DNA from: Gracilariopsis chorda
Lineage: Eukaryota; Rhodophyta; Florideophyceae; Gracilariales; Gracilariaceae
Assembly (NCBI GenBank): GCA_003194525.1
Contig: NBIV01000014.1
Coordinates: 372,001 to 436,000, forward strand
DNA length: 64,000 nucleotides
Direction: 5' to 3'
The notes beneath the pieces were generated by a model. That model was given only the letters and a program-made list of their open reading frames with translations. It had not been told where the DNA came from and did not search any database. A program made the translations under genes and the position numbers. Positions 1 to 64,000 of the stretch are shown here, piece after piece. The first letter of the stretch is position 1. Every line of letters begins with the position of its first letter.

Positions 1-1138
1 ATTTGCGCCTCCATTGGCGGCTGGATTTCGACCGCAGTGTTCAAGCAACGCTACAAGAACCTGGTCAGAAAGCACACCTTGTGCGGTATGGCCTGTGCGC
101 TTGCCGCTTTCTTCGGCGTCCCTCTCGGCGGCTCTCTGTTCGCTCTGGAGGTTAACAGCCGGCTCGGATACGAGTACTACGAACATGCGCTGGAGGCTAT
201 TGCTTCGGGAACAATTTGTCTCGTTGTGTTCCGTACGCTGGCTCAACTGCCTATTGAGCCTATCTACAAGTTCACTGCAGTGAAATTGGAGGCGTCGTCC
301 ACGCAGTTTGTGCTCACTGGTGCGCTGCTCGGACTTATTGGCGCGGGTATTGCCAGCTTGTTCGCACACGGTCACAAGGCTATTGTGAAGCGTCTGAAAA
401 AACTGGGCTGGCACGACGACCCTGTCAAACTGTCCATCTTTGGAGGTGTCGGTATTATCATTCTTGGAATTCTCATCCCGCATACGTTGTTCTGGGGTGA
501 GTATGAAATGCAAACAATTGGCTCACTGTCTCCGGCCGCCAAGCTGCCGCATATCTGGCCGACTACTGGTCTCACTGGGTTTGAAATAACAGGCTTTGGA
601 AGCGCGGTGCTTGCCGGGTTTGCCAAGCTGTTGGCGATTTCGTTCTCCGTCGCCGGTGGATACCGCGGCGGTTTCATTTTCCCGTTCTTCGCGGCGGGCG
701 CTTCTTTCGGAAGAGCGATCTGGTATCTTTTCCCGGGAATGTCTCCAGTGGTGGCCATTCTGAGCATGGCTGCTGGCATCAACGTAACAATTACGAGAAC
801 CACTTTGGCGACGACACTGATTCTTGCGGGTCTTGCTGGCGAGATTAATGCCATTTCTGCGGTTCTTGCTGCTTCTCTTTCCGCGGCGTTTGCGTCTTAT
901 TACATGGTAAGTTGGGTGATTTTGTGCAGTTTTCTTTTTTTTCTGCGGCGATTCGGTTTCTGACAGCCACTCTTTTTGGACGATGTGTTTACAGCCGTTT
1001 ATTGAAGCGCAGCAAGGGCGTGAAGACATATTTGAGGCTCAGTTGCACAGGTACACATTCCACAACGCGTGGGGAAAGGACGATGACACAATCAAGTATG
1101 AGGGCTCCCAAATTGCAACTGACGTCGAGAGTCAGTAA
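1..1138 (+). CDS. CLC-family chloride channel/transporter, 3' part of gene (two exons)
   Basis: The gene is cut by the left window edge, and frame 1 is open from base 1. Exons are 1-906 and 995-1138, with an 88-bp intron (GTAAGT donor, TTTACAG acceptor, phase 0) and a TAA stop at 1136-1138. The protein moves chloride, or exchanges chloride for protons, across a membrane. Visible CLC signatures are the segment AAFFGVPLGGSLFALE near the start, which corresponds to the APLAG/LFxxE region of bacterial ClcA, and GGYRGGFIFPFFAAGASFGR, the family's GxFxPxxxxGAxxGR motif on the ion path. Several hydrophobic helices follow. The tail (PFIEAQQGRED to TDVESQ) is only about 48 residues and holds no CBS pair, unlike most eukaryotic CLCs. 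The selectivity-filter GKEGP motif would lie upstream of the window. Family assignment is firm; subtype and direction of transport cannot be told. Confidence 0.9.
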
Positions 1139-4100
1139 TGGGGGGGCGGGGTTATGGCGCACCATCACTGACACGACCTCGAAGAGTGGTTTAGTGCACG
1201 GTTGCAGTACCGCTGGTACTGTACGGGCGACACGCGCGTGCACGTTTTGTTGCGCGGAAACGTCTCACGATTTGAAGAAATAGATACTGTTTTTTTACAA
1301 GAGAGTGGATGGAGCGCGGACAATGTGGCGCACTTTCTGCCTCTCAGGCGGGGGAATCGAATGCACTTGGCTGTCTCTGTTCTTTTTCGTTCATTTTTGT
1401 TTTGGCTGATTTATCTAACAGCAGTAGTGAAGTAAAGTGGTGCGCGCAATGGCTGACGCATTACCTCAAGCGCGCGTGTTGGGTGTGAAGGGAGGGAGTT
1501 ACGGGCGGAAGAGGTTTAGTGCTCGCACTTGTGTTCTGCTGCGCGGCGCTAACCGCCCATCCGAAATTTCGGCAGCGCGGGATGGGTGTGTTGCAAGGGG
1601 GTGCTCATGGGTGGCGGCCCTTTCGAGAGCGGAACCGTGGAACGGCGCAATTCTTTTCATGCCACGTGACGTTGGTTTTCTTCCGTCACGGAAGCATATG
1701 CTGCGTGACACTGTAAGCCATGTCGCGCCGTGCGCGCGCTCATATTTGAATTTTGAATCATTCCGCCCACCGCCGCTAGCAGCACAAATCCTATTCTGCA
1801 TCAAACAAACCAGCCATATCCTCGACGCCAAATATATACACAAACACAGCACATATTGTTTGGTATATTCTCTCTGCGCTGCACGGCAGCACGCCACATG
1901 TGTAACACCAGCGTTTAATGGACGAGTGAGGTCTGGCTCAACCGCCTGCCACAACCCAGCACAACTCCCCGTTTAATACGGGGCAACGCTTCTAACCGCA
2001 ATCCCACCCCTCTTCATTAGAGAAGCGAAACCCAAAAGTTCCAACTATTAAAGTTACAACGCTACCCTTCTAGCCGTTAGCCCTTATCATCGCTGCCGTT
2101 GTAAGTCTACTTACCCACATCGATATGCGGCATGCACAGTGCCGGAAATATGCTTATAAACCAACTTCACGCACGATTAATCTTCACACTCAACAGCCCC
2201 ACAACTGAGTCATCCTTTGAAGCACTCGCATGTTTGATAACAGACAACTGCACATTCGCCGCTGTAAATATCCTGCCAGAGATAGTTGAGTACCAATATA
2301 ACTTACTAACGAGTAGACACAATACTGTATCGCTAACTTAGTCTACACCTCTTCTGATTTCCAAACCACTGCTCTGTGCCTATCCTTTCTTTGGGTTGCC
2401 ACTGTTTTTCACCAATTCGTGTATTGCTTTTCTACCTGACCCATATTAACTCACCCGCTTGAATTAAGTGTTGCCTCCACTATCCACACAACTCGGGCAC
2501 CACCAAAGTCACTTTGCACTTCGAACGTACTGTCGCACGAACGCAAATTAATTCCACCTTAGCACTGCATTACTCATGGACCATGAGTCATGGTTAGGGA
2601 AAGCTGTTTAGCCTTCCAATGTAATCGTCGCCTTTGGTTCACATCATGAGCCGCTTTACCATGTTGCCATACACGCCTACATGCACCAGCAGCGCAGCAA
2701 TACCACTGTCGTTCTTATAACTTTGCACTCAATTTAGCCAGAGGTTTCTTTCTTTCACCCCACGTTCCTTTAATGCGTTCATGATTTTCTCAAAGTCTGG
2801 GTACTCAAAAGTGGACATCGCAAGCTCAATGTCACATTTTGGCTTCCATAACGCGCTGGGAAACTGTGTCCATACTCAGCATGATGCGGAAGCAATCACA
2901 ACAGTTTCTTCTTCAGCGTAGAAACAGTGTATCAGCTCTCACGCCTCTCCGCTTAGCCATTCAAACGCTCTTTCAAACGGAAAAAACGCACAAGTGTTAT
3001 CGACTGAAATGCAGCAATATGTCCAACTTCACAGCTCGCCAATCACCTCTATCCATGAATTGTTTAATTGTCCGAAAGCCTCATGCATGCGGCACCGACA
3101 GTAGCGTTACCCTCACATTGCCAAGGCACTCTCGTTCTCACTGCTAACAAGCCCACCACATAACATACAGTACAGCACAACGACATTCGGCTTGCCGGCT
3201 TGTTGGCATCGCCCTCATCATAGTGTGTGCCGTGCACGCACCACTGCGTTACAATTCTTGCCTCGCGCCGACGTGACCGCAGCTACGAAGTATAGTAATA
3301 CCCTGAGAAACTCGCGATATCCAACAAATAAGCGGCAGTTATTGAAAGTTACACATGCTTTTTTTGAAAGACGGCGGAGATGAACTGGAGGCAAAAAAGG
3401 AAGCTTCTTGGTCATGTCTCGTGTGCGTGTCTCATGCATCTGAACTTCCTTTTTGCACAGTATTTGTTCCTACGATACTTTGACACGGCACTTGCTCGCC
3501 TTGTCTTGGAACCCCTTTTTGAGACGTCGAGGACATAATTGCGTCAAATAACACCGCAGAATAATTGCTGCTACGCAATGACATTCTGGGCTGAATGTTG
3601 TCGCATTTTCGTGCACCTTAATCGGATTGATCTTCAACCACATCAACACATTTAGCGTGCTCCTTTCTTCTTGTGCAACCAACCGTCAATGAATCATACG
3701 TATTGTTGGCTAACCAGCAAAGCCCACTGTGGCCTTCATGGCCTGCAGAACCACAAAGCATCTGCACAAGCAAACTTCCACAAACAAAAAGCATGTGGAA
3801 CAATATCTGGAACAAACTACAGTTATCATCTCGGGCGTAGACTGGTGAGAGTTCAGTTGCAGAACGTGCGTTGTCTGATGCCTTGAAGATTCCTGATCCA
3901 GGGCACTCGCCCGGTAATATCGTGATTGCCGGTTCATGTCAGTCAAATGGAGAACTGCGCAAGTGATACAGGGTCCGCACGCATTGAACGATCTGCAACA
4001 AACCTGCATTTCTTACGCCATGTCTTGTGGATGATGAACCTTTAGGTTTTACTGCAAAATGTGCTTACCCAGGAGCAGCTACGTCGTAGTAACCTTGTCC

Positions 4101-4850
4101 TGAGGATATATCCTACTCGAAATACATGCCCTAAAGTGAAGGCCCTTCTCAAAATCACCATCTTGGGTACAGTCGAAGAGCTCAAAGATGTACTCAGAGC
4201 ATCCATGAGTAGCATTAGCGTTGTAGGATCAGCTGCAACAGGCTCATTTCCATTCCTAGTGCTCATAGTTTGACTTGATAAACCTTACGTTCTTCCTACA
4301 CCACAAATGGAAGTTGATGTAAGTTGACGCAACCACAAGAAACCAAATATAAGAAGATAGGTGCCAAAGAAGAACACTTAGCAGATCTCTTTATATTTTA
4401 GAACAGACATTCCTAGAGGTGGGCGAACCAAAAAGGATGCTTGTTCGACCAGAAAGCATAATTCTTATGCAAAAAAAGAGTAGCTACGCCTATACATCTC
4501 GAGGACATTAGAACGTAGCCTACTGGAGCATATCATTTCGAAGTCGAAGGTGGTTTTTGAAGCATCGTTCGGTGCATAGTTTATCAGAAGTGGCTGGTCG
4601 TTCAACATGTGCCTTTTGTAAATCTTCCGTGCACGCTCTCAGTACAAACTTGAGCAAACTATTCACTGCAGTATACGTTGATAGTAGACAGCAAAGCTGA
4701 AGCCACCCCCCATCAAGCACCTAGATTGCGAAGATTCTTTGAAGTACACTTCAGCCAAGTGAGCAACGATGCAGACACAAGCACGCTTTGTTGAACCATA
4801 CTACGTCCTTGAGGAATCCACGCGACCTGAACCAAGAACATTGATTCTTC
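1139..4850. other. Gene-poor intergenic stretch
   Basis: I see no credible gene here. ORFs up to 179 codons occur but start at non-ATG codons, are matched by equally long antisense frames and contain no recognisable motif. A TATA-like run (AAATATATACAC) lies near 1828, and a 6-bp-stem hairpin (ccccgt-ttaat-acgggg) near 1965. The rest is unremarkable mid-GC sequence, probably decayed transposon. Confidence 0.5.
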
Positions 4851-5024
4851 CTTGTGGGCATGGCCCATGGAGAAATAAAGAGAAACGAAAAGTGATATCA
4901 GTCATCCATACGGTCTGCAACGGTGATCATTGTGTTTCTTGTGGGTGTGGTCCATGGATGAACAAAAAGAAACGAGAAAGTGATATCAGTAATCCATACA
5001 ATCAGCAACGGTGATTGTTGTATG
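4851..5024. repeat. Tandem duplication, two copies of an 87-bp unit
   Basis: Copy 1 is 4851-4937 and copy 2 is 4938-5024. Both begin CTTGTGGG, contain CCATGGA, a run AAGTGATATCAGT and AATCCATAC or CATCCATAC, and end near CAACGGTGAT. They differ at roughly one base in eight. 87 is a multiple of three, and a short plus-strand frame (4769-5014) runs through both copies, giving the repeated residues CGxGPWxNKxKRxxxISxxx. The protein-level repeat may be fortuitous. Confidence 0.8.
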
Positions 5025-5031
5025 GTTTCTG

Positions 5032-5385
5032 TCAGCCCACGGCAAGGGACAATGGGCTGGTGTAGTGTGTGCACAAACCTTTGAGGCCTTCAGGCAGCAA
5101 TCCCCGATTTGTACTACAGGTAGCACACAAGCAACTACGTAGACTTACTACTGTTCCCGTCGGTTCTGTTGTCGTACTCTTCATGCTATTGAGTACAACA
5201 GTGACAATGTCCTTTTCTGCTGCATGACAAATCTCACAACAATCAAGGTTCAGAACAAGCGATTCAGCGTCATAACGCGACAGGCTTTTGCAATATTCAC
5301 AATCAAGAATGCATTGCCGAGCAGGACCAAGCTTGATACCGGATATCAGGCCATCGGGGCGGGCACAATACGAAGACACAAGCAC
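5032..5385 (-). other. Possible coding remnant with CxxC pairs
   Basis: A minus-strand frame of 117 codons contains closely spaced cysteines (QCILDCEYC, then LDCCEICH, then CLCATC), as in a zinc-binding module. A good splice donor (GTAAGT in minus sense, near 5140) lies inside it, so an exon ending there is possible. It lies just outside the inverted-repeat pair described below, which suggests a decayed transposon gene. I do not recognise the family. A chance ORF remains possible. Confidence 0.25.
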
Positions 5386-5542
5386 GTTCTTTTTTATTCA
5401 CAAGGTAGGTTGTTGTTGTTCCCTTTCACAACAACAGAGACAGCGAAGACACTACCAGCTCCGCTCGTTTCAGTGATCCTCAAGTTTCTGGACCCCACCA
5501 TCAATGTGCTGACTTGTAGCCATTTCTGGCTCTGTAGTGTTG

Positions 5543-5700
5543 GACGGAACCCAAAACAGGTACAGGGTTTCGTCACCTTAGAAGCCTGGGTAGGTAGCAG
5601 TAGAGTAGGTAGCCGTCCACATCCGAATCGTTCCCAATCGGGGAACACTGTCGTGGTACTTAAGCCACGGCAGGACCGCCTCTCAGTAAATCGAGGCATC
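5543..5700 (-). repeat. Left arm of a long imperfect inverted repeat
   Basis: The reverse complement of this arm resembles 6590-6755. Shared landmarks are CACGACAGTGTTC versus CATGACAGTGTTC, CTACCTAC, and CTGTTTTGGGTTCCGTC. The arms are about 160 bp and enclose about 0.9 kb, which fits the ends of an old DNA element. I cannot fix the outer borders or any target duplication. Confidence 0.55.
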
Positions 5701-5852
5701 GAACCTCACCATTTTCCCGACAAACAACTCGCGTAGTACGCCACACTTGTTGATTGTGTTTGAGAAGGCGAGTTATATGCAGTCGCTATTTTCAATCCCC
5801 GGTATCCATATCAGGCGTGTTGTGGTTCTGATCGGTCCTTATCGACAAACCT

Positions 5853-5974
5853 GTTATCAACCGCTGTCCTCGCTCCATAACCCGGATCTCCGGTGCAATA
5901 ATCGGGCCTCAGCTTCGCCTCGGCTCGATATTGCACCTCGGACCGCTGGCTTGGAGCTTGGACCGGTTGATAAC
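5853..5974. mobile_element. Foldback (hairpin) MITE
   Basis: The outer arms are GTTATCAACCG (5853) and CGGTTGATAAC (ends 5974), an exact 11-bp inverted pair. The inner stem pairs GGTGCAATAATCGGGCC (5892-5908) with GGCTCGATATTGCACC (ends 5937). The apex is TCAGCTTCGCCTC. The whole 122 bp can fold on itself. There is no coding capacity and no clear target duplication. The apex resembles that of the hairpin at 20928-21030. Confidence 0.7.
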
Positions 5975-6475
5975 TTATGAAGTTTAAAGGTGTCGTTGGC
6001 TGGACTGTGGTACAGTTTTACTAAAGTCGTTTTTGGAATTTGTGAATGTCTTCGCTAGAGCGCAATATATTAACCAAGGTATTCCAATTTACCATTGTGG
6101 AGAACCATATTTTGTATTACATTTGTTTGCCTTGTGAAAATTGAGGAATTCCCTGCAGTCTCAAAAAATCTGAAAAGGCATTTGCCTCTCAGCTGAGGTG
6201 CAACCGTGGGTAATCTAAAAGGGCGAATGGTGAAAGCGAATCCTTCAAATTCCAATATTTTGACCATCCAGAAATCTTGACTGGCAACCATAGGATTGCA
6301 ATCGACTGCAATCTAATCGATTGCGTTCTATTTCTGAGCAGAGGTCGACTGAGCGTCCGGCGTTGCGATCAAACAATGAAAAAAAATATTGAACTGTTGT
6401 AGTGAATGCAGTGATCACTGTGGCAAAGTTCGCTAGTTGTTTGTTCGGCACACTGTCGTGGACCACGACAAGACT

Positions 6476-6595
6476 GCCTCGGTTTCCTTTTTTTACCATT
6501 CTGGTGATGTCATTTGCATTCTTGTGAGGGTCGATGCCTCGGTTTCCTTTTTTTACAATTATGATGAGGTTGTTTGCCTTGGTTTACGGAGAGGC
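6476..6595. repeat. Tandem duplication, two copies of a 60-bp unit
   Basis: Copies 6476-6535 and 6536-6595 both start GCCTCGGTTTCCTTTTTTTA and continue with ATTNTGNTGA. The first half of the unit is nearly identical between copies and the second half has drifted. Confidence 0.75.
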
Positions 6596-6755
6596 AGTTC
6601 TGTCATGGTTTAAATGCCATGACAGTGTTCTTCAATTGGGGACACAAGCAACTGTGGAACGCTGCTTACTAGTGCTACCTACGCAGGCGGTCCTAGGTAG
6701 CGGAACCCGGTATCTGTTTTGGGTTCCGTCAATCCAACGAAGCGGGAAACGGATA
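6590..6755 (+). repeat. Right arm of the same inverted repeat
   Basis: Inverted partner of 5543-5700. It contains a small palindrome (TGTCATGG..CCATGACA), matching the GTCGTGG..CCACGGC palindrome of the left arm. A third relative of that palindrome (GTCGTGGACCACGAC) sits near 6455 between the arms. Confidence 0.55.
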
Positions 6756-6759
6756 CACC

Positions 6760-9700
6760 AACAGGGTTCCCAAAACATTCAAAGTGTCGTAAGAACTGGC
6801 AAAAGGCTATACCGTAATCTTACTCGTTCTGCATCTCGCCGCACCACACTTGACATAAATCTAAACCGCGTTGTGTGACAGTGGACAAGCTAATAGGTTA
6901 CACAGAGCTAGAAATCTGGTTGCGTGTTGAGGAGCATCGGCCCATCAAAGGCGTTTAGGCTACCGACCGACATTTCATGCAAGAGTCCGTGGATGTCTGT
7001 TCATGATTCTAAACATCCACACGACATGAGCAAGAGTCGTTTTCATGGGATAAAAACCTAGGCCCCGCGTGCTAGTTCTACAAGTGGCATACCCTTGTAA
7101 CGCAACATAATGTCACATCTTAAATATCACTCGAATCCAAAAGAGCAACAAATTTTGACTTGGACGTTGTTCATAGCCGTATAGAGAGAAATACGAGAGA
7201 GAAGCCAGCTATCTAACAATCCAAGAAAACGTTCAGCTCCTGCAAATGTTCGAACACTACACTCAGCAGTCATGAAGAAAAATCAAGTACCAAACGATGA
7301 AAAATACGCGGCTAAGACCTTCCGCTTGGAGACAGTCCCTAACCATACAAGACATCAAAGTCATGCAATAGAGATGACTCTGTATATCCGTTGTTCCGCC
7401 CTGCGGCATTGTAACCTTTAACTGTCTGTTCTTAGAGGTGGACTACCTGCCCTGTCAGTTAGTCAGTAGCTAAAGGGTTATCAAAAGGGTGAAGTTCAAT
7501 GGCTTAACATCAGCTCAGTTGGGCTGTGTATATAAACACCAGCGTGGCTTAAGTGTTGTGAGAATGGAGAGCTAATCGGGATCAGAAGCACCACCACCAC
7601 CATAACTTGTTGCTGGTCTTGCCCTCATGGGTTTCTTATCTATTTCCCTACCCCTCTGCTCTTCTGAAGCCTTGCCTCTTTCGTCTTTTTTCGGTCAAGT
7701 TCTTTACCCTCCTTTTCCAGTGCGACCTTGATCGTTGCAGCTGCGCAGAGCACATCACCCATTACGTACGTAGGGAATGTCCAATGTACCAGTGCGAGGC
7801 TAAACTTTGTCCTGTTACGACTTTCCAACTTCATGGAATACACAGTCTGATCGTGTCGAAGGACAAGATATGTCTGAAGGACATGTCTTTATATTACTCC
7901 CGGGCCGTATCCTTGGATGACTGAAGTTGAAGCTTTGCACCTATTCATGCCATTTTGCTGTAGTTAGTCAAATCTAGTCATAATTCAGTATTCAAAGAGC
8001 AGTTAAAAACAAAGCCACAAGAAAGTTTTCATTTGTTGTTCTTCTCTCTTTTTTTTAATTCTCCCTTCAACTTTGACTGTAGTAGGATTTCGCTTTGCGG
8101 ATGTGATATGGCGTTCGCCACCTACTTTATATTATAGAACAGTCTTCGAGATTTATTTGTTAAGTCATTGTGAATTCAAAAACGTTGTATCGTGCTTCCT
8201 TTTGTTGTGCATGATGATATTTGATGGAAAAAAGTGGTGTGGACGCTGCCCATGGAAACTGAAACTTTAAATGGTGCGCTAGAATCGTTTGAGCCTCTCT
8301 TGCGTCGAAAAGAAGCTTTTCACTGTGATACTAATTTCGTTTTCCTTGTCACTGAATCTTCGTGACGTAAAGGATGGGGATTTCCTCTTGTTCATTATTC
8401 TCTGTTCAAAGCTGCATCGTTTGATGGATTTTTTCTCGCCAGTAGACTTCTACCCTTGAGTAGACTCTTCTTCTGATCTGATTTGCCTATCCTCAGATCA
8501 CTGAAACGAATGAAAAACGGATGAAAAAGAGGTCTTGGAAGCCTATGGTCCTTTGAGCTCATGGCTTGAATTCGTATTCCACCGCGAAATAAAACTTGCA
8601 AACGAACAACCGTTCTCCTGTAGGTTATCGTTTTTGCACGCAGGAATTCAGTACCGTGGATCTTTAGCCGTTGGAGCATGAATCGTATTAAAAGTCAGTA
8701 AGTGAGAGCATCTTTGACACTTGAATAGCATTCAATAACCGTGGTTTAAGCACGAATTGTACAGACCAACGTACAAGAGCTTTCGTCACAAAGCTTTTTA
8801 TTGTCTAACATGAGCGTGGCTTATTTCAAAAGCAGTAGTATTCGCTTTGTCTGTGCTAAGTACGAGAGCCATTCAAGCTGTAACGCATAAACGCAAAGAC
8901 GTTTCACCTTTAGTCAAGAGCTAACATGCATGCATACTAACAGTTTTCACATCGATAACAGTAGATGCTACTGGACACAGTATAATACACTCAGTAAAAC
9001 CCACTGTTTGACAGAGCAAGGACATCGAACTATCAACAGCCTCACACCCTAGCAAGAGAGGGTACAATGGGACTGACCTGAATGATAAGAGGAAATATAT
9101 TAGGCAAACTATATTGAATCGCTTTGAAAGGAGATCGTAGTTCCCAGGCGGAGTGTTTAATGCGTTAGCTTTACTTCTGGCGTTCACGAAGTTCAAGCCG
9201 CAAGTAAATTCAAGTGTTTTGTTTGGTACAGAAAAGAAAAGGTTATATTGCCTGCATAGTACACTTTCAGCTAATTAAATACGCTCTAGCTATCTGCTGT
9301 AGACTGATCAAGCGTTTAGACGTACGAGCTACGGGAGGCACACAGTAGGGAATGGAAGCACTGCTCATCAATACCAAACCTGTTTACAGTATTCAACTAT
9401 TAACTATATCTGGACGGACTAGGCGACTATGCTCATCATCTTCATCGAGAATTGTCCATTGAGATGCGTCCGCCTTTGCGCTTAGAGTTGCGTCTTCTCC
9501 TTTTCAATGGCTGAGGCCTCCTTTCAAAGTAAGCATATTCCCGTGAAGCCATACTCGCATGAAGGTACATGAGAGTCGAAACTTGAGAGCGAGAAGTAAT
9601 GCGATAAACTCTTTGCTTCTCAGGTGGTACTCTATGAAGCCTTCTTTGCAGACGTTCCATGGCTTTCCGCCAGCTCCGCAGAGGCACCACAGTTTGGAAA

Positions 9701-10625
9701 AAACGGACAACTCCTTCGAGCACAAAACAGCGCATGATGGGATTCAGAGGCAGTATGTTTGCGGAGCCTGAATGCAAGAGTCGACGAACTAGGCGCCTTT
9801 CGAAGATCTTTAAATCTCGTCTTGATGAGGACGTGGGCATGATATCAGCACGGTTGTAAGTGTCAGTCCTTTTTTGTAGTGCGCGCTGTCTAAGTTGAAT
9901 TGAAAGCGTACTTCAACGATGTCCTTTTAGCATGGGAAGAGGGTTCCATTTTCGGGACTCAGTGGTTCTGTTCTGGTTACGCGTTATAATTATATGATAC
10001 ATAGAGCTCTCGATGCAATTGAAATACAAGGCCGTGATTGCTTTTATTTCTAGGGAACATTTGGTTGGTAGAACTGAAACGACGTTAAAGGCAATTACAG
10101 AATCATACGAGCACAATGATGATGACAAACAGAAAGAATTTGATCTGTAATTGCGGAGAGTACGGAACAAGAAGAACTAATTCATAGAAGTGGAATTAAA
10201 AAATGAAGAGTTAATAGGCTCCAAACAGGCGATATAATATTCATCGCTGTGATAGGAGATAAAGAAAGGTTTGAAAACGAAAATAGTAATATTTTGGCAG
10301 GTCCTCTATTAGTCGAAAGCTGATCATGCTCAACAGACCGGGCGTGAGTTGCTATTCTTCGTAACTGATGTGCAAAAAATGGAGCGTGGTCAGCTAGGTT
10401 TCTGTATTTGATCTCTTTTACGAAGCACCTCGTCGACGTTTTTGGGAAAAAGCGGTCAGCTAAGTTTGTCGGCGCAATCCTAAATCGCAGCCTAAAAGAG
10501 AGGATTTACAACTGCCAACATTTTATATTTATCGAACGGCCACGGCAGTACGGTACCGTCCAACGGCACGTGTCACGTCAGGGGTATATGCGACCTCGTC
10601 ATACTCTCCGAATTGTAAAAACTGA
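6760..10625. other. Gene-poor intergenic stretch
   Basis: No gene is recognised. A TATA box (TGTATATAAACACC, near 7525) is followed by a (CAC)n run near 7591, which looks like a promoter or old LTR region without an attached gene. Apart from the basic minus-strand ORF at 9442-9840, ORFs here are short and mirrored on both strands. Confidence 0.5.
9442..9840 (-). CDS. Hypothetical basic protein ORF (132 aa)
   Basis: The ORF begins at an ATG (MPTSSSRRDLKIFERRLVRR) and ends with a strongly basic tail (PLKRRRRNSKRKGG) that could act as a nuclear signal. No domain, membrane helix or family is recognised. Competing ORFs of about 70 codons exist in other frames, so coding is uncertain. It is listed because it is the only ATG-started frame of that length in a 4-kb empty region. 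Confidence 0.2.
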   Translation of the reverse strand: MPTSSSRRDLKIFERRLVRRLLHSGSANILPLNPIMRCFVLEGVVRFFQTVVPLRSWRKAMERLQRRLHRVPPEKQRVYRITSRSQVSTLMYLHASMASREYAYFERRPQPLKRRRRNSKRKGGRISMDNSR

Positions 10626-10710
10626 CAAGAATTCCCCCTTCCGCCCCCCTCCCTTCCCCTCCTCCGTTCTCCCCCCCTTCCCTGCCCCCTGCGTATTTCT
10701 CTCCCCGTAC
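10626..10710. repeat. Polypyrimidine (C/T) tract
   Basis: About 80 bases are almost wholly C and T, with several runs of five to seven Cs. On the minus strand this is a G-rich tract able to form triplex or quadruplex structures. It lies about 220 bp outside the MULE left end, so it is flanking host DNA. A palindromic patch (CACCAGTGGTG, CACCACTG) follows near 10850-10900. Confidence 0.7.
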
Positions 10711-10923
10711 AACAAGTAACCTTACGACTGTACAAATGCGTTTTGTTTTTTAAATTTAGGTAATTAGCCTCTAGGACTTCTCTCTCGATTGCTTACATCC
10801 TTCAATGCTATCCGGCAGCTGTCCTGAAGGTTACTGCTGAGGTGGATCACCAGTGGTGACTCGTCACAGCGGTACCCAATGGTGACTCACCACTGTTGAA
10901 CCTGTCTATTTACTATTTTGCTA

Positions 10924-10932
10924 CGAAAATTC
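10924..10932. repeat. MULE target-site duplication, left copy
   Basis: CGAAAATTC directly precedes the left TIR and is repeated exactly at 18716-18724 after the right TIR. Nine bases is the diagnostic duplication length for Mutator-superfamily insertion. Confidence 0.95.
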
Positions 10933-11172
10933 GGGAAAGGGCTAAACTACACGACGTAGATAGTGTAGGCGAGTCAGCGCGCATTTGCACCAATAAAAAG
11001 AGAGAGTCAGCGGGCACGTGCCACGGCGAGCTGCACAAGTGCCCGTGCCACTTCAGATCTTACTGTAGCCAATAATACGCCCCTATTTTGGATTTCAACC
11101 AGTAGATCCGCAGAGTCAGAGCATTCCCTCTATCCCTGCTCTCTCCGGCCGCCAAGTCAGCACAACGTAAAT
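10933..11172 (+). repeat. MULE left terminal inverted repeat (240 bp), putative promoter
   Basis: Exact reverse complement of 18476-18715 by reading. Inside it lies a smaller inverted pair (GGGCACGTGCC and GGCACGGGCAC) that could be a transposase-binding or hairpin site. The gene on this side starts 181 bp further in. Confidence 0.95.
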
Positions 11173-11352
11173 GAGATGTAGATGCAGTCGAGGTTACCGC
11201 GCGGCGTCGTCAAATTGTGTGGGAATGACAGATACGTCAGGTACTACGTCCTCCTTCACATCTTCGACGACCCTTTCAAAGACTGCTGACTCTCTCTACG
11301 TCCCAATCTCCTTCCCGGACCGCTCTCGTGTACTGTTCTATTGCTTTGAGCA

Positions 11353-14300
11353 ATGGAGCAAAACAAAGCGTCTGACTACGTAGATATTCTCCCAGAACAT
11401 GAACTTTATGAAACCTTTACGTCGTTCTGGGAGAATCTTGAAAAGCGTACGCAAATGCGCATCAGTGATGGCTCTGCGAGTTCCGAAGTCCTTTTTGCGG
11501 TTGTGAAGGACCATGTAGCCAGAATCTTGATCGCAGAAGGCAAAGAAACATCACCGGTTTCTTTGGTACACAGTTCAAAACCTGACTCGGAAATGTGTAG
11601 CGATTTGATCTCAACAGCTGTTTTGAACATGGTACCTTCTGTTGGTGTGGCTTTTGCCTCATGTTCTATTGGAGTGATGCTGACAAGGCTATCGAAGTCA
11701 TTCAAGGGAAAGAAGGGAAACATACCGGAAGAGGATTTGGAAGTGTTCAAGAAGTGGTTTACCTTTAAAGGTAATGGTGATACAGAGATAAACACCGTTC
11801 TAGTCCCATTGAACATGTCTAACAGCCATTGGGGTGTTTTGGTAGGGAAGAAAATTGTCAATGCGGCGCGAGGAACGCAACGATGGACGGTTTGGTTTGG
11901 AGACAGTCTTGGAATGTCTGTTGATCGAAGGATTATGAAACTGTTCTCTTTCTTGTTTCCCTTTTGCCTCACAGGAGATGAAGCGCTACGTGCGGTGATA
12001 TCGGAGCGGAACTACATGCTACAGGTAAAAGGGTTTAAGCGACAAAAGGACTCGCACAGCTGTGGTTGCTATGTTGTTTCCCTTTTCACCATGTTCAGTG
12101 CGGACCACGGCTGTATCCCGAAGCGAACCTACGCCTCTGGGTACAGCCGAGCATTGACTGAGAGGATTCGATGGATGTCCATTAGAATCCGGATTCTACA
12201 CATACTCATGGCGAAGGAGTTCTTTCAAACCGACATTGTTACTGAAACAATGGTCGTACGGCTCCGGTCAGAGCATCGTTTAGAACTCCTTCGCATGAGG
12301 AAGGAAGGTAAAAAACGGCAGCGTACGAAACGAAGCGTGGAGCGGAGCATTGGGATGCAGACTGGAAAGGAAGAAGCTGGAAAGGAAGAGGGAACGGATG
12401 TGAATACAGTTCTGGGAGAACGAAAAGCAGGAGAAGGAAAGGTCGTGGATCTTCAGCCAATGCCGTTGGGTACGCGCGACTCTGAGGCGCGTGCTATACG
12501 GAAAAGCCAGCGAACAAAGCGTGTTCATGAGCTGAACCAAAGTTCTGTTCAGAGCAGTGGGATGTGTCTACCCCTGAAGATTCGCATGAAGCGACGAGTG
12601 CAGTTTTCTGATTCTGCTCCGGTTGTAGCGGACATTGTGAACACATTGATTGAGATATGTGTATCACAGCGCTCCGAGATGGTGCACAAAGCGCTAGGTG
12701 AGAAAACTGGAAGAAGTTCTGAAGTAATTGGAGCATCAGGTGTAGAAGAGGAGCAGGAAATGATTCAGACTGGAGAAGGTAGTGAAGTAGACATGGAAAT
12801 TGACGGACATTCACCAGCAAAGACGATCAGTCGGACACAGGCACAGGTAGAAGTTGAAGCTGAAGAAGGAGCGAAGGATACCGCGGCGCCTTCCGAGCTG
12901 AACGCAGAAACTGAAAAACATATTGAAGAGAAGAAGCAGGCTTCTGAGAATGGTGGTCAAGCTCAAGAGCTCAATGAAGAGCTGGCAGCCTGTTCTGACG
13001 CTCAGATACAGGAGAAGCCGCACATGGAGCTACCATCAATGACTATGTGTGAAGGACGCACTACCAAGACCGGGTCATGCACTGAGGATCAGGCAGACGT
13101 CCAAGAGACATTTGAAAACAATGGAAGGCGTTTATGGGTTGATGTGAAACTTGAGGACGGTGGTGAATGTAAGACAGAACTTGCGATGTCAAACGAGAGG
13201 CTTGTCTCAGCTCTGAAAGGTTTAAAGGAGGTCTTTGACCTCCCTGCACTGGTTGCCTACATCGCTAAGAACTTTGGCTACCTTTATGGTGTACAATACT
13301 TCTCAGTGTTGCAGACGAGGAAGTCGAGGTCGTCTGCGCTGCTCACCGGAAAATTGCGGTGTCTGCGGCACAAGTCGCAGTGCCGCTCCAACATTCGAGC
13401 AAAGTTCTATCCCATGGAGAGATGTTGGGTAATTGAACAGGACCTGATACACACGCACACACCCCAACAACTCCCATGCCCCGATGATGTTGTAAGAAGG
13501 AGGTTTGAGGGCATTCGCTCCTCTTTAGCCTCCCGTCTACAAGAATGGGAAGAGCACATACGGAAAAATGGAGAATATGTACGTCTGTCATGCATATTTC
13601 GAACCATACCCCCCTTCCAGGGAGCCGAGTTCTACAACAGCTCATCATGCTACCTCCTAGAGCATTCACATGGTCCTTTATCTCAAAGCAATGCAGAAAC
13701 AGGAAGCGAAGACGATATGGCGTATGGCGACTCCAGTGGGGCTGAGGACTTTTATCCCTTCTATTGCGTGTTGCATAGCACGAAATGCCCTGAGAGGGGA
13801 GGTGTTTTTGATGGCCGTGCTTCGCAAAGAGCAGTTCACGAACCCAAACCCGAGCTTTGGAAGCAACACTCCTCGGTTTCACAGGAAGGAGGTAGGCCGT
13901 TTTCCAATCTACCGAAGAGGCCGCAGCAAGGACCTATCTCAAGGGAAGGCATCGGGAAAGGTGGCGTAAACGATGTAAAATGCTCGGATGGACTTCTGGA
14001 TAATGCGTTTAACGTCGAGAGTGGCGTAAGAGGCGATTTTGGCATTAGCTCTTTTGAAGCTGACCCCCCTGCTGCTTCTCCGAACTCCTCAACACAAACA
14101 GTGGACGCGAAATGCGAGCGTGCACGCCACAGCGCTGTGGGCGCCGAATTAGGCTCAAAAATGAGTGAGGAGAGTGAAACTCTCAACGCAAACGTTGCAT
14201 ATGCGCAGCAGGTTTCAGATGAGCAATCCGTTGAAGAAGAGGAGGCGCTGCTGATTGATCGATTCTTAGATGACGAAGAAGAGGTTCCTTCATGCTTCTT

Positions 14301-17094
14301 TGAAGACTCTGATGGTGGCATCCTGAATGAAGAAGAATCAGAACCAAAGGAGAAAGATGTCCTTGGAGAGAAAGACGAAAAGTACTGGACAGAAGATGGT
14401 GATGAAGAACTGGGCACGGAATCCGTACAGAACACGATACCGAATGAGAGAATTGAGGAGTGTTTTAAAGCAGCAGTCTTAGCCTATCTGGAAACCCTTC
14501 CTCTCAATGCTCCTGGTGTCACGGTTCTGAAGGAAGTTCAATTTATCGCGGACTGCTTCGGGTACAGCTTATTCGTAAGGACTTCTATATACTTTGGAGA
14601 ACGAAAGCGATCTCCGGATAAGGCAAAGTCTCCCAAGAGTCGTGGTGCTGAACGTGGGAATAGAAGGGTGCTGAAGAAGGGAATCTTGAAGTGCGATCAA
14701 TACAATAACAAGATGACGCGATGCCTCTTCTCGATAACGATTAAGACGGAGGATTCTGGGCAGGAGGAAGATGGTGGAATGATCTACGTGGCTAATTTAA
14801 ATGGTTGTAAACATGGACATGGTCCCTCTGGGAGCTTTGGTATTAGACATCTCAAGCCGCAAATGCGTTCTGAAGCGATACATATGACGAACGATTTGCA
14901 TATGAGCTTTAGAGATACCATACGATACCTGGAAGACAAGTACAATCAGAAGATTAATCCGGTATCGGCGAGGAAGAAGTTGAGGTATGCTTCCTCCACA
15001 AGCAATCCCCGCGATTTGGAATGTGTAAGGTTGTGTGATCTGCTCTTTTCGTTGAGCCAGGAGGATGCAGGGAATAAGGGATTCTTCGCTGCGGATGATT
15101 CGGGTAGGATGAAGTACGCTTGTTGGTCGTTTCGAGAGTGGATGGAAGACTACCAGAAGTTCGGCATTGTTCCGGGGGTATCTATTGATTGTAAAGCCAT
15201 AGCCAATAGATACGGTTTCCCTCTGGTCACCATTAATGGAAGAGCCAATGATGGTCATGTGTTGACATTTTTCATGGGGTATATGTGCTCCGAAACAGAA
15301 GAGGACTTCGTACGAATTCTGTCCTACTTCAAGTCTATAGTCGCCGTCTCACCGGCGATGGTAGTGATGGACCAGAACACTGCGTGTATAAATGCAGCTG
15401 AGAAGGTGTTCAATTCGTCCTATATAAGCCTCGACGAATGGCATCTGAACGAGAATCAGAAGAAGAATGTGGCCAATTGGTGTAGAAAGATTGGTAAGAT
15501 GGAGTGGATGCACGATATGAAGAAAGACCTGTTCAACCTCAGAAAGTCATATACGTCGGAAACGTTTTTCGAAAGGAGAAGAATGCTAGAATGCAAGTAC
15601 TTTGATGCTTTTGACGATCGTCTCCCTGTGTGGTATAAGTACTTGTACCACTATAAGCCGCATATGCTGGTGTCTTGCTTCCGAAACGCGGCTATACCTA
15701 CCCGTTACATGTTCCAAGGAACTGGCTACACCGAATCTTCTAACTCTGCATACAAGAAGATCATTATATCGAAGAAGATTCCCTTGTGCAAGGTTCCTTT
15801 GGAGGTTCGGCGTATATCCCAAGAACGGGCTGATACCCGGAACTTGGAGCTTGTAAGAACCTTATCTTCTCAAAGTGGGAGATATCGGAAGACAAGAGAG
15901 CTTGAGCACTTTCTACCTGTAGAAGTTGTAGACAGCCTGGTGGCTGAGTACACGAACTACGCCTTGGCGCACTTCGTAGATTTGAGCTTTAAGCCCTCGA
16001 AGAACTACATTCTTTCCAGCACAGAGGTTGTGGATTATTCACAGGAAGCGTGGCCAGAAGCAATCAGAAACCTGGAAAGTAGTTCAACCCCAGCAATGGG
16101 ACCTGTAGCTCGCTTTAAGTTGAAATGGGGAAGCCATCTGAGTCAGAACCGGAATGCGTCGGTGGATGAAGAGCTCTCATCACAGGAGACTGTTGTGCAA
16201 TTCTCAAAAAGGTATACGGGGTCGGGGGATGACGTTAAGGCAGAGTTTATTGGTGTCTGTTCCTGTGGGCAGCCCTGGTCCGTTGGTTTTGCTTGTCGTC
16301 ACATGGTTCGATGTGCTGTGGTTTATCAGGAAGAACGTCTGCGTTTCCCTGAACTACGAAACATACTAGGATACTTCATACCTCTTGAAGCGCTTTTCTC
16401 TACATACTGGAGAAAAGATACTTCTGCTATGACAGTCCCATACTTGGCGAAACTCAGGTCAGAGACCCGATACTTCAACAACGAGGAGATGGATTACCGA
16501 CTACGCCGTTTTGATGAGTCGACGGAGAAAGAGTTTATCCCCATTGACTCAGATATACTTAGAACCAGTAGAGAAGACTCGGAAGTAGATGGGTACAATA
16601 CGTACATGGAAGGAAAAAACCTCTACGATGCTTTACATCGACAAGCTACTGGAATTGGACGTGTTGCGGTGAGTGGAGTTCTACGTCTTTTAAGGGATGC
16701 CATCGCAGACATTCAGCAAGGAAAAGCGACACACTTCGAAGCTAGAGGTACCTTTAAAACAAGGCTGGCTTCATTAACAGAACACGCGGAAGAAACAGAG
16801 AACACTGTCACTTTACTGCATCCATCGTCTTCTACAAAAGATTTCAGTTCATCAGGGATCCGTTCGCCAAACAATGGACGCCACAGAGCACAACGGAGAA
16901 AGAAAAGCTCCTTGGAGCGCACGAGAAAGCGAGCGAGGACAAGCCCACATTCATCCCAGGAAGTGTCTCAGAAAGACTGTCACCCACCTTCAACATCCTC
17001 AGAACCAGCTGTGACACCCTCAACTTCCATAGCCCAAGACGTGCAAGACAAAGCACTTCGAATTATGTCAAAGTCTCTCGGACACATCCACTAG
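11353..17094 (+). CDS. MULE transposase fused to an N-terminal Ulp1/SENP-type cysteine protease (1,913 aa)
   Basis: The ATG at 11353 has G at -3 and G at +4. Domains in order: residues about 90-250 form a C48 (Ulp1) protease fold with His159 (NSHWGVLV), Asp184 (FGDSLGM), Gln231 and Cys237 (RQKDSHSCGCYVV), so the full catalytic set is present. Residues 290-600 are Lys/Arg- then Glu-rich linker. A first zinc module has C670, C677, H700 and H702; a second has C1114, C1124, H1154 and H1156. Both resemble the FAR1/WRKY-GCM fingers that bind MULE ends. The DDE core shows D1279 (GVSIDCK), D1340 (VVMDQN), H1364 and E1461 (GYTESSNS). A SWIM finger C1636-x-C1638-x9-C1648-x-H1650 follows, then a basic Ser-rich tail (RAQRRKKSSLERTRKRAR), a likely nuclear signal. 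Transposase and protease roles follow from the families; SUMO or another Ub-like substrate is inference. Ulp1-MULE associations are known in plants (Kaonashi-type elements). Confidence 0.93.
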   Translation: MEQNKASDYVDILPEHELYETFTSFWENLEKRTQMRISDGSASSEVLFAVVKDHVARILIAEGKETSPVSLVHSSKPDSEMCSDLISTAVLNMVPSVGVAFASCSIGVMLTRLSKSFKGKKGNIPEEDLEVFKKWFTFKGNGDTEINTVLVPLNMSNSHWGVLVGKKIVNAARGTQRWTVWFGDSLGMSVDRRIMKLFSFLFPFCLTGDEALRAVISERNYMLQVKGFKRQKDSHSCGCYVVSLFTMFSADHGCIPKRTYASGYSRALTERIRWMSIRIRILHILMAKEFFQTDIVTETMVVRLRSEHRLELLRMRKEGKKRQRTKRSVERSIGMQTGKEEAGKEEGTDVNTVLGERKAGEGKVVDLQPMPLGTRDSEARAIRKSQRTKRVHELNQSSVQSSGMCLPLKIRMKRRVQFSDSAPVVADIVNTLIEICVSQRSEMVHKALGEKTGRSSEVIGASGVEEEQEMIQTGEGSEVDMEIDGHSPAKTISRTQAQVEVEAEEGAKDTAAPSELNAETEKHIEEKKQASENGGQAQELNEELAACSDAQIQEKPHMELPSMTMCEGRTTKTGSCTEDQADVQETFENNGRRLWVDVKLEDGGECKTELAMSNERLVSALKGLKEVFDLPALVAYIAKNFGYLYGVQYFSVLQTRKSRSSALLTGKLRCLRHKSQCRSNIRAKFYPMERCWVIEQDLIHTHTPQQLPCPDDVVRRRFEGIRSSLASRLQEWEEHIRKNGEYVRLSCIFRTIPPFQGAEFYNSSSCYLLEHSHGPLSQSNAETGSEDDMAYGDSSGAEDFYPFYCVLHSTKCPERGGVFDGRASQRAVHEPKPELWKQHSSVSQEGGRPFSNLPKRPQQGPISREGIGKGGVNDVKCSDGLLDNAFNVESGVRGDFGISSFEADPPAASPNSSTQTVDAKCERARHSAVGAELGSKMSEESETLNANVAYAQQVSDEQSVEEEEALLIDRFLDDEEEVPSCFFEDSDGGILNEEESEPKEKDVLGEKDEKYWTEDGDEELGTESVQNTIPNERIEECFKAAVLAYLETLPLNAPGVTVLKEVQFIADCFGYSLFVRTSIYFGERKRSPDKAKSPKSRGAERGNRRVLKKGILKCDQYNNKMTRCLFSITIKTEDSGQEEDGGMIYVANLNGCKHGHGPSGSFGIRHLKPQMRSEAIHMTNDLHMSFRDTIRYLEDKYNQKINPVSARKKLRYASSTSNPRDLECVRLCDLLFSLSQEDAGNKGFFAADDSGRMKYACWSFREWMEDYQKFGIVPGVSIDCKAIANRYGFPLVTINGRANDGHVLTFFMGYMCSETEEDFVRILSYFKSIVAVSPAMVVMDQNTACINAAEKVFNSSYISLDEWHLNENQKKNVANWCRKIGKMEWMHDMKKDLFNLRKSYTSETFFERRRMLECKYFDAFDDRLPVWYKYLYHYKPHMLVSCFRNAAIPTRYMFQGTGYTESSNSAYKKIIISKKIPLCKVPLEVRRISQERADTRNLELVRTLSSQSGRYRKTRELEHFLPVEVVDSLVAEYTNYALAHFVDLSFKPSKNYILSSTEVVDYSQEAWPEAIRNLESSSTPAMGPVARFKLKWGSHLSQNRNASVDEELSSQETVVQFSKRYTGSGDDVKAEFIGVCSCGQPWSVGFACRHMVRCAVVYQEERLRFPELRNILGYFIPLEALFSTYWRKDTSAMTVPYLAKLRSETRYFNNEEMDYRLRRFDESTEKEFIPIDSDILRTSREDSEVDGYNTYMEGKNLYDALHRQATGIGRVAVSGVLRLLRDAIADIQQGKATHFEARGTFKTRLASLTEHAEETENTVTLLHPSSSTKDFSSSGIRSPNNGRHRAQRRKKSSLERTRKRARTSPHSSQEVSQKDCHPPSTSSEPAVTPSTSIAQDVQDKALRIMSKSLGHIH

Positions 17095-17382
17095 CTGTAG
17101 CATTGACCACAGGCGTTTGATCCCTTTCCTTCTTCCATAATTTCTTTGAGCTCTTTCTGCTCTTCATAAAAGCCTTGAGGTCTTGCTTCTTTCGCCTTCT
17201 GCTTCACTTTAATTCTTTATTCAACTTCTAGATATCGTCGCGTATTCTAAAACCTCGTCCAAGAACGCGTGAACAGTCTTTCTTGCATCTGAGAACCCCG
17301 AAATGGAAGCCCAGTTGGAATTGTTCCATGCACCTCGATCACTGAAGAGCCAACGTATCTTTGAAAAGACTAAACAATAGTA
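17095..17382. other. MULE gap between convergent genes
   Basis: A 288-bp stretch separating the two stop codons. It is pyrimidine-rich at 17120-17230 and probably holds both 3' ends. I see no further ORF or hairpin terminator. Confidence 0.5.
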
Positions 17383-18468
17383 TCACCTGAACTCATGAAC
17401 AGCAATCGGAGATGCAGTTTCTTCCGACTTAACTTCAACTGTCCCCAACAGTACTTCAGGTCCATGCTGGTTCACGTCGGACTCGTCAATCCCAGTTACA
17501 CAACTCGAATCTCTTGTTATAGCTTCAGTCGTTGCACGGTCCACACGCACGTTTTCTGTGAGCATACCTTCTGCGACCACAATGTGAGACTGCTCTGAGT
17601 CGACCTGTTGAATGTCACCTAATTCCTCAACGACTGCTTGACCGTATACCTTATCCGGATCGACAACATCTTCATAGTCTTCTTCAATATCAGAATGAGC
17701 ATCAAGGTCTGCGGGTCTCCCTTCCGCAGTTAAGTGAAGCTCCTCCACTTCGTCCCGAACATCGAACTCAACAGGCGCTTGACCGCTCAGGCCCTCATCG
17801 TCCTCATCAGCTTCGTCGTACTCATCATCATCCTCTCCTACGACATTGAGAGTAACAAAAGCCAGTACAGGTGGCTCTGCTTCAAAGTCCTCGTCGCCAC
17901 CATACTCTTCCCTTTTGGCATCAACTTCTTCAATGTACTCCTCGTCTGCACCCTCCTCAGCACCTCCTCCCTCAACAACAGCCGCATCTACATCAACTAC
18001 GAGTCTGGGAATTGATTCTTGTTCCTGCTCTTGCGATGTGTCCACATCTTCGGTAGGCATTCCAGCATCTTGCCCTTTAGCTTCGCCCTCGACATCGAAA
18101 GCAGTCGCTTCTGTTTCAACTACGCGCTATTGGCCAGTCGCAGAGATCTCGTCGTCTTCTCCTTCGGCCTTTTCGAGTTTGTGGAGCTCAGTTTCCACTG
18201 GATTCTCTGTACTGCCGCCATCATCCACCTGCGTTGCGATCACCACGGCTTCCTCCGCAACAGTGTCGATGGTCCCTAGATCCAAATTGTGCTCTCGAGG
18301 CTCATCTTCGGTAATTGGGTGGGCGTCATCCCCAGCCTTGTCCACTGGGTCCTGGGCCGTAGTGTCCTCTGCAACGCCAATAATACCCACCGCACGATCA
18401 CGATTCCCTAATACTCTTCTTCCTCGGCTACGCTCACCCGTTTGCACAAAGATGGCGCCAAATGGCAA
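17383..18468 (-). CDS. MULE second ORF: acidic protein, one in-frame TAG
   Basis: It reads on the minus strand from an ATG at 18468, only 8 bp inside the right TIR, to a stop at 17383. A single TAG (18127-18129) divides it into 113 and 247 codons in the same frame, and an internal ATG at 18060 would yield 225 residues. The product is extremely acidic (for example EDDDEYDEADEDDEG) with few aromatics, no zinc motif and no membrane segment. By position it equals mudrB of MuDR, but no sequence likeness is seen. It could be a transcription- or chromatin-contacting accessory. The TAG could be read through, spliced out or simply inactivating. The overlapping plus-strand Ser/Thr-rich frame (17846-18532) is its shadow. 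Confidence 0.6.
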
Positions 18469-18475
18469 TTATGAT

Positions 18476-18715
18476 ATTTACGTTGTGCTGACTTGGCGGC
18501 CGGAGAGAGCAGGGATAGAGGGAATGCTCTGACTCTGCGGATCTACTGGTTGAAATCCAAAATAGGGGCGTATTATTGGCTACAGTAAGATCTGAAGTGG
18601 CACGGGCACTTGTGCAGCTCGCCGTGGCACGTGCCCGCTGACTCTCTCTTTTTATTGGTGCAAATGCGCGCTGACTCGCCTACACTATCTACGTCGTGTA
18701 GTTTAGCCCTTTCCC
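18476..18715 (-). repeat. MULE right terminal inverted repeat (240 bp), putative promoter
   Basis: Mirror of 10933-11172 with no difference noticed over 240 bases. The second ORF starts 8 bp from its inner edge. Confidence 0.95.
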
Positions 18716-18724
18716 CGAAAATTC
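18716..18724. repeat. MULE target-site duplication, right copy
   Basis: CGAAAATTC, identical to 10924-10932. Confidence 0.95.
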
Positions 18725-19519
18725 AGGCTTTGCACAGCTGAAAGCTTGCATTAAAGAGTTAGCTTGGTGCCATAATAGGGTGGTCTCGAGTCCTACGCCG
18801 GTGCCATGGCAGCCGTTCTTATCGACAGCTATCAAGAGAGAGAAAAAGCGCGCATGGGGTTGTATCATGCACAGAGTGGCTAAAAAGGATACCAATGTGA
18901 GCCATTAAATGTCATACTACAAGTACTGTAAACCTTAGCTTGTGGTTTCTGACAACGACGCAAGAAAGCGACGGAGTAAATCAACATAGTCACCAACAAT
19001 GAGCAAACTGAGGTCTAGTTGGCCATTCCCGTCACCAACAACACCCAAACACTCCCGTTTTTGCATTTCTATATGTGCGAATCAAAGAACACGTCTTTGA
19101 AATACAATTTAACAATGCTTTTGGAGAGGGGATCCGGCTTCTCTACCTACTGCTGAACAGTAAGAAGCTATGATCTACTCGTCTGTGTAAGCATGACTCA
19201 CAGAAACACTCGTTTCAAAGAAGAGCGCTAAATGTGCTAATTCAGAAACTTTATAGAGCCTTTCCCTTCGTTGCACGTAGCTTACGACCTAGATTCATCA
19301 CATGCGTGTAAACCAGTCACTCCACGATTGCATATATTGTTTTAAAAAGAGTATTCTCTTACTTTGAGGCCTTGTCATATCGAGTACATTGCATACCTAT
19401 ATGACATACCGATATGACAGTGATAGCATCTCTTTTTCCAGAACATGCTCTGCAGATTTGAGCCGGATTCTCTTCCTTAAGAATCAACGGCTCCTGTTTC
19501 TTGTTGAGGCAAAGTTCAA
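18725..19519. other. Intergenic, no gene seen
   Basis: Only a short imperfect palindrome (TGTCATATCG near 19374, CGATATGACA ending near 19418) stands out. Otherwise plain sequence. Confidence 0.5.
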
Positions 19520-19948
19520 ATGGCACCGCAAGAACACCCAAGCGCAGCGTTTTCAGTCAACGCCCACAAAATCCATCCCGAATCCGCAATGAAGCCATCG
19601 GAACACCAGATGATGTCGACACCTCGACCGCCTCCTTCCATAGACACACAGACACGTCTCAATCCAACATGCGAAGTTGAAGACTTCGCTCCGGCTCATA
19701 TTTCGGTTCACAGGAGACAATATCTAACATCTGTTTTCAAAGCGTTTGTAGACGACATACCGCCTCTAATTCTTCCACCGTCGATACATGATTTATGTTT
19801 CAATCAGTTTTCATCTCCCATAGAACCCCTTCCGTCTTTGGTCCTTCCGCCATCCATACATGATTTGCAGGTCAGCCAGTTTTCATCTCCAGAAAACCTA
19901 ACCTCGTGTGCGGAAACAGATTCGCAAGTCAGAGCAAAATCAGAATAG
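19520..19948 (+). CDS. Hypothetical Pro/Ser-rich protein with a two-fold internal repeat (142 aa)
   Basis: An ATG-started frame (MAPQEHPSAAFSVNAHK). Residues about 80-125 hold two copies, 24 residues apart, of LxLPPSIHDLxxxQFSSP, and the underlying DNA is also duplicated (about 72 bp). The repeat stays in frame and third positions differ more than the residues, which mildly favours real coding. It has no signal peptide, membrane segment or known domain. A decayed LINE end begins about 100 bp downstream on the same strand. The repeated short linear motif could be a docking peptide; that is speculation. Confidence 0.4.
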   Translation: MAPQEHPSAAFSVNAHKIHPESAMKPSEHQMMSTPRPPPSIDTQTRLNPTCEVEDFAPAHISVHRRQYLTSVFKAFVDDIPPLILPPSIHDLCFNQFSSPIEPLPSLVLPPSIHDLQVSQFSSPENLTSCAETDSQVRAKSE

Positions 19949-20059
19949 ACAGTTTTACTGCTGAGGTACGTCCAACATTGAGATGTCAAAAGTCAAGAAG
20001 TCGTTTGGAGAGGAAACATTAGGATTGTGACCGAATCACAAAGAGTATTGGAAACTTAA

Positions 20060-20674
20060 GTGGAGCGGTTCGGAAGCAGTGCTACTATATGCAAGAAGTT
20101 TCAGCGTTGGTAAGCGAAATGCAGAACTTTTGTTCAATGGATTCACTTTGGATACCACGTCATTGCGGTCTACAATGAATGAAATTGTTGACAGCTTAGC
20201 CAAGAACGCACTAGACTTATCGATAAAAGATCAGCTGCCAGTTCCTATTGATTATGCCGACGTGGGAAGAAAAGTGATAGTCAAAGCACGTTCTCAATCG
20301 GTGCTGAAGGTTGTGACAGAGTCATTGCAAAAAGCATTATCGCAAATGTGACACTCTATCAGTTTTCAGAAGGACACACCTTGTTTGCACCCGCTAGGCT
20401 CTTATTTCCTCAAGAAGAGACTAGTCTGAACTTGTAGGGCAGGGGTGCTGAACGACGTTGAACACTTTCTATTGCGATGCCCTTTGAGAAAATCGACCAG
20501 AAGAGTAAGCCTACCTCCCCTTCGCTAACGTTGTGGTTTATCAGTTGACAATCTTAATAGGAAATGGCCTGAAAACGTGGTGGTCTACCTAGCTAGTGAG
20601 AGAACGCTTCTTTGAAAAGAAACGATCTGCGCTATGTAGGTATTAGACGGCATCCGTAAAGAGAGAGAGAGAGA
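20060..20674 (+). mobile_element. 5'-truncated, decayed LINE copy (GA-tail family)
   Basis: Fragments of an RNase H carboxy end are readable across frames: WIPRHCG near 20170, then NEIVDSLAKNALDLS and LPVPIDYADVGRKV. These match VWVPSHCG, DLVDSLAKEALEL and NVPVDYAEVKRRV of the intact-looking copy at 47335. A frameshift separates the first two blocks, and stops follow 20351. The 3' end (GGAAATGGCCTGAAAACGTG, then AACGATCTGCGCTATGTAGG) is shared with the copies at 45793 and 48600, followed by a (GA)n tail at about 20657-20674. No target duplication was found, so the 5' limit is approximate. Confidence 0.75.
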
Positions 20675-20767
20675 ATTCCGGAATGTGTCTGCGTACGTCT
20701 CCCCCAAATCAAGGCGTTGACAATTCATTCATATCCTTGAATGCGTATTGGACGTATGTACAGATAT

Positions 20768-20826
20768 TCTTCTTCTTCTTCTTTATTGTGGTCAACAGCT
20801 TTCTATTTCTAAGCTGAAGGAGACTA
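20768..20826 (-). mobile_element. Very short LINE 3' end (GAA-tail family), minus strand
   Basis: The reverse complement reads CTCCTTCAGCTTAGAAATAG, AAAGCTGTTGACCACAATAA, then (AGA)n. This is nearly identical to the last 60 bases of the LINE at 55915-56699. It is a severely 5'-truncated insertion of that family. Confidence 0.8.
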
Positions 20827-20927
20827 AAGACATTGTTTGATAGATTTCGAACCTCTCGCGTTGGGTTTGAATCGATTGTTGTACACTACGCTCCCGCGCA
20901 GGCTTTGATTTGTAGGAGTTGTGTTGC

Positions 20928-21030
20928 AAATCGAGTTCAATTCTCGGGGCACGACAGAGCAAAATTAGGTCCCGAGCCGAAGGCGTGGGACCAATTTTGC
21001 TGTGCAGTGCCCGAAATTGGAACGAGATTT
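20928..21030. mobile_element. Foldback (hairpin) MITE
   Basis: A 103-bp near-palindrome. AAATCGAGTTCAATTCTCGG on the left pairs with CCGAAATTGGAACGAGATTT on the right, and GAGCAAAATTAGGTCCC pairs with GGGACCAATTTTGCTGTGC. The apex is GAGCCGAAGGCGT. It is non-coding. The apex sequence resembles the apex of the 5853-5974 foldback read on the other strand, so the two may be related. Confidence 0.7.
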
Positions 21031-21042
21031 TCAACATAACGT

Positions 21043-21174
21043 GCTTATCTCACTATCTCAAGTTCACGACGCAGCCCCGCAGATCAAATATCTGATATTT
21101 CATTGGCCCCACAGTTCAATTATCTGATATTTGAACTGCCCCAATAAATATTGAACTGTACAAGTGAGATAAGC
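21043..21174. mobile_element. Small MITE with 12-bp terminal inverted repeats
   Basis: GCTTATCTCACT (21043-21054) and AGTGAGATAAGC (21163-21174) form exact inverted ends of a 132-bp AT-rich segment. Inside, ATATCTGATATTT and TTATCTGATATTT form a direct repeat and CAGTTCAA/TTGAACTG an inverted one. No target duplication is evident. Confidence 0.6.
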
Positions 21175-22827
21175 CGTCCTATTCGTATTCTTGTGCAAGA
21201 ATAATTGAAGTCCGTATCAGCTCCAATAGCACGATGCGAACCAAGTTCTATACATGTCAACCGCTTCGGGCCTCAAACGTTCTTTTCGTCCAGGTGAAGA
21301 CCCTCCTGACCCCAATGGGCCTGCTGAAGGTTTACTGGTCCAGATTATTCGTAGTAAAACATGGACAGTTGTGGATTAGATCGTCGTGGACATGTTGAAC
21401 GCGTGGACACGATGCGAGATAGAGCGGGTGATTGTTGAATGCAAGTGAAGCGGCATTACGCTACATCGCACAATGGAGAACGAGCGCGACATGAATTGAA
21501 GGTCGCAGAGAGATGCTCGTCGCGAAGAATGCAGAGTTGCATTCGAACATCTGGAGTGGGGTGTGAGAAACGCGTATCGTAAGTGCAAGAGGCACTTGAG
21601 GACGCTCCCGTATTGCGGAGCTGAGCGAGGCGTTAGTTGTCCATAAAAGTAAGAGAGTAAAGCGCACCTCCATAGAGGAAGGAGGGAGCCGGCGACTTGT
21701 GCCGAATCGTGTCTTCCCAAAAGATCCACTATTAGTCCGAGTACTCGTTCATCTGATCAGGTCCGCAAGGTAACGTCTCCCATCTCTCGTCCCTATTGAC
21801 TCATCGCCGAGTGTGTCTCCAGGCTCTCGCTATCGTTCGACTACAGTTGTTAGACACCTATCTACCTACTGTAAATCTACCACGGTACACGTTTGCCGCA
21901 GATTGAGATGAGCAGCCGAAATTTTCCTTTTGCCCTTCAAAGTTGCCCTTCGTACCTTTGTACCACCTCATCCTGTGAGTTACTGAATGTGTGAGTTTCC
22001 CCAACACGCTAATTCGGAGACTGCAGTGGATTCCTGAATGGCTTCAACCCAGAACTCAAGCATATCACTAACATTCACTTGAAACAGAAATTATACACCA
22101 CGGCACTGCCCACTCGTTAGCCCTGAGACAAAAGCGGAGCTGGAAGAAGAAGCCATTGAATTGCTTTGGTTCGATACTATCACGGAACACTTCTATCTCC
22201 TCAGATATTCAGAAAATGTACTTCTGGTCATACGGAGAAATTACGGAGCCGAAACAGTGGGATAACGGCACAACGCAGCCATTTATGAGTCTTCTTGCGC
22301 TTTGTGGGGTTACGCGCGTAGACTTCTGAGTAGGATGGAAAGCAGAATCCAAACAGGGACATGCAGGTCGACGGCTGGCATGTGGAACGAGAGAGGAAGT
22401 GAAAATGAAAATGAAAAGACTTGCTGTGGCGTGACAGTGCTTTCTTGTGTAGGTTCTCCTGTCTCCATTACACATAGCCAAGCCGTAGTCGCGACACGAC
22501 ACTCAGGATGGGTTCGGGTCGAAGACTCTAATTAGATTCACCTAGCAATTCAATTTGCAAACCGAGTCTATACTGACTGTAGACATCAGCTGCAACGCTG
22601 TAGCTGTCTAAACACCTTTACTTGCTCACTTGAAGTTTGGAGTCGGCTACGGAACCATCGACATTTCGTGTCAGCAGCCGAAATCGGTTCATCTCACTAA
22701 TTCGAAGCTAGCCCGTTTATAGTTGTACGGTAGTGCAATGCATACGTCCGAGAACGGACTACTCATGGGGTTCAAATTGAACCGTTGGAAAACTACGTCA
22801 AGACCGAGAGAATTCCACTGAATCTAG
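21175..22827. other. Intergenic, no gene seen
   Basis: ORFs up to 117 codons occur on either strand without motifs. No repeats or RNA genes were recognised. Confidence 0.45.
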
Positions 22828-22836
22828 TATATAAAG
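22828..22836 (+). promoter_or_regulatory. TATA box of the EAF-like gene
   Basis: TATATAAAG lies 97 bp upstream of the ATG at 22933, which would place initiation near 22860 with a short leader. Confidence 0.6.
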
Positions 22837-22932
22837 CAAGTTTGAGCTGAGCAACATTGTTCTAACAAAGCCTGTCCCAGTAACTTCCCCGAGTGTATTC
22901 CATTTCGTCTTCTGCTGTTGATATCATTAAGA

Positions 22933-23697
22933 ATGGTCTACGCAAGCCTTTCTGCTACAACCCAAAGGCCGTCGCAAAAAGTGAAGTACCCAATTGTGCT
23001 GGGAGATTCAATTCTCAAGCCTTGCTCATCGCGAAAGTTTGTGAATATCAAGTGCTCCGGTCTCCCACAATGCACAAAGCTCCGTTCTCCTGGAGTTTTG
23101 ACGCCGAGCAGTTACGGGTGCAGTCTGGAATTGGGAACATCAGTTGGCCTCTCGCAGGCTGTTCGTGTCGCATGCAAGCGCCAAAGGAGCCTTTTACATG
23201 AACATGATCTCGTGCTCGTGTTTCATGATGAGAAGTTCTGGCTCGAGCGCGTCGACCACACGTATGTGTCTTGTGGTTCTGCAAAGCTTTCAAAAAGCAA
23301 GAAGCACCTGCCCCTGGCTGCGACGGATGTCATGGAGAACGATCCGGATTCCTGGATGCAGATTGAAGCCATGGATGACTGTGGTTCACCACTAACACCG
23401 GAAAGGAAGAACCAAGCCGACCATTATGATACTCATAGTGAGATAGAGGAAACGGTGGAAATCGAGGTCGAACTGGAGACAGATAGTTCCAGTGATGGTG
23501 GTTCTTGTATTGAGCCTGCCGATCCCCGAAGTGGAGGTCTCACAACAAATGGTGAATTGGGACGGTCGAACTTGCATTGTTCACAAGACCAAAGTGGTGC
23601 GAGGAGACGTTTTCTCACCTTGTCTGATGACAGCGACAGTCAGTGTAATTCGTACAACTCCTCTGATTATACAGATGCAAGTAGTGAAGATGATTAA
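22933..23697 (+). CDS. Probable EAF-type (ELL-associated factor) RNA polymerase II elongation factor
   Basis: The start is the ATG at 22933 (AGAATGG context, TATA box upstream), giving 254 residues with no intron. Residues about 15-115 fit the EAF amino-terminal domain: YPIVLGDSILKP resembles its opening, then TPSSYGCSLELG matches the PxSxxxxxxG..L strand, then DLVLVFHDEKFWLERVDHTY matches the family's C(V/I)LIFxxETGxxxLEKL block. The carboxy half is Ser- and acid-rich (TVEIEVELETDSSSDGG, ending DDSDSQCNSYNSSDYTDASS), as expected for the EAF transactivation tail. Known EAFs join ELL in the nucleus to stimulate elongation. Identity in the core is modest, so a different nuclear acidic protein is possible. 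Confidence 0.5.
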   Translation: MVYASLSATTQRPSQKVKYPIVLGDSILKPCSSRKFVNIKCSGLPQCTKLRSPGVLTPSSYGCSLELGTSVGLSQAVRVACKRQRSLLHEHDLVLVFHDEKFWLERVDHTYVSCGSAKLSKSKKHLPLAATDVMENDPDSWMQIEAMDDCGSPLTPERKNQADHYDTHSEIEETVEIEVELETDSSSDGGSCIEPADPRSGGLTTNGELGRSNLHCSQDQSGARRRFLTLSDDSDSQCNSYNSSDYTDASSEDD

Positions 23698-25029
23698 AAG
23701 ACAGACATGCTTGGGAGACACAATTTTTTCAAACAAAGCCTCATGCGTGTGGCTACAGTGAAATCCTAAACGCAGAGATTTCACAGCAGCCACAGATTTT
23801 GAAGGGAGATCTTTCAAGAGTTCTGCCTAACTTAATGATTTATAAAGCCGATGGTGGATAGGTGATTCACACATATTCCAAACTTGTGAGTAGCCTGTAA
23901 ATAATCCAGGCGGACCTTAGCGAGCTACCGCGGGTGCAGCTTCTTTGCTACCGAGTCGAAGATGACGCCAAGATGTACCGTTTGCCAAGGCTAGAAGGCT
24001 AGAGGGCTACCCTTGATGCCCATCACCATTTCTTCACTCGCTTCTCGGCTCAAAACGGCCATTTCAAAAGAACAAATGTTCAGCTTACCAACATAAGTGA
24101 TGTCCATGCGGTTTTGCATGCGACTCTCTACTCTGCAGATACTTTGAACTGTGGCCGAGAGTCGATACGACTTGGTCAATAGTTTAGAGACTTTGTGCGC
24201 TTATGGAGATGTATAGGTTGCAGAGGTGGACGGCTTAGCATACGCTAAATGGAAAGGCTATCCCTTTAATCTTTTAATATCTCTATCGTTTACCCATTAC
24301 AACTCTAACTTGGCAAAGCTTAGCCTCCCTATCGTACAGCAGATCCACCACAGCTAGGTGCCCACGAAAGACGGTGAGCCCAGGTGCAGTGTCATCGGGC
24401 TCCGCAAACTTGGATCGGCCCAAAACAAAGAACTTAAGAGCTATGAACTCACACCCTTGCGCTTTTGCAATACGCAAAATAACCTTCAGAACCATTTTGT
24501 ATGAGTTATATCTCAAAACAAGGGCAGATTGCGGGCACAAGAAGGGGCATAACTGATAAAAGAAATGATATCGAAATCAAGATTGTTCCGAATGACTAAA
24601 ATATCGGTGGAAAGTGTGACTACCATGGACCGCTTCGTAATCTACACTTGTTCAAGGCGATAAGAGCGCGAGGTTTAGCAAGCTGGCATCTATGCGCGGG
24701 AGCTACTAGTAGAACAGGGCATCGCTGATCTCCGGTTCTGCTGGGGGACACGAAATGAAAGTGGACCGATCGGAGTTGGCATTGTTGTCCCCGCGGCGGC
24801 GGCGGCTGAATTGCCCGAGCGCTCACTCCGATAAGTGCACGAGAACCCACAGAACGGGGAGCACCACTACCACCCTTTCCATTTGTGCTTCTCGCTTCCG
24901 CTTTCTTCGCACTCTACACAATCTAGCATTCCTTTCTCTTTCCTCATTCCGCTTCGTCCTCTACGCTCATAGCCGGAGGCCACAAAACCTGCACAAGCTT
25001 ATCATAGTATTTTCCCAATCCACTTGCAC
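23698..25029. other. Intergenic, no gene seen
   Basis: No conserved frame. A pyrimidine-rich patch (24870-24960) precedes the GNAT-like remnant and might be its old leader. Confidence 0.4.
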
Positions 25030-25610
25030 GATTGTTGACGTTGACGGAAGAAGACGCCACTTAATGTCATCGTTCAGTCCTTTCTGGCGACTTGTAATAC
25101 GGCTTCTCTCCGGGCTCGATGTTCGAATTCTAAGCGAAACGCATGTTGACGAAGCCAAGAAAATGTTATGCGAAGTATACTACAGAGAGCAGAGGTGGAT
25201 CCCTGAGGACGGAAATCCTTCAGGGTTGCGAATACACAATGGAAAGTACGGAGATGAATTTGAAAGGCAGAGCTCTTGTATCGGGCTACAAAGGAACACC
25301 AAAGGTACTGGTCGGGGTGTTTCAAATGCTGAGTGAAGTAGAGATAGTGCGATATCTGCCTGAAGAATCAGCAAGTCGTTTCTGTTTTATAACGTTCAGG
25401 TTTCTGCGGAATGAATCGGATGGCCTTTCGGAGGGGGTATCGCGACGGGTTCAGCCTTGAGATAATTTTGTTAGCCGCGGTCAAGTATGCTTATGATCAT
25501 GGCTTTGAGCACAAGTTGGGAGCGGCACATCCGAGAATCGTACGCGTGTTCCAGGAGTATGATGCTCGTCACACTGTTGAAATTTCGATATCACATCGAT
25601 GACCCGGAAT
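25030..25610 (+). pseudogene. Decayed or intron-split GNAT-like acetyltransferase
   Basis: Three consecutive frames carry pieces that read as one protein: LDVRILSETHVDEAKKMLCE then REQRWIPEDGNPSGLR (frame 2); RALVSGYKGTPKVLVGVFQM then SEVEIVRYLPEES (frame 3); FSLEIILLAAVKYAYDHGFE then LGAAHPRIVRVFQEYDA (frame 1). The last block matches the late GNAT element in which a helix AxxYAxxxG leads to a strand and HPxxxxxYxxxG. The order resembles N-acyl-transferase or homoserine-lactone-synthase-like members. No introns with good borders were found at the two frame changes, so frameshifts are the simpler reading. The family call is tentative. Confidence 0.35.
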
Positions 25611-26983
25611 CCGTATGCGTATGCCAGATCGGTATCGGAACACCCATTCGATTGGATTATCGATTTCCAATACTCAAGCTCCGTGAGTTAGTCATTTGCA
25701 AATTGCGCCGATTCAAGAATATATGCGCATCGGATGAATCGCCTTAGCCGTCCTCGAGATCACAGAGAGTAACGTCACGGCTATAGGCTTATGGATCCAT
25801 TAGATGGTCTCTCTCCAAGAAGATGGTGTGCTCTTCGTGAACGTCTTCAACAAGATTTGCATAGTCGGAAACAAAAAGCTCTTTGCGTAAGAAGGTCGGC
25901 AAGGTCAGCCTTGAGAAATCCTTGACAAATGCACAGATCGGAATACCGAAGCGCGGTGGTGTCAAACTCATTCCTGATCACATAGCCCGTCACGCTGCGG
26001 ATGGTTCTTGCCAACGAAAGCGCGACATAGTCGACGTTGGGCTGTCTGCAACCATTTGGAAGCGAGATGGCATTATTGGCCGTACACATCTTGGTACACA
26101 CATGCAGCAATGGGCAAGACGAATGTGTACCGCGACAGCTCAGGGGGGGGGGGGGGGGTGGGGGGGGGGGGTAAATGTACGTAGCGCGAGATGAAGTAGA
26201 GTGACTAGGATTTGTGCGCACGTCACATTTGTTGAATGCTCAATCGATTGCAAGTTTGTTTCACTTTTCCACTGTAACTGAGAAAGCGTAATTGAGATGA
26301 CGGTACGTCAGGACGCCAGTAGCAAGTAGCTGTCTGGGAGAAAAGAAAGTTGAAACTGGGACTGGGGCGCGGAGAAGAGAGGGAAGGGGGTAAGTAACAA
26401 GGCTATGCGGCTTTACGGGAGTAGATTTGAACAAGCGGCGCTCTCCGACGCGAAGGTAAACGCTTGTGAGCTCGTGCACGTTTTCGCTTGCGAGGCACTT
26501 GCTCCGGAGAGGTGAAGGTACGAGCTCAAGTTGTTGGAATTCCGCTTTCCGCCACTGTAATGACGCGTACAGTATGAAAGTTTTTGATGTTCGAATGATG
26601 CATAAGACGTATTTTGCAACGGGCCAACGAGAGGTTTATTTGCAAACTAATCACTGGAAAGCTGCGATCTTGTCTCCACAACGCTCCCACCGCTCCCCCC
26701 CACCACCAACGCATCCAGCTGGAGGCGTTCTCCAGAAGATTGTCGCTGAACAAATTGCTCCTGGACGTCAAGGCAGGGCGCTGCGTCAAGCACTTTTGCT
26801 GAGTCATCAATGGTCAGTTTTGATAGAGTCAATCAGATGCTTTGAACAAAACAAACAGTTGCAGACACGAATGCGCCGTTTGCTATGCCAATGGCAGTGC
26901 CGATCACGGCACAAGGCACGCGCAACGGCGGCAAACGTCACAGTAACAACAAATAACAGTATCAGGGCGCACGGGAGTCGCAG
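25611..26983. other. Intergenic with a long G run
   Basis: No gene recognised. A run of 16 G, one T and 12 G occupies 26143-26171, a strong quadruplex candidate and a likely site of assembly error. A 192-codon plus-strand frame (26466-27044) has no motif and is opposed by similar minus frames. Confidence 0.45.
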
Positions 26984-27310
26984 TCAGAGATTGGAAGAAT
27001 TGAAGGCGCCCCAAAGAACAGAGTGCCAAACGCAGACGCCATGAGCAGACGAAAAATGAACGCAGGTGAGGAGAGAGGAGCGGTCGTTGACGGTCAAGAA
27101 GGCCAGACAGCTTGATAAGGCACATACAACAAACCGAGGCGATGTCGAAGAGTGGCTACTCGCGTGGACCAGGAAGCGGTGACGCGCATCGGGGTTGGCG
27201 AGAAGCAGCACGTGAATGAGCAGAGTGAGCCAGTACAAGCCGGTCTGGCGGATTGTGGGCGGTAGGTCGAGGGGCGGTGGACTTGGCGGTGGGGTGCGAT
27301 TAGGCGGCAT
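26984..27310 (-). CDS. Hypothetical small membrane protein (108 aa)
   Basis: The ATG at 27310 has A at -3 (AACGACATGC). The leader is strikingly C-rich (27370-27430, minus sense), and a TATA-like element lies near 27450, although that sequence reads better as TATATAAG on the plus strand. The product opens Pro-rich (MPPNRTPPPSPPPLDLPP) and then has two hydrophobic segments, GLYWLTLLIHVLLLA (about 27-41) and FVVCALSSCLAFLTV (about 60-74). No family is recognised. Further hydrophobic coding-like sequence continues downstream in another minus frame (about 26880-26960), so an intron-containing longer gene is possible. Confidence 0.35.
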   Translation of the reverse strand: MPPNRTPPPSPPPLDLPPTIRQTGLYWLTLLIHVLLLANPDARHRFLVHASSHSSTSPRFVVCALSSCLAFLTVNDRSSLLTCVHFSSAHGVCVWHSVLWGAFNSSNL

Positions 27311-27959
27311 GTCGTTCCGATGGAGCTGCTGTCGGGAACGGGTGGGGTGGGTGTGGACGTGTGGGAAGAGCGAAGAGGGAAGAAGGCGTGAGGGGGGGAG
27401 GGGGGGGGGGAAGATAGGCAAGGGGGGCTACGCACGGAAGACGGGGCAGTATATAAGGGATTTTGAGTAAGGGCAGGTAGAAAAACCAATGTGAAACAGC
27501 TTGCTATAAACGTGGGCGATTCGCACGGAGTGGAGCCGCACGAAGCACGGGAAGCATTTCATAACCGCAAAACTTGGACGTTCCATCATGCGTCGCTCAA
27601 CTGACGAGATAGAAGGTGTGCGAATGATACGGAGGGTATAATGACCACTTGAGACGGCGAAGACTATTTGTTGCATGATGCATTGGTACAACAAAAGTTG
27701 CAGGTGAGAGCGGGCTCTGATTCGCGAGTGGGAAGACGCGGTGACTGCAGCCGGCGGCAGTTTGTTCAGAGGGGAAAGTTACGTGTCGAACCCTTTACAC
27801 GTTGTGGAAGCGGGCGGTTGGCGCCGCAGTGTGTCGCGCTGACGCAATGACAGTGTCGCAGACGGAGTGCAGCAGTGCCCTTTGTGCAGCAGTGCGCTTT
27901 GTGCAGCAGTGCGCTTTGTCCTTGTACACGCGTATTGGCGACGCCAATTTGGCGTCCTG
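27311..27959. other. Intergenic to copia outer edge
   Basis: Contains a G-rich purine tract (27388-27428) and three copies of a 17-bp unit, GCAGCAGTGCGCTTTGT, at 27869-27919. The latter may already be inside the copia LTR, whose outer limit I could not fix. Confidence 0.45.
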
Positions 27960-28038
27960 TATGAGACAAGAGAGAATCGATGCTCCCTTCCCTCTGGCGG
28001 TCTCGCCGGCGGGCAGGGTCCTACAGCGTGCTGTCGTT

Positions 28039-28079
28039 ACGTAGTGTACACGTAGCGAGTCGCTACGTGTACACTACGT
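28039..28079. repeat. 41-bp perfect palindrome within the copia LTR region
   Basis: 20-base arms around a central G at 28059, core GTGTACACGTAGCGA-G-TCGCTACGTGTACAC. The other LTR carries only one arm of this (near 42977), so the palindrome is a local gain in the left copy. Confidence 0.9.
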
Positions 28080-28200
28080 GATGACAGCGTGATGATGTGC
28101 TCGCGTCTTATTGAGAACGCACGTCAGTGCGTGATGACACGCCCTCCGACGCGAGCAGGTGAGTGCGCGTCGATGTCAAACATTTTCTGGGGTGGTCGGG

Positions 28201-31200
28201 TTATTGCGCGGCTGTGTGAAGTGATTGAATACGGAGACTTCGAAGATTGCATTTAAACGCATGAGGCTTGAGTGGTTTCGTGAGGATGTCCGCTCGTTCG
28301 TCCGCGGAGGAAACATGTTTGACAGAGATGTTATTTGCGCGTATGTGATGGCGCAGATAGTGGTGGCGCAAGTCGATATACTTTCGCCGTTTGGTTGCTC
28401 CTTGGTTTAGAGCAACTGAGATAGCGGCTTGGTTGTCCACGTAAAGCGGAGAAGGTGCAGTTATTGTAAAACCAAGAAAGCGTACTATAAGTCTGAATAG
28501 AATTGTATCTTGCGTTGCGGCTGTGGCGGCGACATATTATGATTCACACGTTGAAAGCGCTGGGACCGGTTGCCTTTGAAAGCACCAAGAGACTAGTTTT
28601 TCATGTAGAAAATGCGTGGCTCCCGATGTCGAACGGCGATTTGCAGTGTCACTTGCGAAGTCGGCATCGGAGTAGGACACTAATGTTGGGGAGGGGTTAG
28701 TCTGAGTTGCGCTTTTTGGGTAGTACAGACCATGGGTACGGGTATGCTTGAGATACATTGCTGTAGACTTGACGTGTTTCCAATGGCGCTCAGTTGGATA
28801 CGTAAGAGAGAAAGCAAGCTTTGAGGCGATAAAGGCAATATCCGGCCTTGTGCAGTCAGCGAGCCATCTCAGGAGGCCAATGACTTGGGCGTAAAGATGT
28901 TTGGGTTTCGTGGATAATATGTCACCGTCGGTTGGAAGGTAATATCCTAGCCCTGAGGTATACGGATTCTGCTTACCGTTGGCCTTTTCTAGTCCAAGAA
29001 GATGAAGGATCTGGTCCACTGTGTTGGGTTGCGCTATAATAATGGAACCGTCAGGTTGGTAGGTAATGGACCAACCGAGATACTGTGCAGGGGGACCGAG
29101 GCGCTTGATATCGTACTTCTTCTGTAGATCCTTGAAAAGCTGATCGACAAGTCGTTGATGGGTTGACGCTACTAAGAAATCGTCAATGTTCAGACAGATA
29201 ATAGTATATTCTGTGGGTGATCGGCGTGCGATGAAAAGAGCGGGGTCGTCAGGAGATTGTGTGAAGCCAATTGATTGGAGATACTTCCACGCCTCTTCTA
29301 AGAAGTAGTGTCCTGCTGGCGGTGTGCCATATAGGTTGAGTAGCAGTTGTCCACCGGGTTCCTTGTGCTTATAGGATCCGTCGAAGCGTGGATGCTGCTT
29401 CACATAAACTGGGGATGGATGTTGGTATTGTTCGTGGGTGAATGCCGACGTGATATCAAAATGTTCTAGGACAAGATTGTGGTGCGTGGCTAACGCGAGA
29501 ATGAGGCGGACTGAGTCTTTTTGTGAGAGGTGTGCTGCAGTTTCTCGAGGATTATAATCGGTGTGCGGAATCATACGGTCCCTGCGCACTGAGCAGCGTG
29601 CTTTGTGCCCGTGGGTGGTGAGTGCGGGGTCCTTTTTGTATTTGTACGTCATCGTAAGATGAATAAGCCGTGGCGGGAGTTGTGCCTTTGGAAGCCAGTT
29701 TATGGCTTTTTGGTTGTCTAGTTTGTCTAGTTCGTCGTTGTGGGCTTTGGCCCAAGCTCTGGCATCTGGGTACGCTGCAGCCTGTTTGCGAGATGCGGGG
29801 GGTGGCGTGGTGGCTGTAACAGTTGATGGTGTTGGGTGCGGTATGTGATTCTTGAATGCTCGAGATTGGCTGTAGACAGGGTCAGCATGCGAGGTGTATG
29901 GATGGAAGTTAGTGCATGGGACTTGGAGGTATTTGCCTGTTCCCACAACCATTGTCATTATGTTTTGGGGGTTTATGCCGTACATGTAGCGACATGGGAT
30001 GCCGCGGCTGTCCAATTTGGTTTGTCTGTTGGTGTCCACAGGCATGTAGGCATAACCGAGCTGACCGAAGGCAAAAAGAGCTGAGGGTCTTGCAGTGGTT
30101 CCAAATAGAGCTTCGTGTGGGGACTGATTGGTTGCTGAGTGGGGTGTGAGGTTGTACTTGTACGCAGCGTCTTTGATGGCGTCCTCCCAATGTTCATTAC
30201 CGAGGTTGCTGTGTATGAGATTTGCTCTGGCAACCGAACACAATGTTTGGTTGATGCGTTCGGCGATGGAGTTTTGTTGTGGGGTGTAGGGGGTAGAGGT
30301 AGGATGGAGGGTGCCATTGGCGACAATGTAGTTGGTCAATGTTTTTGCGAGGTATTCCTTGGCATTGTCGGAGGTGAAGAGAGCGGGCATGCGTCCTGTT
30401 GCGTTGCGAAAAAGTCGCAACACAAGGGGTAGTACGCGTGGTAGCTCTGTGCGTGTGGGACTGAAGTGGAGGTAAAGGTACCTGCTGTAGAGTTCAATAA
30501 ATGTTGTGAAGTATCGGTTTTGGTTAACGGACGGTTGTGGCATAGGGCCACATACATCTGAGGTGATTACAGTTCCCCGTGCATAATGGTGTGATTGCTT
30601 CCGGTGTGGTGCGCGTTTAAGGCGGCCTTGCAAACAGCCACTGCAAGATAATTTCTTGGACGTTGAAGACGACAGAAGTGGGTTCCGCACGCCAAGCTTC
30701 GGCACTATTGCCGCTAGTTTGGTGGGTGGTGCGTGGTTGAGAAAAAGGTGCCATTTGTGTAGCTCTGATTGTGGGTGATCGGAGCTTTGGCGTTTTGGCT
30801 GTGGGGTAACACGGGCGAGGGGTGTGGGGCGGAATGAAGCTGTGCAGCGCACGCTCTTTTTGGTGGAGTGTTTGGTGGATGGAGGTGCTGCCGGTGGCAG
30901 CGATGCCCGGATAGCACGTGGTTTAGCGTTTGGGAGCTGGATTTGTGTGGCCGATGTGTCTGTGATGGACGTGTTGGCAAATGATGAAGTGGTTCGGAGG
31001 TTGAGGGTGTAGCAGTTGTTCTTCCATGTGGCAATGCCTAGTATACGGAGCGGCCTAGTACGGCTCAATATGACCGCAAATCGTGGGGTAAAGACAACGG
31101 GGCCACATAGCTGTGCCATGGCATGCACGGAGATGAGGTTGCTTTTAATATCTTCGTTGATGAGGCTGGGAATGCAAAACACGATTCCAGTGTTACTGAC

Positions 31201-31503
31201 TATTCTCAAAGTCCCCTTCTTCTTGGTCTGAACAGTAGAGTTGGCGGTGTGTGTGGTAATCGGTGTAGAGAGGTTAGTTTCGTCTGCCGTTTTGTGGCTG
31301 ATGATGGTGGGGTGAGCGGCTGAATCCAGAGTGTACCTACGTGGTTGCTCATTAACTGCAGTCTGCGAGTCGGGCAGTTCGTTAAGGTTTTGTATGGCTT
31401 GTAGAATCTCTGCAGATACTTTGTCATTATGGCTAGTGGCTCGGTTTGCAGATGAGGCTCCACGGTTTCTACCGCGTCCTGTGCGTACCCTATTTTGTTG
31501 CAA
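28201..31503 (-). CDS. Copia Gag-Pol polyprotein region (fossil)
   Basis: Reading in minus sense: a protease-like stretch (YTLDSAAHPTII), integrase with its HHCC finger (HKWHLFLNHAPP, CSGCLQ) and catalytic region (ITSDVCGPM, FTSDNAKEYLA), reverse transcriptase (FDITSAFTHEQ, CLNIDDFLVAS) and the carboxy RNase H (YSDADFASD; NRRSTSGATHFL; MDNQAAISVALNQGATKRRK; ERADILTKPL). These are standard Ty1/copia landmarks in the standard order. The region is broken and treated as a fossil. Confidence 0.85.
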
Positions 31504-31844
31504 TGATTCGAGCTTCGTATTTATATCTTCTATCGCTTGTCGAAGCCCACGGCCCCGGGATTGGCCATACCTTCCTCGTCCACGACTGCGGCCACGATAC
31601 GGGTGCGAGAGGCGGGTTGTAGGCAGAGTTTGTGTGACAGCATGGACCTGGTGTCAGGTGGGTTCTTGTTGATTTAGAATGCTCTCGTATTGTTCCAGGG
31701 GTGTTGGGTTTCACTAATGGTGGTTGGGGGTGTATCAAGCATTAGAGTGACAGCTCGTTGAGAAAAACGATGGTCATTCACAAGGCCCTGAAGAATGTAG
31801 TTGATGTTCACTCGTTCGTCGGATATTCCAGGAGTATTGGCTGA

Positions 31845-31849
31845 AATTT
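31845..31849. repeat. Gypsy target-site duplication, left copy
   Basis: AATTT, repeated at 42192-42196 immediately outside the other LTR. Five bases is the usual Ty3/gypsy length. Confidence 0.9.
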
Positions 31850-32676
31850 TGTGGTGCAATGCCCAAAGGGGAAAAACACCGAAAGACGTTCGGGATCTTC
31901 CTCTCACGAGGTGAACCCAGTTGGGTAGAGCCCTCCCAGAGGTGTCACGGCGAAGCCGGTTTGTAAGACCAGGGACACCTGTCGCGACTCGCGCAGGGAG
32001 GTGAAGGTGAAGAATTGGTATCCGCGTGAGCGGGGTGTGATCCTCAGTAGAGGTATGTTTCCACGTAAGTGGGGAAGTGTGAGCGGATGCGCACACGAGG
32101 GCCGCGGATAGCGGGAGATGTTACCCTAAAAAAAGGGGGAAAAGGAAGGGCGAAGAGGAGGAAGAGAGGACGATGTGAGTCGCAAGAGCGACGAGCAGAT
32201 ACGGCGATGCCGGTAACAATATCCCTATACAGGGCGAAACACCAATGCAATTGGAACAATTATACTCCCAAGTATGGGCTTCTTTAGATGTGCAAGGGGG
32301 TTAGATGTCCCGTGGTTCACGGCGTTTCCCTCCAAGGAGGAGTAGAGTACGCGCGCAAGTGGCAACAACTAGAGCCAGTTCCCCAGGTTGGGGTCCCTTG
32401 TTGGGGAAGGTTTACTGGTGCGACGGCAGTGCGCCGTCGCACTAAGTACTAGCTTCCCAGAAATGGGTGTGAAAATAATAAATAATACTAACTAAAATAC
32501 TCCACATTTCGTGGCAACATCCACTACTGTGGCCAAACCGCCAATTGACCCAAAACCGTATCCCACGTGTCCATATCCACCATAGTGGGGCGTAGTTCAT
32601 ATACACACTACACAACCGATAATATCGGGAAAGCGTTCAAGCACCAAGAATCCCTCCCTGAGGGCGTTGCACTTCA
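31850..32676 (-). repeat. Gypsy LTR, left copy (3' LTR)
   Basis: 827 bp from TGTGGTGCAAT to TTGCACTTCA in plus sense. Directly followed by the minus-strand polypurine tract. Contains a 10-bp-stem hairpin (GTGCGACGGC / GCCGTCGCAC) near 32420. Confidence 0.95.
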
Positions 32677-32692
32677 TATCCCCCCCCTTAAG
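32677..32692 (-). promoter_or_regulatory. Polypurine tract next to the gypsy 3' LTR
   Basis: In minus sense AAGGGGGGGATA abuts the LTR start TGAAGTGCAA, the position used for plus-strand priming in LTR elements. Confidence 0.8.
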
Positions 32693-32733
32693 ACGGGAAA
32701 ACGATCTGGGACGGGGAGGATTCCCAGACGAAA

Positions 32734-33165
32734 ATGGGTGATAAAAGCGCGTGCTCTGTCTCCGGTTCTCCGGTAAATCCCTCTGCACCAGAGTCATCAA
32801 GCACACAAACGACAACAACAGCCACCCTCCAAAAGGGAAAAACGAACGACGACAACAACATCAACAACCACAGCCAACCTCCGAGACTTCTCGGGCGATA
32901 CACCACCGGTTTCCGGTCAGTTCCCCTGCCTCAGGGCGATCGAAATCCGGTACAACCGGGGAATATGGCTGCTGACCCTTCGGCGGCAAGTGCCGGACTT
33001 TCTATTCCCAGCGGGGTGACGGCGAATGAAAACGAAATCATCGCACGTTTCCTCCGGTGTGCCGGTCTTAGCGCTGCCAAGGTATCGGGGGATGTCACCA
33101 CCATGGCGGACGCGTTGGCCTACCGCCTTGCTGGGGGTTACGCCCCGGACGATGGGGGTGAGTGA
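32734..33165 (+). CDS. Antisense ORF inside the gypsy element (143 aa)
   Basis: An ATG-started frame (AAAATGG context) runs opposite to the element's own genes, in the roughly 680-bp space between the chromodomain and the 3' LTR. The product begins Ser/Thr/Asn-rich (MGDKSACSVSGSP) and ends with a small helical part (ARFLRCAGLSAAKVSGD, ALAYRLAGGYAPDDGG). No domain is recognised. Antisense ORFs in this position are known in some plant gypsy elements; function here is unknown and chance cannot be excluded. Confidence 0.35.
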   Translation: MGDKSACSVSGSPVNPSAPESSSTQTTTTATLQKGKTNDDNNINNHSQPPRLLGRYTTGFRSVPLPQGDRNPVQPGNMAADPSAASAGLSIPSGVTANENEIIARFLRCAGLSAAKVSGDVTTMADALAYRLAGGYAPDDGGE

Positions 33166-33356
33166 AACCTCTAGTCCAGTTTCCTGGTTCTTCTTTCCCT
33201 GGCTATGCCAGTTAGTGTAGTGTAGTATTGTGGGGAGCTAGCTGCTCCCTTGAATAAACTTTCCCGTTTAGAACGGTGCTTCTCGGTTGAGTTCCCCGTC
33301 TTCGACGGACCTTGTCTTGTTATCCTTTCCTTTCGCTCTCCGCTCGCGCGGCAACG

Positions 33357-34289
33357 TTACCCAACTTGGGCATTAACCAGCGTGGCTGGGGCTGCAGTTC
33401 CCGTTTGACGGTGGTATCGCAGGACCTGCGACCGTGGGAGGTGTTCGATTGGCTCCCACGTATCCCCACTGGGGTCATACCCGTACCAGTGGACGCGGTA
33501 TTGTAGAATACCATCCTGGTCCCAGGTGTGTCCGACAAGTCGGTCTACTACGAACTCTCGTTCGTAGACCTGCCGGCCGTGCCGGGTGGTGGTTGTAATC
33601 CCTGGCGAGGGTTGCCCGCGGTGCGGTATAATGTCCCTTAGCAGGGTGTTCGGCGATAACTCCGACGTTGCCGTGCGCTGTCCTAGTGGCCACTGCTCAT
33701 GCGGGAAAATATCCCTCAAGAGGGTGTGTGGTGTCACGGTTTTCACCGGCAAGTGGTTCCCCAGAGGGGTGTCGTTGTTCCCGTCTTCACGGTAGGCCGG
33801 GCGAACCGCCAGTCGGCGGGGGAATTGGGTTCCGCCTTCGCGGTTGAGCTCACGAACCGCGAGTTTGCGGGAAGATGACCGCTCCTGCGGGATCGGCATT
33901 TCCACAATCCCCTGGGGGGTCCCGTGCGACACGGTGATTGGGTGGCAAACCGCCTCCCTGCCAGGCGCACGAGCGCTCTGCACCATACGTTCCGGCGATG
34001 CCGTGGTGTCCCCGGCTACTGACGGGTTGCCTGGGGCTAACTCCGGTACACCGGTATTTTGGTCAAAATTCCCCTTTGGGGGGTGCCGGGCAGGTGCCGA
34101 TGATACCCTTTTCAGGGGAATTGCCGCTAAGCGCGGTGCACCATCTCCATGAGGAGGAGCAGCGTCCGGTACTACCGGTTTCGAGCGTGCGATGGCGCGC
34201 GTTTTTTCCCGAGTTCCTCGGTTCTTCGCCGCAGCGATGCGGGGGTTGGCGCAAATTATTCCCCGTAGCGGGGGCTTCGATTCCGTCAA
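33357..34289 (-). CDS. Gypsy Pol carboxy end with chromodomain (fossil)
   Basis: A Pro/Arg-rich linker is followed by a clear chromodomain near the carboxy end (about 33390-33560): EFVVDRLVGHT, then LQYRVHWYGYDPSGDTWEP with the conserved W and Y and the DxTWEP element, then IEHLPRSQVLRYH. In chromoviruses this tail targets integration to particular histone marks. Confidence 0.8.
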   Translation of the reverse strand: MTESKPPLRGIICANPRIAAAKNRGTREKTRAIARSKPVVPDAAPPHGDGAPRLAAIPLKRVSSAPARHPPKGNFDQNTGVPELAPGNPSVAGDTTASPERMVQSARAPGREAVCHPITVSHGTPQGIVEMPIPQERSSSRKLAVRELNREGGTQFPRRLAVRPAYREDGNNDTPLGNHLPVKTVTPHTLLRDIFPHEQWPLGQRTATSELSPNTLLRDIIPHRGQPSPGITTTTRHGRQVYEREFVVDRLVGHTWDQDGILQYRVHWYGYDPSGDTWEPIEHLPRSQVLRYHRQTGTAAPATLVNAQVG

Positions 34290-36213
34290 CGACGGGAGGC
34301 GTTTCCGGTGCTTGCGAGCCAGGGCTTAAAGCTTCAACTGCGGCTTGGCTGCCTTTTTCCCCAGGTTGGGTGTGGGGATTTCCCAACGGCGCTGGTGTAT
34401 CTGGGCGCCTCTTCTCCGCAAGGCGCGGGTCTGATCGACCTGATTGAACCGCTTCCGCGGGGACTTCCGCCAACGGCGGCTTCGAGGCATCGCCCTGCTC
34501 AGAGGATTGGGGGCAATCGTCACCATACTCCCTTATCGGGGATCCTTCCCTGACAGGGGTGTGCGGTAGTTGCGCTTCAACTTCCCGTGTAGCACGGTAT
34601 GTTTTCCGCGTTTGTGACGATGCCTCAGGGGATGGATTGGGAGATTGCCTTTCCGCTGCTGCGGTATTGGAGTGAGGCTTCTCGTTTTCCCGTGACAAAC
34701 GGTGTATTTGCCGCTTTTGCGGGGCCTGCGCGTCTGGTTCCTGTTGCACAGCACTGCCCGGGAACGGGGGATTAGTGTCGCGTGACATACTCCGTGCTCC
34801 ACGGTCAGTGTTCCGTATGTTACGGTGTGTTTCCCGTTGCGACGGCGATATCGTTCCTCGAAAACGAGTGTTCTCCTCCCCCTCCTTAGACGGAGCGGCG
34901 GGATAAGGGATAACATTCCCCGCCTGGCGGGTATAGATGCGCACCAGTGGGGCAGACGTGGTAGGGGCGGGCGCTGAGGGGCCCGAATTACCCGGCTGAG
35001 CCGGTGAGTCCGACAGAGTCGGTAGGTCTGAGAGTCCCCAGCTGGGGTTTGGTAGTACCGTAGGTCTAGTACTTCCGGATGGTTCCGGTGTTGCAGAGTC
35101 CGTAGAAACGGGGTTGCCTGGATCCAGGACTACCTCTGACGAGGGAGGAGGGGCAAGGACAATACGATCACGGGAAATCCGTTCGTGCGTGTCGCCCATC
35201 TCTACCACGACAGTGTCGGTGTTAACAGAGATGACCTTGAAGGGTCCATCCGCCACAGGCGAGAGTTTGTGACGCTTCTCCCGTTCCGGGTTGTAGTACT
35301 CCTTCCTGATGAAGACGTAGTTATTTGCCCGAATCGGGGGGGTCTTTCCACGCAAGCGAGCGTCAAAATCCCGCTTGTAAGCGGCTTGGGCCCGTGCCAT
35401 AGACTTCCGCGCAGCGGGGACCAGCTTGGAAAGCCATTGCTTCCATTGCTGCCGGTAGATACCCACAGATGGGAAATTGTCCAAGGTAGCTTGGGGTTCC
35501 AGCGCCACAGGCGGGGGTGTTCTAGATAGAACCAACTCGAATGTCGAAACTCCGGTAGTCCGGTGTACCTGCGTATTGTATGCGTAGGTTATCGCATCAG
35601 CGTACAGATCCCAATTCGTTGGGTGGTCAGCGACGTAGGAACGTGACGCCGCGAGTAACGTCCGGTTAAACCGTTCAACTTGCCCATTACACTGGGGGTG
35701 GTAGGTAGTCGTGAACAAGTTCTTGACATCCAGGATGCGACAAACATCCTGGAAGAACTTGCTCACGAACTGCCTCCCGTTGTCGGAGAGCACCTCCACA
35801 GGGGGACCGTAGAAAAAAATCCAGTGCGTCACCAGAGCCTGGGCCACCGTGAGAGCGGTTATCCTCCGAAGAGGGACAGTCCGTACCAGCTTAGAAAAGT
35901 GGTCGGTGATGACAAGTAGAAACTTGTTTCCACGTTTTGTGGTGAGTAGTGGTCCGAGAAGATCAATTGCGATAACCTCGAGTGGCGCCCTTGCGGGGAA
36001 TAGTTTCATCTTCTTCGCATTTTTGCGGAGCTTGACCCGATTCTTCGCGCATACGCTACAAAACCGCACAGTTGCGTAGCAATCCACCGCCATTGCGGGC
36101 CAATAGAAATCCCTTCGCAGGGTTAGGTAGAGTTTCCTCCCACCTGGGTGACCTCCAATGGGGGCGTAGTGTGATAGATGTAACACCCGCGATTGCAGGG
36201 AATGTGGTACCAC
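34063..36213 (-). CDS. Gypsy integrase region (fossil)
   Basis: Zinc-binding HHCC part (HLSHYAPIGGHPGG, CSVCAKNR), then the catalytic core: AIDLLGPL, LSDNGRQFVSKFF and HPQCNGQVERFNRTL. A GPY/F-like carboxy part follows (KLSPVADGPFKVISV), then a long Pro-rich linker leading toward the chromodomain. Confidence 0.85.
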   Translation of the reverse strand: MVPHSLQSRVLHLSHYAPIGGHPGGRKLYLTLRRDFYWPAMAVDCYATVRFCSVCAKNRVKLRKNAKKMKLFPARAPLEVIAIDLLGPLLTTKRGNKFLLVITDHFSKLVRTVPLRRITALTVAQALVTHWIFFYGPPVEVLSDNGRQFVSKFFQDVCRILDVKNLFTTTYHPQCNGQVERFNRTLLAASRSYVADHPTNWDLYADAITYAYNTQVHRTTGVSTFELVLSRTPPPVALEPQATLDNFPSVGIYRQQWKQWLSKLVPAARKSMARAQAAYKRDFDARLRGKTPPIRANNYVFIRKEYYNPEREKRHKLSPVADGPFKVISVNTDTVVVEMGDTHERISRDRIVLAPPPSSEVVLDPGNPVSTDSATPEPSGSTRPTVLPNPSWGLSDLPTLSDSPAQPGNSGPSAPAPTTSAPLVRIYTRQAGNVIPYPAAPSKEGEENTRFRGTISPSQRETHRNIRNTDRGARSMSRDTNPPFPGSAVQQEPDAQAPQKRQIHRLSRENEKPHSNTAAAERQSPNPSPEASSQTRKTYRATREVEAQLPHTPVREGSPIREYGDDCPQSSEQGDASKPPLAEVPAEAVQSGRSDPRLAEKRRPDTPAPLGNPHTQPGEKGSQAAVEALSPGSQAPETPPVVDGIEAPATGNNLRQPPHRCGEEPRNSGKNARHRTLETGSTGRCSSSWRWCTALSGNSPEKGIIGTCPAPPKGEF

Positions 36214-36330
36214 AATCTGTGGGCGGGCTTCGACCTTTCTTACGAGGTAGCCTTTGTCGTTTACCCCGAAAGGGAGATCTTCACCACCGTTGATACGGGC
36301 ACGAATTCTCGTACAGAATGGGTCGCCGAA

Positions 36331-39066
36331 TTATTCTCGGATCATTTCTTCCGGTGATACCGGTACAAAGTTTCCCGGTAACGGGTTCTCAGATTTATCT
36401 CGCGATGCGAGTAGTTCGTCAAAATAAGCATCCTCGTCCCAGTTTTCTGGCCTAGCCTCGACGGCATATTCCGGATCATCCGGGTCTATAGCCATGAAAC
36501 ATGGGACTTCATCATCCTCCGTTGGGAGTGCTTCCCCACTTGTGGGTAACCGCGACAAAGCGTCGGCCTGGGTGTTCTGCGCACCCTTTTTATAAATGAC
36601 TTGAAAGTCATATTCCGCGAGGCGGAGTCTCCAGTGCATGAGGCGTCCCGACGGGTCGGAGATATTCATTAACCATCTCAATGAGGAATGATCCGTGTAC
36701 ACGGTAAAGTGAACTCCCATAAGGTAGGGGCGCAGAGTGGTCATCGCCCATACGACGGCGAGGCACTCTTTCTCCGATACGGAGTAGTTCCGCTCATGAA
36801 CATTGAGCGAACGTGACCAATTACCAATTGGATGTCGTTCCCCCTCGGGGGTGGTTTGAAAAAGAGCACACCGGACTTGGTAGTCGCTCGAGTCCGTATC
36901 TACGGAGTATGGCAACCCAAGTTTTGGGAGATGTAGGATTGGTGCTGATGTGACAGCCTCCTTTAAGGAGTTAAAAGCTTCCGATTGCTCGGGCGTAAAT
37001 GTTCCCAATTTTGGGGGGTTCCCCTTTCGCAACAACGCGTTCAGGGGCGCTGCAGTATCCGAAAAGTTCGGGATAAACCGTCGATAGACGTTGACCAGCC
37101 CCAAAAAGGAGCGCAGTTCCGTTTGAGTACGGGGTTCTTTCGCCTCAACGAGGGATTTGACTCGAGCTTTCTCGATCGCTAACCGTCCAGGACGGATAAT
37201 GTGACCCAGATACTTCACAGTATCTGTGAAAAACTCGCATTTCCTCAACTTGAGAATAATTCCCGCATCGCGGAGTACGGTCAGCACGTCTCGGACGTGA
37301 GTGAGATGGTCGTCCAACGAGTTGGAGAAGATGATAATATCGTCAAGGTAGACCAGACAGCTCCGCCACTTAAAGCGGTTGAGTAGAATATCTACTGCAC
37401 GCTGAAAGGTGGCTGGGGCGTTGGTTAACCCAAACGGCATCCGCTTGAAGCGGTAGGTTCCTGCATGGCAGGTGAATGCGGTTTTGTCGCGATCCTCCTG
37501 TCTGACAGGTACTTGCCAATATCTCCAATTGGCATCAAGGGCCGTGAACACGGTGGCGTCTCCAAGGGAGTCAATGCACTCGTCCATACGAGGGATGGGG
37601 TACGTGTCCCTAACAGTCATGGCATTGAGCCGGCGGTAGTCGACACAGAACCTCCAGGTTCCGTCGGCCTTTAAAGCCAGTACAACTGGGGATGCCCAGG
37701 GTGATTGAGCGGGCTCAATCACACCTGTGCGGAGCATCTTGTCCACTTGGGACTGCTCCTTTTCCCGAGCTTTCGGACCTGCCCTGTAAGGGGGTTGTGC
37801 AACCGGTCGCGCACCGGGGATTAAATCGATCCGGTGTTCCGTTGCATTAATCTCGCCAAGCGAGCCATCCCACATTGTGGTGAATTCCCGTAACATAGTA
37901 CGGAGTTTGTGGCGGTGTGACTCTGGCACGTGGCTGAAGTCCAGCGCTTCAAGTGCTTTTTCCGGATCAATCCGGTCGTTGCTCGATAGAGCATTGTCCT
38001 GTGGAACAGGTTTGGTTCGCAATTCCGAGTTACTCGGTATGTTCGACGCTGAAGTAGCGGTTTCCTCCCCCTCCTTAGACTTGACGTCTTCCGACGGCGG
38101 GGCGAACTCCTCAGAAGAGGTGGTAACTCCGAGTACATCGGCGACTGTCATCTTTGTTGGAAGCATTCCCATAGGATGGGGGGTTACACTCCCAATTACT
38201 TGGTGTTTGACCAGATACTGGGGGTGTTTGCCAAGGTTGGCAACCAATATCCGGAAAGGAACATCCGGGGAAATGGAGACAATTCCATTAGCCAGCGCCA
38301 GCTGGGATTTCTCGTACAACGAGGCGAGGGGTTGTATAACCCGAAGACCGTGTTGACGGGAATTTACCTGCACCCAGACTTGGGACTCAGCCGGTATAGA
38401 AACCGAGGCAGCGACGCGGAGCTTTGTGGACTCGCGGGACGCGGGCGGTGGTTCCTGCGCAGCAGGGAGCGGAACTTGTTTCCGAGAGGACCGCTTTAGC
38501 GGGCGGCGAACAATCGGAACCGACGATCCGTCGTCAAGTTCTACACGCCTGAGGCGGGGCCTGATTGCGTCGACAAATCTGTCGCAGTAATCACATCCCA
38601 GTATGACTGGTGCTGCCAGTGAACGGCAAACGATGAAGTCCAACTTCACCACAGAGGTACCAAGTCTCACGACGAGGTCCACTGTGCCCACCGTTTGTAA
38701 CGGATTGTTGTTCGCATCCGAAATGTCGGGGACCGCGTCAGAGCGGATACGAGACCGCACAAGCGGGGGTAACAATGATTCCACAACAAAGTTGGGGCCT
38801 GCACCTGTATCCAGGACGGTGAGAAACCTCACCATAAACTGGGGGTCAAGGCCAAGGTCGGCATAGACCTTATAATTGCGCTTGGCCAAGACCAAGACTC
38901 TACCGGGAATCCGGGGATTTTTACTCCGTATCCACGGGCGACGCAACACACCGAGGTGCGCAGAGTCCGCGTCAGCGGTGTCTTTCCTCGAGAGGACTTT
39001 GACCGGGGAGCGAGGCGAGGACGCCTCGGGCGCCAACAGCCTCGTTCTTGAGGACGCCTCTCCCAA
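36331..39066 (-). CDS. Gypsy protease, reverse transcriptase and RNase H (fossil)
   Basis: Aspartic protease motif VLDTGAGPNFVVE, then reverse transcriptase blocks (WRFCVDYRRLNAMTVRDTYP; FKRMPFGLTNAPATFQ; CLVYLDDIIIFS), then a gypsy RNase H (VDTDSSDYQVRCALFQ; YTDHSSLRWLM; TQADALSRLP). Typical Ty3/gypsy order and spacing. Confidence 0.9.
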   Translation of the reverse strand: MGEASSRTRLLAPEASSPRSPVKVLSRKDTADADSAHLGVLRRPWIRSKNPRIPGRVLVLAKRNYKVYADLGLDPQFMVRFLTVLDTGAGPNFVVESLLPPLVRSRIRSDAVPDISDANNNPLQTVGTVDLVVRLGTSVVKLDFIVCRSLAAPVILGCDYCDRFVDAIRPRLRRVELDDGSSVPIVRRPLKRSSRKQVPLPAAQEPPPASRESTKLRVAASVSIPAESQVWVQVNSRQHGLRVIQPLASLYEKSQLALANGIVSISPDVPFRILVANLGKHPQYLVKHQVIGSVTPHPMGMLPTKMTVADVLGVTTSSEEFAPPSEDVKSKEGEETATSASNIPSNSELRTKPVPQDNALSSNDRIDPEKALEALDFSHVPESHRHKLRTMLREFTTMWDGSLGEINATEHRIDLIPGARPVAQPPYRAGPKAREKEQSQVDKMLRTGVIEPAQSPWASPVVLALKADGTWRFCVDYRRLNAMTVRDTYPIPRMDECIDSLGDATVFTALDANWRYWQVPVRQEDRDKTAFTCHAGTYRFKRMPFGLTNAPATFQRAVDILLNRFKWRSCLVYLDDIIIFSNSLDDHLTHVRDVLTVLRDAGIILKLRKCEFFTDTVKYLGHIIRPGRLAIEKARVKSLVEAKEPRTQTELRSFLGLVNVYRRFIPNFSDTAAPLNALLRKGNPPKLGTFTPEQSEAFNSLKEAVTSAPILHLPKLGLPYSVDTDSSDYQVRCALFQTTPEGERHPIGNWSRSLNVHERNYSVSEKECLAVVWAMTTLRPYLMGVHFTVYTDHSSLRWLMNISDPSGRLMHWRLRLAEYDFQVIYKKGAQNTQADALSRLPTSGEALPTEDDEVPCFMAIDPDDPEYAVEARPENWDEDAYFDELLASRDKSENPLPGNFVPVSPEEMIRE

Positions 39067-39083
39067 AGGGGAGACTCCCTCAG

Positions 39084-41258
39084 TTAGTTTTCCGCCGTCG
39101 GCGGTGGGTTGGTTTCCCCGAAAACGAGTGCTTCATCCCGTTGACGGGGGCTTCTATCCGCATAAGCGGGGGTTGCAACGGATGGTTGCGTGATCTCCCG
39201 AATCGGGGTGTATGAAGCTTGCCGCGCAGGCGGGGTCTGTGGTAGGGCGTGAAAAAAGTCCGTTTTAGCACGGAGGTAGGAAGCCGTCGAGACGGAACGT
39301 TTCTCCTCTGGAGTGAGGGCCTCATAATTTGCCACCACCTTGGCCATATCCTTCAGTGAACAAATACACTGAGGAGAGGTATGGCCATGGGCATAACACA
39401 GGTGGCAAATGAGAGCCAGCACCGCGACACGCGGATTATTATTCCGAGTATCGGAGAAGCGAACCGCAGGGCGGGTGTCAGTCCATCCAGGCCGTTGATA
39501 ACGGGATTGACCGTTTGAAAACGGGAGTCGTTGGGGTTGAACCCGACTGTTACCACCGTATAGAACGGGATCTTCTGTTCCCGTATCATGGGTCATCTCC
39601 GTCGTTGACGGTAACTCACTGGTGGGTATCGACACACCATCCCCCTGCACCAAATGCACGGTATCAAATCCCTGTCCAGGGTTCCCATCCGCGGTGAGCG
39701 GGAGAGAGGAAGCTTCGCTTTCCAGCAACAACGCCTTGGCGGATTTCGACCGATTGTTCGGAGTTCTTGCACGAAGTGCATCCCCTTCCGCTCGAGCGTG
39801 TTGGACCAGCTCGAGGTAGGTGATCCTCCGCTTTTCCTCCCGATAACGGGTAACTAAACTCCGGATTGCCGGGTCAAGACCATCAATGAACATGGTACTG
39901 CGCTCCCCAGCGGGGTATACGTTACCACATCTGTGGAAAGCCTTGTTAAGGCGCACCGAGTAATCGGTCTCGGTCTCTCCAGCACGCTGGCGTGTATCTC
40001 GCAAAGCGAGGATAGCCTGCTGAATAGCGGTGTTGGTGGCGTAGGAGCGCAGAAGATACTTCACAGCCTCCGGCCAGCAAGTAGCTCCTCCCTCGGAGGC
40101 GCGAGAAGATCCTCTGACAGAGGTGTATTGGTCCTCCGCCACTCCCCGTAAGAAATACGGTAAAGCCAAATAGGCTTGTCCCTCATTCATACCGAGGATA
40201 TCGGCCTCCGCTACAAAGCGGGATAGGAAATCCAGTACTAGGACTGGGTCCTCTCCAGTAAAATACTGGTTGCGGAGCGAGAGCTGCATTCGCTTAATGC
40301 ATTCTCGCACCTTTCCCGTACCACGGGGCGTGCGTCCAAGTGACGAGTCTTCGAGCCGGTAGTACCGGTATGATAAAAGCTTCCGGTAATCCGGGTTTGT
40401 CGGTTTCAATTCCCGGAGACCGGGGTGTCTTCTCCCCTTCTGGCGGGTTCGGACCACACCTTCAGTGGCTGATGACCGCTTCGAGCGGGAGGAGTAGCCT
40501 CGCTTCTCGTCCTCCGAGTCGGAGTCCGAGGAGCTCGAGCTAAAGGAATGGTTTCGGGATGAGTCCGACGATGTCGAAGAATCGGAGTCCAAATATTTTC
40601 GGTGGTGTTTCCGTCGATGACAGCGTTTCTTCTTCCCAGCAAGCTGGTCGTTGTGCGATGCCTCGTTTACCGGATCACCCGGGGATGGTTTGTCCATGAG
40701 GACGAACTGCTCCAGCGTCTCCAGGCGGGCACCAATCCGATCAAATCGGGCTTCAGCTCCTTCGATGAAGGTGGCGGGTTGTCCCAAACTCTCCAACACG
40801 GAGTTGACGTCAGACCGTAGAATACGGAGTTCCTCGGCGACCTCCTTTACGGGGGTTGCCGAGACCACCTCTTGGAGGGATTTTAGTTCCCCTACAAGGG
40901 TGTCATGGGCGGTCCACAGAGCGCGGACCTGGGATTCCAGGGAAGTCCCCTGGGGGTTTTTATCGCCCGTTCCACGAGGGCTTGAAGCCGCGACAGCAGG
41001 AGCAGGCCAGGGTGCCTGGGGCACTGCGGCAACAGCCGGAGTCGATGCTGCATTCCCCTGCGGGGGTGATAACGAGGGCAAAAGGAGGTTCCGGGGTTCC
41101 CGGTCGGGGGTATCATTCCGCGATGAAGCGGGGCCAGTACGGCTGGAACTTGTCCGTATAGGGATACGGGGTACGAACCGAACTTCGGGAGTGTCCGCGT
41201 TGTCGCGGGAGCGACTACGCGTAACCACTGGCTCCGCATCGGAGGGATTTCTCGACAT
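39084..41258 (-). CDS. Gypsy Gag (fossil)
   Basis: 724 codons. A Ser/Asp-rich stretch (SDSSTSSDSSRNHSFSSSSS) precedes the retrotransposon Gag helical core (ALPYFLRGVAEDQYTSVRG; TRQRAGETETDYSVRLNKAF), and a CCHC knuckle CHLCYAHGHTSPQC lies near the carboxy end. Confidence 0.85.
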   Translation of the reverse strand: MSRNPSDAEPVVTRSRSRDNADTPEVRFVPRIPIRTSSSRTGPASSRNDTPDREPRNLLLPSLSPPQGNAASTPAVAAVPQAPWPAPAVAASSPRGTGDKNPQGTSLESQVRALWTAHDTLVGELKSLQEVVSATPVKEVAEELRILRSDVNSVLESLGQPATFIEGAEARFDRIGARLETLEQFVLMDKPSPGDPVNEASHNDQLAGKKKRCHRRKHHRKYLDSDSSTSSDSSRNHSFSSSSSDSDSEDEKRGYSSRSKRSSATEGVVRTRQKGRRHPGLRELKPTNPDYRKLLSYRYYRLEDSSLGRTPRGTGKVRECIKRMQLSLRNQYFTGEDPVLVLDFLSRFVAEADILGMNEGQAYLALPYFLRGVAEDQYTSVRGSSRASEGGATCWPEAVKYLLRSYATNTAIQQAILALRDTRQRAGETETDYSVRLNKAFHRCGNVYPAGERSTMFIDGLDPAIRSLVTRYREEKRRITYLELVQHARAEGDALRARTPNNRSKSAKALLLESEASSLPLTADGNPGQGFDTVHLVQGDGVSIPTSELPSTTEMTHDTGTEDPVLYGGNSRVQPQRLPFSNGQSRYQRPGWTDTRPAVRFSDTRNNNPRVAVLALICHLCYAHGHTSPQCICSLKDMAKVVANYEALTPEEKRSVSTASYLRAKTDFFHALPQTPPARQASYTPIREITQPSVATPAYADRSPRQRDEALVFGETNPPPTAEN

Positions 41259-41363
41259 GAGAAAATACCGTTACGATGGGAAACGATCATGGAACTTCTG
41301 GTGAATAAAAACAAACCTCGTAAGAGGGAAAACAAAAACCGATTCTTGGTCTGGAGACCACTT

Positions 41364-42191
41364 TGTGGTGCAACGCCCCAAAGGAAAGAAACACCGAAAG
41401 ACGTTCGGGATCTTCCTCTCACGAGGTGAACCCAGTTGGGTAGAGCCCTCCCAGAGGTGTCACGGCGAAGCCGGTTTGTAAGACCAGGGACACCTGTCGC
41501 GACTCGCGCAGGGAGGTGAAGGCGAAGAATCGGTATCCGCGTGAGCGGGGTGTGATCCTCAGTAGAGGTATGTTTCCACGTAAGTGGGGGCGTGTGAGCG
41601 GATGCGCACACGAGGGCCGCGGATAGCGGGAGGTGCTACCCTAAAAAGGGGAAAAAGAAGGGGCGAAGAGGAGGAAGAGAGGATGAAGTGAGTCGCAAGA
41701 GCGACGGGGGCGAACGGCGATGCCGGTGGACAGGACTCCCTATACAGGGCGAAACACCAATGTTATTGGAACAATTACACTCCCAAGGATGGGCCTCTTT
41801 AGATGTGCAAGGGGGTTAGATGTCCCGTGGTTTACGGCGTTTCCCTCCAAGGAGGAGTAGAGTACGCGCGCAAGCCGTAACAGCTAGAGCCAAAATCCCC
41901 AGGTTGGGGTCCCTTGTTGGGGAAGGTTTACTGGTGCGACGGCAGTGCGCCGTCGCACTAAGTACTAGCTTCCCAGAAATGGGTGTGAAAATAATAAATA
42001 ATATTAACTAAAATACTCCACATTTCGTGGCAACATCCACTACTGTGGCCAACCGCCAATTGGCCCAAAACCGTGTCCCACGTGTCCATACCCACCATTG
42101 TGGGGCGTAGTTCATATACACACTACACAACCGATAATATCGGGAAAGCGTTCAAGCACCAAGAATCCCTCCCTGAGGGCGTTGCACTTCA
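41364..42191 (-). repeat. Gypsy LTR, right copy (5' LTR)
   Basis: 828 bp, same limits as the left copy. Several of the differences between the two copies that I checked fall in hairpin loops (for example ccaat-gca-attgg versus ccaat-gtt-attgg). Confidence 0.95.
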
Positions 42192-42196
42192 AATTT
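42192..42196. repeat. Gypsy target-site duplication, right copy
   Basis: AATTT, matching 31845-31849. Confidence 0.9.
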
Positions 42197-42631
42197 GTTT
42201 GCGGCGAATAGCGAGGTGGCTTGCGATGTATTCCGAGATAGTTCCAGTGCGGCGGAGGTTCATTGCTTCAGTGGTGAGGCTAAAGTAATTTTTATCTGAT
42301 TAGCTGTCAATGACGCGTTGGATACCGTGAACTATTGCTGCTGGGGACTGATTGAAGAGCATAGGATCAGCGAGCATGTCACTGACATCTTGAGTGATGC
42401 TTTTTGTAGTTATGCGGCGGAGACTGGCGGTCGCTGTGTGGTCTTTGCTGGTCATGGGTTGAAATGTGGTGGAAAGGAGTTGTTGATATTCATGTTCCGT
42501 AAGAATATCGTCAAGGTTTTGTCTCCACTGGATATAATTTTGGGCAGTGGGTTCAACGAGTTCTTCTGTAAACTGCCAGGAAGGATGAGTGATTGGCATT
42601 GCAGGGAAACTAGATTGAGAGGGCCCGCTCA
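42192..42631 (-). CDS. Copia Gag, amino-terminal part (fossil)
   Basis: Starts MSGPSQSSFPAMPITHPSWQ and continues through a helical copia-type Gag region (NYIQWRQNLDDILTEHEYQQ). It stops where the gypsy element is inserted. The continuation of Gag (about 31640-31844) lies on the far side of that insertion. Confidence 0.7.
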
Positions 42632-42773
42632 TTGTATACCTGGAGCTGGTAGTTTGAAGTTTGACGTTTGTCCACAAATCTGACCAGATGAAACTAGTTT
42701 CACGGTAGTGGGCAGGTTTTTTTTCGCGGTCCTTGAGGTCGGAAAACGAATGTGGACGAAGACAGGGAGATAC

Positions 42774-42846
42774 GGGAGCAACGCTCTGACCGGGAAACAC
42801 GAGAGCAACGCTCTGACCGGGAAACACGGGAGCAACGCTCTGACCG
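42774..42846. repeat. 27-bp tandem repeat, nearly three copies
   Basis: Unit GAGCAACGCTCTGACCGG plus GAAACACGG. Lies in the copia 5' LTR/leader. The corresponding part of the left LTR instead has three copies of an unrelated 17-bp unit (27869-27919). Confidence 0.85.
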
Positions 42847-43053
42847 CGGATCGATTGCGGTTGTTTATGTTTGTGGCGCTGTGGCGCGCTGGTGCCCATA
42901 ACCTGAGAAAAGTGAGAATCGATGCTGCCTTCCCTCTGGCTGTCTCGCCAGCGGGCAGGGAATTTATTTTGTGTCGCTACGTTTACAATACGTGATGACA
43001 CTGTATATGGAAGGCTGCCATTCGGTCGGCTGTCGGCGTGTACGACAATCGTA

Positions 43054-43410
43054 CAGTGCACGAAACGCCGTTAAGCACACCCAGACACAAGCTTCTTTTG
43101 CAGGGATCGGCATGCTTTTGCGATATACCGATGTGGTGCACGCTGCAGTTGTGATCAGTTAATCACATTCGTAGATTCCTTTTGTCATAGATAATAACCA
43201 CAGCTGTGTTATCATTAAAACACCTTGCGAAACTTCTTTAAACCCACGAAATACTATATGACACATGTCACCAAAATGGCGGAATTTTCTGCCAATTCGT
43301 GTTGGGCACCCGTTTTGCCTTTATGCAAGCATGACTAGTGTCATGCTTGCACCTTTGAAACGCCTTTATGCGCAGTCGGGTGGGTGTGCTTAATGGAGTT
43401 TCGCGCACTT
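43054..43410. mobile_element. MITE with 30-bp TIRs and TA duplication (Tc1/mariner-like)
   Basis: The left TIR starts CAGTGCACGAAACGCCG and the right, reverse-complemented, AAGTGCGCGAAACTCCA; both end TTAAGCACACCCA (26 of 30 match). TA flanks both sides (43052-43053, 43411-43412), the target used by Tc1/mariner and pogo elements. The 357-bp body is non-coding and contains a hairpin, GCAAGCATGAC-TAGT-GTCATGCTTGC, near 43325-43350. Confidence 0.75.
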
Positions 43411-43412
43411 TA

Positions 43413-43832
43413 CAACAAAGCGCACGCGCCTCGCGTGCGGCGCGCATCTTTTAACTGCGCTACCGTCGGCACTGTCTGAAGGGTTAAGTTGTCGGAGGGG
43501 GGGATCTATGACTGTCTACCTTCTCATGAGAGATAGGAGGCGCGCACGCGTATCTTCGGCGGAGATCCCTTCTATCCAACCTGATCCAACCAACCTAACC
43601 GACAGTACGTAGAAAAACCCTGTATGCATAAATGCGCATGCCGCGTGCCCCCCACGCGTACACGTGTGTACACCAACGCTTACAGCGTCGCGACGCCGCC
43701 AGCTGTACACGTGTACATCTTGCAGCTCGCGTCGCCGCCGCTTAACGGGCGCTCAGCTCGCGCAACTGCAACGCCCCCTGATCTCAGCCGTTGCCGGATC
43801 CCAACTTCCGTTGCCCCCCCCCCCCCCCCGCC
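43413..43832 (+). promoter_or_regulatory. Upstream region of the deoxyhypusine synthase gene
   Basis: Two near-identical palindromes, CGTACACGTGTGTAC (about 43658) and TGTACACGTGTACA (about 43703), each contain the E-box CACGTG. They are 45 bp apart and about 130-175 bp before the start codon. A run of 16 C (43814-43829) ends only 3 nt before the ATG. I see no TATA box. Confidence 0.5.
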
Positions 43833-45000
43833 ATGGCACCCGTGGTCACCGCCGACGGAGAGCCCGACGTCGACGTCCAGCTCGCCGCCGAAACCGTCTT
43901 GCACGGCTCCGAACACCTTCCGAAGGGCACGCCGCACGTGCGCGGCTACTCCTTTTCCGATCCCTCCGTCGATTATGACGCCTTGCTGTCGTCGTATCTC
44001 ACCTCCGGCTTTCAGGCCACCCACTTTGGCACCGCCGTCAACATCGTCAATGACATGGTATGACACACCCCCGCCTGCCTATTCCCACGCGCGTGCCCCC
44101 CCCCCTCCGTTTGCTGACCTTTGACAATGCAATGCCCCTTGGTAGATCAAGTGGAAGCCGTCTGCGGAACAGATTGAGTCCGGCATGAAACCCGACGCCA
44201 AGTGCCGCATCTTTCTCGGCTACACCTCCAACATGATTTCGTCCGGCATTCGCGAAACGCTCAACTTCCTCGTCCGAAATCGCTGCGTCGACGTCATAGT
44301 CACCACCGCAGGCGGCATCGAGGAGGACCTCATCAAGTGTCTGGGCCCCACGGGCGTCGGGTCGTTTCGCCTGGACGGCAAGGACCTGCGTAAACGCGGC
44401 ATAAACCGAATCGGCAATCTAATCGTGCCAAACGAAAACTACTGTAAGTTTGAGGATTGGATCATGCCGCTTCTGGATCAAGCGCTGGTCGAGCAGAAGC
44501 AGAAGGGCGTCATCTGGTCTCCAAGCAGCCTCATCAAGCTGTTCGGACAACACATGCAAAACGAACAGTCCGTCTTGTACTGGGCCGCGAAGAATGACAT
44601 CCCGGTGTTCTGCCCGGCGCTCACGGACGGCTCCATTGGGGATATGCTTTTCTTCCACTCGTTCAAGAACCCTGGCTTGATTGTTGACATTGTTCAGGAC
44701 ATCCGTCACATCAACAAGCTGAGCATTTCTGCGCCGGCGTCGGGCATGCTTATCGTTGGCGGGGGGCTTGTCAAGCACCATATCGCCAATTCTAATCTCA
44801 TGAGGAACGGCGCAGAGTTCTCGGTGTACATTAACACCGCGCATGAGTTTGACGGCTCTGATGCGGGCGCTGCGCCGGATGAGGCTGTTTCTTGGGGAAA
44901 GATCCGAGCTGATGGTAAGAAGGTTAAGGTGTGCGCTGATGCCACGCTCGTCTTCCCGCTCTTGGTTGCGCAGACTTTTGCCAAGAACAAGCGAGCCTGA
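43833..45000 (+). CDS. DHS: Deoxyhypusine synthase (two exons, 359 aa)
   Basis: Exons are 43833-44057 and 44146-45000, with an 88-bp phase-0 intron (GTATGA donor, GGTAG acceptor). The ATG lies in CGCCATGG. The enzyme moves the aminobutyl group of spermidine to one lysine of eIF5A in the cytosol, the first step of hypusine formation. Visible family features: [20 protein letters not shown] and [16 protein letters not shown] near the start, [38 protein letters not shown] for NAD and substrate binding, and AVSWGKIR with the active-site lysine that forms the enzyme-substrate imine. The length matches the human enzyme (369 aa). The ORF is intact and the assignment firm. Confidence 0.97.
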
Positions 45001-45792
45001 ATACTTCTGCACTTTTCAGTATTTGTTCAGCTTTGTGCTTTGAACGCTTGCCAAGTCTCGAGCTTATGCGACAACAATATTGCTGGGGTAAAGGGTTACA
45101 TCCCTTGCGACTTGCCGATGAATCACTGCCAGGTGGAATAAAGATAACGCAATTCTTATAACGCCACCCTTGTAGTATATGAGTTACAGGTGCTGTTCCA
45201 ACAATGTTGGAGCAGCACCTGTAACTTATATAGATATGCCATGTCGCTGCGCAAAGAAGCGATCGTGTGGGCACTTGATGGATGAGTCGCGCGGAGTTCG
45301 GGTATACACTTCCATCAAGCTTCCATGGGTGGAGGGCGTTGTTCGCTTCAATGGTTTGCACCTTGTCGCCTTCACTTGAACTGTGGACCGTATAAACTTG
45401 CACGCGACAAAGTGCCACTTGCGCTTGCGACGAGCGCGTATACCTTGTTTGGCATGGCAAAGTCGGAGCAAGGCGCCACCGTCAATTTGCGTTTGTGGTG
45501 ACATATATCTGCCTTTGGTACCGACGGCTCTTAACCCTACGCTTAGGCACAAGAGTGGCGATTACAGACATGATGTCCGGCTCACCGATATCAATTGTCA
45601 AATACGACGACCCTTGGTACTGTATCTAAGTTGTTGGTCGTATCGACTGCTGAAAAGAACTCAAAGCCATTGACATAATGTTAACGCGCACGACAGCAAC
45701 CGTTCAAGCTACGCATCTCCTCTGGCACAAATGAAACTGAAGGTCAAATGGACAGCGTGGCTGCTGCACGATGCTCGCTTTCGACCTCGCTT
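45001..45792. other. Intergenic with a 57-bp near-palindrome
   Basis: Downstream of deoxyhypusine synthase. It holds the palindrome listed next and no gene. Confidence 0.5.
45176..45232. repeat. 57-bp near-perfect palindrome
   Basis: 28-base arms around A45204; 26 of 28 pairs match. Core GGTGCTGTTCCAACA / TGTTGGAGCAGCACC. About 180 bp past the deoxyhypusine synthase stop codon, it would fold in a long 3' UTR or could be a tiny foldback insertion. Confidence 0.9.
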
Positions 45793-45934
45793 CAGTTGAC
45801 GAACTTATTCGGAAATGGCCTGAAAACGTGTTGGTCTACCTAGTGAGAGAACGCTCCTTTGAAAAGAAACGATCTGCGCTATGTAGGAATTAGACATAGG
45901 CACCCATAAAGAGAGAGAGAGAGAGAGAGAGAGA
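45793..45934 (+). mobile_element. 142-bp 5'-truncated LINE copy (GA-tail family) with target duplication
   Basis: Contains only the last codons (GGAAATGGCCTGAAAACGTG to the TAG after CTATGTAGGAAT), a 20-odd-base 3' UTR and a (GA)n tail to about 45934. The duplication GACCTCGCTT flanks it at 45783-45792 and 45935-45944. It is nearly identical to the 3' end of the relic at 20550-20674. Confidence 0.9.
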
Positions 45935-46032
45935 GACCTCGCTTGAACTGCTCAGATTCGGTGCGCAGACCAGCAACGCACGCTGAGTTAGACATAAACG
46001 CCACAAATCACATCGTTTTCGCAGCGCTCTGT

Positions 46033-46091
46033 GATAACGATATGGATGTACAGCGGGCCTCTGAGGCCCGCTGTACATCCATATCGTTATC
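46033..46091. repeat. 59-bp perfect palindrome
   Basis: 29-base arms (GATAACGATATGGATGTACA then GCGGGCCTC) around a single central T46062, with no mismatch. It lies 100 bp from a LINE insertion but outside its target duplication. Confidence 0.97.
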
Positions 46092-47323
46092 GCGTTCCGA
46101 TCGTTCTTCCCCGCGCGTTTGTTAAGCGTCATGCGTGTTACGCTCCGTTCGTAGTTCGTTGCCGACCCGCCGTCGCGACACGTGCCTTCGCCAACGATGC
46201 AGCTCGAACGCAGCGCCCACGTCGCTCCGGGCCGCCGGGCTCGCTTCTCGCAACCCCACGAGTGTGTTGGGCTGCCGTTGAGTGATACCAGCTGACGATG
46301 GGGGGGCGCCTTGCTCCGAGCGCAGGCTTGCATCTGGGCCACGTCAAGGCTGTGAATTCTCCGCTTTAGCCTTTATCAACACAAGCAACGAACGTGTTGT
46401 GTGTCCGTAGGGAGAACGCACGTCTTCATGAATTCGGCTCTTCATAAGCCGAATCCACTTAACTCTCCTCAGCGTTGGTCGGCAAAACGCTCGCTCCACA
46501 TCCGTTTTCGCTTTTGTTCTTAGCAACTTCCGTTCCAATGTTGACAACTCCCCGAATCGAAAGCGCTGTTTCGATTGCATCTTCACCGACCACTTTTGTT
46601 CTCCACACAGCTGCTTCTCACAAAAACTCCACAAATGCTAAACAATGGTAAACACTGCCCCGCAGAATTAGCGCTACTATCACATAGGCAACGGTTCAAA
46701 TTTTTAGTCTGTTGTGCCCACAACATACTCAACGTCCAACTGCAAGGAAATGGCCTGACGACCGTCCTTTTGGTACATCTTTGCATCACAGTTCAATACC
46801 ACACGCTCAAACTTGAGCACACAAACCCATGCATTCCCGGGAGCAAGCCGAATCCGCCGTCTCGAGTTGTACCTGTCTCTCCCCTGCCGTTCAGGGAAGC
46901 GAAGTGCAGTGACGAATGGAGCTCTCACAGACACCAACACTTTTTCGCTCATCATGGAGAGAGATATTGACCTCCTGTACGTTAAGCTCACTCCGTGCCT
47001 TACAACAGCTGAACCGATTGCAAGTCCTAGAGCCACTGTTGAAAAACGTGGTTCTTACGAGAGCGCAGGCGAGAGTTTCCTTCTCTTCAAGAAAGACATG
47101 CTCTCGACGCCAAACCAATAGTAAAAACATAGCCAGAGATATTTTTGGTTTATCTGGGGAGCGAGAGAGGTTTTTCTTCGACCAATGTCTACCGTAGTCT
47201 CCGAATTATGGACAAGAGCCCACATCAACACACACACACACATGCTCACAATTGAGAGTTAGAAACTGGGAGTAGCGATCCACGAAACGTGACAAGAACC
47301 GACAGGTTGAATGAGCGCGTTGT
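46092..47323. other. Intergenic, no gene seen
   Basis: Frames up to 131 codons without motifs. No repeat found apart from short CA runs near 47225. Confidence 0.45.
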
Positions 47324-47334
47324 AGCCCTACTTC

Positions 47335-48717
47335 TTAGCACTTAACAGAGAGTCTTCGGCACGTATTCGCAAGAACAGGTCGTCATTCAAGAAGACAGCA
47401 GAGCAATTATTGGCTGAGTGTGGTTTATTGCAGCTCAACAGAGCACCACTCCCAACAGAGCTAGGCTTGGGCCAAACAGGAGGCATCAGCTTCTGTTACA
47501 CGTCATGCACTAAGGAAGATTCGGTTGAACATCAGCGGTACCAGGCTCTACAAACATTGAAAAAGCTCCCACCGGCCGATTGCGAGATCTGGAGTGATGG
47601 CTCAGTGGGGCGACCGAAGTGGCTTCAAGAAGCACAACCGTTACGAGCAGCTGTGGAGTGGGACGAAGGATGGTACGCGGGATCGATTGATTATCCGAAC
47701 AGCTTCACGGCCCATGCGGAAGTTGTTTCCAACTTTCAAAACAAACATAATCGGACACCGAGTATAGTGATACGATATGACGATGGATTTGTAATGGGAT
47801 ACGAAATAGACGCTGAACATCAAGAGTTACTCGATGCCGATGGACATAAACTTAAATGGCGTGTACTTAACATTTCCGAGGTTGGGGGAAGTGCTTTTGC
47901 GATCTGGTGGAATGCATCAATTACCCCCCAAACTGGCATGGAGCCCGCAGGGATAGGGACAACGTCGTTTTATGCGGAAACATGGGCAATATATCACTCA
48001 CTTCAAGTTGTTAAGGGAAGAATAGGATATGGGTGGACTGGACACATAAGGCTGATAACGGATTCTCAGAGCGTGGTTGAGAGTATCCGAGGAGCTGTAA
48101 GAGATCAGCCGTATTCTGTGCAACAAGTATCACGTACATTGTACGAGATTGGCAAAACATGCACTATGGATATGGTCTGGGTACCGAGCCATTGCGGTTT
48201 GCACCGCGACGACCTTGTAGACAGTTTGGCCAAAGAAGCATTGGAACTACCTCAGCACTTGCAGATAAACGTGCCAGTGGACTACGCAGAAGTGAAACGA
48301 AGAGTGAAGTCTCGAACGCGATGTAGGAAAATTATTCAGTCTATACCTCAGGAGCTCACACAAGTGGTATCACAAAGAGAAGCGGAAGTTACATTGTCGC
48401 AGTTTGCAGTAGGCCATACACCTCTTTTGCACCCGCTCGGAACGCACTTGTACAAGCGAAGAATCGTGTGTACTTGCCGACCGGGAGTACTGAATGATGT
48501 GGACCACTTTGTTCTAAGGTGTCCTTTGCGAACAAGGTCTCGCCGAACCTGCCTGCCAAGTATGCGAGAAAGACACGGGATGGATGTTGGAGAAATCATC
48601 AAAAAGTGGCCGGAATGTATGCTGGTCTTCCTAGCGAGAGAACGCTTTTTTCACATGAAGCGATCTACACTATGTAGGAATTAGACTGGTGTACCCGTAA
48701 AAGAGAGAGAGAGAGAG
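47335..48717 (+). mobile_element. 5'-truncated LINE (GA-tail family) with target duplication
   Basis: AGCCCTACTTC at 47324-47334 is repeated at 48718-48728, bounding a 1,383-bp insertion that ends in a (GA)n tail. The frame is open from the truncated 5' edge to the stop at 48684, so this copy is recent. Confidence 0.9.
47410..48684 (+). CDS. LINE ORF2 carboxy end: RNase H with a Tudor-like insert, plus Cys/His tail
   Basis: The frame is open from the insertion edge at 47335; the first codon given is not a real start because the gene is 5'-truncated. Counting from 47410, the RNase H residues are D63 (IWSDGSV), E190 (SFYAETWAIYHSLQ), D218 (RLITDSQSVVES), H261 (VWVPSHCG) and D271 (LVDSLAKEAL). 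Between the first strand (to about 66) and the second (GGSAFAIWW, about 159) lie some 90 extra residues. Of these, VEWDEGWYAGSI and IRYDDGFVMGYEID read like a Tudor/Agenet-type barrel, a methyl-lysine or methyl-arginine reader fold. The carboxy tail (CTCRPGVLNDVDHFVLRCP) is the CCHC element usual after LINE RNase H. The Tudor call rests on pattern alone. Confidence 0.8.
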   Translation: MAECGLLQLNRAPLPTELGLGQTGGISFCYTSCTKEDSVEHQRYQALQTLKKLPPADCEIWSDGSVGRPKWLQEAQPLRAAVEWDEGWYAGSIDYPNSFTAHAEVVSNFQNKHNRTPSIVIRYDDGFVMGYEIDAEHQELLDADGHKLKWRVLNISEVGGSAFAIWWNASITPQTGMEPAGIGTTSFYAETWAIYHSLQVVKGRIGYGWTGHIRLITDSQSVVESIRGAVRDQPYSVQQVSRTLYEIGKTCTMDMVWVPSHCGLHRDDLVDSLAKEALELPQHLQINVPVDYAEVKRRVKSRTRCRKIIQSIPQELTQVVSQREAEVTLSQFAVGHTPLLHPLGTHLYKRRIVCTCRPGVLNDVDHFVLRCPLRTRSRRTCLPSMRERHGMDVGEIIKKWPECMLVFLARERFFHMKRSTLCRN

Positions 48718-48728
48718 AGCCCTACTTC

Positions 48729-50044
48729 AGCAAGGCCGATGCATTATCCGGTAAAGTACTCCTTTCCGCAGTGATTTGGCGCAGCCAGATAGAACAATTT
48801 CTCTTTAAGCAATTTTCACGGCCATCATCCAGGGGAGTTTAGAACTCTGCGAAAATTCTAAAATGAGCAGCGCCTTCTCCTCTAAAGAATAACATCACCT
48901 TAATTGTTCCTTTGCAGCGCTGCCTACGCTGTTATGTTTTAGCCGATCTTTTACTCTTTCACTTCTTGGGATCAAAACAGCGCTGCACACTCTTCGTTCT
49001 CACTTGATTTGCTGCGCATATATGATAGACGCTATACCAAAGCTTGTTGCCTCCGAAGAGATATCTGCAAAACAGTCGAGCAAACTTCCTGCAATCAATG
49101 CCACCCTTTGCAGCAGCCTTTCCATACGGCTAAAACCTTTCTTACAGCCATTGCAACACTACAGCTTTCCGGTCTGTGGTTCAAACCTTTAAGCTATCAG
49201 AGACAGAACGAAAGAGATGCTTCATTGTAGATATCTAAGTTAGAGTACTTTATGCTTTACTATAACATCTAGAGTGAGTGCTGCCCTGTTCGAGATATCG
49301 AGAAGGTAGCATTACCGGCCCATCACCATCCCGCCAACCATCATCTTACTACAGCCATTGCCACGTTACTGCTCGTTCTATGAATCCTCTTTAGGTAATA
49401 AGCTGAGCGGGTTTGCCGAGATGTGCCCGTCTTCCCTCATGCCATGGGAGAGAAGCAAAATGGATTCGAAATCGGATCCCCGTAAGGGAAACCTCTGTAG
49501 AACAAACCTGACTGTTTAGGTATGGTTTGCCACCACAGACGGATACATCGAAGAGAAGAGGACTGTTTTGAATGCTCAAATGTTGAGGTACTGCAACAGG
49601 TAATGGTAAACGCCGCGTCATGCTTCAATCCGCCTAAACATCGTTTGAAGGGCAATCCCGATGGGCATATGATGTCAAATGAACAATCATGACAACGATG
49701 CCGGAAATCTAGCATCACTGACAGTGCTGATGAGGACTCTACAATCATGACATTTTTGGCTCAGATGCCGGCAAGTAGCACACAGTAAGTCCATGCAATC
49801 ACTTCTTGGCAAGGAAACACGAAGCCACGATATATGACGTTGGGCCTGGAACAACTTATGCACAGTTTTGGTACTATTTTCGGTATCCTGAATGTTGTAT
49901 ATGGTGCAACAACTGACTCCAAAGGCAGGACATGTTGCGAAATAAGCTTGACCTGGCCGTTTGGGCTACGTCCCTAAGGGGAGCAACTTGTTATGAACTT
50001 TATCCCAATCCAAATTACGCTGCCTCTGCAGTGTTTTCTGGTTG
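48729..50044. other. Intergenic, no gene seen
   Basis: A minus frame at 49437-49748 has clustered Cys/His (RHRCHDCSFDIICPSGLPF) but no known pattern. Otherwise nothing. Confidence 0.4.
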
Positions 50045-50242
50045 CTATAAGAGAGCTTCAATCTTGGCTTCTGGGTGTTGTTGAATACCACCACTCGCAC
50101 CATACACCCCTTCGCAGTCAATCTCCTTTGTTTCGTCAAGCACTTTTGGTTCAGCTTGTGATTCCTCAACCTTGACTCTCCTCTTCCCATTCGACCTTCG
50201 TACATTCCGTTCATCATTCTGAGCAATCTTTCCGGAAAACAT
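50045..50242 (-). CDS. Small hydrophilic ORF divergent from the kinase gene (65 aa)
   Basis: Starts at ATG (MFSGKIAQNDERNVRRSNGK) 106 bp from the kinase start and is rich in charged residues (KRRVKVEESQAEPKVLDETK). No family recognised. It may be the first exon of a longer gene or a chance ORF. The close divergent spacing would allow a shared promoter. Confidence 0.25.
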   Translation of the reverse strand: MFSGKIAQNDERNVRRSNGKRRVKVEESQAEPKVLDETKEIDCEGVYGASGGIQQHPEAKIEALL

Positions 50243-50348
50243 TTGGTTTGAAATCCCTCGTACGGGCCCTCACCGAATCATATTCGCATATCTTCAGCAC
50301 TGCCCGCCGCCATTCACATCGTTGACTATCTATTTTGAAGTCCTCACA

Positions 50349-51593
50349 ATGCCGTCACTGACGTCTTCCAAACAAGACCGAGATGATCTCGAAGGATGGG
50401 TTTTTATCCGTCGCCGCTTCTTGAGTATGCCAAAAAGGAAGTACCTCAGATTGAACGGTTCCACTATTACCGTTCATGAGAACCCAGCAGGGGATATTGA
50501 ACATGATTTCTCTGTACTGCGGGCAACGATAACGGTATCTTTCTTCGGGCGTGTGATAAATTTTCGAGAGGAAGGAGGCTCAAAGTGCTACCTGCACTTC
50601 AAAAGCCGCAGTGACTGCAACCAGTGGGAGGCGTTTATGCGAAGCGCTTCCGTGAAAGATTTCTCGAGGGACTATGCGCTGATAGAAGTGCTTGGGACAG
50701 GTTCTTTTTCAACGGTTTACAAAGCCAGAAGAAGAAAGGACTGTACTCTGGTCGCTGTGAAAAAGGTCGTCAAACACCGGTTCGATATGATGACCTATCA
50801 CGAACTGAAGCGCGAGATGTTCACCATGAAGAACATCAAGCACGACGGGATCGTTACAGCATATGAAGTGTACAATTACCCCGAAGAGGCTTACTTAGTA
50901 CTCAAATACTTACAAGGGGGTACGTTAGGCGATAATATCTTCAAAGCAGGGGGCCGGGTCAATGAAAAGACTGCGATCCACGTCTTAAAGCAAGTGCTCT
51001 CAGCGCTTGTGTACTTGCACGAGAATGGATATGCCCATAGGGATATAAAAATGGAAAACATTCTCTGTAAGTGGAATGACTTGGATACCACGAAGGTATT
51101 TCTTGCCGACTTTGGATTCGTGAACTTCTTTGATGACATTGACAGTGAGTGCATGAATTCAGTGATCGGGACTCCGGCGTATGTAGCACCGGAGATTAGA
51201 GAGGAGAAGCCGTATAGCGCTGCGGTGGATTTATACGCCTTAGGCGTGATGACTTACCGGATGCTGTGCGGCGAGTACCCTTACGCTGAACACGAAGAAG
51301 AAAATGCGGCCGCAGCGCTTGAGACGGGGTTCGAATTTGCGAATCAGGTCTGGCATACGCTTTCTGAAGACGCCAAGAGCATGGTTCGGGGGTTGCTGCA
51401 GCATATTCCTTCGAAGAGACTCACAGCCAAAGAGGCGCTACACCATCCGTGGCTATCTCTGGATTCCTGGGATAGGCGGTGGAAGAACACACCCAAAACT
51501 GTGGATCAGGGCGTGCCGACAAATTCTTCCACGATCGAGAGTTTAGTTCCAGTCCATCTGTTTACTTCGCCAGATTGGAACAGACGGCTGTGA
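50349..51593 (+). CDS. Ser/Thr protein kinase with an N-terminal PH domain (414 aa)
   Basis: The first ATG in frame is 50349 (CACAATGCC). Residues about 15-102 form a PH domain: GWVFIRRRF opens it, KYLRLNGSTITVHENP and CYLHFKSRSDCNQWEAFMRS give the middle strands and the closing helix with its invariant Trp. It should bind phosphoinositide membranes. Residues about 109-369 are a complete kinase: glycine loop GTGSFSTV (116-123), K138 in VAVKK, helix-C E156, catalytic loop HRDIKMEN (230-237), DFG (254-256) and GTPAYVAPE (274-282). The overall look is CAMK/AGC-like, and the HPWL element ends the domain. It lacks the AGC hydrophobic tail, so it is not a plain Akt, and it lacks calmodulin or C1 parts. 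Single exon, intact. Confidence 0.9.
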   Translation: MPSLTSSKQDRDDLEGWVFIRRRFLSMPKRKYLRLNGSTITVHENPAGDIEHDFSVLRATITVSFFGRVINFREEGGSKCYLHFKSRSDCNQWEAFMRSASVKDFSRDYALIEVLGTGSFSTVYKARRRKDCTLVAVKKVVKHRFDMMTYHELKREMFTMKNIKHDGIVTAYEVYNYPEEAYLVLKYLQGGTLGDNIFKAGGRVNEKTAIHVLKQVLSALVYLHENGYAHRDIKMENILCKWNDLDTTKVFLADFGFVNFFDDIDSECMNSVIGTPAYVAPEIREEKPYSAAVDLYALGVMTYRMLCGEYPYAEHEEENAAAALETGFEFANQVWHTLSEDAKSMVRGLLQHIPSKRLTAKEALHHPWLSLDSWDRRWKNTPKTVDQGVPTNSSTIESLVPVHLFTSPDWNRRL

Positions 51594-53353
51594 GTTTGGG
51601 CATGCCTACCGAAGCAGTACATCCAAACTGTTGACGAGCTGGCAAAGAAATCTCACATGCTGGCTATTTCGGAATAGGTTTGAGGGCCGGTGGATTTCTT
51701 GGTGTTGAGCCAAAGGTTGATGGATTGAAAGGACGGACCTGACGCAAAGTAATCTGTCGACCTTCTTTGACAGAACGCTCTTGTTCCGCCAAGCAGAAGC
51801 ACATGTGTTGCATCTGGGATGGGGTTTCGCTCAAAAGCATATTCGTACCTAACGTTCTTCAACAGAGAAATGCAGAACGGCCTTTCAAGTTCATGCCGAA
51901 CGCTGGGAATATGATATATCTCTACTTAGTCAGAGTCTTTTGCGGATTAGTATAGCGGAATTAGGGAGTACGGCCCATAAAAGCGCAATCATAGGCTTGT
52001 TAAAGCAATGTCATGAGTTTGTGGAGCTGGTTTTGAGCAGTCCCATTCAATTTAATGGGCGCACACTACCTAATTGAGACCATATGGTCGAGATATCTTT
52101 GAAAGAAAGGAGGGAAGAGACTTGCGTTGCCGCTCGAATGAAATTTGTGGTGCCTATTGATTTCTTGGACGTTCGACAGAGGATTCATTCTCACCTTACA
52201 AATGTCGAGCCGGTTGTCTCACTTACACGACATTGTCAGCACTTCTTTGTTACAAATGGCAGAACCTGAGTGCATACTGATAAGAAATAATTTTGCTTTT
52301 CTTCCAATCTTGTGATTGTGAATCCTTGAGGGCGTCAACTTGTCTTTCTACTCTGCACCTGCTTCTGCCGACCGCAATTCGTAAGCCCGTTGACCAAGAT
52401 GCTATGATACCTGGAAAGAAACGTGGAATACCTTGGGAGTACATTGCAGTCTAGGTCTATTGGACAAGACATCCTTTCTTGGGAGAGAGAGGATTTTCTC
52501 ACAAGGAAACTCTATCAATATGCCGTAAGCAGGCATATTGAACCCGCAATAAAGAAGAGGAAGAAGGAGAAAACATCAAACAAGCTGTGTAGTCTAGAAG
52601 GCTGGCAAATGCTGTTCAAATTTGAACTAGATAACGTATTCAGTTTGTAACAGAATTGGATTATAAGACGTTCTTGTCTCAAAAAGCTGGGTACCTCTTT
52701 CGATACAAGCAGCACGTTTATGGCGGACAACCGACAAAGATATGTATGTCACCACAGTTCTTAAACTGAGGTGCAAATTCGAAGAGCTAACTTCTACTCA
52801 TTGAGGCTCAATACTTATGTGTATCCGTTTGTTCACTTGTACAAAGACTTTGAACTCTTTCCTTTTACTGCTTCTCCTTCTCATCTTGGTCTCATTGGAA
52901 TGGCCTTCAATCCGGATGCAGTTTTATCCGTCGTAAAATCAAGTACCTTTTGTGTTCTGACTCAAAGAAGTGAATAGAAATCGCTGTCAAAGACTCCAAA
53001 GAATTGTTTCTTTCATTTTCATGCTACAGGCTTTAAATTTCGTCTTATGCAGGGTGACTTTATTTTACATACATCTTCCCTTATCTATTGTTTTTGCTGC
53101 CATAGCAATTTTGGATACTCTCCTCCAATCTATGCTCGGACCTACAGAGTTCCATCTGTTTTCTCAAACTTTCCTTTCAGATTCTCGCTTTTGGTAACCC
53201 GTACGATACAAGACATCCGGATATCTATTCTGCAGGCCAAGAGGTTTTCTAGTTGTTCCCACCGGTCCAGCCACCCCCGACAGAATTTCTCACAGCTATC
53301 GGCACTACGTTCATTACCCCCGGGAGAATGGCTTCTGTTATTCCATTGAACCT
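51594..53353. other. Intergenic with a possible LINE relic
   Basis: No gene. Around 52110-52220 a frame reads CVAARMKFVVPIDFLDVRQR, close to QVTVPIDMLDVRAAL of the LINE at 55915, so an old fragment of that family probably lies here. Confidence 0.4.
52110..52230 (+). mobile_element. Probable relic of the GAA-tail LINE family
   Basis: About 20 codons match the linker after RNase H in the copy at 55915-56699 (VPIDxLDVR). No tail or target duplication is visible. Confidence 0.35.
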
Positions 53354-54037
53354 TTAGCGGAAAGTTGGGGCAGTCACAAACATGGTTTTATCGCACTCTT
53401 CAGAGCTGTATCGAGTACCCTGCATGTATGGAGCACCATTCGTCATTGGGAACGGATTGGGGTCGTTATGTTTAGGTTTTGAAGCCCCAACGGGTTTAGC
53501 GCCTGATGAAGGAACCGGTTGCGGATCAACACGCGGCTTCTTTGCCAGGGGTGATGAGCTTTGCTCACTTGCTGGAGATTCGCCCTGCGATTCTGCTGGA
53601 TCGGGGGTCTTTCTTTTCATATTCAATGGGTTTGTTTCACTTTGCCTTTCATCTTGATTGTAGCCATAGCAAACTTTGAAGTTTTCCAGGAAGTCAAAGC
53701 TGAAAGCGAGGGGAGCGTATTGATTGATGAACTGCTGGATGATCTGAATTAGCTGCTGTGTAGATATATCCCCAGATGCCCACTTATGCTGGATCACACT
53801 CAAAAAAGCTTCTGTGTCAAACTTGATTTGGCCGGGCGGTTCAGAACCATGTTTTACGACGAGCATAACTGCGACGGCGAATTGAAAAGATTGAGAGATG
53901 ATATGTCGTTCAGAATGAACATCTTGGGGACCAGGGTCGCTCTCTTGACCGGGTGAGGATGAGTGGCCGCCGTTTGCAATTTCATGCGCGCTTACGAAAG
54001 TATGTGCGGAAATCACCGGCCGAGACTGTGCCAACAT
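53354..54037 (-). CDS. Hypothetical protein (227 aa)
   Basis: ATG at 54037 and a single uninterrupted frame. The middle (about residues 45-125) is a compact, mostly helical stretch with hydrophobic patches (SFQFAVAVMLVVKHG; LIQIIQQFINQYAPLAFSFD). The carboxy half is a low-complexity Pro/Ser/Lys region with a possible nuclear signal (KRKTPDPAES, LAKKPRVDPQ). I recognise no family. No signal peptide; the hydrophobic patches are too short and mixed for certain membrane helices. It has no long competing frame on the opposite strand, which supports coding. Confidence 0.55.
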   Translation of the reverse strand: MLAQSRPVISAHTFVSAHEIANGGHSSSPGQESDPGPQDVHSERHIISQSFQFAVAVMLVVKHGSEPPGQIKFDTEAFLSVIQHKWASGDISTQQLIQIIQQFINQYAPLAFSFDFLENFKVCYGYNQDERQSETNPLNMKRKTPDPAESQGESPASEQSSSPLAKKPRVDPQPVPSSGAKPVGASKPKHNDPNPFPMTNGAPYMQGTRYSSEECDKTMFVTAPTFR

Positions 54038-55898
54038 ATGCTAGTTGCGAGTTGGTTCTTGAGTCGGAACTGAATGAGAGGGAGCAGAGTGTGGTTGGTA
54101 CACTGGATGTTGCACGAATTTCTACTCTAGAATCGTGAAATTGCGTAGCTGAGTAGGTGCGATCAAGATGGCGCGTCAGGGGGATGCCTCACTTTGGTGG
54201 GTAGAGTCAAAGGTCAGTCTGAAGCGTGGTTGAGGGACAGATAGGGATGGAAAAGATTGTCAAAAGTGATTCTGAACTCTAACTGCTGGCGTCAGTCAGC
54301 CATGTGGCGGTTGTTCGTGGCGTCTTTTATACTTCAGTTCGGGGACGGGTCATTTGACACAGTACTATCGATTTCCGCTTAGGGGTCGGTTCGTTGGTTG
54401 GTAGGGGTTGCTATTCGATTTGCGTTTTGATAGAAGATTGGGGCAGGGTCAAGATTTGTAAGGTGGTGGTGGAGCGTGTGGTTGGTGATTTGATGCCGTT
54501 GGTTTCAAAGGTGGTTGAAATGAACAACAGCATGTAGAGGAAACAATCGTCCGGTCAAGGAAACTGGGGAAACTGCATAGGAGCAACGGGGTTTTATAAA
54601 GGTTATTGGGCGTCAAAGTTGTCGTAGCCCATCTGGAATCACGATGCTAAATCGCTTTGCGCTGGAGACCGTTGTGGTGAGGGACCACTGGTGAGGGACC
54701 ACTGCAAGGTACTGGCGAGTCCCGCTCAGGACACATGCAGTTCCGCCCGTCGAGGTGTGCCGACCTTCCGAAAAGGCTGTAAAACACTATAAAGTTACGC
54801 CGGATTCGAATAGATAATTAGCATTCTACTTGTAGAAAGCGAATACCGTTGCCTTGGAATTAGAGGCACGTGCCCGTAACCACACACATAAAGATTATTG
54901 GCTGGGTTGGTGGGTAATCCGAGTCCGAGGGATTACATTTTCCTAAAGTATCTGTGTTACTGTGCGAATTCGACGAGGGAAGCATATTGGACCTCGTTTG
55001 GAACAGAACGGACATTGCTTCCGAAGTGTTCGAAAAGACTGTGAAGTGCATGCTATAGCTACACCTGAAGCGATTTTCTTTCTAGAAGCAAGTGGCTTTC
55101 GACCTTGTATTAGCTTTGGATTAGAGTGATGATGCGGGTTTCCGATTACGCATTCGTGGAGAATTCCGGAATCTGTGAAAATATGGATATGTCTTGTGGG
55201 ACAGAGGCGAACTGTTTGGGAGATAGAAAAAAGAGAGTAGCCTTCTACCCTTGGCATTGAAGGCAACGAAAGTGGAGTGAAACCTAGCGAGCGCCAGAAC
55301 GGAGCGAATAATGAGCGAAATCATGGTCGGAGTACACATTAACGGTTTGGGTGTTGTGAATCATAACTGTAAAGGGAGGCTTCCCTGGTACGGTACCGTT
55401 GGCACCATATGATCGATGACGTGTCGCTCGGCCGTTCGAGATGCACAGACCTGAAGCATCGCTGGCACTCTTCTGGAAAGCGAGTTCACAAATGAATGAT
55501 CTTTGTCATACAGAGCTCCTAGCGCCGTGGTGGATCCAGATGCGTACAGACCGTCCCCATTGTTTTGAAGGTGCGCATTTTAGAGTGGAAACCGACTGAT
55601 GTTGATGTGAACCTCATTCCCATATTTCCAGGATGACAGTTAGACGTCAGCATGGAACGCGATGAACAAGATCAGCATACTCTCGTCTTCTGCAAACACA
55701 AGACTTCGTTCGTAGCACAAGATAGCCAATGTTTGTTGCACTCGTCTTGCCACAGCTGACGCCCTCGCACCTTTAGCGCCCTGCTCTGCGTATTAAAAGC
55801 CGTGTCACCACTAGGTCAACCCAGGAGGTGTGGAGCTTTAAACTGATTCTAATGGAGACCGGGGTTCAAGTGCATTTCCCGCTGCAATGCGATGCAAT
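54038..55898. other. Intergenic, no gene seen
   Basis: Upstream of the hypothetical gene. A GT-rich stretch at 54380-54500 and a duplicated GTGAGGGACCACT (about 54676 and 54691) are the only local features. Confidence 0.45.
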
Positions 55899-55914
55899 GT
55901 TGTTTCCATTGTAA

Positions 55915-56699
55915 GGCCAGACCGATTAGCGAATTCAAGCCTGCGGGGATTAACGTTTGTTCTTATACAGCTGAAATCATTGCCATGACTGCAGCGGTAA
56001 AAGTGCTAGCCGAAACCACAGGAGAAGTGATTCGAATATTTACGGACTCTCAGGCCATTGTTACAGCGTTACAGGGTAACATGAGACGTCAAGCAGGTCA
56101 TCTGCAACTTCTCGCGAACGCTGTCTATGATCTGAGTAACCGAAACGAACTATATATGTCTGTTGGATACCAAGTCACTGTGGGACGGCCCGCAACGAAC
56201 GTGTCGACAGTCTGGCAAAACATGGGCTTAGGCTGCCATTGCAAGAACAAGTAACAGTCCCGATTGATATGCTAGACGTTAGAGCAGCTCTTTCGTTGGC
56301 TATAAGAGGAAAACGACTTCTTCAACATCAACCTACGTTAGTCGTAGGCGAGAAGGATGCGCGAAAGGCCGAAGTAACGCTCGCACGATTCTACACCAAA
56401 CACGTTCCTACCTTGCATCCTGTGGCGACATTTCTTGAAAACAAAACGCTCAGATATGACTGTGGAACGAACGTGAAGAAAGACGTTGAGCATGTCGTTT
56501 ATCGATGCCCTCAGACAAATGGAGCCCGTAGAGAGTTGTTAGCTGGTCTCCCAAGGAAATGTAAGGAAAGTATACAGCAGTTAATCCGACATGAGCCACA
56601 GAAGTTCTTGGCCTTCCTGAAAAGAGAAAGCTTTTACTAAAAGCTCTCCTTCAGCTTAGTAATAGAAAGCTGTTGTCCACAATAAAGAAGAAGAAGAAG
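55915..56699 (+). mobile_element. 5'-truncated LINE copy (GAA-tail family) with target duplication
   Basis: GTTGTTTCCATTGTAA at 55899-55914 recurs at 56700-56715. The insert starts within RNase H (SYTAEIIAMTAAVKVL; RIFTDSQAIVTAL), passes one frameshift near 56110-56160 after which WIPSHCG and RNERVDSLAKHGL continue in another frame, then shows VTVPIDMLDVRAAL and the CCHC tail (CGTNVKKDVEHVVYRCP). It ends with a short 3' UTR and (GAA)n. It is related to, but distinct from, the GA-tail family and lacks room for the Tudor-like insert. Confidence 0.9.
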
Positions 56700-56715
56700 T
56701 TGTTTCCATTGTAAC

Positions 56716-58123
56716 GCGTTGGAGCGAGGCCCTGATAGTTCTGATGCATCTCAAGATAGAAGCAGCAATGGGCGCAACGGTTGGCAAAGCTTTGCGTTGT
56801 CATCTTAAAAGTACGTGAAGTGAAGTGCAAGTCTACCCATTCGCAGGCGATTGTATCAACAGCGATCACGGGGAAAGACATCAGAAAGAATTGCCGTAGC
56901 CGTTTACCACTATTACATGGAAAGCGTAGAGCTCGTTTCGCTTTCAATTGGTGTTTGTTGGCGGCGACGTTTGCTTCGGCGCAGGGTGGAGTAAAGAGTG
57001 TAAGTTTCAAAGGTACCAGAATCTCATCATGAACGCGGGTTCCCACCTGAGCAACCAAGTCTCAGCGTCCACTGGACTCTCGCCCTGCCACGACCTTGTC
57101 CCTCGCGGCCATTTTGTGCATGGTACTGGATGTAGAACACTCGATCAATATGTCCAAAGACACCAAATCACGAACTGAACCCGTTTTGCCCGTGCCATGC
57201 ATACTCAGCATCTTCACGCAAAGATGCGTTCGGGTTCGGCGGCTGTTTACCAGCATTGAACTTCCATGTTCAACGTGGAATCCAGTATTAAGCTCTTCGC
57301 TTTCCATACGGTCAAGCTTGTTGTTGACATTACTCGGCGCCTCTTCTGCGGTAGCTCGCAAAGCTCTTCATCTCGTCAGAGCTTTGTCTACTTCCTTCTG
57401 CATCTTCAATCAACTTTCCGAGATGCTGCTCTCTGTTCTGAACTACTTGAAGCTTGGCGTTTGTCTGTACCAGTTGGGCAGCCCAGAAAACCTTTTTTAC
57501 AGCGATGGCGGTCATCTAAGCAACATCTCTGTCCGTTGCCTCTTCTTGTGCCTCTTGCTCTTTCCGTTTGAGGCGAATACCGCGCAAACCCCACCATTCC
57601 TGCAATCATGGCCGCGACAGTAGGCACCACTGCCTTCAAGAGAAACTTCATCAAGAGATTTCGTTTTAGGTCCGGCAACCGAATTCTTCACATTGCATGG
57701 GGTTTTCGCATCGGAGAGGGAAGGCACATGGAGACAGAAACGAAGTTACCATCGCCCTTTTATACTACTCTGAACTACTTTGAATCTCCTCATCCTCCGT
57801 AATTGAACACGACTCACTCGTTAAATCTTTCGCTTCTAGGATATTCGGTGCTCACATTCCTTTGAATCACGTCTGTTGTTTCGAATGCAGGTTCTTGGGC
57901 GTCATACCTTCTTAAAATTTTTATGGAGCATTCAATCACACGTCGGGCGCATGAACACCCCGTAGTAGCTTCCTGACTTTCCCTGCGAGAGAAGGATTCA
58001 TATCAAAGATGCTTCTACCTGGACATGGAGGTGCAAGATCATGAAATGCGATATAAACGCGACACGATAGGAACAAAGTCCCATTTGGTGCCCAGCTGCA
58101 TTCCCGTTCGTGCTCACTCACGG
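56716..58123. other. Intergenic; unresolved minus-strand coding-like frames
   Basis: Between 57062 and 57730 several minus frames overlap end to end: a hydrophobic start (MKFLLKAVVPTVAAMIAGMV), a heptad-like stretch (LVQTNAKLQVVQNREQHLGK) and a hydrophilic tail. They could be exons of one small membrane-anchored coiled-coil protein, but I found no convincing splice sites. 57730-58123 is probably the TAPT1 3' flank. Confidence 0.3.
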
Positions 58124-59686
58124 CTACGCGTTCTTTGATATTAGATCGTATCGTTCCACTTGCATCAGTTTCTGTACCCACGTCGCGTCTCCTTCGGATG
58201 CATCTTCAACGCTACTTCGGGAATCTCGAGTTCTTCGCCACGAGTGGCCGATCAAGGATATACTCACAGCAGTCTTGATTGCAACCAAACTCGACCAAAG
58301 CGCAAGCATTCCGACTTTCGGTAAGCCAAGGAAAGGTCCTATAGACATCCGTGTGAATAGTGCTGCCAAAGGTAGACAAACAAAGCCGATCCTTTTTGAT
58401 ATACCGCTGCCACCTATACTGCGTACCACGGATTGTGATTTTGACCGCGCTATGTCGTCACATATTACTAGTACAAACTGTCGATATACATTAGGCGAAA
58501 TGCGATTAAACTTTGTAACGAATGCGTGTTTGACCCAGTCCACAATAACCTCGCAAACAACAATTACGAAGAAGGTCGTGAACAGCTTCTCATCAGCATT
58601 AGTAACGATGAGCATGACAACGAGGAATACGCATAATTGGAATCTTTCTACAGCGTCAGAACATGCGATCTGGAATAGGTTTTGCACCTTAAAGCTCTTG
58701 AAGACTGCACCTTTGAGCTCAACAAAGTTGTTGGATACCAGCAATGTAAGGAGTGCGTTGTTTTGGGTGTTGATTGCAACATTGAGAGTGACAACCCATG
58801 TTAGTAAAAGGGTAGCATGTATCATGATGTAGATAAGCGCGAATGTGTAGTCAAACGCCACTCTACTTACAAGAACGAGTCCTTGCAAAGCACGGGCCCG
58901 GATCGCACTTGAGTTTGTATCTGTGTGTTGCCGGGTATAAAATTGGACGGCTGACGCGGTTGTCCACCCGAGACTATCCAGAATGTCGACGCCAAATGAG
59001 GAACATAATCGATCGAAGATCTCAATCACATTGAACACAACGTACAACTTGATTACGGACTGACCGCGAATATTGTGGTATATCCAACTGATATCAAAGA
59101 ATCGTAAAGACAAAGATGTGATGATGAGCAACGTAAGGTGTAAGGTGTCCACAGCCCAAGTGATACAGCAGGTTCGATACTGAGACGAACTCGATGTAGG
59201 GCGTGCTTTCTTAAACGAGTATGGATTGAAAAGGCGAATAAACGACAGAACGACTCGCAGGGGCAGGTATGTGAAGAGGGTTAAGAATTCGTCGAGACAT
59301 ATGACTTGACCAAGTGTGATTAGACGTTCAAGACGCATGGGGACCTGTATGAGGTTGTATACTCCCCGACGCTTTGTGGCAACGCTAAGCGCATCTTCCA
59401 AGCCATCTGATGTGTTCCCATTGTCAATTCCAAGAAGATTTCGCGCGAGAAACAAAACAGGACTAGCTGTGTACGAAGGGTGCTCCGCAGAGGGGGACGA
59501 GCATGCTGGTGGTAGAGGAGAATGCAGCGCTGAGTCCGTACTATGTCTGCGAATAATCTGAGTACGGCGATGGATTGGTTCCGAGTTTGGGGGGTTGTGG
59601 GTCTTGAAATTCGGAGATGCCGGTGAGTCAGGCCTTTCAGGAGTCCCTGGTGATGTAGAGATCTCGCTTTCTTGTGACGACGTCAT
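58124..59686 (-). CDS. TAPT1/Emp65-family multi-pass membrane protein (520 aa)
   Basis: ATG at 59686, single exon. The first 110 residues are Ser/Pro-rich and disordered. The rest holds several hydrophobic segments and the family's recognisable blocks: FLTLFTYLPLRVVLSFIRLF, NVIEIFDRLCSSFGVDILDS, NNFVELKGAVFKSF and VDWVKHAFVTKFNRISPNVY. Members reside in the ER membrane (yeast Emp65, which works with Slp1 in guarding soluble ER proteins; animal TAPT1 in secretory and ciliary roles). The length is typical or slightly short. It is transcribed away from the Sey1/RHD3-like gene, with 681 bp between them. Confidence 0.9.
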   Translation of the reverse strand: MTSSQESEISTSPGTPERPDSPASPNFKTHNPPNSEPIHRRTQIIRRHSTDSALHSPLPPACSSPSAEHPSYTASPVLFLARNLLGIDNGNTSDGLEDALSVATKRRGVYNLIQVPMRLERLITLGQVICLDEFLTLFTYLPLRVVLSFIRLFNPYSFKKARPTSSSSQYRTCCITWAVDTLHLTLLIITSLSLRFFDISWIYHNIRGQSVIKLYVVFNVIEIFDRLCSSFGVDILDSLGWTTASAVQFYTRQHTDTNSSAIRARALQGLVLVSRVAFDYTFALIYIMIHATLLLTWVVTLNVAINTQNNALLTLLVSNNFVELKGAVFKSFKVQNLFQIACSDAVERFQLCVFLVVMLIVTNADEKLFTTFFVIVVCEVIVDWVKHAFVTKFNRISPNVYRQFVLVICDDIARSKSQSVVRSIGGSGISKRIGFVCLPLAALFTRMSIGPFLGLPKVGMLALWSSLVAIKTAVSISLIGHSWRRTRDSRSSVEDASEGDATWVQKLMQVERYDLISKNA

Positions 59687-60367
59687 CGCTTGTGTTGAAT
59701 GTATTCTGCGTTATGTTGATATCGGGAGCTTCTGGCTGAACTCAGGTTGTACTGCAAGGTGTCGGAACCTATTGAATATGATGTGGAGCCCGAATGGAGA
59801 AGGCCACCCTGCTGAGGAATAAACGAGAAGCAAGGGGTTGCGAAAGCAAGACCTACTAGATGCTCCTCTTCTTCAGCAGATGCAGTGGTAAAGGGTTAGC
59901 TTGAACTGTGAGGGAATATCTGAGAAGCTCGGTCTGCCACTCAAAGCCCGAGCCATTGGAAGCGGAGCATAACGGCTGATGGTAACGTGTTTTTCCCGGT
60001 TTCTTTACTTGCGAAGAGCAATTCTGGACTCAGCCGTACGCACCCTTGGTAATAAGGGTACAGATGTACGAAACGAACACTTTGGGGACAAACAAGTTTG
60101 CTGCAACGGAGCGGCAGCATGAAGCGCAGCGTTTGACGGTGCATCATAGACAGTTCCAAACATTGATATTTTGGGATTTTGATCTTTATGAACTTTGATC
60201 TGTGTAGTTCAGAAGCTCGTCTCCAAGGGCAAGCGCTCGGCGAAGCCAAGATCTCAGGCAAGCCGAACCTTATCTCGCAGTGTCGTTCCTCCAGTTATTG
60301 GCTCCTGGCATCTGCTCATAGGTGGTGACCAGCGGACCTAGATTGCCGCTGCTAGTCGAAGTCGAAA
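59687..60367. other. Divergent promoter region between TAPT1 and Sey1/RHD3-like genes
   Basis: 681 bp, no ORF of note and no clear TATA box on either side. Confidence 0.5.
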
Positions 60368-62026
60368 ATGTCTGCCTGCCAGTTAATTGACGCGAACGGC
60401 AACTTCGTCAACTCGCTACCTGGTGCGCAAGGAAACACGTCTTCGCACTACACGACAATTGCTGTCGTAGGTTGCCAATCCGGAGGCAAATCAACCCTTC
60501 TCAACCACGCTTTTCAAACACAATTCCCTGTTCTTGATGCTCCAAGAAGCGGAAGGCGACGCACTACTTTAGGGGTCTGGAGTGCTTTACACACCGGACC
60601 GCATCTCCAAGTAATTCTTGATGTTGAAGGCACCGATTCTCGTGAACGAGGGGAAGGCGCTAAGTCTTTCGAAAGCCGCACGACTCTTTTTGCGCTTGCT
60701 TTGGCAGATGTTGTTATTGTCAACATGTGGGCCCATGATGTGGGGCGGTATTCAGCAGCTAACTACGACTTGTTCGAAACGGTTTTCGCTCACTCCGTTG
60801 CCCTTCGCCGAAGCTCGAGTATGATGAAGCAACGTCCTGTGCGTGTTATTATTGTCGTGCGAGACCACGATAGCGAGTCCAATGTGGCGGATATACGCCG
60901 GGTGCTCATGGGCGATCTTCAGAATATATGGGACTCACTTAAAATTCGATCCTTCGAGATGTCTTCCCTTTTTGACATGGAGGTTGTGGCCTTACCTCAC
61001 ATGGTTTATGCACCCGATGACTTTGAGCGTGAAGTGAAGAAGTTGGCGGAGAATATAACAAAGGGCAATAGACGACGCGAAGCTGCAATGGTTCCACTCG
61101 AGGGATTTGATGCCCTTGCACAAACAGTTTGGTCTGGCATTTGCCGTAGTACCGGCGGTGACGGAGAAGATGCTGAGTTTACACTTGATCTGCCGCGACA
61201 TGCAGCTTTGGCGGCTCACTTTAAAGTTGGTGAGATAGTCATGTCCATATTTGACGGAGTCGTGGGCATGAAGATAGAAGAGCTTCGTGCTGAGATAGAA
61301 GCCGAGTGGCGACGGCCAGTTCGAGACTATACCGTCCGAGTAGATGCCGTTGTGAACGAAGCTTTCCAGTCATTTGATAAGGCTACCGTATCGTACAAGG
61401 GTGCAGCTGCAGCGGAAGCCGTCCAAACGAGGAGAACAGAACTGGGCGTTGATTTATTTTCTCGCATTTCTGTCTTGCGTGATCGCTACCTGGCTGTTTG
61501 TCGGGATTTCTGTATGAACGGTTTCGAGGATGAGTTCAGGCCCATGCTCGGAGGCACCAATGGATTTGAGAGGAATGCGCGAAGAGTGGCAAATTCTTTT
61601 ATTGCGAAGTATAAGGCTTTTGCACAGGGTGCAGGACTCCCTTCAGTACTGAAAGAGTATGAAGACATGCAGGAAGCGAAAGAAGAAGAAGACATTGATT
61701 TTCTGGCTGTCGAACGCGATTATGATCCCCTTGACGCAGAGTACGGTCTTATCGATTCTGATGATGAGGATGAGTACTCTTGTGAAAGATTTAAACGAGA
61801 TGTTATGCGCATGGTGGAAGAAAGGAAACAACTGGGAGAATTAATGCTTCCTGGCAATGGTGTCCCTCTCAACCTCGGTCCGAAACGCGAACCATGGTGG
61901 AAAGGACTACTCATCCGTGCGGCAATTCTCTTCATCAATTACCTGCAAGCAACTCAAGGGCAGAGAGCCGCTCTTAACTTACATCGAAAGCACGAAAGAG
62001 AGTTTCCGCCTGGCCCTACATTCTAA
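60368..62026 (+). CDS. Sey1/RHD3-family dynamin-like GTPase, short form (552 aa)
   Basis: ATG at 60368, single exon. This ER membrane GTPase (Sey1 in yeast, RHD3 in plants, atlastin counterpart) fuses ER tubules. The GTPase part is complete: P-loop GCQSGGKST (35-43), switch Thr at 66-67, DVEGTDSRERGEG (85-97), RD at 165-166, plus family blocks SRTTLFALALADVVIVNMWA and HDVGRYSAANYDLFETVF. The helical-bundle part is much reduced: known members are about 750-850 residues. Near the end a single short hydrophobic stretch (WWKGLLIRAAILFINYL, about 510-526) stands where two membrane helices are expected. The carboxy tail is basic. It could be a membrane-hugging variant, or an intron might hide further sequence; no frame supports the latter. 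Confidence 0.88.
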   Translation: MSACQLIDANGNFVNSLPGAQGNTSSHYTTIAVVGCQSGGKSTLLNHAFQTQFPVLDAPRSGRRRTTLGVWSALHTGPHLQVILDVEGTDSRERGEGAKSFESRTTLFALALADVVIVNMWAHDVGRYSAANYDLFETVFAHSVALRRSSSMMKQRPVRVIIVVRDHDSESNVADIRRVLMGDLQNIWDSLKIRSFEMSSLFDMEVVALPHMVYAPDDFEREVKKLAENITKGNRRREAAMVPLEGFDALAQTVWSGICRSTGGDGEDAEFTLDLPRHAALAAHFKVGEIVMSIFDGVVGMKIEELRAEIEAEWRRPVRDYTVRVDAVVNEAFQSFDKATVSYKGAAAAEAVQTRRTELGVDLFSRISVLRDRYLAVCRDFCMNGFEDEFRPMLGGTNGFERNARRVANSFIAKYKAFAQGAGLPSVLKEYEDMQEAKEEEDIDFLAVERDYDPLDAEYGLIDSDDEDEYSCERFKRDVMRMVEERKQLGELMLPGNGVPLNLGPKREPWWKGLLIRAAILFINYLQATQGQRAALNLHRKHEREFPPGPTF

Positions 62027-62300
62027 GTATCATTGTCTTTCATGTGGCAACCGTGACAACCGGTTCTTGGAAATAATGGTAGATGTAATTACGCGCAGGG
62101 TTCTATCTCGGTTTTGACTGGAGAAAGACGATGTTTACCGTCTATAATCACCGTAAAGTTCTTAACTCGCTTCTTCTAAAGGTCATGTTTGCTGGAAGTG
62201 ATAACTGTGGATGGGTGACCAAATCAGTGTGAGAGCTCAAGTCATACTTGAGTATTTAACGTGCTCAGCAGGTTCAACGGCCTGAAAAGGTGGACTGTGT

Positions 62301-63065
62301 TTATTGAGAACTGAAGCGAGGACGTTTCTTCGAGTGGTCAATTGTTTGTCGTCGTGGTTCAATTTCTGAATCATGAGCTCTCTTTCCGTTCAGTTCCAAA
62401 CGTGTGGTCCTACTATCTATCGTAACGCCGTTGCCGCCATTATCTTCAGACTCAGCACCATGCTGAGCTCCGTTTGCTATCAAAACGCGATCGTTTGCCG
62501 TAGAGCGAAGTCTTTTGGTTGGAGGCGGCTTCTTCTGATTATCGAGCTTTGCTCCCAATCCGAGCCTACTCGGTCTCGGCACAGGAGCTTTATGCTTTTC
62601 TTCTGCGCTTTTCTTCCCACTCCACCCCATCGCCTTCAACATCATTTCACCAAACCCATCCACAGGACGCTGATCATACCCCGCACCGTCCGCACCTTCA
62701 GCGCACTTGGAAAGGTCATATTGAAAAAGCACATTGTCCCGTTGGTCGCGATTTGTTGAGGAAGATAATTGTGCTTCTTTCCTCCTCTCAACGAGCCGCG
62801 CGATTTGCGAGGTTTTTGGGCGCGTTGTGTTTTCTTGCGCTTCAGCTTGTTGCTCTGCTTTCACTGAGGTCGATTGGTTGTTTTCGGTTTTAGGCGCTGG
62901 CGTGGAGACTGTGGTGATTTTGCGCGGTCGGGATGCATCTGTGGAGGCGTCGGAATCATGTTCTGAGGCGAAAGCTGACGGCTGCTTTTTGAGGGGTGGG
63001 AGTGTGTTTGCGCGGGCTTTCTTCCTCCGAGCTGCTGTTCTTTTAATATTAATCTGGAAGTTCAT
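62301..63065 (-). CDS. Spp2/GPKOW-like G-patch splicing factor (254 aa)
   Basis: ATG at 63065, single exon. Residues 131-172 match the Spp2-type G-patch: RPVDGFGEMMLKAMGW followed, after a short linker, by PRPSRLGLGAK. Flanks are basic and Ser/Lys-rich (RTAARRKKARAN at the start, KKRPRFSSQ at the end), suited to a nuclear protein. In yeast Spp2 brings and activates the DEAH ATPase Prp2 at the spliceosome before the first catalytic step; a G-patch helicase cofactor role is inferred here. It converges with the Sey1/RHD3-like gene (274-bp gap) and lies 195 bp downstream of the Pop5-like gene on the same strand. Confidence 0.75.
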   Translation of the reverse strand: MNFQINIKRTAARRKKARANTLPPLKKQPSAFASEHDSDASTDASRPRKITTVSTPAPKTENNQSTSVKAEQQAEAQENTTRPKTSQIARLVERRKEAQLSSSTNRDQRDNVLFQYDLSKCAEGADGAGYDQRPVDGFGEMMLKAMGWSGKKSAEEKHKAPVPRPSRLGLGAKLDNQKKPPPTKRLRSTANDRVLIANGAQHGAESEDNGGNGVTIDSRTTRLELNGKRAHDSEIEPRRQTIDHSKKRPRFSSQ

Positions 63066-63260
63066 GGTTTGCGAAGTGACGCTGCTCGCCTTGTGAAGCT
63101 TGACTCAACGCATAAGTCTGTTGCACTCGAAATTGCACGGTATATCCTAACGGGCGAAGCGGTTTCGATGCGAACCGATGCCATGCGGCGCTCCAGCTTG
63201 ACCGTCACATAAGTATGCAAAAGAGGAAAAAATTGAAAAGCCGCTGTGAATGAGACATCT

Positions 63261-63644
63261 TCAAGTGTCTTCAAAGAGCGCAAACAAGAATGGCGTTGCC
63301 TTCTCAACAACGAGACGCGCAGCAAATCCGTCAACTTTGGGAATCATGGTGATAGCAGCCCATACCTTTTGATAGTGTTTCACAGGTACGCGCAATACGT
63401 GAAGTCCTTCATCCAGCGATGCGAAGTCACAGAACTCGTACACAAGCGTTGCGCTACCTACAACTCCATACATTTCAATTAGAGCCCACGGGATGGCGCG
63501 CTCCATCATGTTCCTCGGCACTGGCGTTAACGCCGGACATTCCATTTCGGCACGTATCTTCAAGTAAACTGATCTTGGCTTCAAGACCCTCGTTGACTTT
63601 AGTTTAGTCTCCTGCTGTTGTGAAACTGCGGTTGGGGGTGGCAT
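63261..63644 (-). CDS. Pop5/Rpp14-family RNase P/MRP protein subunit (127 aa)
   Basis: ATG at 63644, single exon, length like human Rpp14 (124 aa). The pattern fits the family: an early strand (RSVYLKIRAEME), a helix into WALIEMYGVVGSATLVYEF, then DEGLHVLRVPVKHYQKVWAA and ITMIPKVDG, which match the conserved iiRVpr..yr.vWaAlt.i..i.G block. The product would help the RNA-based enzymes that trim tRNA 5' ends and rRNA precursors in the nucleus. The terminal SGTI-like element of Pop5 is not evident. Confidence 0.65.
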   Translation of the reverse strand: MPPPTAVSQQQETKLKSTRVLKPRSVYLKIRAEMECPALTPVPRNMMERAIPWALIEMYGVVGSATLVYEFCDFASLDEGLHVLRVPVKHYQKVWAAITMIPKVDGFAARLVVEKATPFLFALFEDT

Positions 63645-63752
63645 GATTCATCACAACAGTTGGTTCGAAACGCTCGTCCACTGTCTTTAATACTCGCGAG
63701 TGTTCCGTTTCAGAACTTTGTACCGCCGCAATCTCCAGTAGTCGAGAGATTG

Positions 63753-64000
63753 TCACCTCTCAACGGAAGAATTATGTAGAGCGCAACTTGGGAGGAAGGC
63801 TACCAGAGGAAGATTAAGGTTTTGGCCCCTTCGTAAGCTTCTAACCCTCTCAAAAGGGGAATTGATGTATACCCTAGGCACCTCGCTTGAAGAATCAACT
63901 TCAGGGTGACCTTTGCGACGTTTGTTCTTGACCGCGCGGAACGGACGACGGCGAATGCTCGTGTCTTGCGCGGGGTAGATAGGTCTTCGACAGAATACCC
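63753..64000 (-). CDS. Possible carboxy end of a gene running in from the right edge
   Basis: A minus frame is open from the window edge to a TGA at 63753-63755, about 82 codons, with a basic then mixed composition (RRRPFRAVKNKRRKGHPEVD; VPRVYINSPFERVRSLRRG). Another minus frame is open to 63800. No family recognised, and the stretch is too short to be sure it is coding. Confidence 0.25.
   Translation of the reverse strand, partial: VFCRRPIYPAQDTSIRRRPFRAVKNKRRKGHPEVDSSSEVPRVYINSPFERVRSLRRGQNLNLPLVAFLPSCALHNSSVER

Follow-up and report, generated by a model that had tools for sequence, protein, structure and literature searches.

A clade of Ty3/Gypsy retrotransposons in Gracilariopsis chorda is densely covered with short Watson-Crick hairpins

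The 64,000-nucleotide stretch of Gracilariopsis chorda DNA analyzed here (the window) contains, on its minus strand, a Ty3/Gypsy-type element whose interior (32677-41363) is carpeted with some 292 hairpins that do not overlap, each 11-14 nt long and most of them with CC...GG ends. The carpet marks one Gypsy clade, and it displays a surplus over shuffled sequence, a uniform geometry, compensatory changes and a near-absence of wobble pairs. The balance tips slightly towards a non-coding layer over the whole retroelement, consisting of hundreds of Watson-Crick-only DNA mini-hairpins that would shape the single-stranded cDNA and would be written mostly via third-position co-changes, or else towards a reverse transcriptase (RT) that writes them by short-range self-templating. 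The best explanation, to which we give a probability of about 0.38, is a weak, aggregate constraint on mini-hairpins formed in a DNA strand during replication. Either reading, if true, would amount to a genome-wide DNA-level architecture, and our searches of the open-licence PMC literature found no paper on such a mini-hairpin carpet in a retrotransposon. The transient cDNA strand, usually seen as a passive intermediate, would be under structural constraint, and protein-coding sequence carries a dense second code, mostly via synonymous sites.

The element and its hairpin carpet

The element of the window (31850-42191, minus strand; family F1) was delimited by its LTR pair, a flanking repeat and Pfam domains, the 5' LTR being the high-coordinate end. 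On either side it is bordered by the 5-bp repeat AAATT, a short target-site duplication. Between the 5' LTR (41364-42191) and the 3' LTR (31850-32676), all on the minus strand, lie a gag-like ORF of 724 aa (39084-41258), an RT-RNase H ORF of 911 aa (36331-39066) with the Pfam domains RVT_1, RT_RNaseH and RT_RNaseH_2, an integrase ORF (34063-36213) with Pfam H2C2 zinc-binding and rve core domains, and a chromodomain ORF (33357-34289; Pfam PF00385). Flanked by LTRs, with RT-RNase H followed by integrase and the chromodomain downstream of the latter, it is a Ty3/Gypsy LTR retrotransposon with a chromodomain. The gag-like ORF gave no Pfam match above cut-off, and a sequence-based structure search with its protein returned no PDB match; it has Agarophyton homologs, an Arg/Ser-rich stretch and a CX2CX4HX4C pattern, which we take to be a zinc knuckle.

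In the assembly of the window (91.3 Mb, 1081 contigs), at least 40 copies of a 1670-base RT piece showed 97-100% identity to that piece, copy numbers being lower bounds since only the best candidates of the searches were scored. The named alga yielding protein relatives was Agarophyton chilense (RT ORF best 66%, gag 43-62%); these matches are at the protein level only, and one scan each of viral contigs and genome contigs revealed no DNA relatives of the element elsewhere.

A first-pass annotation of this DNA had listed 17 perfect 13-base hairpins with 5-bp stems and 3-nt loops (5-3-5), and all 17 were recovered at their positions, each occurring once in the window. It placed five of them within 34166-34295, where its own list has four. 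The surplus it claimed is real: the interior between 32695 and 41376 contains 77 such hairpins against 9.2 in dinucleotide-preserving shuffles (mean of 20), the latter agreeing with the chance rate of about one per kilobase that it had assumed. Stems of 4 bp with loops of 3, 4, 5 and 6 nt numbered 143, 136, 132 and 80, against about 37 each in dinucleotide-preserving shuffles, and the surplus is limited to short loops, longer ones being without it. With stems of at least 4 bp and loops of 3-6 nt counted, 3778 of the 8657 interior bases lie in the 292 non-overlapping hairpins, whose starts, as had been proposed, fall in all codon phases (91/92/109). Both LTRs, which lie beyond the interval first described, are hairpin-rich as well, in the case of the 5' LTR according to counts on a slice overlapping it.

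The carpet also stood out from codon-preserving shuffles (300 per ORF), with 24 5-3-5 hairpins versus 3.3 in gag, 29 versus 3.8 in PR-RT-RH and 11 versus 2.7 in INT. The neighboring genes had been said to lack it, and this was borne out under the same control by copia (1 versus 1.7), a MULE-like ORF (4 versus 4.9) and the two host ORFs that form the host-gene control, RHD3 (1 versus 1.9) and DUF747 (1 versus 1.8); the 4-bp stems of copia are mildly above their shuffles (39 versus 26.9, z 2.3). No comparable short-loop surplus was present in the window flanks (1-31850 and 42200-64000).

Carrier families and hairpin geometry

Scoring of 68 loci for 4-bp stems gave ratios of 2.45-4.23 for carriers (L001-L038 and L067) and 0.91-1.41 for non-carriers (L039-L066 and L068), a few of the non-carriers reaching about 2 for 5-bp stems. 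Amino acid identity to the window element in the best RT stretch was 94-100% for F1 copies, 64-82% for other carriers and 35-43% for non-carriers, while second RT stretches of the non-F1 carriers went down to 47%. The carriers form six families, namely F1, F2a, F2b, F3 (L067, L080-L089), F4 (L090, L091) and F5 (L092, L093), with 1.5-3.5 kb read for each of F2-F5. Their nucleotide identity to one another is 0.64-0.78, and each shows a surplus of 4-bp stems and the same geometry, chiefly 5-3-5 and 4-4-4. F1 shares LTRs, RT-RNase H, integrase and chromodomain with other chromodomain-bearing Ty3/Gypsy elements, but nine further Gypsy families in the same genome, with one representative each, carry no carpet (ratios 0.92-1.30), showing only a mild residual surplus (pooled 5-3-5 39 versus 24.3). 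A genome-wide hairpin property was thus rejected for these nine representatives, as it was for the window flanks, copia, the MULE-like ORF and the two host ORFs.

Maximal hairpins in F1 comprised 70 of the 5-3-5 type (6.1 expected), 94 of 4-4-4 (25.9), 66 of 4-3-4 (26.9) and 30 of 5-4-5 (6.5), so that 4-4-4 hairpins are as frequent as the 5-3-5 hairpins. Stems of 6 bp or more with loops of 3-5 nt add little (22 versus 5.8 in F1; 8 versus 8.3 in F2a, F2b, F3 and F4 pooled) and remain below random lengthening of 5-bp stems, by our own estimate 1 in 4. In F1, 311 stems measure 4-5 bp and have loops of 3-5 nt; CC is the starting dinucleotide in 169 of them (8.7 expected) and GG in 20 (8.6 expected). 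CC-N(7-10)-GG is enriched in F1 and has a complementary interior, whereas GG-N-CC interiors are at background. The recurrent CC...GG ends, which make up most outer pairs in F1, are a feature of that family; the other carrier families prefer stem starts CC, TC, CT and CG, G-first ends being little or not enriched, and CC..GG pairs alone are hardly enriched in F3. Hairpin centers less than 16 nt apart are rare (16 of 241 spacings versus about 50 expected under random placement). No loop motif was evident in the hairpins.

Maintenance of pairing and the pairing rule

About 1.6 kb of RT was aligned between the six families, with loops of 8-11 nt as control geometry. Of 1607 comparisons starting from a perfect hairpin in one family, 406 found it perfect in the second family too, 240 with an identical and 166 with a changed stem, against 70 of 990 and 14 of 990 in the control, the cells of this covariation analysis not being independent. 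The first-pass annotation had suggested asking whether stems change in a compensatory manner while loops drift, and only the first half was answered positively: changed stems were kept far above the control, but F1 loops vary no faster than sequence outside hairpins. In LTR copies, whole-loop alleles are swapped with the stems kept; hypervariable loops were rejected as a general feature, LTR mosaicism being the simpler reading of these swaps.

The kept hairpins contain 220 co-changed pairs, 172 of them joining two third codon positions, with 120 transitions and 100 transversions. The pair at F1 fragment position 1286, for instance, is C-G, T-A, A-T or G-C depending on the family, the outermost pair of this stem being broken in L090. 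Where all other pairs of the stem were intact, third-third pairs were Watson-Crick in 428 of 521 cases (G.U 21, A.C 14, other 58), against 26 of 150 in the control (G.U 42, A.C 15, other 67). At 78% identity (F5, a nearer family) 98 of 193 comparisons are kept, and at 64% the number is down to 26 of 168, with control values of 0.03-0.23; in an early comparison of F1, F2a and F2b, 4-5 of 29 F1 5-3-5 hairpins had counterparts in matching columns. A hairpin thus persists for some time before it turns over.

Within F1, variants present in at least two copies are rarer in stems (12/1364) than outside (73/3307), and the same holds for shared variants of LTR copies trimmed to LTR columns (3/246 versus 24/545). 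No such depletion was seen in F2a (1/711 versus 4/2769), F2b (8/692 versus 35/2791) or F3 (9/350 versus 24/1312); all of these variant counts are given without p-values. In F2a and F2b, single-copy variants are about equally frequent in stems and outside, whereas F1 stems have fewer and F3 stems more, a distribution which in these four families lends no support to a mutational bias after insertion. Compensatory change and the smaller number of shared stem variants in F1 support the view that pairing in the stems is maintained.

The pairing rule was estimated over the six families together from C-G-ended hairpins with the other inner pairs intact, with background subtracted and ranges from bootstrapping. 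Relative to A-U and per opportunity, G-C scored 1.24, G.U 0.088 (0.034-0.148), A.C 0.074 (0.018-0.141) and other mismatches 0.059 (0.034-0.090); A-U is thus nearly equal to G-C (0.805). One-sided changes between families likewise gave G.U and A.C similar counts in hairpins (427/426), CC-ended hairpins (98/131) and isolated pairs (10180/10236). Simple RNA folding is therefore disfavored as the selected property, because G.U is treated approximately like a mismatch, and RNA-wobble selection as the main cause is disfavored by the near-absence of wobble tolerance. A small subset leans the opposite way, third-third pairs of CC-ended hairpins with the rest intact giving 12 G.U, 0 A.C and 27 other (n=187). 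Of the first-pass proposal of selection for RNA structure, the maintenance of pairing is supported and the RNA folding disfavored.

A reported comparison of viral genomes (PMC6993869) offers a frame for these values: GU pairs are maintained in its RNA virus and ncRNA sets, with lambda-GU of 1.28-10.63 in five RNA virus sets, and GT is near neutral in ssDNA virus genomes, with lambda-GT of 1.00-1.06 once recombinant regions are separated. The F1 element shares with RNA-level genome-wide structure a folding energy below shuffles, but G.U is tolerated no better than mismatches; with the conserved structure of the ssDNA type it shares compensatory Watson-Crick changes and a near-neutral G.T. The element matches the DNA-type pairing pattern. 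Here, in place of an ssDNA genome as in those viruses (PMC6993869), an LTR retrotransposon carries one standardized unit of 11-14 nt, repeated lengthwise.

Candidate explanations

Since Watson-Crick pairs are demanded, the constraint lies most likely on a DNA strand of the replication intermediate. Under selection on such a strand, a clade of Ty3/Gypsy elements would keep its whole length, LTRs included, dense with small, size-standardized hairpins, the constraint acting during the active life of the element lineage. The constrained strand would be the single-stranded cDNA, in which A-T and G-C pairs matter but G.T pairs do not. Any single hairpin would be weakly constrained and replaceable, density being the maintained quantity, and hairpins of at most 5 bp may act as easily melted beads which compact or protect the cDNA or, alternatively, prevent unwanted annealing without blocking synthesis. 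DNA-strand selection accounts for turnover and two-armed gains as well as for the pairing rule, and is consistent with the depletion of shared stem variants in F1 and the LTRs, as expected from a constraint on active lineages. It also agrees with short-range folding (pairs limited to 16 nt), the energy of which is below that of shuffles to a similar extent for the sense strand (mean z -2.16) and the antisense strand (-2.27). Against it stand the missing depletion in F2a, F2b and F3, the 12 G.U versus 0 A.C of the CC-ended subset and the polarity of the CC...GG ends, for which DNA stability does not account.

A long-standing question, selection versus template switching as the origin of short hairpins, becomes testable in this genome with its many element copies, its hundreds of sites and its six carrier families. 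In a purely mutational drive, which we regard as rather unlikely, the nascent strand would, in the course of reverse transcription, fold back within about 14 nt, copy its own arm and return to the template, so that hairpins are made and perfected anew while being themselves unselected. RNA hairpins are reportedly created and maintained by template switching (PMC8794818), and quasipalindromes are reported to be perfected by it (PMC7202029). The likeness lies in perfect Watson-Crick stems and one-event compensatory changes, the mutations in these reports being described for DNA replication (PMC8794818, PMC7202029). The Watson-Crick-only stems of fixed size range fit such a drive, as do the 100 of 220 co-changes that are transversions, without a wobble intermediate. 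The first-pass suggestion of an RT perfecting quasi-palindromes fits both the size range of the hairpins and their pairing rule, but the multi-base gains in one arm that it predicts were not enriched in a small sample: one-armed gains made up 10 of 17 two-change cases (8.5 expected) and 0 of 4 three-change cases, small numbers at deep divergence. Among 95 hairpins absent in a sister family, derived pair-making changes fell in both arms (44 versus 39), and F1 stem alleles present in at least two copies were single-sided in 10 cases and double in 1. Four double co-changes were found within families. One, common to three F1 copies, is clean and favors template switching; of the three in F3, one lies in an otherwise broken hairpin, and for the other two a G.T allele occurs among sister copies. 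These three speak against template switching, and the two with G.T also against DNA-strand selection.

Selection on the sense RNA would imply that the hairpins help to package, condense or conceal the genomic RNA through a factor that rejects G.U, which again seems improbable to us. Its best support comes from the A-rich sense-strand flanks of F1 hairpins (A at +1 0.49 versus a baseline of 0.36, at -1 0.39 versus 0.24), but this bias is missing in F2a and F2b. Folding energy below shuffles fits as well and, without a span limit, is slightly better on the sense strand (mean z -1.31 versus -0.98 antisense, 36 windows); both this and the flanks count against DNA-strand selection. The zinc-knuckle pattern in gag and the G.U excess of the CC-ended subset point in the same direction, but overall wobble tolerance is nearly absent while A-U is almost as good as G-C, and a loop motif is not evident. 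In RNA viruses, genome-scale ordered RNA structure is spread over the whole replicon, and wobble pairs count in it. The carpet resembles it in this spread over coding and non-coding parts, but treats G.U much like a mismatch and has stems that end at about 5 bp. A precedent for sense-RNA selection is provided by dispersed packaging signals (PMC6281560), which are alike in having many stem-loops scattered along one genome, but they are reported to have a common coat-protein recognition motif, often in the loop (PMC6281560), whereas here CC...GG ends recur in F1 and a loop motif is not evident.

That composition, codon usage or chance produces the carpet is extremely improbable and ruled out by the shuffle controls: its families do have a GC content of about 0.51-0.56, versus 0.35-0.51 in most other Gypsy families tested, but the surplus is removed by dinucleotide- and codon-preserving shuffles and by longer loops, L066 has a GC content of 0.51 with a ratio of 1.01 and no carpet, and covariation exceeds that of the control geometry.

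Mismatches in the hairpins and a paired shift around one of them

Within the stems of the mini-hairpins of the Gypsy families F1 to F5, counting only pairs inside the outermost one, the most frequent mismatch class was a C in the 5' arm opposite an A in the 3' arm, with 35 cases observed against a raw expectation of 58.3; T-G mismatches amounted to 14 against 51.0. This pattern is a possible sign of G-to-A change on the sense strand. In L005, a single genomic copy of F1, a +1/-1 shift pair flanks a short CCC-GCAA-GGG hairpin (alignment columns 3507-3517), leaving the total length unchanged.

LTRs and a reverse transcriptase relative of the window element

The two LTRs of the F1 element in the window (31850-32676 and 41364-42191) are separated by allele blocks of several bases, and judging from these blocks the element looks as if it were a mosaic of LTR subfamilies. 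Some of the blocks also occur in LTR copies at other loci. One relative of the element's reverse transcriptase, P0072 (60% identity, 61% of the query covered), is a database protein assigned to a Sphaerochaetaceae MAG, where it is probably eukaryotic contamination.

Other elements in the window and the genome

An ORF of 1913 aa on the forward strand of the window (11353-17094) carries a MULE transposase domain and a C48 (Ulp1-like) peptidase domain. Elsewhere, RNase H matches are spaced at steps of about 5.68 kb on contigs of G000, for example C573, C819, and C883, a periodicity suggesting tandem arrays of a different Gypsy family.
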